Source: Corynebacterium kalidii (GTDB lineage Bacteria; Actinomycetota; Actinomycetes; Mycobacteriales; Mycobacteriaceae). Taken from it: a stretch of DNA of 64,000 bases. The position numbers and the translations under genes were made by a program. The notes beneath the pieces were generated by a model. The model saw only the letters and a list, made by a program, of their open reading frames with translations, was not told the DNA's origin and made no database searches. Below are positions 1 to 64,000 of the stretch, one piece after another. The DNA is taken from NCBI RefSeq assembly GCF_022869005.1, contig NZ_JALIEA010000008.1:62001-126000 (forward strand), in the 5' to 3' direction. Within the stretch, counting starts at the first letter, position 1. Each line of letters opens with the position of its first letter.

Positions 1-92
1 TCCGCACACAGGGAGGGGTGCTCGTTCGTCGTGGCCCAGACGTTCCAGAACGGCCAGTCGACCGTGTACTCGTTCATCATCTTGTAGTGCAT
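1..92 (-). CDS. Hypothetical protein, N-terminal fragment
   Basis: Only the first 30 codons are inside the window; the gene runs off the left edge. The start is ATG at 92, with an AGGAG ribosome binding site (104-108 region, read on the minus strand) ten bases upstream; an in-frame GTG lies directly before it at 95. The visible peptide begins MHYKMMNEYTVDWPFW and is rich in aromatic residues. I do not recognise the family. The next gene is divergent, and the roughly 200 bp between them holds an inverted repeat. Confidence 0.55.
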   Translation of the reverse strand, partial: MHYKMMNEYTVDWPFWNVWATTNEHPSLCA

Positions 93-187
93 CACGGACG
101 CTCTCCTGTCCTCGGACCCGACGGCGGACCACAGATCCTACGTATGGTGCCCGATCCGTCGCCAGAGCCGCACCAGAGCCGCGAACG

Positions 188-236
188 GGTGCCAGAATCC
201 GGGATCCGCTGCCACGACTTCCGGGATTCCGGCACC
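188..236. repeat. Imperfect inverted repeat between divergent genes
   Basis: GGTGCC at 188-193 pairs with GGCACC at 231-236, and the pairing continues inward through GAATCC/GGATTC with mismatches. It lies between the partial minus-strand gene and the SRPBCC gene. No T-run follows, so an operator is more likely than a terminator. Function is inferred from position only. Confidence 0.4.
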
Positions 237-289
237 TGAAACCGGCTCGTGGTGCCGTCGCCGTCGGCCGGAGAACTACGCTGGGACCC

Positions 290-754
290 ATGGCCTACGA
301 GATCAGCGATTCCGTCACCATTGCCGCGTCCCCTGCCGAGGTCTACGACCTGGTCAGCGACGTCACCAGAACGGGGGAGTGGAGCGCCCAGTGCCGCCGC
401 GCGGAGTGGGACTCGGACGACCGGGGTGACGGCGCCACGTTCACCGGGCACAACCACCGGGACGGGCGGGAGTGGTCCACGGTCTCCGAGGTCACCGCCG
501 CCCTCCCGGGTGAGGAGTTCAGCTGGCGGGTGACCTCCAGCGGCACCCGGTGGGGCTTCCGGATGGAGCCGGTGAACCGTCGGGAGGACGCCACGGTGCT
601 CACGGAGTTCACCGCCTTCACCGGGGAGGGCGAGGCCTACTTCCGGCAGAAGTACGGTGACGACGCCGCATCCCAGGAGGCGGACCGTCGCGACGCCGCC
701 ACCTACGGGATCACCGACACCCTGCAGAACATCAAGGGGATCCTCGAGGGGTGA
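290..754 (+). CDS. SRPBCC family protein (polyketide cyclase/dehydrase-like)
   Basis: A 154-residue soluble protein with the START/Bet v1-like pattern: an opening strand with VTIAASPAEVYDLVSD, then WSAQCRRAEW, and a closing long helix after residue 120. Members of this fold bind small hydrophobic ligands in a central cavity, and no catalytic residues identify a reaction here. The ATG at 290 stands seven bases after a TACGCT -10 box (277-282), so a leaderless transcript is likely. It is a single gene with no clear operon partner. The family call is good; the ligand is unknown. Confidence 0.75.
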   Translation: MAYEISDSVTIAASPAEVYDLVSDVTRTGEWSAQCRRAEWDSDDRGDGATFTGHNHRDGREWSTVSEVTAALPGEEFSWRVTSSGTRWGFRMEPVNRREDATVLTEFTAFTGEGEAYFRQKYGDDAASQEADRRDAATYGITDTLQNIKGILEG

Positions 755-812
755 CCGCGGTCTGCAGGAGGCGCGTGCCGCCCGACCTCTTGCGGAGGGA
801 CCGCCCCGCTGC

Positions 813-888
813 TAGGTTCGTGAGCCATGCGGAAGTAGAACCCCTGAACAGTCCCACGCCCGAGGCGTCGTCACCTGCCCGGTGGGAC
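813..888 (+). promoter_or_regulatory. Possible attenuator leader of the ABC-F gene: micro-ORF MRK and hairpin
   Basis: A -10-like TAGGTT (813-818) is followed eight bases later by ATG CGG AAG TAG (827-838), a three-codon leaderless reading frame. Downstream, GTCCCAC (851-857) can pair with GTGGGAC (882-888), and a TTTTCT run follows before the ABC-F start at 918. ABC-F resistance genes are often controlled by ribosome stalling on a short leader. The hairpin and micro-ORF are seen; the attenuation is inferred. Confidence 0.35.
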
Positions 889-917
889 ACACCTTTTCTC
901 CACTCAGGGAGTTCCCC

Positions 918-2567
918 ATGTCTACGCACCCTTCCGCCGCCGCAGTGTCCCCGCTCCTCGTGGACGGCCTGTCCATCCAGATCGCCGGGACGCGCGTCCT
1001 CACCGATATCTCTTTCACTGTGTCGCCTGGTCAACGTGTCGGCCTGATCGGGGAGAACGGGTCGGGGAAGTCCACCGTGCTGCATGCCGTGCACGGGTCG
1101 CTGCCCGTCGGCGCGACGACGGCAGGGACGGTGGACGTCGGACGGTCGCGCGTCGGGTTGCTGTACCAGCAGGCCCCGTTCCGGGACGACGAGAGCGTCC
1201 ACGACGCCCTGGAGAGCGCCGTCGCCGCGGAGCGTCGTGCGGCCGCCGACCTGGAGGCCGCCGCCGACCCGTACGATCCCGACGCCTACGCCGCCGCCCT
1301 GGATCTCGCCGAACGCCTCGACGTCTGGGAGACGGATGCCCGGGTGTCCGCGACCCTCGCCGGCCTCGGCCTGGCCGCGGTGCCGCAGGACCGCCGTACC
1401 GGGGAGTTGTCCGGCGGCCAACGGGCACGGCTGTCGCTGGCGTGGCTGCTGCTGAACCGTCCGGACATCCTGCTCCTGGACGAACCGACGAACCACCTGG
1501 ACGACGCCGCGACACAGTACCTGGCCGGTGTTCTGAACACCTGGAAAGGTGCGGTACTGTTCGCCAGTCACGACCGGGCGTTCCTCGACCGCGCGGCGTC
1601 CTCGTTGATCGACCTGGATCCCGCCCCCTCGCAGGTCGGGGTGGACGGCGGAGTCACCCGGTACACCGGCAACTACACCGACTACCTCGCCGCCCGACAG
1701 GACGTCCGGGCGCGGTGGGAGCGACAGTACCGCGACGAACAGGCCGAGCTGAAGCGCCTGCGTGCCGGGGTGCGGGACAACCACCAGGTCGGGCACGTGA
1801 ACTTCAAGCCCCGGACCGAGACCCGTATGGCGCAGAAGTTCTACGGCGACCGGAACGCGAAGGTCGTGTCGCGTCGGGTCAACGACTCGCGTTCCAGGCT
1901 GGAGAAACTGGAGGAGTCGCAGGTCCGTAAACCCCCGGAGGAGCTCACCTTCGCCGGACTGACCGCCGCGGGGCGCACGGACACCGAGGTGCGGACCGGG
2001 CCGGTCCTCGTCGCGTCGGAGGTGGCTGTCGCCGGTCGTCTGGCACGGACGTCACTGACCGTCAACGGTGACGAGAAGTTGCTGGTCACCGGCCCCAACG
2101 GTTCCGGGAAGTCGACGCTGCTGGAGGTGCTGGCCGGCGCACTGGCCCCGTCCTCCGGGACGGTGACCGTGGCCGGGGTGAGCGTGGGGCACCTGACGCA
2201 GGAGGTGGACCTACCCGACCCGGCCGGACGTGGTCCGGGCAGGACGGTGGAGCGCGCCTACCGTGACCTGCTCGGCGACGACCTCGCCGAGCAGGTGCCG
2301 CTGTCGACCTTCGGGCTGGTCCATCCGCGGGACGGGTCCCGGCCGCTCGGTGAGCTCAGCCTGGGCCAGCAGCGCCGCGTCGCGCTGGCGGTGCTGCTCG
2401 CCGCGCCGCCGGACGTTCTGCTGCTGGACGAGCCGGACAACCATCTGTCGTTGTCACTGGTCACGGCGTTGGAGGAGGCTATCCCGACGTACCCCGGAGC
2501 CGTGGTCGTCGCCTCGCACGACCAGTGGTTGCGGCGGCATTGGCGTGGGGAACGGCTGGAGTTGTGA
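918..2567 (+). CDS. ABC-F family ATPase (ribosome-associated, possible antibiotic target protection)
   Basis: A 549-residue protein with two ABC domains and no membrane segments. Domain 1 has the Walker A GENGSGKST, signature LSGGQRARL and Walker B LLLDEPTNHLDD. Domain 2 has GPNGSGKST, LSLGQQRRV and LLLDEPDNHLS. The linker between the domains (about residues 240-320) is rich in Arg/Lys and Gln/Glu, as in translation factors of this family that enter the ribosomal E site. The ATG at 918 has AGGGAG six bases upstream and is preferred over an in-frame GTG at 882, which falls inside the hairpin arm. The family includes both housekeeping factors and resistance proteins against drugs that act on the peptidyl transferase centre; sequence alone does not decide. 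Confidence 0.85.
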   Translation: MSTHPSAAAVSPLLVDGLSIQIAGTRVLTDISFTVSPGQRVGLIGENGSGKSTVLHAVHGSLPVGATTAGTVDVGRSRVGLLYQQAPFRDDESVHDALESAVAAERRAAADLEAAADPYDPDAYAAALDLAERLDVWETDARVSATLAGLGLAAVPQDRRTGELSGGQRARLSLAWLLLNRPDILLLDEPTNHLDDAATQYLAGVLNTWKGAVLFASHDRAFLDRAASSLIDLDPAPSQVGVDGGVTRYTGNYTDYLAARQDVRARWERQYRDEQAELKRLRAGVRDNHQVGHVNFKPRTETRMAQKFYGDRNAKVVSRRVNDSRSRLEKLEESQVRKPPEELTFAGLTAAGRTDTEVRTGPVLVASEVAVAGRLARTSLTVNGDEKLLVTGPNGSGKSTLLEVLAGALAPSSGTVTVAGVSVGHLTQEVDLPDPAGRGPGRTVERAYRDLLGDDLAEQVPLSTFGLVHPRDGSRPLGELSLGQQRRVALAVLLAAPPDVLLLDEPDNHLSLSLVTALEEAIPTYPGAVVVASHDQWLRRHWRGERLEL

Positions 2568-2616
2568 TCGCAGGTCACGTCACCGGTTGTTAACCTACCT
2601 GTGCTTGGATGACGAT

Positions 2617-5600
2617 GTGCATCCCACTGATGATTCTCAACCGCCGCTCACACGTGGCGATGTCGCGGCACCTCCCCGGACCCTGGTCGACATTCTTCGG
2701 GCGACCGCTGAGGCGTACCCCGAAGCCTCGGCCATCGACGACGGGTCGGGGGCGCTGAGCTACGCCGAGCTGCTTGAGGCGGTCGAGGCGACCGCGGCGA
2801 CGTTGCGCTCGGCGGGTGTGCGGCCGGGGGACCGCGTGGGGGTCCGCGTCGACTCTGGTTCGCAGGAACTCTACGTCTCGATTCTCGCGGTGATGCTCGC
2901 CCGCGCCGCGTACGTCCCGGTCGACGTCGACGACACCGATGAGCGGGCCCGCCTGGTCTTCGGGGAGGCGCACGCGGTCGGCATCGTCGGCAACGACGGC
3001 TACGTGCCGAGTGCGCAGGTAGGCGACGCACAGGGTGGACCCCGGGGCGGGGTGGACGCCGACGACCCGGCACCGGACGACGACGCCTGGGTGATCTTCA
3101 CCTCCGGTTCCACGGGGGTGCCGAAGGGCGTCGCGGTGACGCACCGTTCGGCGGCGGCGTTCGTGGACGCGGAGGCGAACCTCTTCCTGCAGGACGACCC
3201 GCTCGGCCCCGGCGACCGCGTCCTCGCGGGGCTGTCGGTCGCGTTCGACGCGTCGTGCGAGGAGATGTGGCTCGCCTGGCGCCACGGCGCGTGTCTCGTG
3301 CCGGCGCCCCGCTCGCTGGTGCGGAGCGGGGAGGACCTCGCCGGGTGGCTCGTGCGCCAGGGCATCACGGTCGTCTCCACCGTGCCGACGCTCGCGGCGA
3401 TGTGGCCGGCCGAGGCGATCGAGAACGTGCGGCTGCTCATCTTCGGCGGAGAGGCCTGTCCTCCCGAGCTCGCCGCGCGCCTGGGGGAGGAGGGGCGCGA
3501 GGTGTGGAACACCTACGGCCCGACCGAGGCGACCGTGGTGTCGTGCGGCTGCCGGCTCGACGGGACGAGTCCGGTCAGCATCGGCCTGCCCCTCGACGGC
3601 TGGGACCTCGCGGTGGTCGACACCGAGGGTGCCCGCGTCGCGCCGGGGGAGCAGGGCGAGCTCATCATCGGCGGGGTCGGGCTCGCCCGCTACCTCGACC
3701 CCGCGAAGGACGCGGAGAAGTACGCCCCGATGCCGACCCTCGGCTGGGACCGCGCCTACCGTTCCGGCGACCTGGTGCGGTACGAGGAGGACGGCCTCAT
3801 CTTCGTCGGTCGTGCCGACGACCAGGTGAAGGTCGGCGGGCGTCGCATCGAACTCGGCGAGGTGGAGAATGCGCTGCAGGACCTGCCCGGTGTCACCGCG
3901 GCGGCCGCCGCCGTGAGGGAGAGCGACGCGGGGGTGCCGTTGCTGGTCGGCTACCTCGTCGTCGAGGGCGGCTGCGAACTCGACCGCGGCGCGGCCCGTG
4001 AGCACCTCGCCGCACGGCTCGCGGCGGGCGTGATGCCGGTCCTCGCGGTCGTCGACGACATGCCCACGAGGACCTCGGGCAAGGTGGACCGTGCGGCGCT
4101 CCCGTGGCCGCTGCCACCGTCGGCGACCGGGGGCGGGGCGGGCCAGGGCACCCCGGGTGAGGGGATCGACGCGTCCTGCACGGAGGCCGAGCAGTGGCTG
4201 GCGGAGCAGTGGCAGGCGGTCCTCGGGACGCCGGTGCCGGGCACCGACGCCAACTTTTTCGACCTCGGCGGTGGTTCCCTCGCCGCGGCCCAGCTGGTCA
4301 GCCGGATCCGCGTCAGGGTGCCCGAGTTCGCCGTCGCCGACGTGTACGACGTGCCGCGGCTGGAGGCGATGGCGAAGGCCGTCGCCGCGACCGACGCGCA
4401 GAACGACCCCGACTCCTTCCGCCGGCCCGTCCCGACACCGCGACGCACCCAGTGGCTGCAGACGCTCGCCGGGATCCCGCTGTTCATCGCGGGCGGCGTG
4501 CGGTGGCTCGTCTACCTCCTCACGGCGGGCACGGTCCTCACCGCCGTCGACGCCGACGCCTTCCGCGTCATGCCGAGTGTGTCCTGGTGGGTGCTCGGCA
4601 TCGCGGTCCTCGTCGTCTCCACCCCGTTCGGCCGCATGGGTACCGCCGCGCTCGTGGCCCGCCTGCTGCTGTCCGGGCTCGCCCCCGGTGACTACCCGCG
4701 GGGTGGTGCCACCCACATGCGTCTGTGGATCGCCGAGCAGTTCGCCGCCCAGATCGACGCCGTCGGTCTCGCGGGTGCCCCCTGGATCACGACGTACGCG
4801 CGTCTGCTCGGTGCGAAGGTCGACCGTGACGTGTCGCTGCACACGCTGCCGCCGATCACCGGGATGCTGGAGATCGGCCGCAACTCGGCGATCGAGCCCG
4901 AGACCGACCTCTCCGGGTACTGGATCGACGGTGACCTGCTGCGCGTCGGGCGGATACGCATCGGCCGCGACGTCACCGTCGGGGCGCGGTCGACACTCGC
5001 CCCCGGCACCCGCATCGACGACGGCGCGGAGATCGCCGTCGGCTCCGCCGTGTTCGGCCGGGTGAAGTCGGGCCAGCGGTGGGGCGGGTCGCCCGCCGTG
5101 CGTATCGGCGGTGCACGGGGCAGGTCAGGGAGCTCAGGAAGTTCCGGCAGTGTGTGGCCCGGGAAGAAGCCGCGGCAGGTGCCGGCGTGGAAGGTCGCCT
5201 ACGGCGTGTCCTCGGTCGCCCTCGCCCTGCTGCCGTTCGTGGCCTTCGCCGTGGGGGCCGCGATCCTGTCGACCGGGATCGCGGGCGCGGACACCCCCTG
5301 GCAGGGGTTGCTCGGCTCGCTCGTCTGGCTGGCGCCGGCGGTGCTCGCGGTCGGCGTCGTGTACGCCGGGGCGGTCCTGGTGCTCGTGCGCCTGTGCTCG
5401 ATCGGCGTGAAGGAGGGGACGTTCCCCGTGCACAGCCGCGTCGGCTGGCAGGTGTGGACCACGGAGCGCCTGCTCGACGCGTCGCGCAGTTTCCTCTTCC
5501 CGATCTACTCGAGCCTGTTCACCCCCGTGTGGCTGCGGCTGCTCGGTGCCCGGGTCGGGTCCAACGTCGAGGCGTCGACGGTGCTGCTGCTGCCGACGAT

Positions 5601-6597
5601 GACGCGGATCGACGACGGCGCCTTCCTCGCCGACGACACCATGGTCGCCTCCTATGAACTGCACCGCGGCTGGATGCGGATCGCGCCCGTGCGCATCGGC
5701 AAGCGGGCGTTCCTCGGCAATTCGGGGATCGCCGGCCCGGGGCACCGGGTCGCGAAGCGCTCGCTGGTCGCGGTGCTGTCGGTCGCCCCCGACAAGTCGA
5801 AGTCGGGCTCGTCGTGGCTCGGGTCGCCCCCGACGCGCCTGCGCCGTGCGACGCAGACCGCCGACGACGAGCGCACCTACCACCCGAGCGTGGGCCTGCG
5901 GATCGCGCGCACGGTGTGGGAGCTCTGCCGTTTCATCCCGGTGCTGGTCTCGTGCCTGCTCGGCGTCGTCGTGCTGTGCGTCTTCGCGTGGCTCTGGTCC
6001 ACGCTGGGCCCCTGGTGGAGCCTGCTGCTGTCGGGTGTCGTGATGCTCGCCGCCGGTGCGGTCGCCGCGGCGGTGTCCACCGTCGCGAAGTGGGTGATCG
6101 TGGGACCGATCCGGGCGGGCGAGCGGCCGCTGTGGTCGAGTTTCGTGTGGCGCACCGAGGTGAGCGACACCTTCACCGAGATGCTCGCCGCCCCCTGGTT
6201 CGCGAGGGCCGCCGTCGGCACACCCGCGATGGCCGTCTGGTTGCGCTCCCTCGGCGCCCGCGTCGGCAGGGGTGTGTGGTGCGACTCCTACTGGCTGCCC
6301 GAACCCGACCTGGTGACCCTCGGCGACGGGTCCACCGTCAACCGGGGATGCGTCGTGCAGACGCACCTGTTCCACGACCGCATCATGAGCATGGACCGCG
6401 TCGAACTCGAGGAAGGGGCGACGCTCGGCCCGCACAGCGTGATCCTGCCCGCGGCGTCGATCGGTGCGCACGCGACGGTCGGCCCCGCCTCGCTGGTGAT
6501 GCGCGGCGAGGGCGTGCCCGTCGGCTCCCGGTGGAGCGGCAACCCGATCGGTCCGTGGCGTGCGGTGAAGGTGCGCGCCTACCAGTCGACGAAATAG
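2617..6597 (+). CDS. Pls/PosA-type non-ribosomal peptide synthetase with membrane-embedded C-terminal domain
   Basis: About 1326 residues. An adenylation domain comes first, with core motifs FTSGSTGVPKG (near residue 165), NTYGPTEAT, YRSGDLVRY and RTSGKVDR. A carrier domain follows, with the phosphopantetheine serine in LGGGSLAAAQL (near residue 550). The last 700 residues alternate about six membrane helices with three left-handed beta-helix (hexapeptide) segments, for example IRIGRDVTVGARSTLAPG. There is no condensation or thioesterase domain. This layout is that of the epsilon-poly-lysine synthetase family, where the C-terminal part joins amino acids at the membrane. Substrate is not predicted. 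The start is uncertain: GTG 2617 is chosen, TTG 2605 is possible, and no clear ribosome site is seen. The next gene starts 10 bp after the stop. Confidence 0.85.
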   Translation: MHPTDDSQPPLTRGDVAAPPRTLVDILRATAEAYPEASAIDDGSGALSYAELLEAVEATAATLRSAGVRPGDRVGVRVDSGSQELYVSILAVMLARAAYVPVDVDDTDERARLVFGEAHAVGIVGNDGYVPSAQVGDAQGGPRGGVDADDPAPDDDAWVIFTSGSTGVPKGVAVTHRSAAAFVDAEANLFLQDDPLGPGDRVLAGLSVAFDASCEEMWLAWRHGACLVPAPRSLVRSGEDLAGWLVRQGITVVSTVPTLAAMWPAEAIENVRLLIFGGEACPPELAARLGEEGREVWNTYGPTEATVVSCGCRLDGTSPVSIGLPLDGWDLAVVDTEGARVAPGEQGELIIGGVGLARYLDPAKDAEKYAPMPTLGWDRAYRSGDLVRYEEDGLIFVGRADDQVKVGGRRIELGEVENALQDLPGVTAAAAAVRESDAGVPLLVGYLVVEGGCELDRGAAREHLAARLAAGVMPVLAVVDDMPTRTSGKVDRAALPWPLPPSATGGGAGQGTPGEGIDASCTEAEQWLAEQWQAVLGTPVPGTDANFFDLGGGSLAAAQLVSRIRVRVPEFAVADVYDVPRLEAMAKAVAATDAQNDPDSFRRPVPTPRRTQWLQTLAGIPLFIAGGVRWLVYLLTAGTVLTAVDADAFRVMPSVSWWVLGIAVLVVSTPFGRMGTAALVARLLLSGLAPGDYPRGGATHMRLWIAEQFAAQIDAVGLAGAPWITTYARLLGAKVDRDVSLHTLPPITGMLEIGRNSAIEPETDLSGYWIDGDLLRVGRIRIGRDVTVGARSTLAPGTRIDDGAEIAVGSAVFGRVKSGQRWGGSPAVRIGGARGRSGSSGSSGSVWPGKKPRQVPAWKVAYGVSSVALALLPFVAFAVGAAILSTGIAGADTPWQGLLGSLVWLAPAVLAVGVVYAGAVLVLVRLCSIGVKEGTFPVHSRVGWQVWTTERLLDASRSFLFPIYSSLFTPVWLRLLGARVGSNVEASTVLLLPTMTRIDDGAFLADDTMVASYELHRGWMRIAPVRIGKRAFLGNSGIAGPGHRVAKRSLVAVLSVAPDKSKSGSSWLGSPPTRLRRATQTADDERTYHPSVGLRIARTVWELCRFIPVLVSCLLGVVVLCVFAWLWSTLGPWWSLLLSGVVMLAAGAVAAAVSTVAKWVIVGPIRAGERPLWSSFVWRTEVSDTFTEMLAAPWFARAAVGTPAMAVWLRSLGARVGRGVWCDSYWLPEPDLVTLGDGSTVNRGCVVQTHLFHDRIMSMDRVELEEGATLGPHSVILPAASIGAHATVGPASLVMRGEGVPVGSRWSGNPIGPWRAVKVRAYQSTK

Positions 6598-6607
6598 GAT
6601 TGCGACA

Positions 6608-7984
6608 ATGTCCCCGACCTCTGCCCCGCACCCGTACCTCCCGGACTCCGGCGACCCCCGTTTCTCGGTGGCGCACACCCGGCTCGACCTCGACTACACC
6701 CCACGCACCAACCGCCTCGAGGGGCGGGCCGAGCTCACCGTGCGCGTGCTCGAGGAGACCCGTGACCTGCGCTTCGACCTGGTCGGGCTCCGGGCGGGCA
6801 AGGTGCGCGTCGACGGGAAGGTGCACAAGCAGCTCAAACGTGGGGCACACGCGCTCCACGTGCGTTTCGACGACCGCCTGCCGGTGGGGACGACGCTGAC
6901 CGTCGTCATCGACTACGCCGGCAAGCCCGCGCCGCGCCGGTCGCACTGGGGCGAGGTCGGTTGGGAGGAGCTCACGAACGGTGCGCTCGTCGCCTCGCAG
7001 CCGTGCGGCGCACCCACGTGGTTCCCCTGCAACGACCGTGTCGACGACCGCGGCACCTACGACGTCGAGTTCACGTGCGACCGGGGGTTCTTCGTCGCCG
7101 TGACCGGTGTGCCGGGGCGGGTCACACCGGCAGGCGGCAAGCTGACCTGGCGGTTCGAGAGTCGGGTGCCGACGGCGACGTACCTGCTCGCCGCGAACGT
7201 GGGGGAGTACTCGGAGTACGCGTTCCGCTGGACGACGGTCGGTGACGTCGTCGGCGGTGCGGTGCGCGCCGGGGCACGGGCCGTGACCGGACGCGCCCCG
7301 CGGGGGGTCGGCTCCGCGCGGCTCGTCGCCCCGCCGGCACACTCCGGCCTGGTGCGCGAGGCGTTCTCGCCGGTGCCCGACATGGTCGCAGTCTTCGAGG
7401 ACTGGTTCGGCGACTACCCGCAGGAGGACCTGACGATCGTCGTCGTCGACGAGGACCTGGAGATCCCCCTCGAGGCGCAGGGCATGGCGTCCTTCGGCCT
7501 GAACCACTGCGAGGAGTCGGAGCAGCGGCTCATCGCACACGAGATCTCCCACCAGTGGTTCGGCAACAGTGTCGGCCTCGCCCGCTGGGAGGACATCTGG
7601 CTCAACGAGGGGTTCGCCTGCTTCGCCGAGTGGGTGTGGTCCCAGGAGTCCGGTGGACCGTCGATCGCCGAGTGCGCCGAGGAGCACCACGCGCGGCTCG
7701 CCGGGCTGCCGCAGGACCTGAGGCTCCTCGACCCCGGTGCAGCCGACATGTTCGACGACCGCGTGTACAAGCGGGGCGCGCTGCTGCTCGAGACGCTCAG
7801 GCGCACCCTCGGCGACGAGACCTTCCGTGGACTGCTGCGTACCTGGGCCGACACCAGGAGGCACCGCCTCGGCACCACGGACGAGTTCACGGCCCTCGCC
7901 GACGCGGTGAGCCCCGAACCGCTCGACGACGTCTGGCAGGCCTGGTTGCACCGCACCCCGCTGCCGGATCTGCCGGTGGGGTAG
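6608..7984 (+). CDS. M1 family zinc metallopeptidase (aminopeptidase)
   Basis: A 458-residue cytoplasmic protein with the full gluzincin site: HEISH at residues 311-315 and the third zinc ligand Glu334 in LNEGF, plus an N-terminal beta-sandwich domain. It is about half the length of PepN because the long C-terminal helical domain is missing, as in short actinobacterial M1 enzymes. No signal peptide is seen. It follows the NRPS by 10 bp and is probably co-transcribed, so it may trim, recycle or protect against the peptide that the synthetase makes. That link is inferred from position. Confidence 0.88.
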   Translation: MSPTSAPHPYLPDSGDPRFSVAHTRLDLDYTPRTNRLEGRAELTVRVLEETRDLRFDLVGLRAGKVRVDGKVHKQLKRGAHALHVRFDDRLPVGTTLTVVIDYAGKPAPRRSHWGEVGWEELTNGALVASQPCGAPTWFPCNDRVDDRGTYDVEFTCDRGFFVAVTGVPGRVTPAGGKLTWRFESRVPTATYLLAANVGEYSEYAFRWTTVGDVVGGAVRAGARAVTGRAPRGVGSARLVAPPAHSGLVREAFSPVPDMVAVFEDWFGDYPQEDLTIVVVDEDLEIPLEAQGMASFGLNHCEESEQRLIAHEISHQWFGNSVGLARWEDIWLNEGFACFAEWVWSQESGGPSIAECAEEHHARLAGLPQDLRLLDPGAADMFDDRVYKRGALLLETLRRTLGDETFRGLLRTWADTRRHRLGTTDEFTALADAVSPEPLDDVWQAWLHRTPLPDLPVG

Positions 7985-8019
7985 CCGACGGTCAGCGCGC
8001 GGCACCTCCGGTTTCCCGC

Positions 8020-8092
8020 GATGTCGAATGATCGCCCTCCCAGGTAGCGAAATACACTGATCCGCTGCCTGGGAGGGCGATCATTCGACATC
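8020..8092. repeat. 73-bp palindromic element, family 1, copy A
   Basis: Two 30-base arms (8020-8049 and 8063-8092), starting GATGTCGAATGATCGCCC, pair at 29 of 30 positions around a 13-base spacer. The element lies between the convergent ends of the M1 peptidase and the YeiB-like gene, where it could act as a bidirectional terminator. A second copy of identical length lies at 48338-48410. Confidence 0.85.
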
Positions 8093-8126
8093 TGCGACAG
8101 CCGAGGCAGTCACGTCACCGCGGCAG

Positions 8127-9299
8127 CTACGACATCCGCGGCGACGGGCTCGACGCCACGTGCATGAACTGCTCCAGCGGGCCGCGCCGGAAAAAGTGCT
8201 TCCACACCATGCAGAACACCAGGGATGCGCCGAGGTAGCAGGTCAGCGGCAGGAGAGAGGTGCCGGGCCCGTCCTGCACGTCGGGGAGCCAGTGGTTGAT
8301 CCCGGCGGACACCAGCGCCTGACCCACGTAGACGGTGAAGGCGCAGGACCCCAGGGCCGCGAGGGGGAACGCCCGTCGTCCCAGCAGGTCGCCGGCCCAC
8401 AGGCAGGCGCACACGAGCACCAGGCTGATCCCGGTGTGGAGCAGCAGGTCCGGGGTGGACCCGGAATGCGCGCCGTTGACCAACAGGTCCCCGGTGTTCG
8501 TCGTGGTCCCCATCGACGAGCTGAACATGCGCCACGCCCCGAACTCCGACATGCCCGCCGATTCCGCCAACTCGCCCAGCGGCAGTCCCATGAACTCCAT
8601 CATCATCGGTTTCACGTCGAAGTGGGCGACCGCGACCCAGGTGACGACGCAGGACACCGCGGCCGAGGCCACGCCGACCGCGGACCAGACCACGCGGCGG
8701 ACGCCGTCCACGCCGACGGTCATCACACCCATCCCGAGCACGATCACCGGCAGCCAGGTGATCACCGGGTACATGCCGTCCAGGAGCAGCGCCTGCAGCG
8801 CCGTGCCCATGCCGTCGAGTGAGGTGAGGTGGTCGAGGCGGGGGACGGCGGCGATCTCGTCACCGGTCAGGGGGAAGACGTTCTGCCGCAGCCAGTGGGA
8901 CGCCTGCGGCAGGACGAGCGTGCCGGCGGCACCGAGCGCGAGCAGCGTCGGGCCGGACAGGGAGACCAGCGTGGTGCACAGCAGGAAGGACGCACCGAGG
9001 GTGGCCAGGACGATGACCATGTCCGGTCCGGCGGAGGCCAGCAGGATCCCGACGACCAGGAGGATCAGGCCGCGGACGGCGATGCGCCGGCGGGTCTGCG
9101 ACGTCGGCACGCCGGCCGCACGACCGCGGCCGGTCATCAACGCCATCGACATGCCGGAGAGGAAGGCGAAGAGGATCGAGGGCCAGCCCATCACCCAGGG
9201 TGCCCAGGAGGCGGGGCCGAAGTGGTCGGCGGTCATGCCGACGATCGCGACGGCGCGGGCGATGTCGAGTCCGATGATGCGGTTCTGGTGTGTGTCCAC
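8127..9299 (-). CDS. YeiB/DUF418-type polytopic membrane protein
   Basis: A 390-residue protein with about ten hydrophobic segments. The N-terminus IIGLDIARAVAIVGM matches the opening of the heparan-alpha-glucosaminide N-acetyltransferase-like and YeiB families, and the C-terminus FFRRGPLEQFMH is the typical end of DUF418 proteins. These are presumed membrane acyl or group transferases, and no substrate can be named. The start is GTG 9299; the upstream signal is weak (GGAAG, 13 bases away). The gene ends against the 73-bp palindrome and is transcribed divergently from the methyltransferase. Confidence 0.72.
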   Translation of the reverse strand: MDTHQNRIIGLDIARAVAIVGMTADHFGPASWAPWVMGWPSILFAFLSGMSMALMTGRGRAAGVPTSQTRRRIAVRGLILLVVGILLASAGPDMVIVLATLGASFLLCTTLVSLSGPTLLALGAAGTLVLPQASHWLRQNVFPLTGDEIAAVPRLDHLTSLDGMGTALQALLLDGMYPVITWLPVIVLGMGVMTVGVDGVRRVVWSAVGVASAAVSCVVTWVAVAHFDVKPMMMEFMGLPLGELAESAGMSEFGAWRMFSSSMGTTTNTGDLLVNGAHSGSTPDLLLHTGISLVLVCACLWAGDLLGRRAFPLAALGSCAFTVYVGQALVSAGINHWLPDVQDGPGTSLLPLTCYLGASLVFCMVWKHFFRRGPLEQFMHVASSPSPRMS

Positions 9300-9413
9300 G
9301 AGCTCTGAGACTTCCAGCTGCGGGCGAGCTGGTCGTCAGCCCCGGGTATGACTCCGGCTGGCCAAGGGTATGATTCCGCGGTGCCCCCGCGCTGGGCCGG
9401 TACCCTGAGGAAC

Positions 9414-10175
9414 ATGACTGACAAGCGGGAGGCCCCCAGCAGCAACTGGTTCACCGGCGGTGCGGAGTACGCGACGTTCCGGCCGTCCTACCCCACGCAG
9501 GTGTCCGGGTTCCTCGCGGAGCACACGCCGGCGGCGGGGGTGGCGGTGGACGTCGGCTGCGGGACGGGGCAGCTGTCGGTGCAGCTCGCGGACTACTTCG
9601 ATCGGGTCCTCGCCTTCGACCCGAGCGGGTCGCAGATCGCCGCGGCGACGGAGCACCCGAACATCACCTACGAGGTGGCCTCCGCCGAGGCGTTGCCGGT
9701 GCCAGACGGCTCGGTCGACCTTGTCACGGCAGCGCAGGCGGCCCACTGGTTCTCGTTGTCGGACTTCTACGCGGAGTGCCGGCGCATCGGGCGCCCGGGG
9801 GCCTTGCTCGCGCTGGTCAGCTACGGGATCCTGAGGATCTCGGACCAGGACGTTCAGGAGCGCTTCGGCCGCTTCTACTACGACGAGATCGGGCCGTACT
9901 GGGACCCGGAGCGCCGGTACGTCGACGAGGGGTACCGGACGATGCCGTTCCCCTTCGATGAGCTGGACGTCCCTGAGCTCAGTATCGACGCTGACCTGGA
10001 CCGGGAGGCGTTCCTGGGTTACATCGGGACGTGGTCGGCGGTGCGGAAGGCAGAACAGCAGGGCAGGTCCGACCTGTTCCTGAACTTCTCCTCGGACATC
10101 GTGGACATCTGGGGGGACAACGGCCGGCCGCGTCAGGTGTCGTGGCCGGTTGCGGTGCGCGCCGGGCGTCTGTGA
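9414..10175 (+). CDS. Class I SAM-dependent methyltransferase
   Basis: A 253-residue protein with the SAM-binding motif I VDVGCGTGQLSVQL near residue 43, an acidic residue at the end of strand 2 (LAFDPSGSQI), and the Methyltransf_11 layout. The substrate is unknown. ATG 9414 is chosen because TACCCT (9401-9406) lies exactly seven bases upstream, giving a leaderless start; an in-frame GTG or ATG further upstream would overlap this promoter. It is monocistronic as far as can be seen. Confidence 0.82.
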   Translation: MTDKREAPSSNWFTGGAEYATFRPSYPTQVSGFLAEHTPAAGVAVDVGCGTGQLSVQLADYFDRVLAFDPSGSQIAAATEHPNITYEVASAEALPVPDGSVDLVTAAQAAHWFSLSDFYAECRRIGRPGALLALVSYGILRISDQDVQERFGRFYYDEIGPYWDPERRYVDEGYRTMPFPFDELDVPELSIDADLDREAFLGYIGTWSAVRKAEQQGRSDLFLNFSSDIVDIWGDNGRPRQVSWPVAVRAGRL

Positions 10176-10199
10176 GGTGAGTGCTGCGTCACAAAGTTG

Positions 10200-10227
10200 T
10201 TGACGTGTCAACTACTTCCTCTAGGGT
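10200..10227 (+). promoter_or_regulatory. Promoter with overlapping palindromic operator for the DoxX gene
   Basis: TTGACG (10200-10205) and TAGGGT (10222-10227) are 16 bases apart and form a good sigma-70-type promoter. The -35 box lies inside the palindrome GTTGAC-GT-GTCAAC (10199-10212). Such a short, tightly spaced palindrome over the -35 box fits a MarR-type repressor site, though no MarR gene is in this window. Confidence 0.55.
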
Positions 10228-10273
10228 GGGCAGGGTAACTACTCTCCGTACGAAAGGCCGTGAGGTCCCCGCT

Positions 10274-10690
10274 ATGTCCGCGACCGTCAGTAACGTCGTC
10301 ATCCTCCTCGCCCGCGTCGCGATCGGCGTGACCCTCTTCGCCCACGGGTGGCAGAAGTTCTTCACCAACGGTATCGACGCCACCGCCCAAGGGTTCGAGT
10401 CCATGGGTATTCCCGCCGCCACGGCGTCCGCGGTCTTCGCCGCGGTCGTCGAACTGGTCGGTGGCGCGCTGCTGATCATCGGTCTGCTGACGCCGCTGGT
10501 CGCGGTGCTGGTGGTCGTAGACATGGCCGGTGCGTTCTGGTTCGCGCACCGGGCGGCCGGCACGATCTTCGTCGGCGAGGGCGGCTATGAGCTGGTCCTC
10601 GTCCTGGCGGCCGGTGCCGCCCTCGTCGGCGCCGTCGCCGGAGGACGGTTCGGTGTGGACGGGCTGCTGCGGGGCCGCACCAGGCGGTGA
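10274..10690 (+). CDS. DoxX family membrane protein
   Basis: A 138-residue protein with four membrane helices. The opening VVILLARVAIGVTLFAHGWQKF and the GIPAA...ELVGGALLIIGLLTPL region are typical of DoxX/SURF4-like proteins, some of which take part in redox or thiosulfate metabolism. ATG 10274 is placed after GTGAGG and AAAGG; earlier in-frame starts lie upstream of the promoter. It appears to be transcribed alone from the palindrome-bearing promoter. Confidence 0.8.
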   Translation: MSATVSNVVILLARVAIGVTLFAHGWQKFFTNGIDATAQGFESMGIPAATASAVFAAVVELVGGALLIIGLLTPLVAVLVVVDMAGAFWFAHRAAGTIFVGEGGYELVLVLAAGAALVGAVAGGRFGVDGLLRGRTRR

Positions 10691-10720
10691 TCCGGGCGGT
10701 GCGCCGGGTGGCCGACGTAA

Positions 10721-10738
10721 CACTATGAAAAAATAGTG
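10721..10738. promoter_or_regulatory. Inverted repeat upstream of aldehyde dehydrogenase
   Basis: CACTAT (10721-10726) and ATAGTG (10733-10738) flank an A-rich centre in otherwise G+C-rich DNA. The site is about 100 bp before the ald start and downstream of doxX, and no T-run follows. It is a candidate operator; the bound protein is unknown. Confidence 0.4.
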
Positions 10739-10838
10739 GTCGTCATCACCGTGGAAAAGGGTTACGTTGGGCGGTGGCGCGACACAGCACCGCCCGCCCC
10801 ACCGTCATCGACGTAACCTGCATGGGAGGCACCACACC

Positions 10839-12380
10839 ATGACCACCACAGCAACCGCCAGCAACGCCTACGCCGCTCCGGGGACCGAGGGGTCCCTCGT
10901 GTCCTTCAAGCCCCGCTACGAGAACTTCATCGGCGGGCAGTGGGTCCCCCCGGTGGGTGGCCAGTACCTCGAGAACATCAGTCCGGTCGACGGCAAGGTG
11001 TTCACCGAGGTCGCCCGGTCCCAGGCCGAGGACATCGACAAGGCGGTGGACGCCGCGCACGCCGCCGCGCCGGCCTGGGGGAGGACCAGTGTCCAGGAGC
11101 GCTCCCGGGTGCTGCTGAAGATCGCCGACGTCCTCGAGGAGAACCTCGAGATGCTCGCCGTCGCGGAGACCTGGGACAACGGCAAGTCCGTGCGCGAGAC
11201 CCTCGCCGCGGACCTGCCGCTGGCCGTGGACCACTTCCGCTACTACGCCGGGGCGCTGCGGGCACAGGAGGGCACGCTCTCGCAGATCGACGAGAACACG
11301 GTCGCCTACCACTTCCACGAGCCTCTCGGCGTGGTCGGCCAGATCATCCCCTGGAACTTCCCGATCCTCATGGCCGCGTGGAAGATCTGTCCCGCACTCG
11401 CAGCCGGCAACGCGATCGTGCTCAAGCCGGCCGAGCAGACGCCCGCGTCGATCCTGCTGGTCGCCGAGCTCATCGCGGACCTGCTGCCGGACGGTGTGCT
11501 CAACATCGTCAACGGTCTCGGTGAGGAGGCCGGTGCCGCGCTGACGGCCAACGACCGGATCGCCAAGATCGCCTTCACCGGGTCCACCGAGGTCGGCAAG
11601 ATCATCAACAAGTCGGTGGCGGACAAGCTGATCCCGGTCACCCTGGAGCTCGGCGGCAAGTCCCCCAACGTCTTCTTCGGCGACATCATGGACGCCGACG
11701 ACTCCTTCCGGGAGAAGACGCTGGAGGGCCTGGCCATGTTCGCGCTGAACCAGGGAGAGGTGTGCACCTGCCCCTCGCGGGCGCTGATCCAGGAGGACAT
11801 CGCCGACGAGTTCCTCGACCTCGCCGTGGAGCGGGTGCGGTCCATCAAGGCCGGCAACCCGCTGGACCCGGCAACGATGATCGGCGCCCAGGCGTCCCTG
11901 GAGCAGATGGACAAGATCACCGGCTACCTGAAGTCGGGCCCTGAGGAGGGCGCCGAGGTGCTGATCGGTGGCGGGGTGCGCACGGTCGAGGGCCTGGAGA
12001 ACGGGCTCTACGTGGAGCCCACGATCCTCCGGGGCAACAACGCCATGCGCTGCTTCCAGGAGGAGATCTTCGGGCCGGTGCTGGCGGTGACCACGTTCAA
12101 GGACTTCGACGAGGCGATCCGGATCGCCAACGACACCGACTACGGCCTCGGCGCCGGCGTCTGGGCCCGCGACGGGCGCACCGCCTACCGTGCGGGGCGG
12201 GCCATCGAGTCCGGCCGGGTGTGGGTGAACAACTACCACTCCTACCCGGCGCACGCGGCGTTCGGCGGCTACAAGAAGTCCGGTATCGGACGGGAGACCC
12301 ACCTGATGATGCTGGACCACTACCAGCAGACGAAGAACCTGCTGTGGTCCTACGACGAGAGCCCGACCGGACTGTTCTGA
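10839..12380 (+). CDS. ald: NAD-dependent (acet)aldehyde dehydrogenase, ExaC/AldB type
   Basis: A 513-residue ALDH that oxidises aldehydes, most likely acetaldehyde, to the acid with NAD. It shows the Rossmann region with IIPWNFPI and FTGSTEVG, the general base in LELGGKSP, and the catalytic Cys309 in [11 protein letters not shown], a form typical of the ExaC/Ald group used in ethanol oxidation. ATG 10839 follows GGGAGG. No alcohol dehydrogenase is adjacent; the DJ-1 family gene follows after 66 bp. Confidence 0.9.
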
Positions 12381-12446
12381 CGCCGGCCGGACATCGCGCG
12401 TACCGTCGTGGGTGGATGAGCAACCGACCCACAGGAGGTACCGACA

Positions 12447-13001
12447 ATGTCCGACCAGAAGGTGCTCACGGGCCGCACCGTCGTCGTCCTGGCGACGGAC
12501 GGCTTCGAGGACTCCGAACTGACCTCTCCGCGCGACGCGGTCTCCGACGCCGGCGCCGCGGTCGTCGTCGCCACCCCGGGCGGGTCGGCGATCACCGGCA
12601 AGAACGGTACCGAGGTGCCTGCGGACGCTGGGACGGCGGACGTCGACGCGTCCACCGTCGACGCCGTCCTGCTGCCTGGTGGGACGTCCAACGCGGATGC
12701 GCTCCGGCTCGACGCCGCCGCGGTGTCGCTGGTGCGTGACGTGGTCACCGCCGGCAAGCCTGTCGGCGTGATCTGCCACGGGGCCTGGATCCTCACCGAC
12801 GCCGACGTGCTCCGGGGCAGGACGCTGACCTCGTTCCCGAGCCTGCGGACCGACCTGGTCAACGCGGGTGCGACCTGGGTCGACGAGGAGGCGCCCACCT
12901 GCGAGGGACCTGCCGGCGCCGGGACCATCGTCTCCTCCCGCACCCCGGACGACCTGCCGGCGTTCAACGCCGCGGTCGTCGCCGCCTTCGCCGCGTCCTG
13001 A
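12447..13001 (+). CDS. DJ-1/PfpI family protein (type 1 glutamine amidotransferase-like)
   Basis: A 184-residue protein with the nucleophile elbow cysteine in GVICHGAW and the partner acid in DGFEDSEL, as in PfpI/YhbO proteins that act as stress hydrolases or glyoxalase/deglycase-like enzymes. The start has a full AGGAGG site seven bases upstream. It lies behind the aldehyde dehydrogenase and may help with reactive carbonyls, which is an inference from position. Confidence 0.85.
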   Translation: MSDQKVLTGRTVVVLATDGFEDSELTSPRDAVSDAGAAVVVATPGGSAITGKNGTEVPADAGTADVDASTVDAVLLPGGTSNADALRLDAAAVSLVRDVVTAGKPVGVICHGAWILTDADVLRGRTLTSFPSLRTDLVNAGATWVDEEAPTCEGPAGAGTIVSSRTPDDLPAFNAAVVAAFAAS

Positions 13002-13052
13002 GGCCCGGTCGGCGGCGGTGGGGTGGGGCATCGTGCGCCGACGGTCCGGCAT

Positions 13053-13123
13053 TCGCACCCGATAAGTTACTGATGTCCGCAAAGGTGCAGGTCGGATTTA
13101 TTTAAGGCGCTGATGGGGTGCGA
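13053..13123. repeat. 71-bp element with TCGCACCC ends, family 2, copy A
   Basis: The element starts TCGCACCC (13053-13060) and ends GGGTGCGA (13116-13123). Copy B (52847-52917) has exactly the same length and shares blocks such as ATAAGTT, AAAG, CAG and TGAT at the same positions. It lies between the convergent ends of the DJ-1 and aldo/keto reductase genes. No protein is encoded. Confidence 0.75.
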
Positions 13124-13179
13124 TGGATGCCGGCCGCCGGATGGCCAGGCCTGCCGGATATCCACGCCGCCGGCCCCAC

Positions 13180-14226
13180 CTACTCCGTCGACTCCGTGGC
13201 GCCGGCCCACTGGTTGATGCCACGGTCCACCGCCCACCGGTCGATCTCGGCCAGCTCCCCGTCGGTGAACTCCAGGTTGTCCAGGGCGTCGAGGGAGTCG
13301 TCCAGCTGCTCCACCGAGGACGCGCCGATCAGCGCGCTGGTGACCTCCGGGCGGCGCAGCACCCAGGCGATCGCCATCTGGGCGAGCGACTGTCCACGTC
13401 GCTCGGCGATGCCGTTCAGCGCCCGGATCGCCTCCAGGGTCTCCTCGGTGAGGAAGGACCCCGACATCTTCCGCTCGCCGAGACGCGAGCCCGCCGGGAC
13501 CCCGTCGAGGTACTTCCCGGTCAACAGTCCCTGCGCCAGGGCGGAGAACGCGATCACGCCGAGGCCCTCGTCGGCGCAGGTGGACAGCAGCTCGTCCTCG
13601 ACCCACCGGTTGAACATGGAGTAGGACGGCTGGTGGATCGTCAGCGGGGTGCCCAGCTCCCGGGCCACCTCGGCGGCCCGCCGGGTGAGGGCGGGGGAGT
13701 AGGAGCTGATCCCCACGTACAGCGCCTTGCCGGACCGCACCAGGTGGTCCAGGGCGCCGACCGTCTCCTCGACCGGGGTCTCGGGGTCGGGGCGGTGGTG
13801 GTAGAAGATGTCGACGTAGTCCAGGCCCATCCGGCGCAGGGAGGCGTCGCAGCTGGCCACGAGGTACTTCCGGGACCCGCCGAAGCCGTAGGGACCGTCC
13901 TGCATGTACCACCCGGCCTTGGAGCTGACCACCAGCTCGTCGCGGTACGGGCGGAAGTCGGCGGCGAGGATCCGGCCGAAGTTCTCCTCGGCGGCGCCGG
14001 CCGGCGGGCCGTAGTTGTTCGCGAGGTCGATGTGGGTCACGCCCCGGTCGAAGGCCCGTCGGAGGATGGCCCGTTGGGTGTCGAGGGGCCGGTCGGCACC
14101 GAAGTTGTGCCAGAGGCCCAGGGTGACCGCCGGGAGTTTCAACCCGGAGCGGCCACTGCGGTTGTACGGCATGGTGGCGTAGCGGTCGTTGGCGGCGCGG
14201 TGGATGTCGGGGATCGAGGTACTCAT
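13180..14226 (-). CDS. Aldo/keto reductase, L-glyceraldehyde 3-phosphate reductase (YghZ) type
   Basis: A 348-residue NADPH-dependent (beta/alpha)8 reductase. The catalytic Asp and Tyr lie in ITHIDLANNYGPP, the Lys in LVVSSKAGW and the His in FYHHRPDP. The motif GPPAGAAEENFGRIL is characteristic of the YghZ/GPR subgroup, which reduces L-glyceraldehyde 3-phosphate and methylglyoxal. ATG 14226 lies eight bases after TACCCT, a likely leaderless start. It is divergent from the CNNM pair. Confidence 0.87.
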   Translation of the reverse strand: MSTSIPDIHRAANDRYATMPYNRSGRSGLKLPAVTLGLWHNFGADRPLDTQRAILRRAFDRGVTHIDLANNYGPPAGAAEENFGRILAADFRPYRDELVVSSKAGWYMQDGPYGFGGSRKYLVASCDASLRRMGLDYVDIFYHHRPDPETPVEETVGALDHLVRSGKALYVGISSYSPALTRRAAEVARELGTPLTIHQPSYSMFNRWVEDELLSTCADEGLGVIAFSALAQGLLTGKYLDGVPAGSRLGERKMSGSFLTEETLEAIRALNGIAERRGQSLAQMAIAWVLRRPEVTSALIGASSVEQLDDSLDALDNLEFTDGELAEIDRWAVDRGINQWAGATESTE

Positions 14227-14302
14227 GCACGCCGAGGGTACGCGCGATCGTGTATCCTGCGTAGCACCTGTATTCATGACCCGAAGGAGTTGAGCGTCCA
14301 CC

Positions 14303-14392
14303 ATGGACGATGGTCCGTATCCGAGTATGAAGGGCGGCTGCGGCCGCCCGCCCCGCGCAACGTCTGCACCGGCCACAGGGGGTGACCGGTGA
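14303..14392 (+). CDS. Possible 29-codon leader peptide of the CNNM operon
   Basis: The frame starts ATG at 14303, encodes MDDGPYPSMKGGCGRPPR and ends TGA at 14390-14392, overlapping the GTG start of the CNNM gene as GTGA. A GAAGGAG site lies upstream but 13 bases away, which is long. Inside the frame GGGCGGC (14332-14338) can pair with GCCGCCC (14343-14349), a strong hairpin just before the next gene. The overlap and hairpin suggest a regulatory leader. Translation is not proven. Confidence 0.35.
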   Translation: MDDGPYPSMKGGCGRPPRATSAPATGGDR

Positions 14393-15768
14393 GCCCGTTG
14401 CTGATGCTGCTGCTCGGCATCGTCCTCATCCTGTCGCTCATCGTCGCCAACGGCTACTTCGTCGCGCAGGAGTTCGCCTACATGTCCGTCGACCGGGCGC
14501 GCCTGCGTGCGCTGTCGGCGGCCGGTGACGCGTCCGCCACCCGCGCGCTCTCCGTGACGCGGCGGACGAGCTTCATGCTCTCCGGCGCACAGCTGGGCAT
14601 CACCGTGACCGGCCTGCTCATCGGTGAGTTCGCCGAGCCGATGATCGGTGGTTCGGTGGGGGAGCTGATCGGTGGTGCGGGGACCGCCGCCGTGGCCGCC
14701 GCGGTGACGCTGGTGGTCGCCACCGTCGTGCAGATGGTCTTCGCCGAGCTGTACCCGAAGAACCTCGCCATCGCGGCACCGGAGCCCCTGGCCCGCGCCC
14801 TCGCCCGGTCGACCCAGGTCTACCTGTTCCTTTTCGGCTGGCTCGTCGCCTTCTTCGACTGGTCGTCGAACGCCCTGCTGCGGCTGGTGGGCGTGACCCC
14901 GGTCGAGGACGTGGACTCCACCGCCGACCGGAAGGATCTGGGACGCATCGTCGCCGACTCCCGCGCCTCCGGCGTGCTGCCCCGTGACCTGTCGATGCTC
15001 ATCGACCGCATCCTGGACTTCCCGGACCGCACGGTGGAGCACGCCATGGTCCCGCGGGCGCGGCTGGGTGAGATGGGCCCCTCCACCACCGTGGCCGAGG
15101 CCCGCGTCCGGATGGCCGGCGGGCACACCCGTTACCCCGTGCTCGGGTCGGTGGAGGATCCGGAGACGCACGAGGAGGAGGAGAAGCTCTACGGTGTCCT
15201 GCACCTCGACGACGTCCTCGACCCGGACCTCGACCCGTCGACGACGGTGGACCTGCTGGTCCGTCAGCCCGTCGTGGTGCCCGAGGTGATGGTGCTGCCC
15301 GACGCCCTCGCGGCACTGGAGGAGTCGGACAACCGCCTGGCCTGCGTCGTCGACGAGTACGGCGGGGTGTCCGGGGTGCTCACGGCGGAGGACCTGGCCG
15401 AGGAGCTCGTCGGTGAACTCACCGACGAACACGACGGCCCCGAGCACCACATCAGCCGGGAGGACGGTTCCCCCGGCGACGTCCCCACCTGGCGGATCGC
15501 CGGGGACGAACACCTCGACGAGGTCTCCCGCGTCCTGGACGTCCGGCTCCCGGACGGCGAGTTCGAGACCCTCGCCGGCCTGGTCATCGAGGAACTCGGC
15601 TCCCTGCCCGAGGTCGGGGAGGTCATCGAGGTCGAGCTGCCCCGGGACCCCCGCGAGGTGGTCGACGACCGGCCGCAGGACCGGGTGCTCGTCGCCGAGG
15701 TGACCGAGGTCGGCAACCACGTACCCACCGAACTGCTCGTCCGTCTGGAGGTGACCGGGGATGAATGA
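14389..15768 (+). CDS. CNNM/CorC-type ion transport protein (hemolysin C family), full length
   Basis: A 459-residue protein. The first 190 residues form the DUF21/CNNM membrane domain with about four helices (SGAQLGITVTGLLIGEFAEP). A CBS pair follows (residues 210-345), with HAMVPRARL at its start, and a CorC_HlyC domain closes the protein (residues 365-455). Relatives export or regulate Mg2+ or Co2+. GTG 14389 is preceded by AGGGGG and overlaps the leader frame. It overlaps the next paralogue by 8 bp, so the two are coupled and probably act together. Confidence 0.88.
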   Translation: MSPLLMLLLGIVLILSLIVANGYFVAQEFAYMSVDRARLRALSAAGDASATRALSVTRRTSFMLSGAQLGITVTGLLIGEFAEPMIGGSVGELIGGAGTAAVAAAVTLVVATVVQMVFAELYPKNLAIAAPEPLARALARSTQVYLFLFGWLVAFFDWSSNALLRLVGVTPVEDVDSTADRKDLGRIVADSRASGVLPRDLSMLIDRILDFPDRTVEHAMVPRARLGEMGPSTTVAEARVRMAGGHTRYPVLGSVEDPETHEEEEKLYGVLHLDDVLDPDLDPSTTVDLLVRQPVVVPEVMVLPDALAALEESDNRLACVVDEYGGVSGVLTAEDLAEELVGELTDEHDGPEHHISREDGSPGDVPTWRIAGDEHLDEVSRVLDVRLPDGEFETLAGLVIEELGSLPEVGEVIEVELPRDPREVVDDRPQDRVLVAEVTEVGNHVPTELLVRLEVTGDE

Positions 15769-16786
15769 CCTGACCGTGGTCCTGGTGACCCTGCTGCTGC
15801 TGGTGGGGAGCGCGTTCTTCGTGATGGTCGAGTTCGCGCTCCTCGGCGTGCGACGCCACCGGCTCGAGGAGATCGCCGACAGGAGCGCCTCGGCGCGGGC
15901 CGCCCTGCGCGGCGTGAACGAACTGACCGTGATGCTCGCGGCCGCCCAGCTGGGTATCACCGCCTGCACCTTCGCCCTCGGCGCGGTCACGAAGCCGGCG
16001 GTGTCGTCGTGGCTGAACCCGCTGTTCTCCGCGTGGGGGATCCCGGACGGGGCCGCCTACACGGTGTCCTTCCTGGTGGCGCTGCTCATCGTGACGTTCC
16101 TGCACCTGGTGGTCGGTGAGATGGCCCCGAAGTCGTGGGCGATCGCCTTCCCGGAGCGGGCGGCCCGTCTGGTGTCGCTGCCGGCGCGGACGCTGGCCTG
16201 GTTCCTGCGGCCCCTGCTGCTGTGGATGAACCGGGTGGCGAACCGTCTGGTGCGGCTCTCCGGCGTGGAGCCGGTCGACCGGGCCGCCGCCGCGGGCCAC
16301 GACGCCGCCACCCTGCGCCACCTCGTCGCCCACTCCGCGGAGGAGGGGGCGCTGGAGGCGGAGTTCCAGTCGCAGATCGCCGGAGCCCTGGACCTGCAGC
16401 AACGCACGCTCGGCGAGCTGCCGGGCACGACGGTGCCGCACCTGCCGGCGTCGGCGACGGTCGCCGAGGTGCAGGATGCCGCCCGTAGGACGGCGCAGAT
16501 GCGCGTCCTGCTGGAGGGCCCGGAGGGCGGTGCGGTGATGCGGGTCGTGCACGTGCGCGACACCCTTCCGCACGGTAGGACGGAGACCGCCGCACCGTTG
16601 GCCCGGGAGCTGCTCGTGCTGCCGGCGTCGATGCCGGTCTACGAGGCGTTCCGGCGGATGCGTGAGGAGAGCGAGCAGCTTGTCGGTGTCGACGACGCCG
16701 GACTCCTCCCGCGGGTCGTCACCCTCCCCGAGATCCTCGCGTTCGTGCTGCCACGGGACACCGGCGCGGAACAGGGCGCAGAGTAG
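15761..16786 (+). CDS. CNNM/CorC-type protein, short paralogue
   Basis: A 341-residue paralogue of the preceding gene. The CNNM membrane domain is kept (AAAQLGITACTFALGAVTKP, LHLVVGEMAPKSWAI), followed by a degenerate CBS region. The C-terminal CorC_HlyC domain is absent. Translation starts inside the end of the first gene (8-bp overlap). Pairs of a long and a short CNNM protein are common in actinobacteria, and the likely role is a heteromeric metal transporter or regulator. Confidence 0.85.
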   Translation: MNDLTVVLVTLLLLVGSAFFVMVEFALLGVRRHRLEEIADRSASARAALRGVNELTVMLAAAQLGITACTFALGAVTKPAVSSWLNPLFSAWGIPDGAAYTVSFLVALLIVTFLHLVVGEMAPKSWAIAFPERAARLVSLPARTLAWFLRPLLLWMNRVANRLVRLSGVEPVDRAAAAGHDAATLRHLVAHSAEEGALEAEFQSQIAGALDLQQRTLGELPGTTVPHLPASATVAEVQDAARRTAQMRVLLEGPEGGAVMRVVHVRDTLPHGRTETAAPLARELLVLPASMPVYEAFRRMREESEQLVGVDDAGLLPRVVTLPEILAFVLPRDTGAEQGAE

Positions 16787-16805
16787 GGGCCGGTCCAGGG
16801 GCCGG

Positions 16806-17684
16806 TCAGCGACCGGTGACCCCGTCCGCCCCGTCCTCCCCGGGGACCAGGTGCTCCGGGATGCGCATCCCGAGGATGTCGTCGCGGGACAGCACCCCGT
16901 CGGCCAGGACCTCCCCGCACACGTACCGGGCGCGGTCCTCGGGCAACGGGATCCGTCGGGCGTGGCTGAGGACGGAGTTCAACCGGCCGTCCCCGGCCGC
17001 GGCGTTCTCCGGGCCGCCCCAGGCCCGCCAGGCCACGGCGGTCACCAGTGAGGCCAGCGTGATCCCGGTGGGTTCGTACGGCGGGGCCGACTCGGACGCC
17101 GACCGGGCCGTCGACGACCCGTCGGTGGCGAAGGCACGGCTGGCCTCGCGCCCCTTGCGGGGACGAACATGCAGGTCCTGCTGGCCGATCCCGACGACGG
17201 TCCCGTCGGGGTTGCGGATCACCGAGGTGTAGCTGACGTTGAAGTAGCCGTCCGCGGCCACACGGTCACGGATGCGCGCGACCATGGCGTCGTCGACGTC
17301 CACCACGAGCCTGGCACCGTTCTGGCCGGGGTTGAGGAACTGGAAGGAGCCGGTGCGGGTCCACGCCTGGTAGTCGGACCCGAGCCGCCGCATGACGAGG
17401 GTGCCGAACAGGATGTCGGTCATGGCGAACAGCGTGCCGCCGAACGCGGCGTTGTTCGGCGTGCGGTTCATCGGGCTGAGCCGCAGGACCACCTCGCCGT
17501 GCGACCAGTCGTCGGCGACGTCGCGGAAGCGGATGCCGGACCCGGCCAGCGGGGGCCACAACCGGGTGACCTTCTGGAGCCCCTGGGGTGTGGAGAAGAC
17601 GTAGCGCGTCACGTAGCTCTCCACGGAGCGGTAGACGCGTGTCGGCAGCGACCGGCGACGGCGGTCGGGTCGGGTGGCGGTCAC
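16806..17684 (-). CDS. DUF4442 hot-dog fold protein (thioesterase-like), copy 2
   Basis: A 292-residue protein whose central hot-dog region carries NAAFGGTLFAMTDILFGTL, the DUF4442 signature, and whose C-terminal part is conserved with the upstream gene (GIGQQDLHVRPRKGREASRA). DUF4442 proteins resemble PaaI-type acyl-CoA thioesterases but lack an assigned substrate. The start is GTG 17684, overlapping the stop of the upstream paralogue by 4 bp (GTGA), so it is translated in coupling with it. Confidence 0.75.
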   Translation of the reverse strand: MTATRPDRRRRSLPTRVYRSVESYVTRYVFSTPQGLQKVTRLWPPLAGSGIRFRDVADDWSHGEVVLRLSPMNRTPNNAAFGGTLFAMTDILFGTLVMRRLGSDYQAWTRTGSFQFLNPGQNGARLVVDVDDAMVARIRDRVAADGYFNVSYTSVIRNPDGTVVGIGQQDLHVRPRKGREASRAFATDGSSTARSASESAPPYEPTGITLASLVTAVAWRAWGGPENAAAGDGRLNSVLSHARRIPLPEDRARYVCGEVLADGVLSRDDILGMRIPEHLVPGEDGADGVTGR

Positions 17685-18568
17685 GACGTCGGCTCCCCGC
17701 CGTCCCCGCCGTTACCGCGCTCCCCGCCGTCCCCGTCGGGCAGGAACCGTTCCGGGATGTGCAGTTCCAGGATCTGTTCCCGGCTCAGCGCCCCGGTCGT
17801 CAGCGCCTCGGCCGCGACGTAGCGGGCCTGGTCCTCGGGCTGGGGGATCCGGCGGCTGTGGCTGAGGACGGAGTTCAGCTTCCCGCCACGTTCCGGGGCG
17901 TCGGCGTCGCTGCCCCAGGCCCGCCAGGCCACGGCGGTGACCAGGGAGGCCAGGGTGATGCCGCGCGGCTCCAGGGGCGGGGCGGACTCACCGACGCCAC
18001 GGGGGGTGGTGGAGCCGTCCGCCGCCGTGGCCCGGCTGGCCTCGCGGCCCTTGCGGGGCCGGACGTGCAGGTCCTGCTGGCCGATCCCGACGACGGTCCC
18101 GTCCTGGTTGCGGATCACCGAGGTGAAGGCGACGTTGTAGTAGCCGTGGGCGGTGACCTTGCCGATGATCTCGGCGATCAGGGCGTCGTCGACCTCGACC
18201 ACGAGCTTCGCGCCGTTGCGGCCGGGGTTCAGGTACTGGAAGCTACCGGTCCTGGTCCACGCCTCGTAGTCCTTGCCGAGGCGCTTCATCACCAACGTCC
18301 CGAACAGGATGTCGGTCATGGCGAACAGGGTGCCGCCGAAGGCCGCGCCGTGCATGTTGCGGTTCAACGGGCCCAGCCGCAGGACCACGTCGCCCCGGGA
18401 CCAGTCGTCGCTGATGTTCCGGACCTTCACCCCGGCGCCGGCCAACGGCGGCCACACGTCGAGGGACCGCTCGAACGCCTGCGGTCCGGAGAACACACGC
18501 TTCATGACCTGCCCCTGGGCCTTACGGACCAGCTGGCGGGCGCGGGAGGGGTTTGTTCGTGAAGTCAT
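17681..18568 (-). CDS. DUF4442 hot-dog fold protein (thioesterase-like), copy 1
   Basis: A 295-residue paralogue of the following gene, with the same core (HGAAFGGTLFAMTDILF) and the same conserved tail. ATG 18568 is used; a GTG at 18592 would add eight residues and is less likely, because it would overlap the A+T-rich promoter region. The two genes arose by tandem duplication and may form a heterodimer. It is divergent from dps, with about 110 bp between. Confidence 0.75.
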   Translation of the reverse strand: MTSRTNPSRARQLVRKAQGQVMKRVFSGPQAFERSLDVWPPLAGAGVKVRNISDDWSRGDVVLRLGPLNRNMHGAAFGGTLFAMTDILFGTLVMKRLGKDYEAWTRTGSFQYLNPGRNGAKLVVEVDDALIAEIIGKVTAHGYYNVAFTSVIRNQDGTVVGIGQQDLHVRPRKGREASRATAADGSTTPRGVGESAPPLEPRGITLASLVTAVAWRAWGSDADAPERGGKLNSVLSHSRRIPQPEDQARYVAAEALTTGALSREQILELHIPERFLPDGDGGERGNGGDGGEPTS

Positions 18569-18678
18569 AATATCGGTAACACTACATTCCACGCCAGGTC
18601 CGCGAGAACAATTATGTGAACATGGCGGGTTGCTCCGGGACGGCGTAAGCTGTGGAAGGGAAAGGAGCGGTTCACACC

Positions 18679-19182
18679 ATGAGTAACTTCACAGTCCCGG
18701 GCCTGTCCGAAGGCGACGCCAAGCAGGTCATCGATATTCTGCAGGAGAGGCTCACCGCCTACAACGACCTGCACCTGATCCTCAAGCACGCGCACTGGAA
18801 CGTCGTCGGACCGACGTTCATCGGCGTGCACGAGATGCTCGACCCGGAGGTTGAACGCGTCCGTGGCGACGCAGACGACGTCGCCGAGCGTATCGCCGCC
18901 CTCGGCGGCGAGCCGGTCGGTACCCCGGACTCCCACGCACCGGGCCGCGACCCGCTGCAGTACCCGATCAACAAGGGCACGGTGCAGCAGCACCTCCTGG
19001 CTCTGAACGAGGTCTACGACAAGGTCATCGTCGACACCCGCGAAGCGGACTCCGCCATCGGCCAGCTCGACCCGGTCACCGAGGACCTCATCGTGGGCCA
19101 GGTCCGCGAGATGGAGAAATTCCAGTGGTTCATCCGCGCCCACCTCGAGGACGGTAACGGCAACATCTCCGGCGGCGCATAG
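18679..19182 (+). CDS. dps: Dps family DNA-binding ferritin-like protein
   Basis: A 167-residue four-helix ferritin-like protein that oxidises and stores iron and protects DNA in starvation and peroxide stress. The inter-subunit ferroxidase ligands are in LILKHAHWNVVG and FIGVHEMLDPEVERVRGDADDVAERI. The start has AAAGGAG 11 bases upstream. A perfect stem-loop terminator follows. The protein is close to the usual length and forms dodecamers in known members. Confidence 0.93.
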   Translation: MSNFTVPGLSEGDAKQVIDILQERLTAYNDLHLILKHAHWNVVGPTFIGVHEMLDPEVERVRGDADDVAERIAALGGEPVGTPDSHAPGRDPLQYPINKGTVQQHLLALNEVYDKVIVDTREADSAIGQLDPVTEDLIVGQVREMEKFQWFIRAHLEDGNGNISGGA

Positions 19183-19207
19183 GGGCCCCACCCTCGTCGC
19201 GTCCCCT

Positions 19208-19244
19208 GACCGCTGTCAGCCCAGTACGGCTGACAGCGGTCTTT
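19208..19244 (+). terminator. Intrinsic terminator after dps
   Basis: A perfect 14-bp stem, GACCGCTGTCAGCC (19208-19221) with GGCTGACAGCGGTC (19228-19241), encloses a six-base loop and is followed by TTTC. It starts 26 bases after the dps stop and isolates dps from the mannosyltransferase gene. Confidence 0.85.
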
Positions 19245-19349
19245 CAGTGTGCCGGTCGGTTCCGTTCAGCCTGGATCCCTACTATGGTCCCTCGTCCGTC
19301 ACCCACCCTGGTCCCGACCGGCCCCGCGACCCACGGAGAGAGTAGCCCC

Positions 19350-20606
19350 ATGACACGTGCCACCCTGTCACGTCCCGCCAGCCCCGGTGACTCCGCGGAG
19401 CTGCCGCGTCGGGCGCCACAGGGCACCGTCGGGCGGTGGGCCGCCGGGGCGGCCGTGGTGCTGGGCCTGGTCCTGCTGTGCTGGCAGCTGGTGGGGATCG
19501 TCGGCCATGTCGCCGGGAACTACCTCCTCGACGTCGGTGTCTTCCGCGACGCCGGTCGGGCGATCGTCGAGGGCGGTGGCCTCTACGGCGACGACTTCGA
19601 CTCCCGCAGCGGTTTCGCCTTCATCTACCCGCCCCTGGCCGCGGCCCTGTTCGTCCCGCTGACCTGGTTCGACGAGAGCGTGATGGAGACCCTGTGGACG
19701 GTCACGTCCCTGCTGGCTGCCTGGGGCGTGCTGGCGATGGTCGCCGACCGGCTCCGTCTGGCCCGGGCCCCGTGGGTGGCGGTGGCGTTGCTGGGCTTCG
19801 CGCTGTGCCTTGAACCGGTGCAGACCCACCTGATGTACGGGCAGATTAACGTCTTCCTGATCCTGCTCGTCACCGCGGACCTGCTGGGCTACACGCCCCG
19901 CTGGCTGCGCGGGGCCGGGGTGGGTCTGGCCGCGGGCATCAAGATCACCCCGGCGGCGTACGCCCTGGTGTTCCTGGTGTCGCGACGCTGGGGCGACCTG
20001 GCCCGTTCCGCCGGGGCGTTCCTGGTCACGGTGGTGCTGGGGTGGGTGGTGCGCCCGGCGGAGTCCTTGTTCTACTGGACCGACGAGTTCTTCAACGGGG
20101 AGCGCGGCGGGGCCCCGGAGTACGAGCCGAACCAGGCGCTGACCGGCCTGATGTCCCGCGCGGGGATGGACGGCGACCTGGCGCAGACGGTCATGGTCCC
20201 GGGGCTGCTGGTGATCGCCGTGCTCGCCGGCTGGGGTGCGTACCGGTTGTCCGCGGCGGGACGGCCCGTGTCCACCCTGCTGCTGATGGTGCTGGCGGTG
20301 AGCATCTCGGCGCCGGTCGCGGTGACGCACCACTGGACCGGGATCATCGTGGCGGTGGGGCTGCTGGCGTCACTGCTGGTCGGATGGCCCGGCACCGTGG
20401 CCGACCGGCTGACCCTGGTGGGCGTCTCGGTGCTGACGCTGGTGAACCTGCTGTTCGACAACAACCTCGGTGACCGCGAGCCGCTCTACACCCGGTTCGA
20501 GGGGAACTGGCTGCTGAGCAATCTGCAGGGGCTGGCCGGGATCCTGTGCTTCATCCTGTTGCTGGTGGTCGCGGCCCGCTGCCGGCCGGCCCCGTCGCGG
20601 GGGTGA
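19350..20606 (+). CDS. GT87 (DUF2029) polyprenyl-phosphate-mannose-type mannosyltransferase
   Basis: A 418-residue GT-C glycosyltransferase with about ten membrane helices. The short extracytoplasmic motif DVGVFRDAGRAIVEGGGLY just after helix 1 carries the acidic residues expected of the family, and FIYPPLAAALFVP and YGQINVFLILLV are typical DUF2029 segments. In Corynebacteriales such enzymes add alpha-mannose to lipomannan, lipoarabinomannan or PIMs from polyprenyl-phosphate-mannose. Which linkage this one makes cannot be told. ATG 19350 follows GGAGAG. No envelope gene is adjacent. Confidence 0.82.
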   Translation: MTRATLSRPASPGDSAELPRRAPQGTVGRWAAGAAVVLGLVLLCWQLVGIVGHVAGNYLLDVGVFRDAGRAIVEGGGLYGDDFDSRSGFAFIYPPLAAALFVPLTWFDESVMETLWTVTSLLAAWGVLAMVADRLRLARAPWVAVALLGFALCLEPVQTHLMYGQINVFLILLVTADLLGYTPRWLRGAGVGLAAGIKITPAAYALVFLVSRRWGDLARSAGAFLVTVVLGWVVRPAESLFYWTDEFFNGERGGAPEYEPNQALTGLMSRAGMDGDLAQTVMVPGLLVIAVLAGWGAYRLSAAGRPVSTLLLMVLAVSISAPVAVTHHWTGIIVAVGLLASLLVGWPGTVADRLTLVGVSVLTLVNLLFDNNLGDREPLYTRFEGNWLLSNLQGLAGILCFILLLVVAARCRPAPSRG

Positions 20607-20680
20607 CACCTGACTTCCGGTGCCGGCACCCCGCCCTTTAGTATGTGATGAGTAATTGTCACACCAGACTCAGGGGTCAC

Positions 20681-21724
20681 ATGAGATTCATCGGGCGACC
20701 GGTCGCCGTCGTACTCGCCACCACCGCCGCGCTCGTCCTGTCGTCCTGCGGCAGCGCCGGGGACACCGGGGACAACGGGACCGCTGCGGCTGCCACGACC
20801 GCCACGACCGTCGGTTCGACGGCCTCGCCCACGCTGCCGTCCGCCGCGCCGGAGACCACCGGTGCGGACGGGGCGGGGGACGCCGAGGCCGCGTCAGGGC
20901 ACGGGGACCCCGCGGTCCGCGACGCCATGGACATGCTCGGCACGCTCGCCGTCAAGGGGCGCGCCCCGAAGACCGGGTACAGCCGCGACGAATTCGGCCA
21001 GCGGTGGAAGGACACCGACCGTAACGGCTGTGACCAGCGCAATGACGTGCTTGCCCGGGACATGACCGACGTCCGCCGCGAGGGGTCCTGCAAGGTACTG
21101 GCCGGGACCCTGGCCGACCCCTACACCGCCACGACCATCGACTTCGTGCGCGGGCCGGACACCAGCACCGCCGTGCACATCGACCATGTCGTCGCACTGT
21201 CCGACGCCTGGCAGAAGGGCGCCCAGCAGCTCGCGCCGGAGCGTCGGGAGCAGCTCGCCAACGACCACATGAACCTCCTCGCCGTCGACGGCCCGGCGAA
21301 CATGCAGAAGAGCGACGGGGACGCCGCCACGTGGCTGCCGGCGAACCGGTCGTTCCGGTGCACCTATGTGGCCACACAGGTGCAGGTCAAGGCGAAGTAC
21401 GACCTGTGGGTGACCGCCGCGGAACGCGACGCGATCGCCCGCGAGCTGGGCAGGTGCGGGGCGCAGGGGATCGTCCCGGTCGACGAGGCCCCGGCACCCG
21501 CCCCGGAGCCGGCGCCTGTACCGGTTCCTGAGCCGGCCCCCGAACCAGCCCCCGAGGCTCCCCGCGCGCCGCAACCGGCGGTGCCCGCCGCGGACCCGGG
21601 GGCAGGGGCCTACTACGCGAACTGTTCCGCGGTCCGCGCCGCCGGTGCGGCACCGCTCCTGCGCGGCCAGCCCGGCTACCGCGCGCAGATGGACGGCGAC
21701 AACGACGGCGTCGCCTGCGAGTGA
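20681..21724 (+). CDS. Secreted lipoprotein nuclease: DUF1524 HNH domain plus excalibur domain
   Basis: A 347-residue protein. The signal peptide ends in the lipobox LSSC at about Cys23. After a Thr/Ala-rich linker comes an HNH-type nuclease domain (HIDHVVALSDAW ... NDHMNLLAVDG ... NMQKSDGD), then a Pro/Glu-Ala-Pro spacer and a C-terminal excalibur calcium-binding motif (DGDNDGVACE). This layout is common in actinobacterial surface nucleases that may degrade extracellular DNA. ATG 20681 follows CAGGGG. It converges on the CPBP protease gene. Confidence 0.88.
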   Translation: MRFIGRPVAVVLATTAALVLSSCGSAGDTGDNGTAAAATTATTVGSTASPTLPSAAPETTGADGAGDAEAASGHGDPAVRDAMDMLGTLAVKGRAPKTGYSRDEFGQRWKDTDRNGCDQRNDVLARDMTDVRREGSCKVLAGTLADPYTATTIDFVRGPDTSTAVHIDHVVALSDAWQKGAQQLAPERREQLANDHMNLLAVDGPANMQKSDGDAATWLPANRSFRCTYVATQVQVKAKYDLWVTAAERDAIARELGRCGAQGIVPVDEAPAPAPEPAPVPVPEPAPEPAPEAPRAPQPAVPAADPGAGAYYANCSAVRAAGAAPLLRGQPGYRAQMDGDNDGVACE

Positions 21725-21762
21725 GGGGTGTCGGGCGGTCGGGCGTCGGCCGTGTCCCGGGC

Positions 21763-22566
21763 CTACAGGAGCTGCCAGGCTGCCGCGGCGGCGAGGGCAC
21801 CGACGGCGTTGAGCGCCCAGTGCAGGCCGATCGGCGCGATCACGCTGCCGGTGTGGTGACGCAGCCAGGTCAGCCCCGCGCCGGCGGCTGCGGTGGCCAC
21901 CACCGCCGCGCCCACGCCCGTCCACTGGGCGGCGGTGCCCGAGCCCAGGAACGCGGTCAGGCCGGCGTTGCTCGCCGTCAGGTTCAGTGAACTGGCGATG
22001 TGCCACAGCCCGAACAGCAGGGAACTGGCGATGAACACCAGCTTCGTTCCGCCCATGCGGGCGAGGGTGCCGTGCAGCACGCCGCGGAAGGCGAGTTCCT
22101 CCGGCAGGACGGTCTGCAGGGGGATGATCACCAGGGCAGCGATGAGCGCTGTCCGCAGGTTCGCGTAGGACTCGTTGAAGAAGAACTCCCTGGTGAACGG
22201 CAGGGCGACGGCGATGCCCACGCCCACGACGACCAGGGCGGCGGCCCCCAGGCCGTAGAGCAGGCCCCGGCCGTGCGTGTGGCGGGCCAGTCCGAGGTCG
22301 CGCCAGGTCATGCCGTTGGCGCGGGCGATGGCCAGGAGGATGGCGACACCGACCGGTACGGTGGCCGCCACCGCCGCGAGTTGGGAGAAGTGGGCGGTGA
22401 CGTTGATGACCGCCAGTGCGGTGACCACCGCGACGACGTTGGCGACGTCGCGCGTGCGGATACGGCGGGACGGGGCACCTGCCGCGGCGACCGTCGTGGC
22501 GGTGGCGGCGGCACGACGCCGGGCGAACAGGGCAGACGGGGTGAAACGTGTGGTGGTCAGGCTCAT
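21763..22566 (-). CDS. CPBP family intramembrane metalloprotease (Abi/CAAX-type)
   Basis: A 267-residue protein with about seven membrane helices. The active-site motifs are present: the paired glutamates in LPEELAFRGVLHG (motif 1), the His in LFGLWHIASSL (motif 2) and GLHWALNAVG (motif 3). Relatives process prenylated proteins or bacteriocins or act in self-immunity; here no bacteriocin gene is adjacent. The first 35 residues are Arg/Ala-rich and cytoplasmic. Confidence 0.85.
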   Translation of the reverse strand: MSLTTTRFTPSALFARRRAAATATTVAAAGAPSRRIRTRDVANVVAVVTALAVINVTAHFSQLAAVAATVPVGVAILLAIARANGMTWRDLGLARHTHGRGLLYGLGAAALVVVGVGIAVALPFTREFFFNESYANLRTALIAALVIIPLQTVLPEELAFRGVLHGTLARMGGTKLVFIASSLLFGLWHIASSLNLTASNAGLTAFLGSGTAAQWTGVGAAVVATAAAGAGLTWLRHHTGSVIAPIGLHWALNAVGALAAAAAWQLL

Positions 22567-22682
22567 TGCCGTCCAACGTTATACCGGCGGCGAGCGCCAC
22601 CGCGAGCCCTCGGCGGTCCCGGATGCCGATCGACATGGACTCCTGACCTGCCTGACAGTTAACCTCCAGGAAAGGACGGGCC

Positions 22683-22717
22683 CCGGGAATGGATTCCCGG
22701 CCCCGTGGCGTTACAGT
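22683..22717 (+). promoter_or_regulatory. Palindrome and promoter of the symporter gene
   Basis: CCGGGAAT-GG-ATTCCCGG (22683-22700) is a perfect 8+8 palindrome, placed where the -35 box belongs for the -10-like TACAGT (22712-22717). A repressor or activator bound here would control the symporter gene starting at 22790. The palindrome is seen; the control is inferred. Confidence 0.5.
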
Positions 22718-22789
22718 ATGGACGCAACAGACAGATGAGTCTGTTCGTCCCGCCCACAGGCGGGGACACGGACAGGGACAGGAACACAC

Positions 22790-24163
22790 ATGTCGACAAC
22801 ACAGGACCACCGGACCAGCCGCATCCCCGGCTGGCTCACCGGCTTCGGCGCACAGGTCATCGCCGGTCTCGTCATCGGGCTGATCCTCGGATTCATTGCC
22901 CGCGCCCAGGGCGCGGACCTCCCGGACGACGAGCAGAGTTGGCTGGGCACACTCCTCGACGAGGTGGGCTCCACCTACGTCACGCTGCTGAAGTTGATGA
23001 TCCCGCCGCTGATCATCGCCGCGGTGATCACCTCCGTGGCGAACCTGCGCAAGGTCGCCAACGCCGCACGGCTGGCCGCCAGCACCCTGATCTGGTTCGC
23101 GATCACCGCGTTCTTCTCCGTCCTCGTCGGCATCGGCGTCGGCCTGGTCATGCGCCCCGGGGAAGGAACGTCGGTGGACGCCTCCAGCGCCGCCGAACCG
23201 TCCAGCTCCGGGTCCTGGCTCGGCTTCCTCGAGTCCATCGTCCCGGACAACATCCTGGGTCTCGCCGCCTCGGCGAACTCCGACGGTGACATCGGCCTGA
23301 GCTTCAACGTGCTGCAGCTGCTGGTGATCTCCATCGTGCTCGGTGTGGCGGCGGTGAAGGCCGGCAAGTCCGCCGAGCCGTTCCTGGCCGTCACCGAGTC
23401 CCTGCTCACCGTCGTGCAGAAGGTGCTGTGGTGGATCATCCGGCTGGCGCCGATCGGCACCGGTGCCCTCATCGGCCACGCCGTCGCCGACTACGGCTGG
23501 GACGCCCTGGGCTCGTTGGGCAAGTTCGTGCTCGCCATCTACGTGGGCCTGGCGATCGTCATGCTCGTCATCTACCCGGCGGTGCTCGCGTTCAACGGCC
23601 TGCCCGTCCTCGGGTTCTACCGTCGCGTGTGGCCGGTGACGTCCCTGGGCTTCATCACCCGCTCGTCGATGGGAGTGATGCCGGTGACCCAGCGGGTCAC
23701 GGAACGCTCCATGGGCGTGCCCACCGAGTACGCGTCCTTCGCCGTGCCGCTGGGGGCGACGACGAAGATGGACGGTTGCGCCGCGGTGTACCCGGCGATC
23801 GCCGCCCTGTTCGTCGCCCAGTTCTACGGCATCGACCTCGGGGCCACCGACTACCTGCTGATCATCTTCGTCTCCGTGATCGGGTCGGCCGCCACGGCCG
23901 GCACCACCGGCGCCACGGTGATGCTCACCCTGACGCTGTCGACCCTGGGCCTGCCGCTGGCCGGTGTCGGGCTGCTGCTGGCCATCGAGCCGATCATCGA
24001 CATGGGCCGCACCGCGGTGAACGTGACCGGCCAGTCGCTGGCGGCCACGGTCGTGGCCAAGCGTGCCGGTATCTGGGATCGCGGGATCTGGGACACCGCC
24101 GAGGAGTCCGGTTTCGAAGGTGCGGCAGGGGAAGACAGCCACCGCGCCCACGCCCGCCTCTGA
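22790..24163 (+). CDS. Dicarboxylate/amino acid:cation symporter (DAACS family)
   Basis: A 457-residue secondary transporter with about eight membrane helices and two hairpins. The family core is visible: ITRSSMGVMPVTQR (hairpin 1 serine-rich motif), VPLGATTKMDGC (TM7 region), AGTTGATVMLTLTLS (hairpin 2) and DMGRTAVNVTGQ (TM8). It imports C4-dicarboxylates or acidic amino acids with Na+ or H+. The C-terminal ten codons and stop lie inside a 45-bp direct repeat whose other copy is 1.2 kb downstream. Confidence 0.88.
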   Translation: MSTTQDHRTSRIPGWLTGFGAQVIAGLVIGLILGFIARAQGADLPDDEQSWLGTLLDEVGSTYVTLLKLMIPPLIIAAVITSVANLRKVANAARLAASTLIWFAITAFFSVLVGIGVGLVMRPGEGTSVDASSAAEPSSSGSWLGFLESIVPDNILGLAASANSDGDIGLSFNVLQLLVISIVLGVAAVKAGKSAEPFLAVTESLLTVVQKVLWWIIRLAPIGTGALIGHAVADYGWDALGSLGKFVLAIYVGLAIVMLVIYPAVLAFNGLPVLGFYRRVWPVTSLGFITRSSMGVMPVTQRVTERSMGVPTEYASFAVPLGATTKMDGCAAVYPAIAALFVAQFYGIDLGATDYLLIIFVSVIGSAATAGTTGATVMLTLTLSTLGLPLAGVGLLLAIEPIIDMGRTAVNVTGQSLAATVVAKRAGIWDRGIWDTAEESGFEGAAGEDSHRAHARL

Positions 24164-24178
24164 GCCCGGTCGCCCGGT
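24134..24178. repeat. 45-bp direct repeat, left copy, flanking the Fic cassette
   Basis: Identical at 45 of 45 positions to 25340-25384. It covers the last ten codons and stop of the symporter and ends at the first base of the Fic stop codon. The pair frames a 1.2-kb segment that holds only the Fic gene and its promoter, as expected of att-like sites at a gene 3' end. Confidence 0.9.
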
Positions 24179-25269
24179 CACATTCGGGTGAGGATGTCGA
24201 GGGCACCGCGGTTGATGAACAGTTTCTGACGCCCGTCCGCCTGGGCCTGTTCCAGGATTCCTTTGTCGACAAGCTGCGTCAACCAGTGGGAAGCGGTCTG
24301 TCTTCTGGCGAGTCCATGGGCCTCGATGTCCCGGATCCGGATATAGGGGAGCGTGAACAGGAGTTCGGCCAGCTCCTTGGCGGGCGCGATAGAACACTCT
24401 TCACGGAGACGGGTCGACATACTCTCCTCCATCGCGCGGAGATCGTTAATGAGATCAGACGATTCGCGGGCTGCCTCTTCGACAGCCTGGAGCATGAACA
24501 GGATCCACTCCTCCCAGGAACCCTGGGAAGTCACGGCGAGGAGACGGTCGTAATACTCTTCTTTCCGCCGGACGATAATTCCGGACAGGTACAGCACCGG
24601 AAGCTCGAGGATACCCTCCTGGATGAGCAGGAGTATGTTGAGGATGCGTCCCGTCCTGCCGTTGCCGTCGTGGAACGGGTGGATTGCCTCGAACTGGTAG
24701 TGGAGCACGGCCATGAGCACGAGAGGGTCCAGGTCATGGTCGGTGTATATGAATCGCTCCCATGACGAGAGGTGCCGTTGGATCGTCTCCGCGCCTGAGG
24801 GGGGAGTATACGTCCGGGTGTTGGACCGGCGGTCGCCGATATAGGTGCCAGGGGTCGATCTGATGGAGACAGGTGCGTTCTGCAGTGCACTGCAGACGTC
24901 GATGGCAGTGCGGACACTCAGAGGGCGCTCGGTAAGGCTCCGGTTGCCGAGATGTAGTGCCTCGTTGTATCGCAGTGTTTCCTTTGCTTCGGCGGTGGGA
25001 GCGGTGTCGATACCTTGACTTGCGCGGAACAGCTCATCGTTCGTGGTGACGATGTTCTCTATCTCGGTCGAAGCCTTCGCCTCGCGTAACGGGATTGTCG
25101 AGGTGATGATGGTCGGGTTGGGAATCAACCTGCACGCCGTGTTCAAGGTGGCGAGCTGTTCCCTGGCACGTATGGCCGCCTTGAGCACACGCCGAGTCTC
25201 GATCTCTCCGTGTGGGGGGAGAGGGGGAAGGTCGTCGAACGGTACCATCGGGTCGAAGGAGGGGGACAT
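24178..25269 (-). CDS. Fic family protein (AMP-transferase) with N-terminal inhibitory helix
   Basis: A 363-residue protein with the complete Fic active site HPFHDGNGRTGR (about residues 195-206), so it should transfer AMP or a related moiety from a nucleotide to a target hydroxyl. An N-terminal SxxxEN inhibitory motif is seen (STEIEN, about residue 68), which marks a class II self-inhibited enzyme, and a C-terminal winged helix (about residues 300-361) could bind DNA. ATG 25269 follows TACTGT by six to seven bases, a leaderless start. The gene is less G+C-rich than its neighbours and lies between 45-bp direct repeats, both signs of transfer. Confidence 0.88.
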   Translation of the reverse strand: MSPSFDPMVPFDDLPPLPPHGEIETRRVLKAAIRAREQLATLNTACRLIPNPTIITSTIPLREAKASTEIENIVTTNDELFRASQGIDTAPTAEAKETLRYNEALHLGNRSLTERPLSVRTAIDVCSALQNAPVSIRSTPGTYIGDRRSNTRTYTPPSGAETIQRHLSSWERFIYTDHDLDPLVLMAVLHYQFEAIHPFHDGNGRTGRILNILLLIQEGILELPVLYLSGIIVRRKEEYYDRLLAVTSQGSWEEWILFMLQAVEEAARESSDLINDLRAMEESMSTRLREECSIAPAKELAELLFTLPYIRIRDIEAHGLARRQTASHWLTQLVDKGILEQAQADGRQKLFINRGALDILTRM

Positions 25270-25327
25270 GTCCACACAGTAGACATGTTCTCGGCGATAT
25301 GGTGAAAATGTCCGGAAAAGTGGACAT
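25264..25327 (-). promoter_or_regulatory. Operator cluster at the Fic gene start
   Basis: GGACATGTCC (25264-25273) is a perfect palindrome over the start codon, AGACATGTTC (25281-25290) is a degenerate copy, and ATGTCC (25308-25313) with GGACAT (25322-25327) form a split copy. Three related sites around the promoter suggest autoregulation, perhaps through the winged-helix tail of the Fic protein. The sites are seen; the binder is inferred. Confidence 0.5.
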
Positions 25328-25339
25328 ATTCCCCATGGT

Positions 25340-25384
25340 GACAGCCACCGCGCCCACGCCCGCCTCTGAGCCCGGTCGCCCGGT
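25340..25384. repeat. 45-bp direct repeat, right copy, flanking the Fic cassette
   Basis: Perfect repeat of 24134-24178. Its last base is the first base of the carboxylesterase stop codon triplet on the plus strand (25384-25386). Without the cassette, the symporter and esterase ends would be joined through one copy of this sequence. Confidence 0.9.
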
Positions 25385-26910
25385 TACCCCGTCAACCGCA
25401 CCTGTGACCAGGCCTCGCGCAGTTCAGGGACGGGGTCGGCGACGGTCTGCTCCCCGGCGTCGAAGATCTGCGTGGCGAACCCGTCCCGGTAGGGGGCCCA
25501 GCCGGGGTCGCCGCGGTGGATGAACTCCCGCCACCGCCGTTGCATCACCGCCGTCGTCGCCGCCATGCGGTCGCGCCCGCCCAGGGCCAGCGCCCCGGGG
25601 CCCCGTCCGGCGTCGTAGCGTCCGAAGAGTATCGGCAGGTCCAGGGCGTGGGTCGCGCCGATCCCCGAGATGTCGAGGGACGGGGTCGTCAGGTCCAGCC
25701 GGTACATCCAGGCCCGCCCCGAGGGGTGCTGTCCGGCCAGCCGCATCGACGGGGCGGCGAACAGGGTGTCGCCGATGAAGCGGCCGGCGTCACCCCGTCG
25801 GCGTCCGTCGGAGTAGAACGTCGACAGGACGCCCGGGGCCCGGTCCGCGTCGACGAGGGAGGCGAACCCACGGGTCTGGTCCCGCAGCGTGCGGCGGGAC
25901 ACCCGGTTCCAGCGCATCAGCACGTACTCGTCGAGGTTGGTGCCCACCAGCAGCGGGACGTCCAGCTGGGCCCCCGGTTCGAGAGGGTGACGCGGCAGCA
26001 GGTCGTCGAGGACCGGGGCGAAGGCACCGGCGATGCCCACGGTCCCCCAGGACACGGCGTTGAGTTTCTCGGTCAACCACGCCAGGTCGCGGTGGTCGGC
26101 GGTCAGCGGGTCCGCGTCGGTACGGTCCCGGAGCAGCTCGAGTGCCGTGCCGGCCAGGTCCCGGGCCTGGGCGGGGGAGTGGACCATCGCCGCGGCGGGC
26201 GACTGGGCGATGAAACCCGCGACCAGGCCGTCCATCCGCGGTGACGCGCTCAGCGCGGTCACCATCGCCCCGCCGCTGGACTCGCCCATCACGGTGATGC
26301 GCGAGGGGTCGCCGCCGAAGGAGCGCGCATTGGCGTGCACCCACTCGACGGCGGTGACGATGTCCGACAACCCGGTGTTGGTCTCGTACGTGGCGGTGTC
26401 GAGGGAGTCCGCGTGCCCCAGGGCGAGTTGGCCGAGGACGCCGACCCGGTAGTTCACGGCGACGTAGACGGCGTCGGTGGCGGCGGCGAAGTACTCGCCG
26501 GAGAGCAGGGGCTCACGGGCCGAGCCGTGGATGTTGGATCCGCCGTGGAGGTACACCACGACGGGACGGTGGGCCTCCCGGTCGATGGTCCCGGTGGTGC
26601 CGGGACGCGTCCCGCTGCGGGGGACGACGACGTTGAGCCAGAGGCAGTTCTCGGAGCCGACCCACCCGTGACGGCCGTCGCGCCACTGGCTGCAGTAGTC
26701 ACCGGGACGGTCGGCGACGAGGGTGCCGTCCCAGGGGGTCTTCGGCACCGCACGGCGGAAGCGCAGTGGTCCGACGGGGGGTTCGGCGTAGGGGACACCA
26801 CGAAAGGCCACGCCGTGGTTCACGGCGTGGCCTCTGAGGGATCCGGTGGTGGTGTCCACGGTCCACCGGTCGGCGACGGTCGTCTGGCTCATGTGCGGTC
26901 CCGGGTGCAT
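25384..26910 (-). CDS. Type B carboxylesterase/lipase
   Basis: A 508-residue alpha/beta hydrolase of the cholinesterase-like group. It shows the nucleophile serine in MGESSGGAMV, the oxyanion motif YLHGGSN, the early block FRGVPYAEPPVGPLRF and the EDCLYLN-like SENCLWLNVVVP. The acid is expected in NLDEY-like context and the His in ATHALDLP. No signal peptide is seen. ATG 26910 lies six bases after TAGGCT, suggesting a leaderless start; an internal ATG at 26892 is possible. It follows the alk operon but has its own promoter. Confidence 0.87.
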   Translation of the reverse strand: MHPGPHMSQTTVADRWTVDTTTGSLRGHAVNHGVAFRGVPYAEPPVGPLRFRRAVPKTPWDGTLVADRPGDYCSQWRDGRHGWVGSENCLWLNVVVPRSGTRPGTTGTIDREAHRPVVVYLHGGSNIHGSAREPLLSGEYFAAATDAVYVAVNYRVGVLGQLALGHADSLDTATYETNTGLSDIVTAVEWVHANARSFGGDPSRITVMGESSGGAMVTALSASPRMDGLVAGFIAQSPAAAMVHSPAQARDLAGTALELLRDRTDADPLTADHRDLAWLTEKLNAVSWGTVGIAGAFAPVLDDLLPRHPLEPGAQLDVPLLVGTNLDEYVLMRWNRVSRRTLRDQTRGFASLVDADRAPGVLSTFYSDGRRRGDAGRFIGDTLFAAPSMRLAGQHPSGRAWMYRLDLTTPSLDISGIGATHALDLPILFGRYDAGRGPGALALGGRDRMAATTAVMQRRWREFIHRGDPGWAPYRDGFATQIFDAGEQTVADPVPELREAWSQVRLTG

Positions 26911-26926
26911 GGGACCAGCCTATCCG

Positions 26927-28204
26927 TCAGTTCGTGGAGGGGATGAGGGCCCCGTCGGTGAAGAACTCGTTCTCCACCTCGCCCATGGTCATCCCGAGTG
27001 CGTTCTTCGCCTTGCGGACGACGGGACTGCGTCCTGCGGTGGTGACGCCGGAGACCACGGACTCGCCACCGGCGCGGGACTCCAGGCTGAAGACCACCAG
27101 CTCGTCCTCCTCGCTGACCAGCACGAGTTCATGGTCGGACGGGTTGCTCGACGGGCCGGGCTGGCCGCTCTGCACCGGGCGCCCGGTCGCGCCGACCAGG
27201 TTCAGCATGACGCCGTACTGTCGGGACCAGCCCTTCGGCGGGCTGAGCAGGAACCGGTCGGTCTCCTGCCCGGCGATCGACAGTCCGACGATGCCGCCGA
27301 GCAGCCGGGCGGAGCCTTCGTCCTCCGGCAGGGTGACCGTGCCGTCCTCAGCGTGGATCTCGACGCAGTCCCCGGCGGCCCACACCCCGGGGACGGACGT
27401 GCGGCCGAACTCGTCGACGACGATGCCGCGTCCGACCTCCAGCCCGGCGGCGCGGGCGAGGGAGACGTCACGGTCGAGACCGACGGAGACGACCATGACG
27501 GCGGGGTCGAGTTCGGCGACGGCATCGTTGATCTCGGCGTCGGACAGGCCGCAGCGGATGTCGATGCCGTGTGCGGTGTGCTTGGACCGCAGCCAGGTCG
27601 CCGCGGCAGCCGGCATGATGCGACGGCAGATGTCGTCCTGCGCCTCCAGCACGGTGACCGTGGCGTCGGTCAGCGCCGAGGCGCCGGCGGCGGCCTCGAG
27701 GCCGAGGATGCCGCCGCCGATGACGACGACGTTGTCCCCGGCACCCAGGGCGGAGAGCGACTCGCGCAACGCGGTCGAGTGCTCCGGCGTGCGGATGTAG
27801 TGGGCCTCGCGACCCTCCAGCCACGCGGCGTCGAGGTGGCGGGGTGACGCCCCGGTGGCGAGGACCAGCTGGTCCCACGGGACCTGCTCCCCGTCGACGG
27901 TGACGGTCCGGGCCGCCGTGTCGACAGCGGTGACCTCGCTGGACAGGTGCAGCGAGACGTCCACGTTCCCGGAACCGTCGAAGACCGCGCCGGGGAGGGC
28001 GACCTCGTCGACGCTCTTGCCGTCGATGAGGATGTCCTTGTTCACGGAGGGGCGACGGTAGGGGTGGTGCGCCTCGCGGGTGAAGATATCCACGCTGGTG
28101 GTCCCGACGGTGTCCCCGGCCGCAGCGAGGAAGGCCTTGAGTGCCGAGTGGGCGGCCACACCACCGCCGATGACGACGATGCGCTGGTGGTCGGGTTGGG
28201 TCAT
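26927..28204 (-). CDS. rubB: Rubredoxin reductase (NAD(P)H, FAD)
   Basis: A 425-residue FAD enzyme that passes electrons from NAD(P)H to rubredoxin for alkane hydroxylation. It shows the FAD site VVIGGGVAAHSAL, the NAD site VVVIGGGILGLEAA and the second FAD motif GVWAAGDC. ATG 28204 follows ACAGGA. It is the last gene of the minus-strand alk operon, behind the two rubredoxins. Confidence 0.9.
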   Translation of the reverse strand: MTQPDHQRIVVIGGGVAAHSALKAFLAAAGDTVGTTSVDIFTREAHHPYRRPSVNKDILIDGKSVDEVALPGAVFDGSGNVDVSLHLSSEVTAVDTAARTVTVDGEQVPWDQLVLATGASPRHLDAAWLEGREAHYIRTPEHSTALRESLSALGAGDNVVVIGGGILGLEAAAGASALTDATVTVLEAQDDICRRIMPAAAATWLRSKHTAHGIDIRCGLSDAEINDAVAELDPAVMVVSVGLDRDVSLARAAGLEVGRGIVVDEFGRTSVPGVWAAGDCVEIHAEDGTVTLPEDEGSARLLGGIVGLSIAGQETDRFLLSPPKGWSRQYGVMLNLVGATGRPVQSGQPGPSSNPSDHELVLVSEEDELVVFSLESRAGGESVVSGVTTAGRSPVVRKAKNALGMTMGEVENEFFTDGALIPSTN

Positions 28205-28269
28205 GTGCTGGTCCTGTCTCTCTTCTGTCGTGCGGGCTCGGGGTGGGTGCCGGGGACGGCTACGTGCGG

Positions 28270-28452
28270 CTACTTGCGGCTGATCTGGACCATCTCGAAG
28301 TCGGCCTTCGCCGCTCCGCAGTCCGGGCACTCCCAGTCGTCGGGGATGTCCTCCCAGCGGGTGCCGGGCGGGAAGCCCTCCGCGGGGTCGCCTTCCGCCT
28401 CGTCGTAGATGTACCCGCACTGCAGGCATTCGTAGACTTTGTAGTCGTCCAT
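28270..28452 (-). CDS. rubA: Rubredoxin, AlkG2 type
   Basis: A 60-residue iron protein with CLQCGY and CPDCGAAK holding one Fe(Cys)4 centre. It lacks the extra residue after the second CxxCG, which is the form known as AlkG2 that can donate electrons to AlkB. ATG 28452 has AAAGGAG six bases upstream, which excludes longer in-frame starts. It is the second of two adjacent rubredoxins. Confidence 0.92.
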
Positions 28453-28503
28453 GGTGAGCTCCTTTCCTGAGCCGGTAGACGGTGCCGCCGTCGCGGTGGT
28501 CAT

Positions 28504-28680
28504 CTAGCTGACCTTCTCGAAGTCGACCTTGTCACGGACACCGCAGTCCGGGCAGAACCAGTCCTCGGGAACCTCGGCGTCCCAGTCGAAACCGGGGTTG
28601 AATCCTTCGGCGTCGTCGCCTTTCTCGGTGTCGACTCGGTAGTCGCACAGGGGGCATTGGTACACAGACACAGTGGTCAC
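28504..28680 (-). CDS. Rubredoxin, AlkG1 type
   Basis: A 58-residue rubredoxin with CPLCDY and CPDCGVRDK. Compared with its neighbour it has one extra residue, including an Arg, between CPDCG and DFE; this insertion marks AlkG1-type rubredoxins, whose role in alkane oxidation is unclear. The first motif has Asp where Gly is usual. GTG 28680 or GTG 28671 may start it; AAAGGA lies just upstream. Confidence 0.88.
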   Translation of the reverse strand: MTTVSVYQCPLCDYRVDTEKGDDAEGFNPGFDWDAEVPEDWFCPDCGVRDKVDFEKVS

Positions 28681-28781
28681 CCGTCCTTTCTCTTCTCTGG
28701 TGCAGTCGTTGCAGTCGTCGCGGTCGTTACAGTCGCCGGTGCCGGGGCGGACGGGTCCGCCCCGGCGTCAGGCGTCGTGCG

Positions 28782-29168
28782 TCAGGCGGTCGGCGCGGGG
28801 CCGGCGGCTCCGCCGGCGCCGGCGGCGTAGTCGATCGGCTTGCGGTTCTTCGGGCGCGGTATCACGTGGGTGGAGGGGACCCCGGGACCACGGTAGATCC
28901 CGACGACACCCGGGAGCAGGAAGAACAGCGAGATCAGGATGAGCCAGGGGGCCACCGCGTCGACGTAGGCGGTGCCGTAGGCGCCGAAGATGCCCAGTGC
29001 CATTGCACCGGCACCGACCAGGCCGGACACGACACACAGCGTGTAGTGCTTCTTCGGGTCCGTCATCTTCTGCGGGGGCGCCATGTTCTCGGGGATGTCG
29101 GCGCCGCCGGTGGAGCGCAGCGCCTCGAGGTCGGCGGGCTGCTTGTTCGGTTGGGCTGTCGATGTCAT
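28782..29168 (-). CDS. Small two-helix membrane protein in the alkane operon
   Basis: A 128-residue protein with a polar N-terminus (residues 1-40), two membrane helices (about residues 42-64 and 70-92) and a basic, Gly/Ala-rich C-terminus. It starts three bases after the alkB stop, so it is co-translated in the alkB-rubA-rubB operon. I do not recognise the family. A helper for AlkB assembly, electron delivery or substrate uptake is possible but unproven. Confidence 0.7.
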   Translation of the reverse strand: MTSTAQPNKQPADLEALRSTGGADIPENMAPPQKMTDPKKHYTLCVVSGLVGAGAMALGIFGAYGTAYVDAVAPWLILISLFFLLPGVVGIYRGPGVPSTHVIPRPKNRKPIDYAAGAGGAAGPAPTA

Positions 29169-29171
29169 GGG

Positions 29172-30434
29172 TCAGGACTCCTTCGCGGCGGTCCCGGCGG
29201 GAGCCTTCCCGGCCCACTTGGCGCGCAGCTTGGCGGCCTTGCGCGGGTGGAGGTTCGCACGCTCGGTGTCGTAGTTGTAGTACTGCATCAGACGCTTGTC
29301 CATGATCGCGAACCACAGCGGTGGGATTGCGGCGGTGGCGATCATCGTCGCGTACCCCTGGGGCAGCTCGGGGGCGTAGACGTCGGACCGCAGGGACTGG
29401 TAACGCCGGGTGGGGTTGGCGTGGTGGTCCGAGTGACGCTGCAGCTGGTAGAGGAAGATGTTCGTGGTCAGGTTGTCGGAGTTCCAGGAGTGCTCGGGGG
29501 AGCAGCGCTCGTAGCGGCCGTCTTCGAGCTTCTGGCGCAGCAGGCCGTAGTGCTCCAGGTAGTTCACGAACTCCAGCAGTGCGATACCGATGACCGCCTG
29601 GATCAGGAGGTAGGGCAGGATGCCGATGCCGAAACCGATCAGCAGGCCGCCCCAGATCAGGACCGTGATCAACCAGGCGTTGAGGACGTCGTTGTCGAGG
29701 TTGAACTGGCTCTTGCCGCCACGGGCGAGACGCTTCTTTTCGATGTCCCAGGCGCGGGGGATCTGACGGGGGATGGAACGGAGCAGGTAGGTGTAGACGT
29801 TCTCGCCCATACGGGAGCTGACCGGGTCCTCCGGGGTGGCGACCTTCACGTGGTGGCCCTTGTTGTGCTCGACGTAGAAGTGGCCGTAGGCGGGGATGGC
29901 GAGCACGATCTTACCGAGCCAGCGCTCGAAGCTGCCCTTCTTGTGGCCGAGCTCGTGGGCGGCGACGATGCCGATACCCGAGGTCATGCCCATGGTCCAG
30001 GCGAGGCCGATCTTCTCGTACCACTCGAGGCCACCGTAGGTCCACTGCCAGCAGCACAGGACAAGGCTGGCGAGCATCAGCGGGAAGTACAGGTAGGAGA
30101 TGATCCGGTAGTACTTGGTCTCCTCCAGCCAGGGTACGAACTCCTCGGGGGCGTTCTCGCCGTCGCGGCCGAGGACCCAGTCGCCGATCGGCACGATGAG
30201 GAAGACGGCGATGGGGCCGAGGAACCACGATGCAGAGACGAGGAACTCCGGTGCGCTGATGGCCTTCATCCACTCGACGATGCCCCAGATGATCAGGGGC
30301 ATGGCACCCGGCACCATGCTGAGGATCCAGGCGTACTTCTTCTTGTCCACCCAGTGTTGTTCCTCGGCGGTGAACTGGTTGTCTGCTGTGACACCACCCT
30401 TGGCAGGTGCTGTCTTCTTGTTTGCTGTCGTCAT
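29172..30434 (-). CDS. alkB: Alkane 1-monooxygenase
   Basis: A 420-residue integral membrane di-iron enzyme that hydroxylates medium-chain n-alkanes at the terminal carbon, using rubredoxin as electron donor. All His boxes are present: HELGHKK, EHNKGHH, NYLEHYGL and LQRHSDHHANP, between about six membrane helices. ATG 30434 has GGAGG ten bases upstream. It heads the operon alkB - small membrane protein - rubredoxin - rubredoxin - rubredoxin reductase. No TetR-type regulator is present in the window, unlike many actinobacterial alk clusters. Confidence 0.95.
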   Translation of the reverse strand: MTTANKKTAPAKGGVTADNQFTAEEQHWVDKKKYAWILSMVPGAMPLIIWGIVEWMKAISAPEFLVSASWFLGPIAVFLIVPIGDWVLGRDGENAPEEFVPWLEETKYYRIISYLYFPLMLASLVLCCWQWTYGGLEWYEKIGLAWTMGMTSGIGIVAAHELGHKKGSFERWLGKIVLAIPAYGHFYVEHNKGHHVKVATPEDPVSSRMGENVYTYLLRSIPRQIPRAWDIEKKRLARGGKSQFNLDNDVLNAWLITVLIWGGLLIGFGIGILPYLLIQAVIGIALLEFVNYLEHYGLLRQKLEDGRYERCSPEHSWNSDNLTTNIFLYQLQRHSDHHANPTRRYQSLRSDVYAPELPQGYATMIATAAIPPLWFAIMDKRLMQYYNYDTERANLHPRKAAKLRAKWAGKAPAGTAAKES

Positions 30435-30464
30435 GGCTAGGCGACCTCCGTCTGGCTGGCGTGA

Positions 30465-30540
30465 AGTGTGTTGTGGAACACACACTATGTAAAGTGTGGT
30501 TCACACTACAATATGTATTCGCGGAACACAATGTTTATCG
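30465..30540 (-). promoter_or_regulatory. alkB promoter region with nested palindromes
   Basis: AGTGTGT (30465-30471) pairs with ACACACT (30480-30486), and AGTGTG (30493-30498) pairs with CACACT (30502-30507); a GGAACACA half-site recurs at 30523-30530. On the minus strand TTGTAG and TAGTGT, 18 bases apart, could form the promoter, which would place the second palindrome between the boxes. Repression by a TetR-type regulator is plausible. The rest of the 327-bp gap to 30762 shows no further gene. Confidence 0.5.
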
Positions 30541-30761
30541 CGAAAAATCTGGATGATGCACTACAGAAGCCTCTGACCAGCGTCTTTTGACCCCTGATCG
30601 GGTGGGGGAGCGGGGTTGCGCCCCTAGCAGAAGCGCGGTGACATGATGACATGCGGGGTGTCGCGACGACGCTGCCGCAGGTGGGGCCGGATGCGGCCGG
30701 CGCGGGGGCGCCATGTCTCCGCCGCGACGTCGTCCGGAGGTGCCGGGGTAGGGTTCTCCCT

Positions 30762-32836
30762 ATGCCGACATGGTCCGAACTGCGCGAGCTCATCGAACAC
30801 GGCAACGGCCTGGAGGGGCCACCGGTCCGCGCCACGCTACGGCTGCACGGTGACCCCGGCTGCCTGGACCTGATGGTGCAGGCCGACGAGCCGACGGAGG
30901 TCCTCCGTCTCCCCGCCGGCGACTACCGTTTCCTCTGGTCGGACGGGCGACTGTCGGTCACCGGGGCCGACGGCACACCGGTGCTGCTCCGGGACGGTCG
31001 GCGGACGCTGGTCCGCGACGGGGACGGCGCGGTCGTCGACGCCACCGGTGGCCGGGTCGACCTGCACTGTGTGGGGTCCCGGCTCATCGAACGACGTCGC
31101 TACGTCCCCGAGCGTCGCGGTACGGTCAGCGCCGTCAGCCGGGAGGGGAGGGCGTCCTGGGCGGTCACCGACCACGGCGCGGAGTGCGTCGTGGACGCGG
31201 AGACCGGTGTGGTGGTGTCGCTCGCCTCGACGTGGCGTGACGGGCGCAGCACGCGCGCGGAGTTGATCGACGTGGAGTTCCCCGAGTGCATCGGGGAGGA
31301 GGAGTTCTCCTGGGCCGGTGAGCCGGCGGGCCGTGTCCGTGCAGCCCGTCCGGCGCAGCCGGTGGACGCGACCCGGGCACGTGCGATCGTCGCCACGGAG
31401 CTTGAGCGGGCCGCGGTGCCCCGACCACCTGCCCCACCTGCCGACCACCGGATTCTGCCGGTTGCCGTGGAGTGGTGGGTGTACATGGACATGAACTGTC
31501 CGCCGTACGACCTCGGGCGCACCGTGGACATGTTCCTGTGGTTCAGGGAAAGCGGTGACGCCCACGACGTGGGGGACGATCCGGACGACCTGGTCGTCAC
31601 GGTGGATGCCTACGCCGAGGAGGCGACGGTGGACCGTCCCGTGGGCCTGACCAACGGACGGTGGTCGATCATCCTGCGCGGCGACGGGTGGTCGGCATTG
31701 TGGGACGCACCGCGTCCGGTCCTGGGGCGGGTCCGGTTGACGGGCCGATTCCACCAGAGCTCCGACAGACCTGCGGAGACTCCGCTGACCCCGACCAGGG
31801 GACGTGTGACCAGGCTGCGGTACCGGACCAGGGACGCGACAGCCGATGTTCCGGCGATCCGTCGCTCCCTCCCGAGGGTGTGGATCCAGGGAGGAGGCCA
31901 GTTCGGTGTCGACCCTGTCCTGGTCACCCTGGACCTGGACGGGGCGACACCGCCGGAACCGGCGCAGCTGGAGCGTCCGACAGCGCTGCAGGGGTTCGCC
32001 GTCACCGGCGGGGTCGACGCCCCCGTCCTGTGGCGGGGGACCTCCGCCTGCCGGTCGTCTGGCGGACTGACGTGGCCACCGGGGAGTCGACGGCGGTGGC
32101 GTTGCCGCTGCGTATCAACGCCGCGCCGATGTACATCGCCCGCGTCCGCGGCAGGGCCGGGGACGGGTGCCGCGTGGACGCGGTGGGCCGCACCTTCCTG
32201 GTGGGCGACGACGGCAGCGTCGTCGAGGAGGAACGTCCCGCGGTGCTGGACGGCTTCCCCGGCGCCGTGCCGCACCCGCGCGGCGGATGGGTGGTGAACA
32301 GGTACGACATGGAGGAATCCTGGACCCACATGCCCGACGGCGCCATGTACGGCGTCCCCGTGGACCGGGGCACCCAACGACTCGGCCGCCTCGCCGACGA
32401 CGGGACCGTGGACTGGCGACGGGAGATCCCCGTGGGCCCGTCTGACTCACCCGCCCGGTTGCTCCTCGCCGGCGACACCCTGATGACCTGGCAGGACCAG
32501 ACGGTCAGCTATCTCGACGACGACCTGCAGGAGACCCGTACCGCACAGGTCGACAGCGCCGACGGGTACCGGGTCCACGACGTCAGCACGGCCGACGGTT
32601 GCCTGGTGGTGCGCAGCTCCGACAGGCGGGGACAGAGCGAACTCCGGCGCCTCGACCCCGAGACGCTGGAGGTGCTTTTCCTGGTGGACGCCCACGGGTG
32701 GAGCAGTCACCTGCAGGTCGACGACGACCGGACAGCCTGGTCAGCCGACCGGGTCTCGATCCGGCTCCACACCCGTGGCACCGACGGCGAATGGACGTCC
32801 AGGGAGATTGCGTCGCGTCATTCCGGCGGGGAGTAG
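30762..32836 (+). pseudogene. Unknown protein gene with a frameshift near 32035
   Basis: Two open frames join as one gene. The first runs from ATG 30762, seven bases after TAGGGT and so probably leaderless, and loses sense after APVLWRG near 32035. The second frame takes over at about DLRLPVVWRTDVATGES and continues to TAG at 32836. Codon use is normal on both sides, and a run of five G lies at the junction. The intact protein would have about 690 residues: an N-terminal part like other actinobacterial hypothetical proteins, and a Gly/Asp-rich C-terminal half with beta-propeller-like repeats. Either a real mutation or a sequencing error is possible. Function unknown. Confidence 0.7.
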
Positions 32837-32847
32837 CCTGACCCCGT

Positions 32848-33627
32848 ATGGACGAGCGCAACGCACTGCAGATCACCGACGTCACTGTCCGCCGCGGGGA
32901 GAACCACCTCGTCGAGGACGTCAGCCTCACCGTGCCGGCCGGCAGCCACTGGGCGGTCCTGGGGCCGAACGGGGCCGGCAAGTCCACGATCCTCAAGCTC
33001 GCCGGCGCACGGCTGTACCCCACCACCGGCAGCGTGCGGGTCCTCGGTGAGCAGGTCGGCCGCACCGACGTCCGTGAACTGCAGAAACGCATCGGCTACG
33101 TCGACCCGAAACAACGCCTCGACGACATCCCGGCACGCGAGGCGGTCCTTTCCGGGGTGTCGGCGTCCAACGGTTACGTCCGGCGTTTCGACTACGCCCC
33201 GCACCAGGCGCGCGCCACCGCGATGCTGGAGCTGGTGGGCATGGACGACAAGGCCGACCGGCTGTGGAGCCAGATGAGCCAGGGTGAGAAGGCCCGCACA
33301 CTCATCGCCCGTGCGCTGGTCACGGACCCGGAGCTGCTGCTGCTCGACGAGCCGTCCACCGGGCTGGACCTGCCGGGACGCGAGACGCTGCTGCGGGTGG
33401 TCGACGACCTGCGGGCGTCCCACCCGCGGCTGACCACCGTGCTGATCACCCACCACGTCGAGGAGGTGGCCGCCTCCACCACGGACGTCCTGATGGTTCG
33501 GGACGGTGGTGTCCAGGTGTCCGGGCCGGTCGGCGACGTGATGACGTCGGAGAACCTCGGGGTCCTCTACGGCATGGACGTGACGCTGCAGCGGGTCGCC
33601 GGACGCTGGTTCGCCTTCAGCGGATAG
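32848..33627 (+). CDS. ABC transporter ATP-binding protein
   Basis: A 259-residue single ABC domain with Walker A GPNGAGKST, Walker B LLLLDEPSTGLD and H-loop LITHHVEE. The signature is MSQGEKART rather than LSGGQ, as in YlmA-like ATPases. No permease is next to it, so its partner is unknown. ATG 32848 lies eight bases after TAGCCT, which itself overlaps the stop codon of the previous gene; a leaderless start is possible. Confidence 0.85.
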   Translation: MDERNALQITDVTVRRGENHLVEDVSLTVPAGSHWAVLGPNGAGKSTILKLAGARLYPTTGSVRVLGEQVGRTDVRELQKRIGYVDPKQRLDDIPAREAVLSGVSASNGYVRRFDYAPHQARATAMLELVGMDDKADRLWSQMSQGEKARTLIARALVTDPELLLLDEPSTGLDLPGRETLLRVVDDLRASHPRLTTVLITHHVEEVAASTTDVLMVRDGGVQVSGPVGDVMTSENLGVLYGMDVTLQRVAGRWFAFSG

Positions 33628-33637
33628 GCTCTCAAGG

Positions 33638-34357
33638 GTGACTGACTCCAGTGAATCCGCGACAGTGAAGAAGAAGCGCCCGGCCTGGGTGGAGTACCTC
33701 GTCACCTTCGTGGTGGCGATACTGCTGCTCGGCCTGTTCAACACCTTCGTCGGACGGTTGTACCAGATCCCGTCGGAGTCGATGGAGCCCACTCTCATCG
33801 GCTGTGAGGGCTGCACCGACGACCGCATCTTCGTGGACAAGGTGTCCTACCGCTTCAGTGACGTGGAGCAGGGTGACGTCGTGGTGTTCACCGGGACGGA
33901 CGCCTGGTCCGAGGACTACGTGTCCACCCGTTCCTCGCAGCCGCTGGTGAAGGGCCTGCAGACCGGGCTGGAGAAGATCGGCATCCTCGCGCCCGATGAA
34001 TTCACTCTGGTCAAGCGCGTGATCGCGACCGGTGGCCAGACCGTCCAGTGTCAGGCCGGGGACCCGGGCATCATGGTGGACGGGGAGAAGGTCGACGACT
34101 CCTTCACCCTGGACCCCAAGGCCTACCCCGTGGACCCGACCACCGGGTCCGACGCCTGCCAGGGCGAGTACTTCGGCCCGGTGACCGTGCCGGACGACAA
34201 AGTCTGGCTGATGGGCGACAACCGTACCAACTCGAAGGACTCGCGCTACTACAACCTCGCCGGTGACCCGGAGCAGGGCCTGGTGCCGTTGGACAACATC
34301 GTGGGCAAGGTCCAGTTCAAGGTCTGGCCGCTGAGCCGGATCGGTGGCGTGGACTAG
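33638..34357 (+). CDS. lepB: Signal peptidase I
   Basis: A 239-residue type I signal peptidase. One N-terminal membrane helix (about residues 19-39) is followed by the catalytic Ser in IPSESMEPTL and the Lys in LVKRVIATGG, with the closing block MGDNRTNSKDSR. It removes signal peptides outside the membrane. GTG 33638 lies seven bases after TAGGCT, a leaderless start. It is not in the usual rplS-rnhB setting. Its last 41 bp overlap the convergent PAP2 gene. Confidence 0.92.
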   Translation: MTDSSESATVKKKRPAWVEYLVTFVVAILLLGLFNTFVGRLYQIPSESMEPTLIGCEGCTDDRIFVDKVSYRFSDVEQGDVVVFTGTDAWSEDYVSTRSSQPLVKGLQTGLEKIGILAPDEFTLVKRVIATGGQTVQCQAGDPGIMVDGEKVDDSFTLDPKAYPVDPTTGSDACQGEYFGPVTVPDDKVWLMGDNRTNSKDSRYYNLAGDPEQGLVPLDNIVGKVQFKVWPLSRIGGVD

Positions 34358-34979
34358 GCACGATCCGCTGGACGGTCGCGGTGAGCGCCACCGCGGCCAG
34401 GACGGTGACGGCCGTGCCCAGTGCCAGACCGGACAGGACGTCGTGGACGTAGTGGACGCCGGCGGCGACCCGCGCGACAGCGACGACCAGGGCGACGGGG
34501 ACGACGGCTGCGGCGGACCGGGGGAACGCGACGACGCAGGCCGTCGCGAAGGCGGCGGCCAGGACGGAGTGGTTCGACGGCCAGGACCAGTCCCCGGCCT
34601 CCGGGCAGGTCAGGACGGTGGCGACGTGGAGGGTCGCGCACGGGCGTGCCTCCGTCACCACCAGTTTCAGTAGTTCGCTCGTGAGGTACGCGGCGATGAC
34701 ACCGACCCCGGCGGCCACGAGTCTCGCGAGTGCCGTCCGGTCCCGCAGGAACGCCCAGACGGCACCCGCGCCGGCGGCGGCGACGAGGACGAGCAGCCCG
34801 CGGGACGCGACGGCGCCCGCGAGTGTGCCCGTCACCGAGTCCGGGGAGTTCACCGAGACCGCGACGAAGAGGTCGTCGCGCGCGGGGTAGGTGAGGGCGG
34901 CCAGGAGGGCGAGGACGACGGCGGCGGCTAACAGGGGTACGACGGGTACGACGGGTGTCGTCAGGTTTTTGCTGTTCAT
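34317..34979 (-). CDS. PAP2 family membrane phosphatase
   Basis: A 220-residue protein with about six membrane helices and the three PAP2 phosphatase motifs: KLVVTEARP, WPSNHSVL (Asn in place of the usual Gly) and RVAAGVHYVHDVLSG. Members dephosphorylate lipids such as phosphatidate or undecaprenyl diphosphate. The coding end overlaps lepB by 41 bp on the opposite strand. No partner gene suggests the substrate. Confidence 0.85.
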   Translation of the reverse strand: MNSKNLTTPVVPVVPLLAAAVVLALLAALTYPARDDLFVAVSVNSPDSVTGTLAGAVASRGLLVLVAAAGAGAVWAFLRDRTALARLVAAGVGVIAAYLTSELLKLVVTEARPCATLHVATVLTCPEAGDWSWPSNHSVLAAAFATACVVAFPRSAAAVVPVALVVAVARVAAGVHYVHDVLSGLALGTAVTVLAAVALTATVQRIVPSPRHRSGSAARP

Positions 34980-35067
34980 GCGGATGACGCTACGGAGCGC
35001 GCCACCGCCGCAGATCCACCCTCGGACGGGAGTCGTCTACATCCGGGGTAGTAGATCCCGGGGTGCG

Positions 35068-35089
35068 GGATCCACCCTCGGGTGGATCC
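35068..35089. promoter_or_regulatory. Palindrome upstream of the two-component system
   Basis: GGATCCACC (35068-35076) and GGTGGATCC (35081-35089) form a perfect 9+9 palindrome with a four-base centre. A half copy, GATCCACCCTCGG, lies at about 35012-35024, and TCTAC...GTAGTAGA lies between them. The site is 20 bases before the kinase -10 box (GATAAT, 35110-35115), so autoregulation by the response regulator is plausible. Confidence 0.5.
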
Positions 35090-35122
35090 GTGGTGCCGCC
35101 CGGATCGTCGATAATGGCGTGC

Positions 35123-36466
35123 ATGCGAAGAAGAGACCGGGGTCCCCTGCTCGTCCAGGTGGCGGCGACGGCGGTCGTCGTGGCGTCGATGGTCTGGCCC
35201 CGGCCCGCACTCGGGCTGGTCCTGGCCGCGGCTGCGTGTGCGTTCGTCGTCGGTACACGGCGACGGGCGGTGGCGTGGGGTGCGGCGGCGTTCCTCCTGG
35301 GTGCGGCGGGGTCGGTCGTGGTCGGGGTGGCGACGGACCGGCCGTGGCAGGACGGCCTCAGTGCGCTGGTGTTCTCCACGGGGAGCCTCGGTGTGCCGTG
35401 GCTGTGTGGCCTGTCCGTCCAGCTGGTGCAGCGGACCCGGCGGCAGGCGGCCGCGCACGCCGCCGAGCTACGCCGGTCGCGACGGGCGGCGGAGCGGCTC
35501 GCGTTGGCGGAGAACCTGCATGACGAACTCGGTCATTCGCTCAGCCTCGTGGCGCTCACGCTCGCGCGGCTCGAGGTGGACCCGTCGATGTCGGCGGACA
35601 CCCGGGCGTCCGTCGGGGCGGCCCGCAGCCGGTTGTCCGAGGCTGTCGCCCGTCTGGGGGAGTCGGTCTCGACCCTCCGGGACGGGAAGGCGGTGCCGCC
35701 GCCGAGACCGGCGGAGTTCACGGCCCTGATCCAGGGTGCTCGGGAGGCGGGTGCGGACATCACGCTCCACGGGGTGGAGCAGCTCTCGGCGGTGTCGGGG
35801 GACGGACGGTCCCTGCTCAGCAGGGTGCTGCAGGAGGCGCTCACCAACGCTGCGCGTCACGCGCCCGGGGCGCCGGTGGAGGTGGAGGTCTCCGTCGCCG
35901 CGTCCGGGACGACGATGGTGGTGCGGAACCGGAACAGTCCCGGTGCCGGGCCCGGGGAGCCGTCGTCGGGGACGGGGCTGGCGAGTCTGTCGGACCACGT
36001 CGGCAACGCCGGAGGCTGGCTCGACAGCGGTGTGTCCGGGGACGGGTTCACCGTGGAGGTCTTCCTGCCCGGGTCGGTCGACCCCTCCGCGGGTAACCTC
36101 GGTGACGGGCATGGGAGGCCGGTACGGCGTACCGTCGCGGCGATTCTGGCGACCACCGCCGCGGTGGCGCTGGTGGTGCTGGGCGGACTCCAGGTGTTCA
36201 GTCAGGGCATGCGGAAGGAGGCGGTGATGGGCGCGGAGGACTTCGCACGGATCCACCCCGGCGACCCTGTGGCGGAGCTGCAGGGGCTGCTCCCCGACCG
36301 TGAGTTGAGCCCGCGGCCGACGGCGGCACCGGGCACCGAATGCCGTGACTACGCGGTCACCGCGTCGCTGTTCGACGACGAGGCCGGGGACGCCTACCGG
36401 ATCTGCGTCAGCACAGACACGGGGACGGTGACGGGCGCGGACGTGGTCAGGGGGGACCGGAGATGA
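35123..36466 (+). CDS. NarL-family sensor histidine kinase with a C-terminal extracytoplasmic domain
   Basis: A 447-residue kinase. Four membrane helices lie in the first 110 residues; the HisKA_3 phospho-acceptor is His133 in NLHDELGHSLS; the HATPase domain has EALTNAARHA and GTGLASLSDHV. Unusually, a further membrane helix (about residues 350-368) and an outside domain of some 75 residues with two Cys (CRDYAV, YRICVS) follow the ATPase domain. ATG 35123 lies seven bases after GATAAT, a leaderless start. Its stop overlaps the regulator start (ATGA). Confidence 0.88.
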   Translation: MRRRDRGPLLVQVAATAVVVASMVWPRPALGLVLAAAACAFVVGTRRRAVAWGAAAFLLGAAGSVVVGVATDRPWQDGLSALVFSTGSLGVPWLCGLSVQLVQRTRRQAAAHAAELRRSRRAAERLALAENLHDELGHSLSLVALTLARLEVDPSMSADTRASVGAARSRLSEAVARLGESVSTLRDGKAVPPPRPAEFTALIQGAREAGADITLHGVEQLSAVSGDGRSLLSRVLQEALTNAARHAPGAPVEVEVSVAASGTTMVVRNRNSPGAGPGEPSSGTGLASLSDHVGNAGGWLDSGVSGDGFTVEVFLPGSVDPSAGNLGDGHGRPVRRTVAAILATTAAVALVVLGGLQVFSQGMRKEAVMGAEDFARIHPGDPVAELQGLLPDRELSPRPTAAPGTECRDYAVTASLFDDEAGDAYRICVSTDTGTVTGADVVRGDRR

Positions 36467-37161
36467 CCGGTACCGACGGTACAGCGGGTACAGCCGGTAC
36501 AGCCGGTACGGTCAGGGTCCTCGTGGCCGACGACGAGCCGCTGGTCCGTGCAGGCGTGTCCGCCGTCCTCGACGCGGACCCGACCGTGGCCGTCGTCGCC
36601 GAGGCAGGGGACGGGCGCGCGGCTGTGGACCTCGTCCTCAGCCACCGGCCGGACGTCGCGGTGCTGGACATCCGGATGCCGGGGCTGTCCGGCTTGGAGG
36701 TCGTGTCGGAGCTGCGGCGCGCCGGCAGTGACGTCCCCGTCGTGTTCGTCACGACGTTCGGCGAGGACTCCTACGTGTCCGAGGCGACCAGGCTGGGGGC
36801 GGCCGGTTTCGTCCTGAAGTCCGGCGACCCACGGGAACTGCAGCTGAGCGTGCACGCGGCGGCGTCGGGCGGCGCGTTCTTCTCCCCGTCGGTGGCGCGG
36901 CGGCTCCTTGTCGACGGAGCGAGGGGCAGGCTGGCCGCCGGCGCGGAGGCACGGGAGAAGTACGGGCTCCTCACCGCCCGGGAGCAGGAGGTGCTCGACC
37001 TGGTCGGGGAGGGGATGTCCAACAGTGAGATCGCCGGCCGGCTCCACCTCGCGGCGTCGACGGTCAAGGTGCACGTGTCGTCGATCCTGAGGACCACCGG
37101 TGCCCGGAACCGGGTGGAGGCCGCACTCATCGCCGTCCGCGCCGGTGGCGGGGACCGGTGA
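36463..37161 (+). CDS. NarL/LuxR-type response regulator
   Basis: A 232-residue regulator. The receiver domain shows the acidic pair in VADDEP, the phospho-acceptor Asp69 in VLDIRMPG, Thr in VVFVTTFG and Lys in VLKSGD. The LuxR helix-turn-helix is LTAREQEVLDLVGEGMSNSEIA. The first 16 residues are a Thr-Ala-Gly repeat encoded by tandem nine-base units, which is not part of the fold. It is coupled to the kinase by a 4-bp overlap. Confidence 0.92.
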   Translation: MTGTDGTAGTAGTAGTVRVLVADDEPLVRAGVSAVLDADPTVAVVAEAGDGRAAVDLVLSHRPDVAVLDIRMPGLSGLEVVSELRRAGSDVPVVFVTTFGEDSYVSEATRLGAAGFVLKSGDPRELQLSVHAAASGGAFFSPSVARRLLVDGARGRLAAGAEAREKYGLLTAREQEVLDLVGEGMSNSEIAGRLHLAASTVKVHVSSILRTTGARNRVEAALIAVRAGGGDR

Positions 37162-37206
37162 GTGGTCAGACGCCGTCCAGGTGGGTGACGACGACGAGTC
37201 GCCGCA

Positions 37207-38436
37207 TCAGGGCTTACTGGTGTTCAGCACACCGTCTGTCTCGATCTCGTCGTCCTTGTCGGAGCGCAGGCGGCCCTTCGACAGCTTGTTGACGACCAGG
37301 GCGATGGCGCCGTCCCCGGTGACGTTCGCGGCGGTGCCGAAGGAGTCGATGGCGATGTAGGCGGCGATCATCAGGGCGATCTGGTCGGCGTCGAACCCGA
37401 GGTTGCTCTGCAGCACGCCGACGGCGGCCATGATCGCACCACCGGGCACACCCGGGGCGGCGATCATCATGATGCCGAGCAGCAGGATGAAGCCGATGAC
37501 CTGGCCGGCGCTGACGTCCATGTCGAACATGTGGACCACGGCCAGGGCGAACAGGGCGATCTTCATCATCGACCCGGCCAGGTGGATCGTCGCGCCGAGC
37601 GGCACCACGAATCCGGCGACGTTGTCCGGGACGCCGTTCTTCTTCGCGCTGGCCAGGGTCACCGGGATCGTCGCCGCGGAGGAGGACGTACCCAGTGCCG
37701 TGGCGTAGGCCGGGAGCATGTTGGCCAGGGCGGTGAAGGGGTTACGGCCGGTGACCGCACCGGCGACGAGGTACTGCACCACGACCAGCAGGACCGTCAT
37801 CACCACGGCGAGGACGAGGACCTTCGCGAAGGACGAGATGACGTCGATGAGGTTGCCGTTCATGCCCATCGACAGGAAGACGCCGAACACGAAGACCGGC
37901 AGCAGGGGGATCACGAAGGTCTTGATGACCTTCATGACCACGCTCTCGAGTTCCCGCGCCGCGGAGTGGAGGGTGTCGGACTTCACAGCGGTCATCGCCA
38001 GGCCCACGCAGAACGCGAGGATCAGTGCCGTCATCACCTCGAACGGTGCGGGCATCTCGATGGTGAAGTAGGGGCTCAGGGCGCCTTCGTCGATGTCGAC
38101 GAGGGTGTCGACCCTCTCGTCACCCAGCAGCCAGTTGTAGCTCAGGGTGGCGACGCCGAAGGCGACGAGGCCGGAGAGGACCGTGGAAGAGTAGGCGATG
38201 CCGGCGGTGACGCCGAGCCACTTGCCCGCCCCACGGCCGATGCCGGCGATGGCCGGGGTGATCAGGGAGAAGATAAGGACCGGGATGAACAGGTCCAGGA
38301 AGTTGCTGAACAGGCCGTTGAACGTCACGAACACCCGGGCCAGCCATTCCGGGAAGAAGAGGCTGAAGACGATACCGAGGACGATCGCGACGATGATCCG
38401 GAACAGCAGGGAACCCGTCAGCTTCTTGAAACTCAT
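37207..38436 (-). CDS. Dicarboxylate/amino acid:cation symporter (DAACS family), second
   Basis: A 409-residue transporter with the DAACS core: ATALGTSSSAATIPVT (hairpin 1), VPLGATIHLAGS (TM7), AAPGVPGGAIMAAVG (hairpin 2) and DSFGTAANVTGDG (TM8). The hairpin pattern is closer to the SstT/serine-threonine type than the symporter at 22790, so a small neutral amino acid is possible. ATG 38436 is chosen; TATCGT lies seven bases before it. It converges on the response regulator gene and is separate from phoA. Confidence 0.87.
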   Translation of the reverse strand: MSFKKLTGSLLFRIIVAIVLGIVFSLFFPEWLARVFVTFNGLFSNFLDLFIPVLIFSLITPAIAGIGRGAGKWLGVTAGIAYSSTVLSGLVAFGVATLSYNWLLGDERVDTLVDIDEGALSPYFTIEMPAPFEVMTALILAFCVGLAMTAVKSDTLHSAARELESVVMKVIKTFVIPLLPVFVFGVFLSMGMNGNLIDVISSFAKVLVLAVVMTVLLVVVQYLVAGAVTGRNPFTALANMLPAYATALGTSSSAATIPVTLASAKKNGVPDNVAGFVVPLGATIHLAGSMMKIALFALAVVHMFDMDVSAGQVIGFILLLGIMMIAAPGVPGGAIMAAVGVLQSNLGFDADQIALMIAAYIAIDSFGTAANVTGDGAIALVVNKLSKGRLRSDKDDEIETDGVLNTSKP

Positions 38437-38518
38437 GGTGGTGACGATATGCCACCGCACGCCCCCGGGCATAGCGGGGGTGGTGGTTTTGCCCGGTGTA
38501 CTGCCCGGCTCAGTCAGC

Positions 38519-40087
38519 TCAGTCGTCGAGGCCGAGTGCCTCGGTGATGGTGAAGTGGAGGTCGGTCTGGTCGGTGAGACCGGAGACGTTGGCGGCGGAC
38601 GGACCGTAGGCGGCGATGCGCAGCTGGCTACCGGTGTGGCCCTGTGCCTGGGTGTCGACGTCGTCCGAGGTCGCGTAGGTGACGGTCATCTCCGCGCCCT
38701 CGCGGGTGACCAGGTTGCGGGACAGGCCCGGGTACACGGTGGCGCGGGCCTCCTCGACGCTGATGCCCTTGTCCTCGGCGATCTTCTTGATGTCGTCCTC
38801 GCTGACGCCGGCCACGATCTGGCTGGTGTGGGCGTGGTCGGCGGTGACCACGACGAGCGTCTCGCCGTCCTGCTCGGCGAACTTCAGCGCCTCCTGGACG
38901 GCCTCGTCCAGGTCGACGGTCTCACCGATCTGCCCGCAGGGGTTGGCGGCGTGGTTCTCCTTGTCGATGGACGCACCCTCGACCTGCAGGAAGAAGCCGT
39001 TCTCCTTGCCGTTGTCGTTGCTGCTCAGCAGGTCGATGGCCTTGGAGGTCATCGAGGCCAGCGTGGGGATGTCGTCGGTGCGCTCGGGGTTGTCGGTGCA
39101 CTCCTGCGCCGGCTTGAGGTAGCCCTCCTTCTCGGCGGTGTCGCCCTCCCAGCGCACGGGCATGTTGCCGTCCGCGAACAGGCCGAGGACCGGGGCGTCC
39201 TGGTTGGCCTCGGTGACGGCGTCGAGCTCCTCGGCGTTGGTCGGCAGCTGGTAGCCGCGCTCCTCGGCCTGCTCCAGCAGGGTCTTGCCCTCCCACTCGC
39301 CGGCCTTCGCCTTCTGGGTGAAGCTCTCGGTGCCGCCGCCGAGGGTGACGTCCGCGCGGGACTCGAGGTACTGCTCGGAGATCGAGCCCTTACCGCCCTT
39401 GTCGAGGAGGTCGTCGCCGCACTTCTCGGCGTCCTCCGGGCCGTAGCACTTGCGCTGCGCGACGTGCGCGGCCTGGACGGCGGGGGTGGCGTCCTGGATC
39501 TCCGCGGTGGAGACGTTGCCGGTGGCCAGGCCGGCGGCCTTGGCCTTCTCGATGAGGTTCTCCTGCGGGTCGCCCTTGACGTCCACGCCGATGGCGCCGT
39601 TGTAGGACTTCGTGCCGGTGGCCCACGCGGTGCCGGACGCCGCGCTGTCGGTGACGTAGTTCGGCGTGCCGTCCTCGTTCAGCGAGTAGTGGGTGTACTG
39701 GCCGGTGACGGGCAGGGCGTCGATGCCCTTGAAGCTTCCTGCGGCACCTTCGGCGTAGTTGCGGGCGGCGGTGATCTCGGAGTCGCCCATGCCGTCGCCG
39801 ACGAGCAGGATGACGTTCTTGGCGCCGGTGGCGGAGACGGCGTCGCGGACGTAGTCACCCTGGTCGCCGTCGAGACGACGGGCGCCGCCGTTGGCCGTGA
39901 TGTCCCCGTCTGCCTCGCGGTGCTGGAGGGACGACGAGCCCCCGTCCGCGTTTCCGCCGGCGGCGTTGTCGTCGGCGTTGCTGTCGCCGCATGCTGCGGC
40001 GGTGGCCAGGAGCGCACCTGCGCCGAGGACGGCGACGGCGGTACGGGGCAGGTTGCGGAGGCCGGGGGTCGTGCGGGGGTTCTTCAC
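38519..40087 (-). CDS. phoA: Alkaline phosphatase, lipoprotein form
   Basis: A 522-residue secreted phosphatase that frees phosphate from monoesters. The signal peptide ends in a lipobox-like TAAACGDS (about Cys33), so it is probably tethered to the membrane. The nucleophile serine is in [13 protein letters not shown], metal ligands are in [13 protein letters not shown] and [10 protein letters not shown], and a late HTG motif is present. GTG 40087 is the start. A PHO-box-like direct repeat and a -10 box lie upstream, so phosphate starvation control is likely. Confidence 0.92.
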
Positions 40088-40142
40088 AGTTCACTCTCTC
40101 GGTGTGCAAACGTCAGGTTCAGCCTGTGACGCTACGGCGCGG

Positions 40143-40205
40143 AGATTAACCGGCGGTGAGGTTGACGGGCCTGTCAGGCGTCCGTGAGATGAACACACCG
40201 TGAAC
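40143..40205 (-). promoter_or_regulatory. PHO-box-like direct repeat and promoter of phoA
   Basis: Read on the minus strand, GTTCACG (40205-40199) and GTTCATC (40194-40188) form two direct repeats with an 11-bp period, the layout of the actinobacterial PHO box. A -10-like TAATCT lies about 40 bp downstream (40148-40143). The layout is seen; PhoP binding is inferred. Confidence 0.55.
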
Positions 40206-40341
40206 CGGCTGAGCTGCCCGGGGCCACGGATGCCGCTGCGGCCGCAGGGATCGAGGGCAGCGAGGTACTGCAGGCAAAGGCGGAGGAGGTGGGGGAATTC
40301 GGTGAAGGATGGCGGGGCGCCGCCCTGTCGGCGCCTGGACT

Positions 40342-40406
40342 GTACGAAAACGAGCATGGAGCCGTCGAATCGACATGATCCGAGGGCCTCATGCTCGTTT
40401 CGGTAC
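40342..40406. repeat. Inverted repeat with 17-20 bp arms in the phoA upstream gap
   Basis: GTACGAAAACGAGCATG (40342-40358) pairs with CATGCTCGTTTCGGTAC (40390-40406), with two mismatches. The element lies in the 349-bp gap between phoA and the small exported gene, downstream of the latter on the minus strand, and could end its transcript. Apart from this and the phoA promoter I see no gene in the gap. Confidence 0.5.
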
Positions 40407-40436
40407 TCCGTCAGCCGCGATGGCGGGTACGGACGG

Positions 40437-40667
40437 CTACAGTGCCGTCACCTCTTCGCTGCTGTACCTGGCGACTTTGTCGCGGTTCTCGTCGTCGTTC
40501 CGGCAGATCATGCGCCACTCGTAGGCCTCCACCTTGCTGAGGTCACTCTTCTCCGCGCCCTCGACGGTGGGCACGAAGGACGGGATCACGTCGCCGCCGA
40601 CGACGGCGAGTGCGCCGGCGGCTGCGGTACGGCGGGCATGGCGTGAGAATGGGCGATGAAAGATCAT
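40437..40667 (-). CDS. Small exported protein of unknown function
   Basis: A 76-residue protein. ATG 40667 has GGAGG seven bases upstream, a convincing start. The first 30 residues are basic then hydrophobic (TAAAGALAVVGGDVI), like a signal peptide; the mature part is short, charged and has one Cys (EWRMICRNDDENRDK). I do not recognise it. It follows the 635-residue exported protein by 61 bp on the same strand and may be co-transcribed with it. Confidence 0.6.
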   Translation of the reverse strand: MIFHRPFSRHARRTAAAGALAVVGGDVIPSFVPTVEGAEKSDLSKVEAYEWRMICRNDDENRDKVARYSSEEVTAL

Positions 40668-40728
40668 GGTGTGCCCTCCGTGGGACAAGGGGAAGTTCGG
40701 GGAAACCGCCCCTGCTTGACTGAGGTCG

Positions 40729-42636
40729 CTACGGTGCAGGAACCGCCGGGGCCGCCGGGGCCGCGGCGGCCTCAGGACCGCCGCTCCCGTCGGCCCCGCC
40801 CAGCAGTTCGCTGAGCCACACGATGTCGTCGACGAGGGTCACGCTGTCCAGCCAGTTGGTCACGATGCGGTCCGGGCGGGAGAGGTCGTCGAGGACGACG
40901 GTGCCGAGGCCGAAGGCGTTGTCCCAGGTGACCAGGCTGACCCTGGGGAGTAGGCCGGCGTCCGCGTCGTCGGCGACGGCCTCGATCTCCGGCAGACCGA
41001 GGTAGTTCGGACGTTCGTCGCCGTTGACCTCGACGGCGGGGAAGAAGACCACGCGGTGGCCCGACCATTCCACGGTGACGGGTTCGCGGAAGCCGTAGTC
41101 GCTGGTCAGCCAGGCGGCGGTGGTGGTGCGGGTGGTCGTCTCCGTGACCGGCTCGCCGGCGTCGTCCAGGACCGCGTCGCCGTTCTCGTCGAGGACGGGG
41201 GTCTCGACCTCGTCGGTGTAGCTGTCGGAGGTGAAGCGGACGAAGTCCTTGGCGAACTTCAGGCGGTCGTCCTCGGAGGTGAGGTTGTGCATCATGTCGT
41301 CGAGGAACGGGGTGCTCTCGGCGTCGCCGGTGAGCTGCTTGAGCAGGGCGTCGTTGCCGAGGACGAGGGAGGTGACGTCGGTGACGCCGACCTGTGTCTG
41401 CCGGTGCTCCCCGGGCTCCGGTTCGCGCAGGTCCCGGTAGGTGTCGATGGTGCCCAGGATGTTCGCGCACGTGCCGAGGCCTTCTGCGGTGGCCCGGGAG
41501 TTCAGCCCGAAGCAGCTGACCTCCTTGAGTGCGGGGACGTCGAGGTCGTCGACGGTGTCGATCATGTCCTCGACCTCCTCGCCGGCGAAGTCCACGACGC
41601 CGTCTTCGCGGAGGCGGTCGAAGCCGATCGCACGGCCGAACCAGGTCAGGCCGATCTCGTCGGCGTCCATGTTCATCGCGGAGGCGAAGCCGAGCCGGGC
41701 GTGGGAGACGGAGCTGCGCTCCTCGTCGGCGGCGGCCAGTGCGATGCCGGGCAGGCCGAAGAGTTCGTGGGACTCGGCCGTGGCCTCGCCTCCGCGCATG
41801 GAGGCGGCGACCTGGGTCCCGTCGCCGATGACGGTGGAGGTGCCACGCGGCGCAGGACGGTCCGGGAGGTCGACCGGTGCAGTGTAGTCGTACTTCTGGC
41901 CGGTGAGGTACTCGGCGATCGTCAGGGCCTCGGTGCGTGCGGTGAGGTTGGCGTCGTACTCGACCCGGATCTTCTCGTATTCGACGCAGACACCGAAGAT
42001 CTTCCGGAGGCACTTCCCGTTCTCGGTGCGGTACGCGGCCTTGTACGGCAGCGCGGCGTCCCGCTGGACCTGCGCGTAGGTGCTGTAGGCGCCGAGCCGG
42101 CGGGGTTCGATGCTGGGGTAGCCGAGGGCCACGGCGGCCCGGCGGACGGTGGGGCTGAGGCCGTCCTTGTCCAGGGCCACGGCGCTGAGGATCTCGATGA
42201 GGTTGCGTTCCCCGAGGCGGAACGTCCCGATCAGGGGGATGGTGATGTCGTCGCCCAGGTCGACGGTCATGTCCTCGGCGGCGGCACCGACCTCGACGCT
42301 CTCGGGCAGGACGACGGCGAGCCCGTCGCCGGTGGACTGACTGCAGTCGGCGACCGCGGTGACGGTGGTGTCGGCGGCGTCGGTTGCATCGGCGGGCGGG
42401 CCGTCGCCGGACCGGCACAGTTCGACGTAGTCGAGGATCAGCTCGTTCTCGAGCAGGTCACCGATCTGGCCGAGGTCGATGTCGGCCGGGCTGGAGGCGG
42501 GGCGTTCGTCGGGGCCGGCGAGGGGTTCCTCCTGCGCGGCGGCGGTGGGGGGCACCGTCATACCGAGGACGACGGCGGTGGCCGCAGCGACGATGCTGCG
42601 GAGGGGGTGGCGGAACGTGCGGCGGAAGACAGTCAC
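40729..42636 (-). CDS. Large exported protein of unknown function
   Basis: A 635-residue protein starting with GTG 42636. The signal peptide is clear (RSIVAAATAVVLGMTV, cleavage near TAAAQ at about residue 35). The mature part is acidic, with paired Cys in the N-terminal third (ELCRSG, ADCSQ; KCLRKIFGVCVEY) and later (VSCFGL, GTCANI), suggesting disulfides. The end is an Ala-Pro-rich tail. No domain is recognised. Four 9-bp-phased repeats lie about 55 bp upstream of the start. Confidence 0.7.
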   Translation of the reverse strand: MTVFRRTFRHPLRSIVAAATAVVLGMTVPPTAAAQEEPLAGPDERPASSPADIDLGQIGDLLENELILDYVELCRSGDGPPADATDAADTTVTAVADCSQSTGDGLAVVLPESVEVGAAAEDMTVDLGDDITIPLIGTFRLGERNLIEILSAVALDKDGLSPTVRRAAVALGYPSIEPRRLGAYSTYAQVQRDAALPYKAAYRTENGKCLRKIFGVCVEYEKIRVEYDANLTARTEALTIAEYLTGQKYDYTAPVDLPDRPAPRGTSTVIGDGTQVAASMRGGEATAESHELFGLPGIALAAADEERSSVSHARLGFASAMNMDADEIGLTWFGRAIGFDRLREDGVVDFAGEEVEDMIDTVDDLDVPALKEVSCFGLNSRATAEGLGTCANILGTIDTYRDLREPEPGEHRQTQVGVTDVTSLVLGNDALLKQLTGDAESTPFLDDMMHNLTSEDDRLKFAKDFVRFTSDSYTDEVETPVLDENGDAVLDDAGEPVTETTTRTTTAAWLTSDYGFREPVTVEWSGHRVVFFPAVEVNGDERPNYLGLPEIEAVADDADAGLLPRVSLVTWDNAFGLGTVVLDDLSRPDRIVTNWLDSVTLVDDIVWLSELLGGADGSGGPEAAAAPAAPAVPAP

Positions 42637-42690
42637 GGCGTGGGGCTTTCGGTGATGGGGGAGACGTGGCCGGAGAGAAGTTTCGTACAA

Positions 42691-42735
42691 GTAACATACG
42701 CCACTTTGGTCACATCAGTAACATCCGTAACATCG
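42691..42735. repeat. 9-bp phased repeats upstream of the exported protein gene
   Basis: GTCACATCA (42709-42717), GTAACATCC (42718-42726) and GTAACATCG (42727-42735) are adjacent, and GTAACATAC (42691-42699) lies two units away in the same 9-bp phase. They sit in the promoter region of the 635-residue exported protein gene and look like a multi-site operator. Confidence 0.6.
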
Positions 42736-42769
42736 CTGCCCTCGTGGGCGCCCCCGGCCGGAGCCCGGC

Positions 42770-43378
42770 TCAGAGCTGCCGGATGACCCGCGCCGGCGTC
42801 CCTGCCGCCAGGACACTCGACGGCAGGTCGAGTGTCACCACCGACCCGGCGCCGACGACCACGTCGTCCCCGATCGTCACTCCGGCGCACACGGTGACCC
42901 CGCCGCCGAACCACACATTGCGGCCCAGGGTGATCGGCGCGCCGTACTCCCACCCGCTGGCGCGCAGGTCATGGTCCTCCAACGGGTGCAGCGGGGTGAG
43001 GAACCTCGCCCCCGGACCGATCCGGCAACGGTCGCCGACAGTCACCGGGCAGACGTCCAGGATCGTCGCGTCGACGTTGATGAACACGTCGTCCCCCAGG
43101 TGCACATTCGTGCCGTAGTCCACGCGGAGGCCCTCCCACACCTCGGTCCGTGCCCCGACGCTGCCCAGCAGGTCACGGATCATCCGGTTCCGCGACTCCA
43201 CGTCCGCCGGGTCGGTCTGGGCCAGGTGGAAGCATGCGGACCGGGCCGCGAGTGATGCCGCGGCGATCTGTGGGTCGGTGGCCAGGTAGTAGTCCCCGGC
43301 GACCATGCGTTCCCACATGGTGCGGGTGTCGGCGTCGGCGGCGGCGCGGAGACTGTCTGCGGTGGGTGCGTCCGTCAT
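42770..43378 (-). CDS. Sugar O-acetyltransferase, maltose/galactoside type (hexapeptide repeat)
   Basis: A 202-residue enzyme of the Maa/LacA/NodL group. The N-terminal cap has MWERMVAGDYYLATDPQI, and a left-handed beta-helix follows with the catalytic His in FLTPLHPLEDHD and repeats such as VWFGGGVTVCAGVTIG. It moves acetyl groups from acetyl-CoA to a sugar hydroxyl in the cytoplasm. It stands divergent from metB. Confidence 0.88.
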   Translation of the reverse strand: MTDAPTADSLRAAADADTRTMWERMVAGDYYLATDPQIAAASLAARSACFHLAQTDPADVESRNRMIRDLLGSVGARTEVWEGLRVDYGTNVHLGDDVFINVDATILDVCPVTVGDRCRIGPGARFLTPLHPLEDHDLRASGWEYGAPITLGRNVWFGGGVTVCAGVTIGDDVVVGAGSVVTLDLPSSVLAAGTPARVIRQL

Positions 43379-43427
43379 GCGGTCCAGCCTGCCAGACGAT
43401 CCGGAACCGCAGGGGCGGGTCCGGGTA

Positions 43428-43450
43428 TAGACCGCTTGGTCCGGTAGGAT
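43428..43450 (+). promoter_or_regulatory. McbR-box-like site over the metB promoter
   Basis: TAGAC-N6-GTCCG (43428-43443) matches eight of the ten fixed bases of the corynebacterial McbR operator TAGAC-N6-GTCTA, and lies directly before the -10-like TAGGAT (43445-43450). McbR represses methionine synthesis genes. The match is seen; control is inferred. Confidence 0.5.
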
Positions 43451-43486
43451 GGCCACGATCACACCGACCAGCCCAGGAGAGCGCAC

Positions 43487-44752
43487 ATGAGCAGCGACGA
43501 CCGGTCCGTCCAGCCCACGGAGCACGAATCGCGCGCGGACGCCGGCACCGCCGCCCGCCGCGCCGCCGCACTGCAGGCCCGCACCCGGTTGACCGACGCC
43601 ACGGGTCGTCCGTTCGGGTTCGACACGAACGCCATCCACTCGGGCTACGAGCCGGACGGCCAGACCGGCGCGATCAACGCCCCGATCTACGCGTCGACCA
43701 CCTACGCGCAGGACGGCGTCGCACAGCTCCGCGGCGGTTTCGAGTACTCCCGCTGCGGCAACCCGACGGTCACGGCCCTGGAGGAGGCCGTCGCCGCGCT
43801 GGAGGGTGCGAAGTTCGGGCGGGCGTTCGCCTCCGGCATGGCCGCGACGGACACCGTCCTGCGTGCCCTGCTGAAGCCTGGGGCCCACGTCATCCTGGGC
43901 AACGACGCCTATGGCGGGACGTTCCGCCTGTTCGACACCACCTACCGCGACTGGGGCGTGGAGATGTCGGTCGTCGATACGGCGGACACCGCGCAGATCG
44001 CCGCGGCGCTGCGTCCCGACACGAAGCTGGTGTGGCTGGAGACGCCCACCAACCCGATGCTCGGTATCACGGACATCGCCGCCACGGCCGACGCCCTGAA
44101 GGACCACCCTGCCAAGCTGATCGTGGACAACACCTTCGCCAGCCCGTACCTGCAGCGCCCGTTGGCACTCGGGGCGGACGTGGTGATGCACTCGACCACG
44201 AAGTACCTCGGCGGGCACTCGGACGTCGTGGGCGGGGTCATCGTGACCGACGACGAGGAGCTCGACGGCGAACTCCTCTTCCTCCAGGGCGGGGTCGGCG
44301 CGGTGCCCAGCCCCTTCGACGCCTACCTGACCTACCGTGGCATCAAGACCCTCGGAGTGCGTATGGACCGCCACTGCGCCAACGCGCAGGCCGTCGCCGA
44401 GTACCTGGACGGACGCCCGGAGATCGCCCAGGTGCTGTACCCGGGCCTGCCCGGCCACCCCGGTCACGACGTCGCCGCCGCCCAGATGGACGGTTTCGGC
44501 GCCATGGTGTCGGTCCGGTTCGCCGGCGGTGAGGCGCCTGCCCTGCAGTTCTGCGAGAACACCCGCCTGATCTGCCTGGCGGAGTCCCTCGGTGGGGTGG
44601 AGTCGCTGCTGGAGCACCCGGCGAAGATGACCCACCAGTCGGCGGCGGGGTCCGCCCTGGAGGTGCCGGACGACCTGGTGCGCATCTCCATCGGTATCGA
44701 GAACATCGAGGACCTCCTCGCCGACCTCGGGCAGGCGCTGGACGCCCTGTGA
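43487..44752 (+). CDS. metB: Cystathionine gamma-synthase
   Basis: A 421-residue PLP enzyme that makes cystathionine from an activated homoserine ester and cysteine on the way to methionine. The PLP lysine is in MHSTTKYLGGHSD, with other family blocks in YSRCGNPT, FASGMAA and ETPTNPMLGI. A start with AGGAGAG eight bases upstream. A cystathionine gamma-lyase function is an alternative, but the McbR-like box favours MetB. The next gene overlaps the stop as GTGA. Confidence 0.88.
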   Translation: MSSDDRSVQPTEHESRADAGTAARRAAALQARTRLTDATGRPFGFDTNAIHSGYEPDGQTGAINAPIYASTTYAQDGVAQLRGGFEYSRCGNPTVTALEEAVAALEGAKFGRAFASGMAATDTVLRALLKPGAHVILGNDAYGGTFRLFDTTYRDWGVEMSVVDTADTAQIAAALRPDTKLVWLETPTNPMLGITDIAATADALKDHPAKLIVDNTFASPYLQRPLALGADVVMHSTTKYLGGHSDVVGGVIVTDDEELDGELLFLQGGVGAVPSPFDAYLTYRGIKTLGVRMDRHCANAQAVAEYLDGRPEIAQVLYPGLPGHPGHDVAAAQMDGFGAMVSVRFAGGEAPALQFCENTRLICLAESLGGVESLLEHPAKMTHQSAAGSALEVPDDLVRISIGIENIEDLLADLGQALDAL

Positions 44753-45510
44753 GCTCCGCTCCCACCTACGATCCCGCGGCCTGCCGTGTCGGGATCACCC
44801 CCGGTCACGCCGTGCTGCATGTGGAACTGTGGCACCCGAACTGGGGGTCGGCGGCCACCGATGCGCTGCGGCGCAGCCTCTTCGGAGCGGACGGTCCGGC
44901 CGGTGGTTCGGCACCCGACGTCTCCGCGGCGCACCGGATGCTGGACGAGGCCCTCGGCGCCGGCCGGGCCGCCGGCTGGCTGGGGCGGGTGACCGTGACC
45001 GACCACAGCCCGGGGCACTCCGTCGGCATGGCCGAGCTGCAGGACCGCGTCGAACGCATGGCGCAGGACGCCGTGGGCGCGGACGGGCGTCCCGCGTACG
45101 CCGTCCTCAACGCAGGTCAGGGTGCGACGCGCAGGACGGCGCGGGTCGTCCTGCCGTTGTCCCCGACCGTGGCCCCGGGCTGTGACCTGCATGTTCCGGT
45201 GACCCTGGGGACGGACCCCGTGGCGTCGTCGGACCTGACGATGGCGCAGATCGAGGACCGGTCCGCGGCCGTCCGGGAGGCGCTCGCCGACACCGTCGAC
45301 GAGAACAACGCGGGAATCCTCGCCGTCACCGAGTTCCGTTCCGGGGCGGACACGATGCACTTCTACCTGGACTCCACCGCACCCGCGGTGATGGACAGGT
45401 CGGTGCTGAACACGCTGCGCGCGGTGGCGTCCGCCTGGCAGTACGGCGACACGGTCGTCGACGAGGAGGACGACCCCGGCTGGGACGCCGTCCGGGCCTA
45501 CCGTGTGTGA
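44749..45510 (+). CDS. Unknown protein coupled to metB, DUF695-like C-terminus
   Basis: A 253-residue soluble protein starting with GTG 44749, overlapping the metB stop by 4 bp. The C-terminal third (MHFYLDST ... YGDTVVDEEDDPGWDAV) resembles the DUF695 family, where DPxW near the end is typical; this match is weak. The tight coupling suggests a role related to MetB or to sulfur metabolism, unproven. Its last three codons lie inside the left 112-bp direct repeat. Confidence 0.6.
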   Translation: MSSAPTYDPAACRVGITPGHAVLHVELWHPNWGSAATDALRRSLFGADGPAGGSAPDVSAAHRMLDEALGAGRAAGWLGRVTVTDHSPGHSVGMAELQDRVERMAQDAVGADGRPAYAVLNAGQGATRRTARVVLPLSPTVAPGCDLHVPVTLGTDPVASSDLTMAQIEDRSAAVREALADTVDENNAGILAVTEFRSGADTMHFYLDSTAPAVMDRSVLNTLRAVASAWQYGDTVVDEEDDPGWDAVRAYRV

Positions 45511-45613
45511 ATGATTCAATCCTGGGGGACCTGGAGTCGCCAGGATGTGAATGTGTGTGAATGTTGTCGAATGTTTGTCGAATGCGGTGTGAATGCACGG
45601 TCTGGTCGGCAGG
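45502..45613. repeat. 112-bp direct repeat, left copy, flanking the AlbA_2 cassette
   Basis: Matches 47314-47425 at all but three positions. It holds six GAATG motifs at 45509, 45549, 45559, 45569, 45580 and 45591 and the hairpin ATCCTGG/CCAGGAT (45519-45525, 45540-45546). It covers the stop codon of the upstream gene and ends immediately before the AlbA_2 gene stop. Confidence 0.92.
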
Positions 45614-47296
45614 TCACCGCTCTGGCAGCGTGTAGTACGTGTTCCTTGTTGTGCCGTGTTTTTGCAGCTCCCCCGAGTTCGTCAACTCCTTGAGCAGGCG
45701 GTAGACGGCAGTGCCGGTGAGCCCGCAGGTTTCGGCGGCCTGAGCGCGGGTCACGGAGCCGTACTCCGTGGCATAGGCGAGGATGAGTTGGCGGGCGCGG
45801 ACATCGTCGAGGTCCTGGGAGCGGATGAAGTCCGACCGGCGGCCCACCGAATCGAAGAACGCTGAGCCGAGACGGTACTCCCTGGTCGCCCCGCGACCGA
45901 GTGCCTCGACCAGGGAAAGGTCGGTGAGCCGGTGTACCGTGCGCCGGAGTCGGGTCGGCTTTTCGCCCAGTAGTGCCGCCAGATCCTCGGACGATGCCCG
46001 TCCGTCCGCGTGCAGGCAATGGAGGACCCTGAGCTGGCGGACGTCCAGGTCGCCGTGGTCGCGCTGCCAGGTGGCGACGAACCGGGCGAACTCCCGGTCG
46101 GTGTCGGCGGTCGGGATCTCGACGACAACCTGTTCGTCCGTGGTCGAGGTGTAGTCGGGTTCCCCGTGCCCGGAACGTAGGAGGGACTGGTACATGAGGC
46201 GCACACCGCGCCCTGCCCTGTCGACGATCCCCGCACGTTTGAAGGCGTCGGCCAGAGCCGGACTGCGGGGTACCGAATCCTCGATGATGGTCTCCAGGGT
46301 GACCCCACGCGGGAGCCCGCCGGGGCTGGTCACAGACAGCCTCTCGCGTTCGAGCAGGATCTTCACCGGCCCGAGCGCGGTGTAGTCGCGGTGGATCAGG
46401 GCGTTGGCCACGGCCTCGCGGCTGACCCGCTCGGGAAGGTTCGGGAGGGCGACACGCACCATGCCGAGGGTGATCTCGTCCTCGGTCCGGTAGACGTCGA
46501 GACGGGCGGTGACGTCTTCGACGGCGGCGAACAGAGGTGAGGTGGTGCGGTGGTTGACCGACACCGCGTTGCCGTCCATGACCTGGAAGATGATCTCGTG
46601 GTTGGGGATCCACCTGGCCACGGAGGACCGGGTGCCGAAGAGGAGGACTGCTCCGAGCTTCACCGGATCCGGACCGTTGTCGTAGAACCGAAGTGCACGC
46701 AGGATGTCCTCGTCCGGGAGATCGGCGAGCAGGTCGTCGCCGCCGCTGGCGCGAATCATCGCCCGGAAGCGGTCGAATTCCCGTGTGTCGAGGTCCTGGA
46801 GAGTGGCACCTACGGCGTCGAGGGTGGACCAGTCCCGGGCGTTCACGCTGTTGTACCGGCTGAAGAGGTAGCTGGGGTCCATCGCCACGCATTCGGGCCC
46901 GCCGTTGATGCGCATCGTGCGGCGCTGGTACAGGCCGTTGGATGTGGCGACCGGGGACGGTGACGCAGGGACGGTGACCTGCACGATGTCATGGCCGTCG
47001 ACGGTGATGACCTCGACCTGGCATGCCACCGGGGGAACTGTCCTGTGCTGGATCAGGGCCTCGAGTCGCGCGGGATCCGTGGCACCTGTCTTCCGGTCCC
47101 AGGGGGCGCATCCGGTGATCGTGCCGTCGTCCTCGACTCCGATGAGGAGCTGCCCGCCCTCTCCGTTCGCCATGCAGGCGACCGTGGCGGAGAGTTTGTC
47201 CTCGCTGAAACGGCCAGGTTCGCGACGGCTCTTGAACTCCACGGTCAGGGACTCGCCTGCGGCGATAAGCGAGCGGACGTTGTCTGCGCTGGTCAT
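45614..47296 (-). CDS. AlbA_2 (Schlafen-like) / HATPase_c_4 / winged-helix regulator
   Basis: A 560-residue protein. An AlbA_2 DNA-binding domain comes first (about residues 5-130, with LTVEFKSRREPG and ACMANGEGGQLLIGVED). A HATPase_c_4 region follows (VSREAVANALIHRDY ... VTSPGGLPRGVTLETI), then two C-terminal winged helices (about residues 430-560). Such proteins are annotated as putative transcription factors; the ATPase role is unclear. ATG 47296 lies six bases after a perfect TATGAT, with TTGAAT 17 bases further up, both at the edge of the right direct repeat. The 1.8-kb unit looks horizontally acquired. Confidence 0.85.
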   Translation of the reverse strand: MTSADNVRSLIAAGESLTVEFKSRREPGRFSEDKLSATVACMANGEGGQLLIGVEDDGTITGCAPWDRKTGATDPARLEALIQHRTVPPVACQVEVITVDGHDIVQVTVPASPSPVATSNGLYQRRTMRINGGPECVAMDPSYLFSRYNSVNARDWSTLDAVGATLQDLDTREFDRFRAMIRASGGDDLLADLPDEDILRALRFYDNGPDPVKLGAVLLFGTRSSVARWIPNHEIIFQVMDGNAVSVNHRTTSPLFAAVEDVTARLDVYRTEDEITLGMVRVALPNLPERVSREAVANALIHRDYTALGPVKILLERERLSVTSPGGLPRGVTLETIIEDSVPRSPALADAFKRAGIVDRAGRGVRLMYQSLLRSGHGEPDYTSTTDEQVVVEIPTADTDREFARFVATWQRDHGDLDVRQLRVLHCLHADGRASSEDLAALLGEKPTRLRRTVHRLTDLSLVEALGRGATREYRLGSAFFDSVGRRSDFIRSQDLDDVRARQLILAYATEYGSVTRAQAAETCGLTGTAVYRLLKELTNSGELQKHGTTRNTYYTLPER

Positions 47297-47302
47297 GCGG
47301 TT

Positions 47303-47331
47303 ATCATAGTGCTCGTGTGTGAATGATTCAA
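47303..47331 (-). promoter_or_regulatory. Promoter of the AlbA_2 gene, overlapping iterons
   Basis: On the minus strand TTGAAT (47331-47326) and TATGAT (47308-47303) are 17 bases apart, a near-consensus promoter with a leaderless start at 47296. The GAATG motif at 47321-47325 abuts the -35 box, and five more lie just upstream, so a protein on the array would cover the promoter. The left repeat copy keeps the -35 box but has no -10 box. Confidence 0.7.
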
Positions 47332-47425
47332 TCCTGGGGGACCTGGAGTCGCCAGGATGTGAATGTGTGTGAATGTTTTCGAATGTTTTCCGAATGCGGT
47401 GTGAATGCACGGTCTGGTCGGCAGG
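47314..47425. repeat. 112-bp direct repeat, right copy, with phased GAATG iterons
   Basis: Six GAATG motifs start at 47321, 47361, 47371, 47381, 47392 and 47403, so five are spaced 10-11 bp apart on one face of the helix. The same spacing occurs in the left copy. It ends 14 bases before the -10 box of the following YdeI-like gene. Confidence 0.92.
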
Positions 47426-47451
47426 ACGGGGTGCGGTGTAGGTTCGGTCCC

Positions 47452-47787
47452 ATGAGTGAGACAGTGACTTCCGCGGCGTCCTCGGCTTCCGGGGCCGACT
47501 CAGAGCCTGCCGTCCCCGGCGGCGTCGTCCACGACCTTCCGGACGACCTGCGTGCCGCGGTCCTCGGCGGTGACCGGGGAGAGGGCGACGACGGCAGCCC
47601 GTCGGTGGCCAGGAGCGTGCTGGACCTGTGGGCCGACATCACCCCGCTGGCCCGCAACGAGTTCATCTGCTGGGTGGAGGACGCCAAGCAGGCGAAGACC
47701 CGCGCCCGCCGGATCCGGCGGACCTGTGAGGAGCTCGAGGAGGGCAAGCGTCGCCCCTGCTGCTGGCCCGGGTGCAAGCACCGCTGA
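47452..47787 (+). CDS. YdeI/OmpD-associated family protein
   Basis: A 111-residue protein whose C-terminal half fits the YdeI/OmpD-associated domain: SVLDLWADITPLARNEFICW then EDAKQAKTRARRIRR and EELEEGKRR. The N-terminal 45 residues are Ser/Ala-rich and low in complexity. It is shorter than the usual family member. ATG 47452 lies seven bases after TAGGTT, a leaderless start. Function is not established; some relatives affect bacteriocin or peptide tolerance. Confidence 0.72.
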   Translation: MSETVTSAASSASGADSEPAVPGGVVHDLPDDLRAAVLGGDRGEGDDGSPSVARSVLDLWADITPLARNEFICWVEDAKQAKTRARRIRRTCEELEEGKRRPCCWPGCKHR

Positions 47788-47800
47788 CGCAGGGGCGGGG

Positions 47801-48223
47801 TCAGGCGAGCACGAGCAGCGTCACGGTGGCGGGGCCGTCGGCGCGCAGACTGTGCACGCGACCTGCGTCGATGTGCACCGCCGACCCGGGGGAGACGGTG
47901 ACGGCATCGGTGCCGTCGGTGGTTTCGGCGGGGTCGCGGCGGATGGACACCTCGAGGGTGCCGACCTGGCCGAGGATCAGGATCGGGGCGGCGGCATGGT
48001 GGTCGGCCATCACGTCGCCGGCGCGGAACGCCAGGCGGACGACAGTGGTCCCGTCCGCGCGCGCGAGCCGTTCAACGGCGGGTTTCGCCTGCGTGTAGTC
48101 GGTCCGGGGGATGTCGTAGTCGGTTTTCACGGTCCCGGGGTGGGCGTCGGCGAGGCCGTCGACGAAGGTCCACCCGGGATGGGCGTCGGTGTTCGCGGAG
48201 GGGGAGTGTGGTGTGGGAGTCAT
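47801..48223 (-). CDS. Cupin domain protein
   Basis: A 140-residue single-domain cupin. The metal site is partly visible as AGDVMADHHAAAPILILGQVGTLEV-type motif 1 (DHH) and a second His in VHIDAGRVHSL. Such small cupins sense or bind small molecules or act as accessory proteins. Tandem 10-bp repeats lie about 60 bp before its start. Confidence 0.75.
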   Translation of the reverse strand: MTPTPHSPSANTDAHPGWTFVDGLADAHPGTVKTDYDIPRTDYTQAKPAVERLARADGTTVVRLAFRAGDVMADHHAAAPILILGQVGTLEVSIRRDPAETTDGTDAVTVSPGSAVHIDAGRVHSLRADGPATVTLLVLA

Positions 48224-48280
48224 GGTGGCACCCAGCCTACGTCCGGAGCTCGGGGAGGTGCTCTGCGTCGGCGCCCAGAT

Positions 48281-48320
48281 GTGTCGCGGTGTGATGTGGT
48301 GTGACGTGGTGTGACGTGGT
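48281..48320. repeat. 10-bp tandem repeats upstream of the cupin gene
   Basis: Four adjacent 10-mers, GTGTCGCGGT, GTGATGTGGT, GTGACGTGGT and GTGACGTGGT, occupy 48281-48320. Their helical period and position before the minus-strand cupin gene suggest a cooperative binding array; simple slippage is the alternative. Confidence 0.6.
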
Positions 48321-48337
48321 GTACCGGCGGTGCACGC

Positions 48338-48410
48338 GATGTCGGATTGTCGCCCTCCCAGGTAGGATCCGGGGCCGAACCCCTACCTGTGAGGGCGACA
48401 ATCCGACATC
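48338..48410. repeat. 73-bp palindromic element, family 1, copy B
   Basis: Arms 48338-48366 and 48382-48410 begin GATGTCGGATTGTCGCCC and pair at all but one position around a 15-base centre. Length equals copy A at 8020-8092. Where the two copies differ in the outer arms, both arms changed together, so the palindrome is conserved. Confidence 0.85.
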
Positions 48411-48465
48411 GGGGGGCGACATCATCGGGACGCGACGTCGGCGGGCCGGGACCAGGCGACCACCG

Positions 48466-49065
48466 TCAGTCCGGCAGCCGGGGCCTTCGGCGCGGGGAGG
48501 TGACGGTCCGGTCACCGGGGATCCAGAACCGCAGCGGGGCGTCCCTGTTCTTCGAGATGCCGATCCGGGGGCCGGCGACCCAGTCGACGGGGGAGGCCGG
48601 GGCGCTGAGGTGGAAACCGTCGGCCCCCGCACCGTCCTGCGAGACCACCGAGCCGTCGAGAGCCAGGTCGAGGCCCAGGGCGGCCCCGAGGTTCCCCGGC
48701 CCGCGGGCCAGTCCGTCCTCGGTGGGGCCCGGACCGCGGCGCTGACGCACCAGGTCCATGCCCTCGACCACCCGTCCGGCCCGCATCAGCACCCCGGCCC
48801 CGGTCCCCTCGGCCTGGCAGACCAGGTTCCCCGCACGGTGGATGCCGTAGCTGGCGTAGACGTACAGGTGTCCGGGTGGGCCGAACATGGTGAGGCACCG
48901 TGGTGTCGGGCCGTTGAAGGTGTGCGAGGCGGGGTCGCCGGCGCCGGGGTAGGCCTCGACCTCGGTCAACGTCACCGCGACGATGCCGTCGGGGGTCACC
49001 CGTCGCAGGGTGGCCCCGAGAAGTTGCGGGGCCACGGTGACGGGGGACGCCGAGAAGTCGATCAT
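48466..49065 (-). CDS. DNA-3-methyladenine glycosylase, AAG/MPG type
   Basis: A 199-residue base-excision repair enzyme that removes alkylated purines. Typical blocks are LLGATLRR, the catalytic Glu in VTLTEVEAYPGAGDPASH, the VYASYGIHRAGNLV segment and GPGNLGAALGL. The start ATG overlaps the stop of the upstream FAD protein gene by 4 bp (ATGA), so it is co-translated with it. The length is normal. Confidence 0.9.
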   Translation of the reverse strand: MIDFSASPVTVAPQLLGATLRRVTPDGIVAVTLTEVEAYPGAGDPASHTFNGPTPRCLTMFGPPGHLYVYASYGIHRAGNLVCQAEGTGAGVLMRAGRVVEGMDLVRQRRGPGPTEDGLARGPGNLGAALGLDLALDGSVVSQDGAGADGFHLSAPASPVDWVAGPRIGISKNRDAPLRFWIPGDRTVTSPRRRPRLPD

Positions 49066-51128
49066 CTGTTCGGTGTCGCCGTCGCCGCCGTCGCCGCCGT
49101 CGCCACCGACGCCACCGAAGCCGACAGGACGGACAGGGCCGAGACCGCGGCGGCGTCGGTCTCCTGCAGCATCAGCGGGTCGGTGCGGGGCATCGGGGAG
49201 ATCGTCATGTCGGCGCGGACCTCCTGCAGCGGGATGCCGAGCATGTGGATCCGCGGGTCCACGGTCCCGTCGACGTGCACCAGCCGGGTGCTCGCCAGGT
49301 CGACCTCCGGGGCCTTCGAGACGACCTCGGTGGAGGTTTCCGCGCTGGCGAAGACGAACGGGCGCAGGCGTGCGTCGCGCACCAGGGCGGCGGTGACGGG
49401 GTCGGCGCTGTCGCGTGCGGACGGCTTGTGCAGCCAGGCGTCCACTAGGGCGGTCGCCGCGACGGCGTGGTCGCCGGTGGACTCCGAGGACATCAGGAAC
49501 GCCGGCGCCTCCGGGTCGATCACCACGGTGGGGTGTCCGCCGAGGAAGCGGACGTAGCCGGCGTCGACGAGGCAGAGGAGTTCGGCGGTGCGGAACGCGG
49601 GCGGCCCGGAGCCGACCATCTGGCCGACCCGGCGCAGCTCGGCGTAGGCGCCGCGCCGGGATTCCAGGGTGAAGCGTCCGGGCTGGTCGGCGACCTGGGC
49701 CGGCTTGCGGGCCGAGCCGATGACCTGCAGTCCCGCTTTCACGGCGGAGTCGGTGCCGAGTGTCGCCTCGTGCAGGTCACGGGTGAGCCGGTCGGCGATG
49801 TGGGCGGTCAGTTCGTCGACGGTGGGGGTGGCGGCACCGTCCTGCGTCCGGCGGTGGAGGTAGGCGGCGACGGGGTCGGCGAAACCGGGGATGTCGAAGC
49901 GGTCGGCGGCGTCCGGGACGAGGGCGGCCAGGGCGGGGTCCTCGTGCAGGGTCCAGGGGTCGTCGGTGGCGTCGATCACCGCGATGACCGCGTCGAGGGT
50001 GGCGTCGATACTGGCCTCGCCGTCCTCGCGCAGCAGCACCCGGTAGTACGCCTCGTGGGCGTCGCGCAGCAGGGCGGGCCACAACCGGTCGCCGAAGTCG
50101 ACGGAGCCGGCCGGGGCGTCGGACGGGACGGCGGCGAGTTCGGCGCGGAACCGGGGCATCCGCGCGGCGGGCGGCAGTGCGTTGTAGACGGGTTTCGGCT
50201 GGTAGGGGTAGCCGTGGTGGGAGGAGACGACGAGGCGGGGTTCACGTCCGGAGGGCTCGTAGCGCAGGCCCGAGCGTGCGGAGTCGTCGGGGACGAACCG
50301 TCCGCCGCGGTCCACGGTCACCATCGCCACGAGGTCGAACAGGCCCATGCCGAGGCCGCGGACGACCACGTTCCGGCCGGCGGGGAGGGAGTGGACGTCC
50401 TGGTCGGCGGGGTTGCCCGGGCGGACCCAGGTGAGTTCGGGGTAGAGCTCGACGGACTGGGCGGTGAAGGTCTCCAGCGCATCGGGTTCGGTGTCGGTCC
50501 AGCCGAGGGCGAGGACGGTGGCGTCGGCGTCGATCACGGTGCCGTCCTGCAGGGTGACGCGGTCGCGGCTGTCGTCGAGCGCGGTGACGTCGGTGGCGCG
50601 GGTGGTGTGGGTCTCCAGGACCAGGCCCTCGGGGAGGCGGGCGACCACGGTATCGAAAACCCACTGGAGGTAGTGGCCGTACAGGGCGCGGGACGGGTGC
50701 GACTCCGGCCGGGTGTCGGCGATCTCCGCGGCGAACCCGTCCGGGGTGGTGGCGGGGTGGGCGGTGAACAGGGCGGTCTTCGCCCCGGTCGGGTCGGCGT
50801 CGCCCGGGCCGTCCTGCAGGGACTCGCCGCGCAGCAGGCGGATCCACTCGTACATGGTGGGGCCTTCGAGTACCGGCGCGGCGACGGATGACCCCGGCTC
50901 CGTGAAGAGGGTGACGGCGTCCGCCAGGGTGTTCATGCACAGGGTGGGGGTCTGGTCGGTGCGCCAGATACGGCCGGTGCCGACGGCGACGTCGTCGATG
51001 ATGTGGACGGTGACGGGCTCGGCGGCGGGGTCCGCGGCGGGGTGGTTGCTGTCGCGCACCAGGGCGCTGAGTCGTTCGAGGACGGAGATGCCGCGCGGTC
51101 CGCCGCCGATGACGACAAGTGTGCTCAT
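49062..51128 (-). CDS. FAD/NAD(P)-binding protein (NAD_binding_9 type)
   Basis: A 688-residue flavoprotein. The dinucleotide site is LVVIGGGPRGISVLERL at the N-terminus, followed by conserved RIWRTDQTPTLCMNTL and a second site NVVVRGLGMGLFDLV. Members are large actinobacterial oxidoreductases of unknown substrate, related to N-hydroxylating monooxygenases. The last 25 residues are an Ala-Ser-Val-Thr repeat encoded by a GCCGTC-rich stretch. ATG 51128 lies seven bases after TACCAT. It is coupled to the glycosylase gene. Confidence 0.78.
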   Translation of the reverse strand: MSTLVVIGGGPRGISVLERLSALVRDSNHPAADPAAEPVTVHIIDDVAVGTGRIWRTDQTPTLCMNTLADAVTLFTEPGSSVAAPVLEGPTMYEWIRLLRGESLQDGPGDADPTGAKTALFTAHPATTPDGFAAEIADTRPESHPSRALYGHYLQWVFDTVVARLPEGLVLETHTTRATDVTALDDSRDRVTLQDGTVIDADATVLALGWTDTEPDALETFTAQSVELYPELTWVRPGNPADQDVHSLPAGRNVVVRGLGMGLFDLVAMVTVDRGGRFVPDDSARSGLRYEPSGREPRLVVSSHHGYPYQPKPVYNALPPAARMPRFRAELAAVPSDAPAGSVDFGDRLWPALLRDAHEAYYRVLLREDGEASIDATLDAVIAVIDATDDPWTLHEDPALAALVPDAADRFDIPGFADPVAAYLHRRTQDGAATPTVDELTAHIADRLTRDLHEATLGTDSAVKAGLQVIGSARKPAQVADQPGRFTLESRRGAYAELRRVGQMVGSGPPAFRTAELLCLVDAGYVRFLGGHPTVVIDPEAPAFLMSSESTGDHAVAATALVDAWLHKPSARDSADPVTAALVRDARLRPFVFASAETSTEVVSKAPEVDLASTRLVHVDGTVDPRIHMLGIPLQEVRADMTISPMPRTDPLMLQETDAAAVSALSVLSASVASVATAATAATATPNR

Positions 51129-51253
51129 GGCCACCATGGTATCGCCCGGTCACGCACACTGACGCACCCTGGTACTGGCTGGAAGCGGCTGGTGCTGGCA
51201 CTCGGGGAACCGGAGGTTCCGGCACGCTTCCGGTAGGGCGTACCGTGGTCGCC

Positions 51254-52219
51254 ATGACAGAGACCAACCGTATTACCGTCCCCGGAACCGATCTCGAGAT
51301 CACCCCGCTGAATCTCGGCGGGAACACCTTCGGCTGGACGTCGGATGTCCAGGGGTCCTTCGACGTGCTGGATGCTTTCCTGGCCGCCGGAGGAAACTTC
51401 ATCGACACCGCCGACATGTACTCCCAGTGGGGCGAGGGGCACTCCGGCGGCGAGTCCGAGACCGTGCTCGGCCGGTGGTTCGCCGAGCGTGGCAACCGCG
51501 ACCGGGTCGTGCTGGCCACCAAGGTCGGCGCCATCCAGGATGCGCCGGGCCTGGCGCACGACACCGTCGTGGCGAACCTCGACCGGTCGCTGGAGCGGCT
51601 GCAGACCGACCGGGTGGACCTGTACTACTACCACTACGACGACCCGTCCGTGGACATCGCCGACCAGGTCCGTACCGCCGCTGAACTGGTGGATTCCGGC
51701 AAGGTGCGCTACATCGGACTGTCGAACTACTCCACCGACCGCATGCGCGAGTTCTTCGAGACCGCCCGCGAGCTGGAACTGGACCACGCCATCCCGTTGG
51801 CTGTCCAGCCCCAGTACAGCCTGCTGGCCCGTGCCGGGTACGAGGACGGCTACCTGCAGGTCGCCGAGGAGTACGGCGTGGGTGTGTTCAGCTACTTCTC
51901 CCTGGCCTCGGGGCTGCTCACCGGCAAGTACCGCAGCCGTGAGGACCTGTCCGGTGCCGCCCGCGAGGGGCAGACCGCCGGGTACTTCGAGGACGGCAGG
52001 GATCCGTTCGTCGTGGTCGAGGCCGTGCAGCAGGTCGCCGACGCCCACGGGGTGGAGCCGGCGTCGGTGGCGCTGGCGTGGCTGCTGGCCAAGGGGGTCA
52101 CCGCCCCGATCGCCTCGGCGCGTACCGCCGGGCAGGTCGCGCCGTTGATCGCCGCGACGACGCTGCAGCTCAGCGACGAGGAGATCGCCGCTCTCGACGC
52201 CGCGTCCGACGGTTTCTGA
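51254..52219 (+). CDS. Aldo/keto reductase
   Basis: A 321-residue NADPH-dependent reductase with the AKR tetrad: Asp and Tyr in NFIDTADMYSQWG, Lys in VLATKVG and His in YYYHYDDPS (Tyr-rich context). It resembles the YajO/general stress aldo/keto reductases. ATG 51254 lies seven bases after TACCGT, a leaderless start. It is divergent from the FAD protein and is followed by the GNAT gene after 14 bp. Confidence 0.85.
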   Translation: MTETNRITVPGTDLEITPLNLGGNTFGWTSDVQGSFDVLDAFLAAGGNFIDTADMYSQWGEGHSGGESETVLGRWFAERGNRDRVVLATKVGAIQDAPGLAHDTVVANLDRSLERLQTDRVDLYYYHYDDPSVDIADQVRTAAELVDSGKVRYIGLSNYSTDRMREFFETARELELDHAIPLAVQPQYSLLARAGYEDGYLQVAEEYGVGVFSYFSLASGLLTGKYRSREDLSGAAREGQTAGYFEDGRDPFVVVEAVQQVADAHGVEPASVALAWLLAKGVTAPIASARTAGQVAPLIAATTLQLSDEEIAALDAASDGF

Positions 52220-52233
52220 GTAGAATCCGGGGC

Positions 52234-52812
52234 ATGAACACTCATGCTCCGGACAGGAACGACGGTGGAGCCCGGGGACTGCCGGTGATCCGCCCTGAAG
52301 CGGCCGACGGAGGCGACGCCGGCGAGATCCGTTCGCTCACGGCCGCCGCGTTCGACGGGATCGAGCAGTCCGACGGGCGTGAGCCCGCGATCATCGACGC
52401 CCTCCGCCAGGCCGGGGCCCTGACCCTGTCGCTGGTGGCGGTGCGGTCCGGCTGGGCGATCGGGCACATCGCCGCCTCACCGGTGACGCTCACCGGTGGG
52501 GACGGGGAGGCTGCCGGCCGGTGGTTCGGTCTGGGGCCGCTGTCGGTGTCTCCGCCCCACCAGGGCGAGGGCATCGGGGCGGCCCTGATGCGCGCGGCGC
52601 TGGAGCTCCTGGCCTCGGAGCACGGGGCTGCCGGTGCGGTCCTGCTCGGCGAGCCCGCCTACTACGACCGTTTCGGTTTCCGGGCGCGTGAGGGGCTCGT
52701 GATGGAGGGCCTGCCGGAGGACAGCGCGCGCTACTTCCAGGCGTTGCGTCTGGACGGGGGAGCGGCCTACCCGCAGGCGGTGGTGAGCTACCACCCGGCG
52801 TTCGGCGCCTAG
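52234..52812 (+). CDS. GNAT family N-acetyltransferase (YhbS-like)
   Basis: A 192-residue acetyltransferase with the acetyl-CoA loop QGEGIGAALMRAALE and a C-terminal AYYDRFGFRAREG block typical of YhbS-like enzymes. Substrate unknown. ATG 52234 follows TAGAAT by seven bases, so it has its own leaderless promoter despite the 14-bp gap to the aldo/keto reductase. It is followed by a family 2 repeat. Confidence 0.85.
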   Translation: MNTHAPDRNDGGARGLPVIRPEAADGGDAGEIRSLTAAAFDGIEQSDGREPAIIDALRQAGALTLSLVAVRSGWAIGHIAASPVTLTGGDGEAAGRWFGLGPLSVSPPHQGEGIGAALMRAALELLASEHGAAGAVLLGEPAYYDRFGFRAREGLVMEGLPEDSARYFQALRLDGGAAYPQAVVSYHPAFGA

Positions 52813-52846
52813 TGGTGGGCGGGGGCGCCGGCAATCCCTCCCACTT

Positions 52847-52917
52847 TCGCACCCCATAAGTTGCTTAACACAACAAAGCGCCAGATCAGAGATGAATAAG
52901 CTGATGATCGGGTGCGA
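52847..52917. repeat. 71-bp element with TCGCACCC ends, family 2, copy B
   Basis: Starts TCGCACCC (52847-52854) and ends GGGTGCGA (52910-52917), the same length and ends as copy A (13053-13123), with internal blocks conserved without any indel. It lies in the 194-bp gap between the GNAT gene and the first acyltransferase. Confidence 0.75.
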
Positions 52918-53006
52918 GGGTCGATAGCGCCTCCGTTCGTCCTCCGACGCCCCGGTGGAGCGCTTCGCCGGGGCGGCCGGTGCGCGAGGATAACATGTGG
53001 ACCGTT

Positions 53007-55238
53007 ATGGATTCGACACACATGCAACACCGACACCGGTACCGGGGCCACCGTAGGGACATCGACGGTCTGCGCGGTCTCGCGATCGTCCTGGTGGTGG
53101 TGTTCCATGTCTTCGTCGGCCGGGTGTCGGCGGGTGTGGACGTATTCCTGCTGCTCGGCGGGATCTTCTTCTTCAGCCCACAGATCCGTAACGCGCTGAA
53201 CCCGGCCGGGCTCACGGTGGTGCAGTCGTTCCTGCGCATCTTCCGGCGTCTGTACCCGGCGCTGATCACCGTCGTCACCGTCGTCGTGGTCAGCGCGCTG
53301 CTGGTCTTCCACAGGGTGCGGTGGCCGGAGGTCGGGGAAGACGCGGCGGCGTCGTTGCTGTACGTGCAGAATCTCCATCTGGCGAATCTCGGCCAGGAGT
53401 ACTCCGCGGTCAACCGTGAGGTCAGTGTCTTCCAGCACATCTGGTCGATGTCGGTGCAGATGCAGATCTACCTTGGCTCCCTGCTGGTGATCGTCCTGGT
53501 GGCGGTGGCGTTCCGGCGTCATGTGCGGGGCAGCTCGCAGGTACTGCACTGGTTCCTGGTGGTCGCCACGCTGGCCAGTTTCGGTTACGCCACATGGTTG
53601 GGCGGTCACGACCAGGGGGCGAACTATTATTCGCCGTTCTCCCGGTTCTGGGAGATCGGTCTGGGTGGTCTGTTCGGTATCTGGCTGCTGGGCCGGGTCC
53701 TGCCGGCGGTGTGGCGGTCGTTGCGCCCGCTGGCCGGGATTCTCGGCCTGGTGTTGATCATCTGCACGGGGTTGTTCCTGGACGGGGCCGCCCAGTTCCC
53801 GGGCCCGTGGACGCTGGTCCCGCTGGTCGGGGCGATGCTGGTGGTGCTGGCGGGGAACCCGGTGGACGGGGATGACGGGGACGGCGGGGCGGCCGCCGGA
53901 GCGTCCGGGGTGACGGCACTGCTGTGTACTGCACCGTTGCAGTTCCTCGGGCGCATCGCCTACAGCCTGTACCTGTGGCACTGGCCGGCGCTGGTGCTGG
54001 TCACCTACCTGATGTCCGATGGCGCCGATGTCGCGGAGCCCGGCGGACAGGGAAGGTTCTTCAACGGCATCACCGCCACTCTCGGAGCCGGCGAAGGGCT
54101 CATGGTCGGTAGCGTGGTGGTGGTTACCTCGGTCGTGTTGGCGTGGGGCACCTACCGGTTCATCGAGACCCCGTTGCGTCAGCAGGCGAAGCCGGCACGT
54201 TCCACCGCACTGACACCGTCCTACGTGCGGCAGGCCGTGCACGGTCGTCGTGGCGTGGCCGGTGCCGTGTCCGCGCTGCTCATGGTTGTCGCGACGGTCG
54301 GTGTCGTGTCCTTCGGCCCGGTTATCGAGCACCGTAACGCACAGTCCACGCCCACGGACGCGGGGGACGTCGACCCGGCCGTCTACCCGGGGCCGGAGGC
54401 GTTCCTCCGTGGCGCGCCGGCCCCGGCGGATGCACCGGTCCAGCCCGACCCCGCCACAGGGGAGGAGCAGATGCTTCCCCGGACCCAGGAGGACGGGTGC
54501 TTCTCCGGGTTCGCCGAACCGGACGTCATCCTCACCCAGGAGTTCAACTCCTCCGACACCCCGTGCGCATACGGCGACGTCGACTCGGACCGCACGATGT
54601 ACCTCGCCGGAGGATCCCACTCGGAGCATTTCCTCGACGCGCTTGAGACGGTCGGCAGGGAGCAGGGGATCCGGATCGTCCCCGTCCTGAAGATGGGCTG
54701 TGTACTGGGCATGAGCCTGCCGCACCTCAGTGGCGACCCCTACCCGGAGTGCGCGGAGTGGAACATCAGGGCCCAGCAGTACATCCTCGACAATCCGCCT
54801 ACGGACGGGGTGTTCATGCCGGTGACGCGCCCCACCACAATCGAGGGCAACGGGCCGGACGTCGTGCCCCCCGAGTACGTCGCCATGGTGCAGCGGCTCA
54901 CCGACGCCGGTATCCACACCTGGGGCGTGCGCGACACTCCGTGGCACATGGCGGGCCCTGGTGTGCAGGGCAATGCACGGCTCTGTGTCGCCGAGGGCGT
55001 CGGCGGTGACTGCGGTGTCGCCGAGGAGTCGAGCATGGCGCCGGTGAACCCGGCCCTGGAGGCCTACCGGGGCATGGACATGACCCACCTGGACATCACC
55101 CAGGCGCTGTGCCGAGACGGCCGCTGCCCGGCGGTGGTGGGCAACGTCCTAGTCTACCGGGACGGCCAGCACTTCACGTCACTGTTCTCGTCCCTTCTCG
55201 CCCCGGAGCTCAGCCGGCAGATGTACGGAACGTCCTGA
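53007..55238 (+). CDS. OafA/YrhL-type acyltransferase with SGNH-like C-terminal domain, copy 1
   Basis: About 743 residues. An acyltransferase-3 domain with about ten membrane helices comes first (RRDIDGLRGLAIVLVVVFH, the family His being in FHVF), then one more helix and an outside SGNH-like domain (GGSHSEHFL as the serine block, VLVYRDGQHFT as the Asp/His block). Such fusions O-acetylate surface sugars or lipids. ATG 53007 is chosen because a -10 box lies ten bases upstream, as in the two following paralogues. Unlike them it lacks a C-terminal tail. Confidence 0.85.
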   Translation: MDSTHMQHRHRYRGHRRDIDGLRGLAIVLVVVFHVFVGRVSAGVDVFLLLGGIFFFSPQIRNALNPAGLTVVQSFLRIFRRLYPALITVVTVVVVSALLVFHRVRWPEVGEDAAASLLYVQNLHLANLGQEYSAVNREVSVFQHIWSMSVQMQIYLGSLLVIVLVAVAFRRHVRGSSQVLHWFLVVATLASFGYATWLGGHDQGANYYSPFSRFWEIGLGGLFGIWLLGRVLPAVWRSLRPLAGILGLVLIICTGLFLDGAAQFPGPWTLVPLVGAMLVVLAGNPVDGDDGDGGAAAGASGVTALLCTAPLQFLGRIAYSLYLWHWPALVLVTYLMSDGADVAEPGGQGRFFNGITATLGAGEGLMVGSVVVVTSVVLAWGTYRFIETPLRQQAKPARSTALTPSYVRQAVHGRRGVAGAVSALLMVVATVGVVSFGPVIEHRNAQSTPTDAGDVDPAVYPGPEAFLRGAPAPADAPVQPDPATGEEQMLPRTQEDGCFSGFAEPDVILTQEFNSSDTPCAYGDVDSDRTMYLAGGSHSEHFLDALETVGREQGIRIVPVLKMGCVLGMSLPHLSGDPYPECAEWNIRAQQYILDNPPTDGVFMPVTRPTTIEGNGPDVVPPEYVAMVQRLTDAGIHTWGVRDTPWHMAGPGVQGNARLCVAEGVGGDCGVAEESSMAPVNPALEAYRGMDMTHLDITQALCRDGRCPAVVGNVLVYRDGQHFTSLFSSLLAPELSRQMYGTS

Positions 55239-55308
55239 CGGTCCGGGTGGACGTTCCGGGTGTCGTACCCCGGGGCCGGCTGAGAGTGCGCTTAGTATCG
55301 AGGTCGAC

Positions 55309-57789
55309 ATGGAGGCGGCCTACACGACCACAGGGGACCGGCCGGCACCCGTTCTCGGCGGGCGTCGGTCGGCCCGTCGTACCCACCGTCGGGACATCGA
55401 CGGGCTCCGGGGCCTGGCCATCGCCCTGGTCGTGGTGTTCCATGTCTTCGTCGGCAAGGTCTCCGCCGGCGTCGACGTCTTCCTGCTCATCGGCGGGATC
55501 TTCTTCTTCGCCCCGCAGATCCGCAATGCGCTGAACCCGGCCGGGCTCACCGTGGTGCAGTCGGTCCTGCGGATCGTCCAACGGTTGTACCCGGCGCTTC
55601 TCACCGTGGTGTCGCTGGTGATGCTGCTGGCCCTGGTGGTCTACCAGGTGTCGCGGTGGGCCCAGGCCGGCGGGGACGCCGCGTCCTCGCTGCTCTACGT
55701 CCAGAACCTGCACCTCGCCGCCGCGGGGGCGGAGTACTCGGCGGTGAACCGGGACGTCAGCCTGTTCCAGCACATCTGGTCGATGTCGGTGCAGCTGCAG
55801 ATCTACCTTGGCTCCCTGCTGGTCATCGTGGTGTTCGCGGCGGTGTCCCGGTGGCGGGGACGGACGGGGGGCCGGTTGCTGCACCGCACCTTGTCCGTCG
55901 CCACCGTGCTGAGTTTCGCCTACGCCGTCTGGCTCGGCGCCCATGACCAGGCGATGAACTACTACTCCCCGTTCTCCCGGTTCTGGGAGATCGGGCTGGG
56001 CGGACTGTTCGGGCTGTGGATGGTCGGCCGCGGGATCCCGTGGGTGTGGCGCTGGCTGCGCTGGCCCGCCGGGGTCCTGGGCCTGCTGCTGATCGTGGCC
56101 ACGGGCCTGTTCCTCGACGGGGCGGCGCAGTTCCCCGGCCCCTGGACGCTGGTCCCGCTGGTCGGCGCGGTACTCGTCATCGCGGCGGGCACGCCCGTCC
56201 TCGAACCGGACGGTGACCGTGTCCGCGCCGCAGCCGAGGGCCGCACCGTCGGGTCCGTGGGCGTGACCCGCCTGCTGGAGGGCCGGTTCTTCCAGTTCCT
56301 GGGGAGGATCTCCTACAGCCTGTACCTGTGGCACTGGCCGTTGCTGGTCCTGGCCACCTACCTGTTCTCCGCCTCGGCCGGCACCCGCGGTCAGGGGGAC
56401 GGCCTCGCCGGCATCACGGCGACGCTGGGTACCGGACGCGGCGTCGCCGTCGGCACGGGCGTGGTGGTCCTGTCCCTCGTGGCAGCCTGGCTGACCCACC
56501 GCTACGTGGAGACCCCGCTGCGGCAGAAGGGGAAACCGGAACGTTCCTGGATGCTGTGGGACCGCCGGTACTGGGCCGCGCTGCTGCGCTCACGGGCGAA
56601 GGTCGTCACCGTGGCGGTCCTCGTCGTCGCCACCGCCGCGGTGTTGTCCTCGGAACGTCTGGTGCAGGTCCACACCGCCGGGCCCGCCCTGGTCGTCGGT
56701 GAGGACAGCCCGGAGTACGACGACTACCCGGGTCCGCAGGCGTTCCTGGAGGACGCACCCGTCCCGGACGGGGTCGATGTCCGGCCGGCCGCGGTCTGGA
56801 ACAAGGAGACCATGCTCCCGGAGACCGCCCTCGACGGTTGCCTGGTCGAGGTCGAAGGGGAGGACCTCGTCCTCACCCACGACCAGGGGTCGTCGGACGT
56901 CCCCTGTGTCTACGGTGACACCGACTCTGACCGCACGATGTACCTCGCCGGCGGATCGCACTCCGAGCATTTCCTCCCCGCCCTCGACATCATCGGCAAG
57001 GAACGGGGCATCCGGGTCGTCCCGATGGTGAAGATGGGGTGTGTCCTCGGCATGCGGATCGAGCGGATGCGCGGCGGTGACTACGGGGAGTGCTACACCT
57101 GGCAGGATAAGGCGACCGGGTACATCCTCGACAACCCGCCGACCGACGGGGTTTTCATGACCACCACCCGGCCCACCGCCCGTACCGGTGCGGGGCCCGA
57201 CCAGGTGCCGGACGGGTATGTCGACGTGGTGCGGCGGTTCAGTGAGGCAGGCATCCACACCTGGGGCGTGCGGGACAACCCGTGGCGTCAGAATAACGGG
57301 GAGCTCGGCAATTCGATGCTGTGCGTCGCCGACGGTGGCGACCCCGGCGAGTGCGGTCCGTCCGCCGCCGAACTGCTCGAGGACAACCCGGCCCTGGAGG
57401 CGTACCGGGGCCTGGACATCACCCACGTCGACCTGACCGCCGCCTACTGCCGGGACGGTGTCTGCCCCGCAGTCGTCGGCAATGTGCTGGTCTACCGCGA
57501 CGGCAACCATTTCACGCCCGCCTGGTCGGCGATGCTGGCACCGGAGCTCTCCCGGCAGATGTACCACCCGGACTCCGTCGAGGACCTTCGTCGCACCGTC
57601 GCGGAGGCGGTCCGGGCCACCGACGGTGCCGGGGACGGGGCGACGGCGCCGGCGTTGGCGCCGAAGGACGTCCGCCGGCTGCCGAAACCCGAGCCGGTCC
57701 CAGAGCCGGGTTGGGTGGGGCCCGGTTACGTTGACCAAGGCTGGGTGGCGCCGGGGTGGGCCGAACCGGCCTACGCCCCGCCCTACTGA
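55309..57789 (+). CDS. OafA/YrhL-type acyltransferase with SGNH-like domain, copy 2
   Basis: 826 residues, same layout as copy 1 and closely similar along the whole length (THRRDIDGLRGLAIALVV; GGSHSEHFLPAL; VLVYRDGNHFTP). After the SGNH domain it gains about 75 residues, ending in a Trp/Gly/Pro/Tyr-rich tail (GWVGPGYVDQGW ... AYAPPY). ATG 55309 lies ten bases after TAGTAT. It has its own promoter, so the three genes may be expressed under different conditions. Confidence 0.87.
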   Translation: MEAAYTTTGDRPAPVLGGRRSARRTHRRDIDGLRGLAIALVVVFHVFVGKVSAGVDVFLLIGGIFFFAPQIRNALNPAGLTVVQSVLRIVQRLYPALLTVVSLVMLLALVVYQVSRWAQAGGDAASSLLYVQNLHLAAAGAEYSAVNRDVSLFQHIWSMSVQLQIYLGSLLVIVVFAAVSRWRGRTGGRLLHRTLSVATVLSFAYAVWLGAHDQAMNYYSPFSRFWEIGLGGLFGLWMVGRGIPWVWRWLRWPAGVLGLLLIVATGLFLDGAAQFPGPWTLVPLVGAVLVIAAGTPVLEPDGDRVRAAAEGRTVGSVGVTRLLEGRFFQFLGRISYSLYLWHWPLLVLATYLFSASAGTRGQGDGLAGITATLGTGRGVAVGTGVVVLSLVAAWLTHRYVETPLRQKGKPERSWMLWDRRYWAALLRSRAKVVTVAVLVVATAAVLSSERLVQVHTAGPALVVGEDSPEYDDYPGPQAFLEDAPVPDGVDVRPAAVWNKETMLPETALDGCLVEVEGEDLVLTHDQGSSDVPCVYGDTDSDRTMYLAGGSHSEHFLPALDIIGKERGIRVVPMVKMGCVLGMRIERMRGGDYGECYTWQDKATGYILDNPPTDGVFMTTTRPTARTGAGPDQVPDGYVDVVRRFSEAGIHTWGVRDNPWRQNNGELGNSMLCVADGGDPGECGPSAAELLEDNPALEAYRGLDITHVDLTAAYCRDGVCPAVVGNVLVYRDGNHFTPAWSAMLAPELSRQMYHPDSVEDLRRTVAEAVRATDGAGDGATAPALAPKDVRRLPKPEPVPEPGWVGPGYVDQGWVAPGWAEPAYAPPY

Positions 57790-57909
57790 GCCACCTCCGG
57801 TCAACCTCGTTCACCTGCACTGTCGCCCGGCAGGCGACACCCCCTGTAACGCTCCGGGCCCGCCATATGTTCTGAAACTAAGGTCCGGGGCGGTATGCTC
57901 TAGTGCGCC

Positions 57910-60441
57910 ATGAACTCTTCCACCACGCAGCCAGGGACGAACAGAGCGTCCGCAGGACGTCCCCGGACGGCGCACCGCAGGGACATCGACGGGCTCCGGG
58001 GTCTGGCCATCGCGTTGGTCGTCGTCTTCCACGTCTTCGTCGGTCGAGTCTCCTCCGGTGTGGACGTGTTCCTCCTGGTCGGTGGAATCTTCTTCTTCGC
58101 CCCGCAGATCCGCAACGCCCTGAATCCGGCCGGGCTCACCGTCGTACAGTCGTTCCTGCGGATCTTCCGGCGTCTCTATCCCGCGCTCATCACGGTCGTC
58201 GGCGCGACGCTCGTCCTGGCGGTGCTGGTCTACGCCGAGGTCAGGTGGGTGAACGCGGGGACGGACGCCGCGTCGTCGCTGCTGTACGTCCAGAACTTCC
58301 ACCTGGCCAGCGAAGGCCAGGAGTACACGGCGATCAACCGGGACGTCAGCCTGTACCAGCACATCTGGTCGATGTCGGTGCAGATGCAGATCTACCTCGG
58401 CTCGCTGCTGGCCATCGTCCTGCTCGCGACCCTGTTCCGTCGACGCAGCAAGGCCGGGGCCGCACTGCTGCACTGGCTGCTCGTGCTCGGAACGCTCGCC
58501 AGTTTCGGCTACGCCACCTGGCTGGGCCAGCATGACCAGGCGACGAACTACTATTCCCCGTTGTCCCGCTTCTGGGAGATCGGGCTGGGCGGGCTCTTCG
58601 GCATCTGGCTGCTGGGTATCGCCATCCCGCGGGCCATGCGGTGGGTGCGGTGGCCAGCGGGCCTCGTGGGGCTGACACTGATCGTCGTCACCGGCCTGTT
58701 CCTCGACGGGGCGGCCCAGTTCCCGGGGCCGTGGACCCTGGTGCCGTTGGCGGGCGCGATGCTGGTCATTTTCGCCGGGAACCCGGAGTCCACCGGTGGA
58801 CTGTCGGAAGCGGCACCCGCCACCGGCGTCAGCCGGATGCTGAACAGCCGGTTCTTCCAGTTCCTCGGCCGGGTCTCCTACGGGCTCTACCTGTGGCACT
58901 GGCCGTTGCTGACGCTGGCGACCTTCTGGTTCTCCACGTCCACCGCTTCCCAGGCAGGTGGGCTCCGTGGTATCACCGCCAGTCTCGGAACGACCGAGGG
59001 GGCCGTCGTCGGCTGTGGAGTCATCGCCCTGTCACTGTTGCTGGCCTGGTTGACGCTGCGCCTGGTGGAGACCCCGCTACGGCAGAAGGCCAAGGCCCAC
59101 CGCTCATGGGTCCTGTTCGACCGTGGTTACTGGCGGGCCTCCCTGCGTTCAAAGGGCAAGGTCGTCGCCACCCTGGTGATGGTGCTGGCCACTGGCGCAG
59201 TGTTCGCCTTCGGCCCCGTGGCACAGGCCCGGATCGACAACCGGGCCCGCGAACTCAGCGTGCAGGACGTCGACCCCACCGAGTACCCCGGGCCGAATGC
59301 CTTCCTGCAGGACGCCGATGTGCCCGACGGGCTCCCCGTTCTGCCGGACCCGTCGGACGATGCGCCGATGCTCGCCGACACGCTGAAGGACGGCTGCCTC
59401 GCCCACTTCGACCACACCGACCTGGTGATGACGAAGTGGTTCAACGAAGAGGACGAACCGTGTGTCTACGGCGACGTGGAGTCCGACCGCACCATGTACC
59501 TCGTCGGTGGCTCCCACTCCGAGCACTACCTGCCTGCGTTGGAACTCATCGCCAAGCAGCGCAATTTCAAGATCGTGCCGTTGCTGAAGCTCGGCTGCGT
59601 CATCGGCATGGACATCCCCAAGTGGGACGGTTCCGACTACCCGGAGTGCCGCGAGTGGCAGCAGAAGGCCGAGGACTACATCTTCGAGAACCCGCCGTCC
59701 GAGGGGATCTTCATGACGGTCACCCGCCCCACCACGATCGAGGGCGACGGGCCGGACCAGGTACCGCAGGAATACGTCGAGATGGTGCGTCGGCTCTCTG
59801 ACGCGGGCATCCACACCTGGGGTGTGCGGGACACCCCGTGGGTCCTTGACGCGCCCGGTGTCCAGGGCAACGCGCGTCTCTGCGTCGCCGAGGACCGTGG
59901 CGAGGACTGCGGTGTGGATGAGGCGGAGTCGTTGGCACCGGTCAACCCCGCGCTCGCTGCCTACCGTGGCCTCGACCTGACGAATATCGACCTCACCGAT
60001 GCGGTGTGCCGTGACGGCCGGTGCCCCGGTGTGGTCGGCAATGTACTGGTCTACCGGGACGCCCAGCACTTCACCAATCTCTTCGCCGCGATGCTGGCCC
60101 CGGAGCTCTCCCGCCAGATGTACGACCCGATGGCGGTGGAGGAGTCCCGCCGTGCGGCGGAGGAGGCGGCGGATGCCGCGCCCGCCGTCCCGGCCGGGGA
60201 CGCACCGAAGGACGTCTTCCGCCTGCCGAAGCCGGGCGAGGACGCCGAGGGCGGGGAGGTGCCTGGAGCCCCGGACCCGGCAGAACCCCCGGCGCCGGTC
60301 GTGCCGGACCAGGGGTGGGTTGACCCCGGTTACGTCGACCCGGGTTACGGGTGGGTCGACCCCGGCTACGTGGACCCGGGGTACGGGTACGTGGACCCCG
60401 GTTACGTCGACCCGGGTTACGGGTACGCGCCGCCTTACTGA
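57910..60441 (+). CDS. OafA/YrhL-type acyltransferase with SGNH-like domain, copy 3 with tandem tail
   Basis: 843 residues, the third tandem paralogue (HRRDIDGLRGLAIALVV; GGSHSEHYLPAL; VLVYRDAQHFTN). Its tail carries three exact-length 12-residue repeats of the type VDPGYVDPGYG and ends YAPPY, like copy 2. The tail is outside the cell and could bind peptidoglycan, the mycolate layer or partner proteins; this is inferred. ATG 57910 lies ten bases after TATGCT. The last 7 bp overlap the convergent unknown gene. Confidence 0.88.
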   Translation: MNSSTTQPGTNRASAGRPRTAHRRDIDGLRGLAIALVVVFHVFVGRVSSGVDVFLLVGGIFFFAPQIRNALNPAGLTVVQSFLRIFRRLYPALITVVGATLVLAVLVYAEVRWVNAGTDAASSLLYVQNFHLASEGQEYTAINRDVSLYQHIWSMSVQMQIYLGSLLAIVLLATLFRRRSKAGAALLHWLLVLGTLASFGYATWLGQHDQATNYYSPLSRFWEIGLGGLFGIWLLGIAIPRAMRWVRWPAGLVGLTLIVVTGLFLDGAAQFPGPWTLVPLAGAMLVIFAGNPESTGGLSEAAPATGVSRMLNSRFFQFLGRVSYGLYLWHWPLLTLATFWFSTSTASQAGGLRGITASLGTTEGAVVGCGVIALSLLLAWLTLRLVETPLRQKAKAHRSWVLFDRGYWRASLRSKGKVVATLVMVLATGAVFAFGPVAQARIDNRARELSVQDVDPTEYPGPNAFLQDADVPDGLPVLPDPSDDAPMLADTLKDGCLAHFDHTDLVMTKWFNEEDEPCVYGDVESDRTMYLVGGSHSEHYLPALELIAKQRNFKIVPLLKLGCVIGMDIPKWDGSDYPECREWQQKAEDYIFENPPSEGIFMTVTRPTTIEGDGPDQVPQEYVEMVRRLSDAGIHTWGVRDTPWVLDAPGVQGNARLCVAEDRGEDCGVDEAESLAPVNPALAAYRGLDLTNIDLTDAVCRDGRCPGVVGNVLVYRDAQHFTNLFAAMLAPELSRQMYDPMAVEESRRAAEEAADAAPAVPAGDAPKDVFRLPKPGEDAEGGEVPGAPDPAEPPAPVVPDQGWVDPGYVDPGYGWVDPGYVDPGYGYVDPGYVDPGYGYAPPY
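60316..60423 (+). repeat. 36-bp tandem repeats encoding the YVDPGYG tail
   Basis: Three in-frame 36-base units encode WVDPGYVDPGYG, WVDPGYVDPGYG and YVDPGYVDPGYG, followed by YAPPY and stop. Third-base differences between units show that they are not brand new. Confidence 0.9.
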
Positions 60442-61139
60442 CCCGGTGACCCGGGGTCGCTGGCGTCCATGAGGTCCTGGACGGTGGCGAACTCGTCCAG
60501 GCCGAGGCGCTCCAGCATTCCCTCGGAACCGTCTGACGGCCAGACCTCGGGTCCGGCGACCGGCAGGAAACCGAGGGCGTCACCTTCGGGCAGGCAGAAG
60601 ATGACGGTGTCCATCGCCGTCAGGTTCAGCAGCGCGTCGCCCAGCAGGTCGGTGGGGAAGAGCGTCACGAGGATGACGTCGGCCGGCCCCTCGGCGCCGT
60701 CGGTGCCGCCGCCGGCGTGGTCCTCCCCGTCACCGTCGCCGTCCCCGTCACCGTTGCCGCCGGCGACCAGCGCGGGCAGCGACGTGCGGATCTCCGGGGA
60801 GGAACGAATGCCCTCCAGGTACGCCTGCGCGAGATTCTGGCGGTGGAGACGCTGGTTCGTGTCCTCGTCCTGCAATGACCGCACGTACATCGCCGGGGTG
60901 CTGTGCGGCAGCGCCTCCGGATCGGTCTCCTGCTCGACGGCCCATTCCGCGTAGCTGCGGATCGCCGGCTTCTCCTCGCCGGAGAGGAACTGCAGGTCCC
61001 GGGTGGCGGCGAACTTCGCCTCGGAGAGCTTCTGCGCGCCGCCGGTCATCGGGGCGTTGATGCCGTAGTAGGTCCACGGCGGGGCACTCGTGGGGTTGTG
61101 GCGGAACACGACCTGGGCCACGGAGGTGGGCTCACTCAT
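60435..61139 (-). CDS. Unknown soluble protein with Gly-Asp linker
   Basis: A 234-residue protein. The N-terminal two thirds (SVAQVVFRHNPTSAPPWTYYG ... GIRSSPEIRTSLPALVAG) and a C-terminal part (VILVTLFPTDLLGDALLNL) are joined by a GDGDGDGDG run that is probably flexible. No family is recognised. ATG 61139 follows GGGAGG by eight bases and starts within the end of the methyltransferase gene (8-bp overlap), so the two are coupled. Its stop overlaps the acyltransferase end. Confidence 0.65.
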   Translation of the reverse strand: MSEPTSVAQVVFRHNPTSAPPWTYYGINAPMTGGAQKLSEAKFAATRDLQFLSGEEKPAIRSYAEWAVEQETDPEALPHSTPAMYVRSLQDEDTNQRLHRQNLAQAYLEGIRSSPEIRTSLPALVAGGNGDGDGDGDGEDHAGGGTDGAEGPADVILVTLFPTDLLGDALLNLTAMDTVIFCLPEGDALGFLPVAGPEVWPSDGSEGMLERLGLDEFATVQDLMDASDPGSPGQ

Positions 61140-61809
61140 CGTCGGCACCTCCCGTGGCGGCGAGCTGCAGCACCGCGACCATGAAGTCGCCGGCGCCGTC
61201 GTCGAAGGGGTGCAGTTCCCAGGACGAGAACCGCTGGACGGTGTGCAGGCCGGCCGCGGCGACGTCCTCGTCGAAGGCCTCGACGGAGCGTCCCCGGGAC
61301 AGGCCGAAACCGACGACGAGGCGTCCCCCGGAAGCGAGGCGGGACGCCAGCACGCCGAGCGCTTGGCGGTGCGCGGCGTCCGGGATGAAGGCCAGGACGT
61401 TGCCGGCGGAGACGATGAGGTCGAAGGGGCCGACCGGCACGTCGTCGGAGGACGCCAGGTCACCGACGTTCCACTCGACACCGGATCCCGCGTAGCGGCC
61501 CCGGGCGTAGTCGACGAGCTGGGGGTCGATGTCGACGGCGGTGACGACGTGGCCACGGGCCGCCAGGCTCACGGCGACGCGCCCGGTCCCGGAACCGGCG
61601 TCGAGGATACGGGCGTGACGGGGGGCCATGGCGTCGACCAGGCGTGCTTCGCCGTCGATGTCCTTGCCCTCGTGCTCGAACCCCTCCCACCGGGCGATAT
61701 AGCGCTGTGAGTGGTCGGGGTCGGCCCCGGTGACGGACGCCCAGGTGGTCGAGGTGGTTCCCGACGTGGGCCTGGGCTCGGGTACAGACATGGGCTGGAT
61801 CGGACTCAT
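61132..61809 (-). CDS. Class I SAM-dependent methyltransferase
   Basis: A 225-residue methyltransferase with motif I ILDAGSGTGRVAVSLA, the acid in VTAVDIDPQL and motif post I in FDLIVSAGNVLAF. Substrate unknown. ATG 61809 lies seven bases after CATACT, a probable leaderless start; ATG 61791 is an alternative. It overlaps the unknown downstream gene by 8 bp. Confidence 0.82.
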   Translation of the reverse strand: MSPIQPMSVPEPRPTSGTTSTTWASVTGADPDHSQRYIARWEGFEHEGKDIDGEARLVDAMAPRHARILDAGSGTGRVAVSLAARGHVVTAVDIDPQLVDYARGRYAGSGVEWNVGDLASSDDVPVGPFDLIVSAGNVLAFIPDAAHRQALGVLASRLASGGRLVVGFGLSRGRSVEAFDEDVAAAGLHTVQRFSSWELHPFDDGAGDFMVAVLQLAATGGADDE

Positions 61810-61883
61810 GCCCACCAGTATGCCAGTACCCCGGTGGGGTGAGGGGACGTACGGCAGGCAGGGGGTTCTCCGCCCGGTCCCGC

Positions 61884-63500
61884 CTACCCGACCGCGTCGA
61901 GGATCTCCTGTGCGGTGGCCAGGCAGGCGTCGCGGTCGGCGTCGACCAGTCCGATGCGGGACCGCCGGTCGATGAGGTCCTCCACGGTGAGGGCCGCTTC
62001 GTGGGTGACATGCCACGCGAACTCCGCCCGGACGGTGTCGATGCCCGGCGCCACCGGCTCCAGGGGGCGGTCCACCGGGCAGGTGCGCAGGACCGCCGGT
62101 GCCTCGTGGCCGAAGCGTTCCACCATCGAGGCCGGTAGGCCGGCGAGGTCACTGGGGCGCACGTCCCGGACACCGGCGGAACCCGGTGCGCCGACCAGGG
62201 GGATGCCGGTGGTCAGGCAGGGGCCCGGTGTGGCACCGGTCTCGCGGAGCAGGTCGGCGACCAGGTCCACGGTCTGCTCCGCCATCAGCCGGTACTCGGT
62301 CAGCTTGCCGCCGGTGACGGTGACCAGGGTGGCGTCCTCGTCCTGCCCGGTGAGGATCACGTGGTCACGCGACAGGTCCGCGGTGGAGGTCGGTTCCCCG
62401 TCCGATGCCCCGTCGGTGAACTGCACCAGGGGGCGCAGTCCGGCGAACGCGCCGAGGACGTCGTCGGTGGTGAGGTCCACGGCCAACGCCTGGTTCACCA
62501 CGTCGAGGATCCACTGCACGTCGGAGTCGGGGACGTCGGGGACGTCCGGGATGATGTCGGTACCGAGGTCCTCGTCGGTGATGCCGACGTAGCAGCGCCC
62601 GAGTTGCTGGGGGAGGATGAAGCAGAATCTGCTGGTGTGGCCGGGCACCGGCACGGTCAGCGCCCCGGTCGGGTTCCCGACGGCGGCGGAGTCGATGACC
62701 AGGTGCGTCCCGCGGGACGGGCGGACGGTGACCTGCGGGTCCAGCTGTCCCGCCCAGACTCCGGTGGCGTTGACCACCGCACCGGCGGAGACGGTGACCG
62801 GGGACGAGCCCTCGTCCAGGACGTCCTGCAGCACCACCGAGTGCCCGTGGGCCTCGACCGCACGGCAGTGGGTGACGACCCGGGCGCCGTACCCGGCGGC
62901 GGTGCGCACCAGGGCGGTGACCAGGCGGGCGTCGTCGATGAGCTGGCCGTCATGGTTGACGTAGCCGAAGCGCAGGTCGGAGGTGTCGACCGCGGGGCAG
63001 AGTTCGGCGACGCGTCGGCTGCTGACCGTCCGCGACGGTGGCAGGGTGGTCGAGGGCGTGCGCGCGGCGACGCGGAGGGCGTCGCCGGCGATGAAGCCGA
63101 CGCGTGGGGCCGTCTTCTGCCCGCCGGTGTAGCGGTCCTGGACCGGGACGACCTGCGTGATCGCGCGGGTGAGGTGAGGGGCCGTGGTCCCCATGAGGAT
63201 GCCGCGCTCCAGGGCGGACCGGCGCGCGATGCCGACGTTGCCGGTGGCGAGGTAGCGCAGTCCGCCATGGGCGAGCTTGGACGACCACCGCGAGGTGCCG
63301 AAGGCGATGTCGTGGGCGTCGACGATCAGGACGTCCAGCCCGCGGGTCGCCGCATCCAGGGCGATGCCGGCGCCGGTGACGCCGGCGCCGATGACGACGA
63401 GGTCGACGTGCGTCGTGCCGTCACCGCTGCGGAGGGCGTCGAGTTCGCGGGCGCGACGGGCGGCGTTGAGGCGGGTGGCGTCGGTGTTGAGGTGCGGCAT
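61884..63500 (-). CDS. glpD: Glycerol-3-phosphate dehydrogenase, FAD-dependent
   Basis: A 538-residue flavoenzyme that oxidises sn-glycerol 3-phosphate to dihydroxyacetone phosphate at the membrane. FAD site VVIGAGVTGAGIALDAATRG, the conserved SRWSSKLAHGGLRYL block, and the C-terminal helical domain with WHVTHEAALTVEDLIDRRSRIG are all present. ATG 63500 lies seven bases after TATGCT, a leaderless start. It is divergent from the iteron-controlled AlbA_2 gene; no glpF or glpK is in the window. Confidence 0.92.
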   Translation of the reverse strand: MPHLNTDATRLNAARRARELDALRSGDGTTHVDLVVIGAGVTGAGIALDAATRGLDVLIVDAHDIAFGTSRWSSKLAHGGLRYLATGNVGIARRSALERGILMGTTAPHLTRAITQVVPVQDRYTGGQKTAPRVGFIAGDALRVAARTPSTTLPPSRTVSSRRVAELCPAVDTSDLRFGYVNHDGQLIDDARLVTALVRTAAGYGARVVTHCRAVEAHGHSVVLQDVLDEGSSPVTVSAGAVVNATGVWAGQLDPQVTVRPSRGTHLVIDSAAVGNPTGALTVPVPGHTSRFCFILPQQLGRCYVGITDEDLGTDIIPDVPDVPDSDVQWILDVVNQALAVDLTTDDVLGAFAGLRPLVQFTDGASDGEPTSTADLSRDHVILTGQDEDATLVTVTGGKLTEYRLMAEQTVDLVADLLRETGATPGPCLTTGIPLVGAPGSAGVRDVRPSDLAGLPASMVERFGHEAPAVLRTCPVDRPLEPVAPGIDTVRAEFAWHVTHEAALTVEDLIDRRSRIGLVDADRDACLATAQEILDAVG

Positions 63501-63546
63501 GGTCCCGAGCATATGCGTGGGGCGTGACGCGAGGGGATGAATCCGA

Positions 63547-63622
63547 CGTACCACCTGTCTTACCACCCTACTTAGTAGGTGGTAAGACAGGTGGTAAGTC
63601 GGGTGGTAAGTTGAGTGGTATG
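63547..63622 (+). promoter_or_regulatory. 12-bp phased iterons and palindrome at the second AlbA_2 promoter
   Basis: GGTGGTAAG-type units start at 63578, 63590, 63602 and 63614 (exact 12-bp steps), and inverted copies CTTACCACC and CGTACCACC start at 63559 and 63547, also 12 bp apart. Together 63549-63567 and 63578-63596 form a perfect 19-bp palindrome. The -10 box TAAGTT (63607-63612) and the ATG at 63620 lie inside the array. Autoregulation is inferred. Confidence 0.8.
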
Positions 63623-64000
63623 CAGCGAGATGAGTTGGCCGACATCCTCAATGACCTGCGGATCGTCGGTAGTGACGACCGCCGTGTCGAAGTGAAGAGC
63701 GGTGTCGGGAAGTCCATCCGGGACACGTTGAGCGCCTTCTCCAACGGTGACGGGGGCATACTCGTCGTCGGACTGTCCGAGCAGGACGACTTCGCCCCCG
63801 TCCCCGACTTCAACGCGGTGACCGCCCGGGACCAGCTGCTCTCCCGGTGCGACGAGATGACGCCGGTCGTGCGTCCCGACATCGACATCCTTCCGGTGCC
63901 GGGTGGGCCGGAATCTGCGCAGGTGCTGGTCGCGGAGATCCCCGAACTGCAACCGCGGGAGAAGCCCTGTCACATCACGGCGGCGGGTCAGTACCAGGGT
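63620..64000 (+). CDS. AlbA_2 (Schlafen-like) DNA-binding protein, N-terminal part
   Basis: The first 127 residues are seen; the gene runs off the right edge. The AlbA_2 domain is clear: RRVEVKSGVGKSIRDTLSAF, then NGDGGILVVGLSE and the later PCHITAAGQYQG strand. ATG 63620 is seven bases after TAAGTT, a leaderless start inside the iteron array. It is related in its first domain to the regulator at 45614-47296, though the sequences are quite different. The family suggests a transcription factor or a defence-linked protein. Confidence 0.82.
   Translation, partial: MQRDELADILNDLRIVGSDDRRVEVKSGVGKSIRDTLSAFSNGDGGILVVGLSEQDDFAPVPDFNAVTARDQLLSRCDEMTPVVRPDIDILPVPGGPESAQVLVAEIPELQPREKPCHITAAGQYQG

Follow-up and report, generated by a model that had tools for sequence, protein, structure and literature searches.

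A Schlafen-like AlbA_2 gene between direct repeats of a phased GAATG array in Corynebacterium kalidii, and the predicted pairing of its C-terminal winged helix with adjoining arrays

In a stretch of 64,000 nucleotides from Corynebacterium kalidii (hereafter, the window), a single gene encoding an AlbA_2-type protein lies between two long and nearly identical repeats, which raises the question of whether these repeats are the ends of a mobile element, the operators of the gene that they enclose, or both. The gene (45614..47296, minus strand; ATG at 47296-47294, stop codon at 45616-45614) encodes a protein of 560 aa. The left copy (45502..45613) and the right copy (47314..47425) form a direct repeat of 112 nt with 109 of 112 positions identical, and each contains six GAATG motifs on the plus strand, at 45509, 45549, 45559, 45569, 45580, and 45591 (left set, 45509..45595) and at 47321, 47361, 47371, 47381, 47392, and 47403 (right set, 47321..47407). 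The spacing is 40, 10, 10, 11, and 11 bp in both copies; the repeat length, identity, and motif spacing given in a preliminary description of this DNA were thus all reproduced. Six GAATG motifs, as in the right copy, were reached by none of 2000 dinucleotide shuffles (shuffle mean 0.84). With the right copy as query, these two places alone were hit at E <= 0.001 in the same genome (3.02 Mb, 99.5% complete). A loose array pattern was restricted to the two repeats in this genome and occurred in 7 of 242 genomes of the genus (a control pattern in at least one), and the array was therefore rejected as a general genomic motif. An inverted repeat, seen in an analysis of fold z-scores, connects iteron 1 to iteron 2 in the right copy (ATTCAATCCTGG...CCAGGATGTGAAT, 47326..47364), and the left copy carries the same dyad at 45514-45552. 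The repeat strand folds with moderate stability (z -2.6 to -3.0) because of this dyad. The dyad was dropped as a required structure, since by eye it is missing in G030 and G003, two related genomes considered below. An Rfam search of 45400-47600 at E <= 0.1 gave no match, and a structured RNA was rejected.

The left copy directly adjoins the AlbA_2 stop codon as an array on the 3' side of the gene. It also includes the TGA (45508-45510) of the upstream gene (44749..45510, plus strand), whose 253-aa product had no Pfam match at E <= 0.01. The right copy is located between the AlbA_2 gene and a divergent gene encoding an OmdA-domain (YdeI/OmpD-associated) protein (47452..47787, plus strand). A promoter scan found TTGAAT-17-TATGAT on the minus strand (47331..47303), one of two promoter-like sites between 45300 and 47600, where shuffles gave a mean of 0.1. 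The −35 box (47326..47331) lies within the right copy and the −10 box (47303..47308) just outside it, and a −10 box is missing beside the left copy. This arrangement agrees with the earlier statements that the right copy overlaps the near-consensus promoter of the AlbA_2 gene, and that the left copy covers the stop codon of the upstream gene without a −10 box. The layout with the −35 box in the repeat and the −10 box outside is common to the window and three other loci of the genus, for which the boxes were picked by eye (TTGAAT/TAAACT in L007 and L008, and TTGCAA/TAGAAT in L010). As had been described, a recombinase is lacking: a Pfam scan of 13 proteins from 38.5 to 55.2 kb, three of them without any match, revealed no recombinase or transposase, and a mobile element with its own recombinase was rejected. 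In a comparison with integron gene cassettes, no integrase was found among these neighbors, and Rfam was also empty. A tRNA-linked island was rejected, as there is no tRNA in 40-53 kb. No restriction or modification gene was found next to the AlbA_2 gene among the proteins scanned.

The AlbA_2 protein contains the Pfam domains SLFN_AlbA_2, HATPase_c_4, and HTH_24, and consists of an SLFN-type domain (residues ~1-120), a GHKL ATPase domain (~184-399), winged helix 1 (~400-486), and winged helix 2 (~499-560). PF04326 (65.8 bits; cut-off 25.3) and PF13749 (51 bits; cut-off 26) both scored above their curated cut-offs. We take "COG2865-like" to be a label for SLFN_AlbA_2/HATPase_c_4 proteins. In 31 sequences, E15, E20, K22, E294, N298, and H302 were invariant and D56 and D57 nearly so. 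The Schlafen active-site acids and the GHKL N-box are therefore conserved in AlbA_2 proteins, where the SLFN-domain residues presumed to be catalytic are those taken from work on SLFN proteins. This conservation suggests that the protein is more than a switch.

Arrays were also found beside other members of the family. From 80 loci, 39 with near-full-length genes were chosen by hand, partial and distant loci being omitted, and these were combined with 11 whole-genome loci, including that of the window (L006). Of these 50 loci, 47 were used for the flank and covariation tests; L031, L054, and L055 were excluded on account of an altered or truncated C-terminus. Three-prime flanks were repeat-rich (p <= 0.01) in 31 of the 47 family loci compared with 10 of 244 control flanks (Fisher 1.6e-21), and in 32 of 47 with another random seed. 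The family flanks often hold iterons phased by 10-11 bp, or dyads, at the stop codon. Sixteen of the 47 loci failed the test, and seven of them scored zero (L009, L024, L034, L036, L037, L060, and L147). Among these seven, the iterons of L037 overlap the stop codon, L034 and L060 have iterons or dyads by eye, and the array of L009 is on the five-prime side only. Five-prime flanks, which were measured from the start of the match, in some cases perhaps a few codons into the coding sequence, were repeat-rich in only 7 of the 47 loci (the five closest loci of the same genus, L026, and L147). Therefore, the operator at both ends that had been proposed for this element holds for five loci (the window, L007, L008, L010, and L026) and is not a trait of the family. 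Promoter control gives no explanation for a three-prime array located between convergent genes.

Restriction-type genes were found on both sides of the family loci: upstream, 10 of 31 neighbors were N6_Mtase, 2 HsdS, and 3 MmeI-type, and downstream, 7 of 25 were HsdS, 2 HsdR, 2 HNH_2, and 1 PglZ. The neighbors scanned were 31 of 50 upstream and 25 of 48 downstream machine-picked ORFs, from which seemingly wrong-frame ORFs had been pruned by eye, and this pruning may inflate the fractions. In several loci, the array sits between the AlbA_2-family gene and the restriction gene.

When the middle domain was held constant, array similarity was correlated with the distance between winged helix 2 sequences (partial r -0.178; 0 of 500 permutations), whereas the same test gave 159 of 500 permutations for winged helix 1 and 173 of 500 for the AlbA domain. 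A correlation between the middle domain and the array remained when winged helix 2 was held constant (7 of 500 permutations). In these sequence comparisons, the array follows the C-terminal winged helix more than the other domains. The covariation applies at the family level, in which the array of the window is a single case. Array classes had been set by eye, and not blind, for 12 loci; the partial-correlation test is free of such labels. That the array sequence follows winged helix 2 in the family as a whole makes it probable that the protein binds its own array, and the earlier proposal that the AlbA_2 protein probably binds the repeats gains family-wide support from this covariation. A pair of closely related loci, L028 and L140, provides an example of a joint change of winged helix 2 and array. 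Their middle domains are 98% identical and their winged helices 1 89% identical, and their winged helices 2 share 56% identity. At the DNA level, 60-nt bins from -1380 to -181 relative to the stop codon are 92-100% identical, with one bin at 88%; the bins from -180 to +60 are 85, 57, 22, and 30% identical, and the DNA beyond is 77% identical. In the 77% stretch past +60, L028 retains a relic of a TGCAC array. According to this alignment, the last ~120 nt of the gene and the adjoining array were replaced jointly, and the old array was left as a relic.

The preliminary description had proposed a comparison with related genomes for an empty site with one repeat copy, and such sites were found. 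Among the genomes compared, one per species, G030, G003, and G176 carry one array at the same locus and lack the AlbA_2 gene; they hold only distant AlbA_2 relatives, the best with 30-31% identity. Both the repeat and the AlbA_2 gene are missing from G124, the closest genome as judged by the upstream gene. An array without the gene was present upstream of OmdA in G030, G003, G176, G127, G024, and partly G028, and OmdA is kept without an array in G124, G115, G040, and G146. In a comparison of G030, G003, and G176, which rests on these three close species only, none of 68 columns varied in iteron 1 and the iteron block, compared with 19 of 79 columns in the spacer and in the DNA leading up to the OmdA start (Fisher 2.5e-6). 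Something therefore maintains the array there without the AlbA_2 gene, and array and gene are not inseparable at this site. The conserved solo arrays possibly reflect another binder, or gain and loss of the gene at the strain level. L008-type arrays without the gene were not found in 198 relatives; two genomes matched (G044 and G046), both with the gene. G156, despite its related array, was not among the matches, so that it was either outside the relatives searched or missed.

A match to the AlbA_2 protein at E <= 1e-60 was present in 17 of 242 genomes of the genus, that of the window included, with one match each; five of the 17 had at least 54% identity. The genome of the window contains two further relatives with 28-32% identity. 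At strict E-values, no genome contained near-identical copies, and there was one match per genome with one exception (a second match, 43% identical). No plasmid relative was found at E <= 1e-40, and phage records gave three distant matches (E <= 1e-20, 22-26% identity). Of the 17 loci of the genus, 4 carry long flanking repeats (the window, L007, L008, and L010); none were found in L009 or in the other 12, which are more distant. These repeats lie at different genomic sites in the window, in L007/L008, and in L010. Outside the genus, 6 of 38 loci had flanking repeats, compared with 1 of 166 displaced control boxes (Fisher 1.8e-4); from a list of 41, these 38 were the loci for which 500 bp was available to either side. 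None was found in eight further loci (L140-L147). Two dissimilar kinds of flanking repeat occur: arrays in the genus of the window, and hsdM 3' tails in most others. Target-site duplication (hsdM tails of 46-159 nt; 27 nt in L042) was rejected as their origin, as the hsdM-tail arrangement is common to several loci. By eye, the tail copy retains the hsdS ribosome-binding site; together with the shared arrangement, this implies that the hsdM tails may have been inherited from one event. In the sister loci L007 and L008, the two copies are identical at 67 of 70 positions within each locus, compared with 56-60 of 70 between L007 and L008 at the same site. The copies have thus been homogenized within each genome and therefore recombine, as expected from the proposal that the repeat is a recombination site.

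We consider it fairly probable that the AlbA_2 gene encodes a self-binding regulator or effector with a cis array. The protein would be a stand-alone member of a defense-linked family, with a nuclease-like domain of the Schlafen type, a GHKL ATPase, and a pair of winged helices in one polypeptide, and its last winged helix would read a half-site array beside the 3' end of its own gene. The left copy would represent the 3' array often found in the family. The right copy, which overlaps the −35 box and also closely precedes the divergent OmdA gene, would act as an autoregulatory operator; both binding by the protein of the window and autorepression are predicted from sequence. The copies, being near-identical direct repeats, would recombine with each other: gene conversion would keep them alike, and recombination between them would occasionally delete the gene, so that gene loss leaving one solo array is expected. 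The solo arrays in the relatives would then have originated by deletion. The effector presumably has a toxic or growth-arresting activity, which would make tight self-control necessary. More tentatively, and with slightly less than even confidence, we propose that winged helix 2 and the array behind it form one exchangeable specificity cassette in these defense-linked, nuclease-like effectors, defining heteroimmunity-like groups whose members could coexist in a cell only with differing arrays. In the window, the same cassette with a doubled array would allow the gene to be easily lost and regained at a fixed locus.

Three other explanations of the locus, and an artefact, were weighed against this reading. 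The array might belong to the host as a resident operator at the OmdA promoter, bound by another host regulator, with the AlbA_2 gene having arrived by an array-duplicating recombination and having borrowed the −35 box. The gene-less arrays upstream of OmdA in up to six genomes and the invariant iterons in three gene-less species agree with such an origin, as does the slightly low GC content of the AlbA_2 gene (0.668 compared with 0.698 for the window; GC3 0.848 compared with 0.90 and 0.94 for two neighbors). However, it would then be an odd coincidence that AlbA_2 relatives elsewhere have stop-codon arrays that follow winged helix 2, and four genomes have OmdA without an array; we regard this origin as rather unlikely. 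That the AlbA_2 protein inserts and excises its own gene at the repeats, each serving as operator and recombination site, is improbable. The different sites with long flanking repeats, the excess of such repeats outside the genus, the empty sites with solo arrays, and the conserved nuclease-like residues would suit a self-moving gene of this kind, but the gene is rare, no genome had more than a single close copy under the thresholds applied, the matches in phage records are distant, and plasmids gave no match at E <= 1e-40. Moreover, the eight further loci lack flanking repeats, those found elsewhere are of two unlike kinds, and ordinary homologous recombination accounts for gain and loss. Self-driven mobility, as put forward in the preliminary description, is therefore not supported.

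A role resembling that of C proteins, in which the AlbA_2 protein across the family times the expression of a restriction gene after the array and the window contains a displaced member without its partner, is compatible with the self-binding reading and is possible, but less likely than not. The restriction-type neighbors on both sides, and the loci in which the array separates the two genes, point in this direction. On the other hand, no restriction gene adjoins the window locus, L007, L008, or, by eye, L010; the pruning by eye perhaps raised the neighbor fractions; and conservation of the SLFN and GHKL residues suggests a function beyond that of a switch. It is hardly credible that the repeats are due to chance or to faulty assembly, even in a draft of 17 contigs, as the copies differ at 3 of 112 positions, no shuffle reached six GAATG motifs, and the same anatomy is seen in independent genomes.

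Schlafen-like (AlbA_2) proteins occur widely among bacteria, and the portions of the literature consulted offer little mechanism for them; the open-access PMC texts, as far as consulted, contained no description of such arrays. The arrays supply a predicted DNA target for each AlbA_2 protein, and the natural replacements of winged helix and array are ready pairs for a specificity swap. If the self-binding reading is true, it would explain how growth-arresting effectors are silenced, provide a rule for which copies coexist, and give a family without known function operators that can be tested. The window locus adds a stand-alone case, with a doubled operator and a gene that is present or absent among related species.

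Among known structures, DIP2311 of Corynebacterium diphtheriae (PDB 3lmm) aligned with residues 4-488 of the AlbA_2 model (Z 28.1, 433 residues, 26% identity), and phmmer matched it over residues 30-381 (E 6.5e-26). It is distant in sequence, and the rmsd of 14.6 between the crystal and the model implies that the domain arrangement differs. The N-domains of Schlafens SLFN5/11/13 (PDB 7cux, 7zep, 5yd0) aligned with model residues 1-120 (Z 10.0-10.3, rmsd 2.6-2.8, 110-111 residues; Foldseek E 9.6e-5 for 5yd0), and E15, E20, and D56/57 are conserved in AlbA_2 proteins. The modeled N-terminal domain thus has a Schlafen-like fold. Unlike Schlafens, the AlbA_2 protein is bacterial and has its SLFN-type domain joined to a GHKL ATPase domain and winged helices; its nuclease activity is putative. 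In the immunity regions of temperate phages, the repressor and its operators are exchanged together, giving rise to separate specificity groups. The AlbA_2 locus differs from these in not being a prophage, in having effector-like domains, and in that its specificity unit would comprise only the last winged helix and the 3' array. C proteins are small, single-domain proteins, whereas the AlbA_2 protein has 560 aa, combines SLFN, GHKL, and winged-helix domains, and is encoded beside a 3' array. In type II restriction-modification systems, C proteins work through a C-box within the promoter of the C gene and drive expression of the endonuclease gene that follows (PMC8053105); the likeness would lie in autoregulation by a DNA-binding protein at repeated cis sites, with a restriction gene located downstream. 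TrlG of Photorhabdus laumondii has the same two Pfam domains, AlbA_2 and HATPase_c_4, in the same order, and is likened here by domains; it belongs to a three-gene operon, and no array is mentioned in the available part of its description (PMC7554251). In that account, wild-type TrlG restores a temperature-dependent growth arrest and the mutations are recessive (PMC7554251), which is the only phenotype found, in the sources as far as consulted, for AlbA_2 and HATPase_c_4 together.

In the window genome, probably that of a Corynebacterium (3.02 Mb, 17 contigs), one gene is flanked by two 112-nt direct repeats (45502-45613 and 47314-47425) that are identical at 109 positions and, in a search of the own genome, were present at only these two places. 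Each copy contains six GAATG motifs spaced at 40, 10, 10, 11, and 11 bp, as the preliminary description had claimed, and in 2000 dinucleotide shuffles of the right copy the count never reached six. The AlbA_2 gene between the repeats (45614-47296, minus strand) has a 560-residue product carrying SLFN_AlbA_2, HATPase_c_4, and HTH_24 domains. Its promoter, TTGAAT-17-TATGAT (47331..47303), has the −35 box within the right repeat and the −10 box outside it, and the same repeat is also upstream of the divergent OmdA-domain gene. The left repeat directly adjoins the AlbA_2 stop codon, and the stop codon of the upstream gene falls inside it. The slightly lower GC content (0.668 versus 0.698 for the window) and GC3 (0.848 versus 0.90 and 0.94 in two neighbours) of the AlbA_2 gene give a hint of import. 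G000:C8:125716-126666 codes for a distant protein of the AlbA_2 type (28% identity); this stretch starts at window positions 63716-64000 and runs past the window end. A near-perfect inverted repeat with 30-nt arms and a 15-nt loop was found at 48337-48411. Since a 106-nt query around it gave 19 genome matches, its own included and many representing both strands of one palindrome, this element is a dispersed palindromic repeat; a further copy lies at about 8017-8092.

The AlbA_2 gene was uncommon: at the thresholds used, and with the query's own genome counted, it was found with one match each in 17 of 242 same-genus genomes and in 3/74, 3/369, and 5/396 genomes of three other samples. Five of the 17 same-genus loci (the window and L007 to L010) showed at least 54% identity. 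L007, L008, and L010 also lie between long direct repeats, of different sequence (68/71, 73/76, and 73/75, respectively), and by eye their 5' copies take in the −35 box and stop just short of the −10 box, as in the window. L009 had one array only, and no long flanking repeat was detected at the 12 more distant same-genus loci. L007 and L008 share one site, flanked by a DUF454 gene and a HigA-like gene; their repeat copies are identical at 67/70 positions within each genome but at 56-60/70 between genomes, indicating that the copies evolve in concert. Among 38 loci from outside the genus for which 500-bp flanks were available, 6 had long flanking repeats, compared with 1 of 166 displaced control boxes (Fisher 1.8e-4); none of eight further loci (L140-L147) had them. 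Four of the six (L027, 905-2850; L028, 5001-6900; L040, 3317-5280; L047, 5001-6980) differ in kind from those of the window because they are duplicates of the hsdM 3' end, the gene order being hsdM, AlbA_2 gene, array, hsdM tail, and hsdS. By eye, the duplicated tail retains the AAGGAG-type ribosome-binding site of hsdS.

Reading of the loci revealed arrays directly behind the stop codon in AlbA_2 relatives. Their units were CGGATCATTTG in L044 and L045, GTTTAGTCCGC in L049, GGAATCGGAT in L052 and L062, GTTATGGGCC in L056, and TTATGCGCGC in L029, and dyads such as ATAACCGCGCGCGGTTAT were seen in L027, L028, and L038. In a flank test that scored short direct and inverted repeats (significance, p<=0.01), 3' flanks were significant in 31 of 47 loci, window included, versus 10 of 244 3' flanks of other long ORFs of the same loci (Fisher 1.6e-21). 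Only 7 of the 47 5' flanks were significant (Fisher 7e-7 versus 3' flanks); another seed gave 32 and 7. The seven positive 5' flanks were those of the five closest same-genus loci, L026, and L147, and both flanks were positive in the window, L007, L008, L010, and L026. Sixteen of the 47 loci failed the 3' test, seven with a score of zero; one of the seven is L037, where the iterons run over the stop codon and the tested stretch did not capture them. The left array of the window sits where the family commonly has its array. In L049, ten GTCCGCGTTT units at 11-bp spacing (6627-6735) begin before and cross the stop codon of the gene, which ends at 6638. L026, on a Propionibacteriaceae contig, has three TTATGCATA-type array copies around the gene, at 4928, 6712, and 7021.

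Across the 47 loci, array similarity was correlated with the distance of winged helix 2 (residues 503-560) when the middle domain was held constant (partial r −0.178; 0/500 permutations), and was not correlated with winged helix 1 (159/500) or the AlbA domain (173/500). The middle domain, with winged helix 2 held constant, showed a weaker but not nil correlation (7/500). Twelve relatives (eleven from one close group, and L057) were then compared by array classes set by eye: middle-domain identity was 0.76 in both the 17 same-class and the 49 different-class pairs, whereas winged helix 2 identity was 0.75 and 0.59, respectively. In the clearest pair, L028 and L140, both on draft contigs, the middle domains are 98% and winged helices 2 only 56% identical. 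Their DNA is 92-100% identical in all 60-nt bins but one (88%) from −1380 to −181 of the stop codon, drops to 85, 57, 22, and 30% from −180 to +60, and returns to 77% further on, where L028 holds a remnant of the TGCAC array used by L140. Identity falls likewise between L040 and both of these loci. Winged helix 2 and the proximal array were therefore replaced together; this joint replacement amounts to a natural domain-swap experiment and is our main result. Relics of an older TGCAC-type array lie behind a newer, different array in L028 (6742-6802) and L040 (5110-5167).

A search of 242 same-genus genomes gave the upstream gene of the window locus in 12, counting the window's own. In three of them (G030, G003, and G176), a single GAATG array lies next to this gene and there is no AlbA_2 gene before OmdA, so that the empty site predicted in the preliminary description is real. 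G127 has one array of the window type, G028 a partial array with two iterons, and G024 a window-type array beside OmdA, but on another contig. No array was found at this locus in G115, G040, and G146, nor, by eye, in G160, which gave no OmdA match. G124, whose upstream gene is the most similar (87%), lacks both the array and the AlbA_2 gene, with only about 25 bp separating the genes; just past the upstream gene's stop codon it carries (L104) GTGTGAACGACT in place of the window's GTGTGAATGATT, perhaps the decayed remains of a first iteron. In G176, G030, and G003 (L118, L127, and L129), a gene recognised by eye as DtxR-like is preceded by three GTGAAT/GCGAAT motifs spaced 12 bp apart.

In G030, G003, and G176, none of 68 columns of iteron 1 and the iteron block is variable, compared with 19 of 79 in the spacer plus the segment leading to the OmdA start (Fisher 2.5e-6). 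The solo array is therefore kept in species without the gene, and this conservation is the strongest result opposing a simple scar reading. Either another protein binds the solo arrays as a host operator of the OmdA promoter, which we consider rather unlikely, or the gene comes and goes within these species, so that the array is never long without its binder. The solo-array genomes have distant AlbA_2 paralogues only, the best being 26-35% identical.

Of the preliminary reading, binding of the AlbA_2 protein to its own array is likely, and recombination between the repeat copies is supported, but autonomous mobility is not. Recombination of the near-identical copies accounts for their evolving in concert, and it makes deletion down to a solo array a predicted outcome. 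Winged helix 2 would bind half-sites on one helix face, in a 10-11 bp phase; in the window, an occupied right array would leave the −35 box masked and the AlbA_2 gene silent. Whether the protein is bound or unbound may be controlled by the GHKL domain, and release from the array would allow a burst of the nuclease-like effector. The finding is of most interest as a way into a protein family in which the operator and the DNA specificity can be exchanged together, as a single cassette.

In neighbour lists pruned by eye, N6_Mtase (10/31), HsdS (2), and MmeI-type (3) genes were upstream and HsdS (7/25), HsdR (2), HNH_2 (2), and PglZ (1) genes downstream. Such neighbours tie much of the sampled family to restriction or other defence genes; no such link was seen among the neighbours of the window, L007, L008, and, by eye, L010. 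C-protein-like timing of restriction genes can go together with a self-binding regulator or effector with a cis array, and the probabilities given to them are not exclusive. The one phenotype found in the literature is that of Photorhabdus TrlG, with the same two Pfam domains: in the part of the account available, altering either domain relieves the growth arrest, which is temperature-dependent, and the mutations behave as recessive (PMC7554251). The parts available of two other accounts label COG2865 as RecG-like (PMC7641849) and report AlbA_2 genes on mobile elements of Acidithiobacillia (PMC10561277); arrays are not mentioned in these parts of the three accounts.

A structure model of the AlbA_2 protein was built from 31 sequences (mean pLDDT 87.9), in which E15, E20, K22, and the GHKL residues E294, N298, and H302 are invariant and D56/D57 nearly so. 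Winged helices were matched at about 400-486 and 499-560. Residues 1-120 resemble Schlafen N-domains (Z about 10, rmsd 2.6-2.8), and the middle of the model resembles histidine-kinase ATPase domains (Z up to 9.7, rmsd about 3). Most of the model can be matched to PDB 3lmm (Z 28.1, 433 residues), but with an rmsd of 14.6, and the domain arrangement therefore differs.
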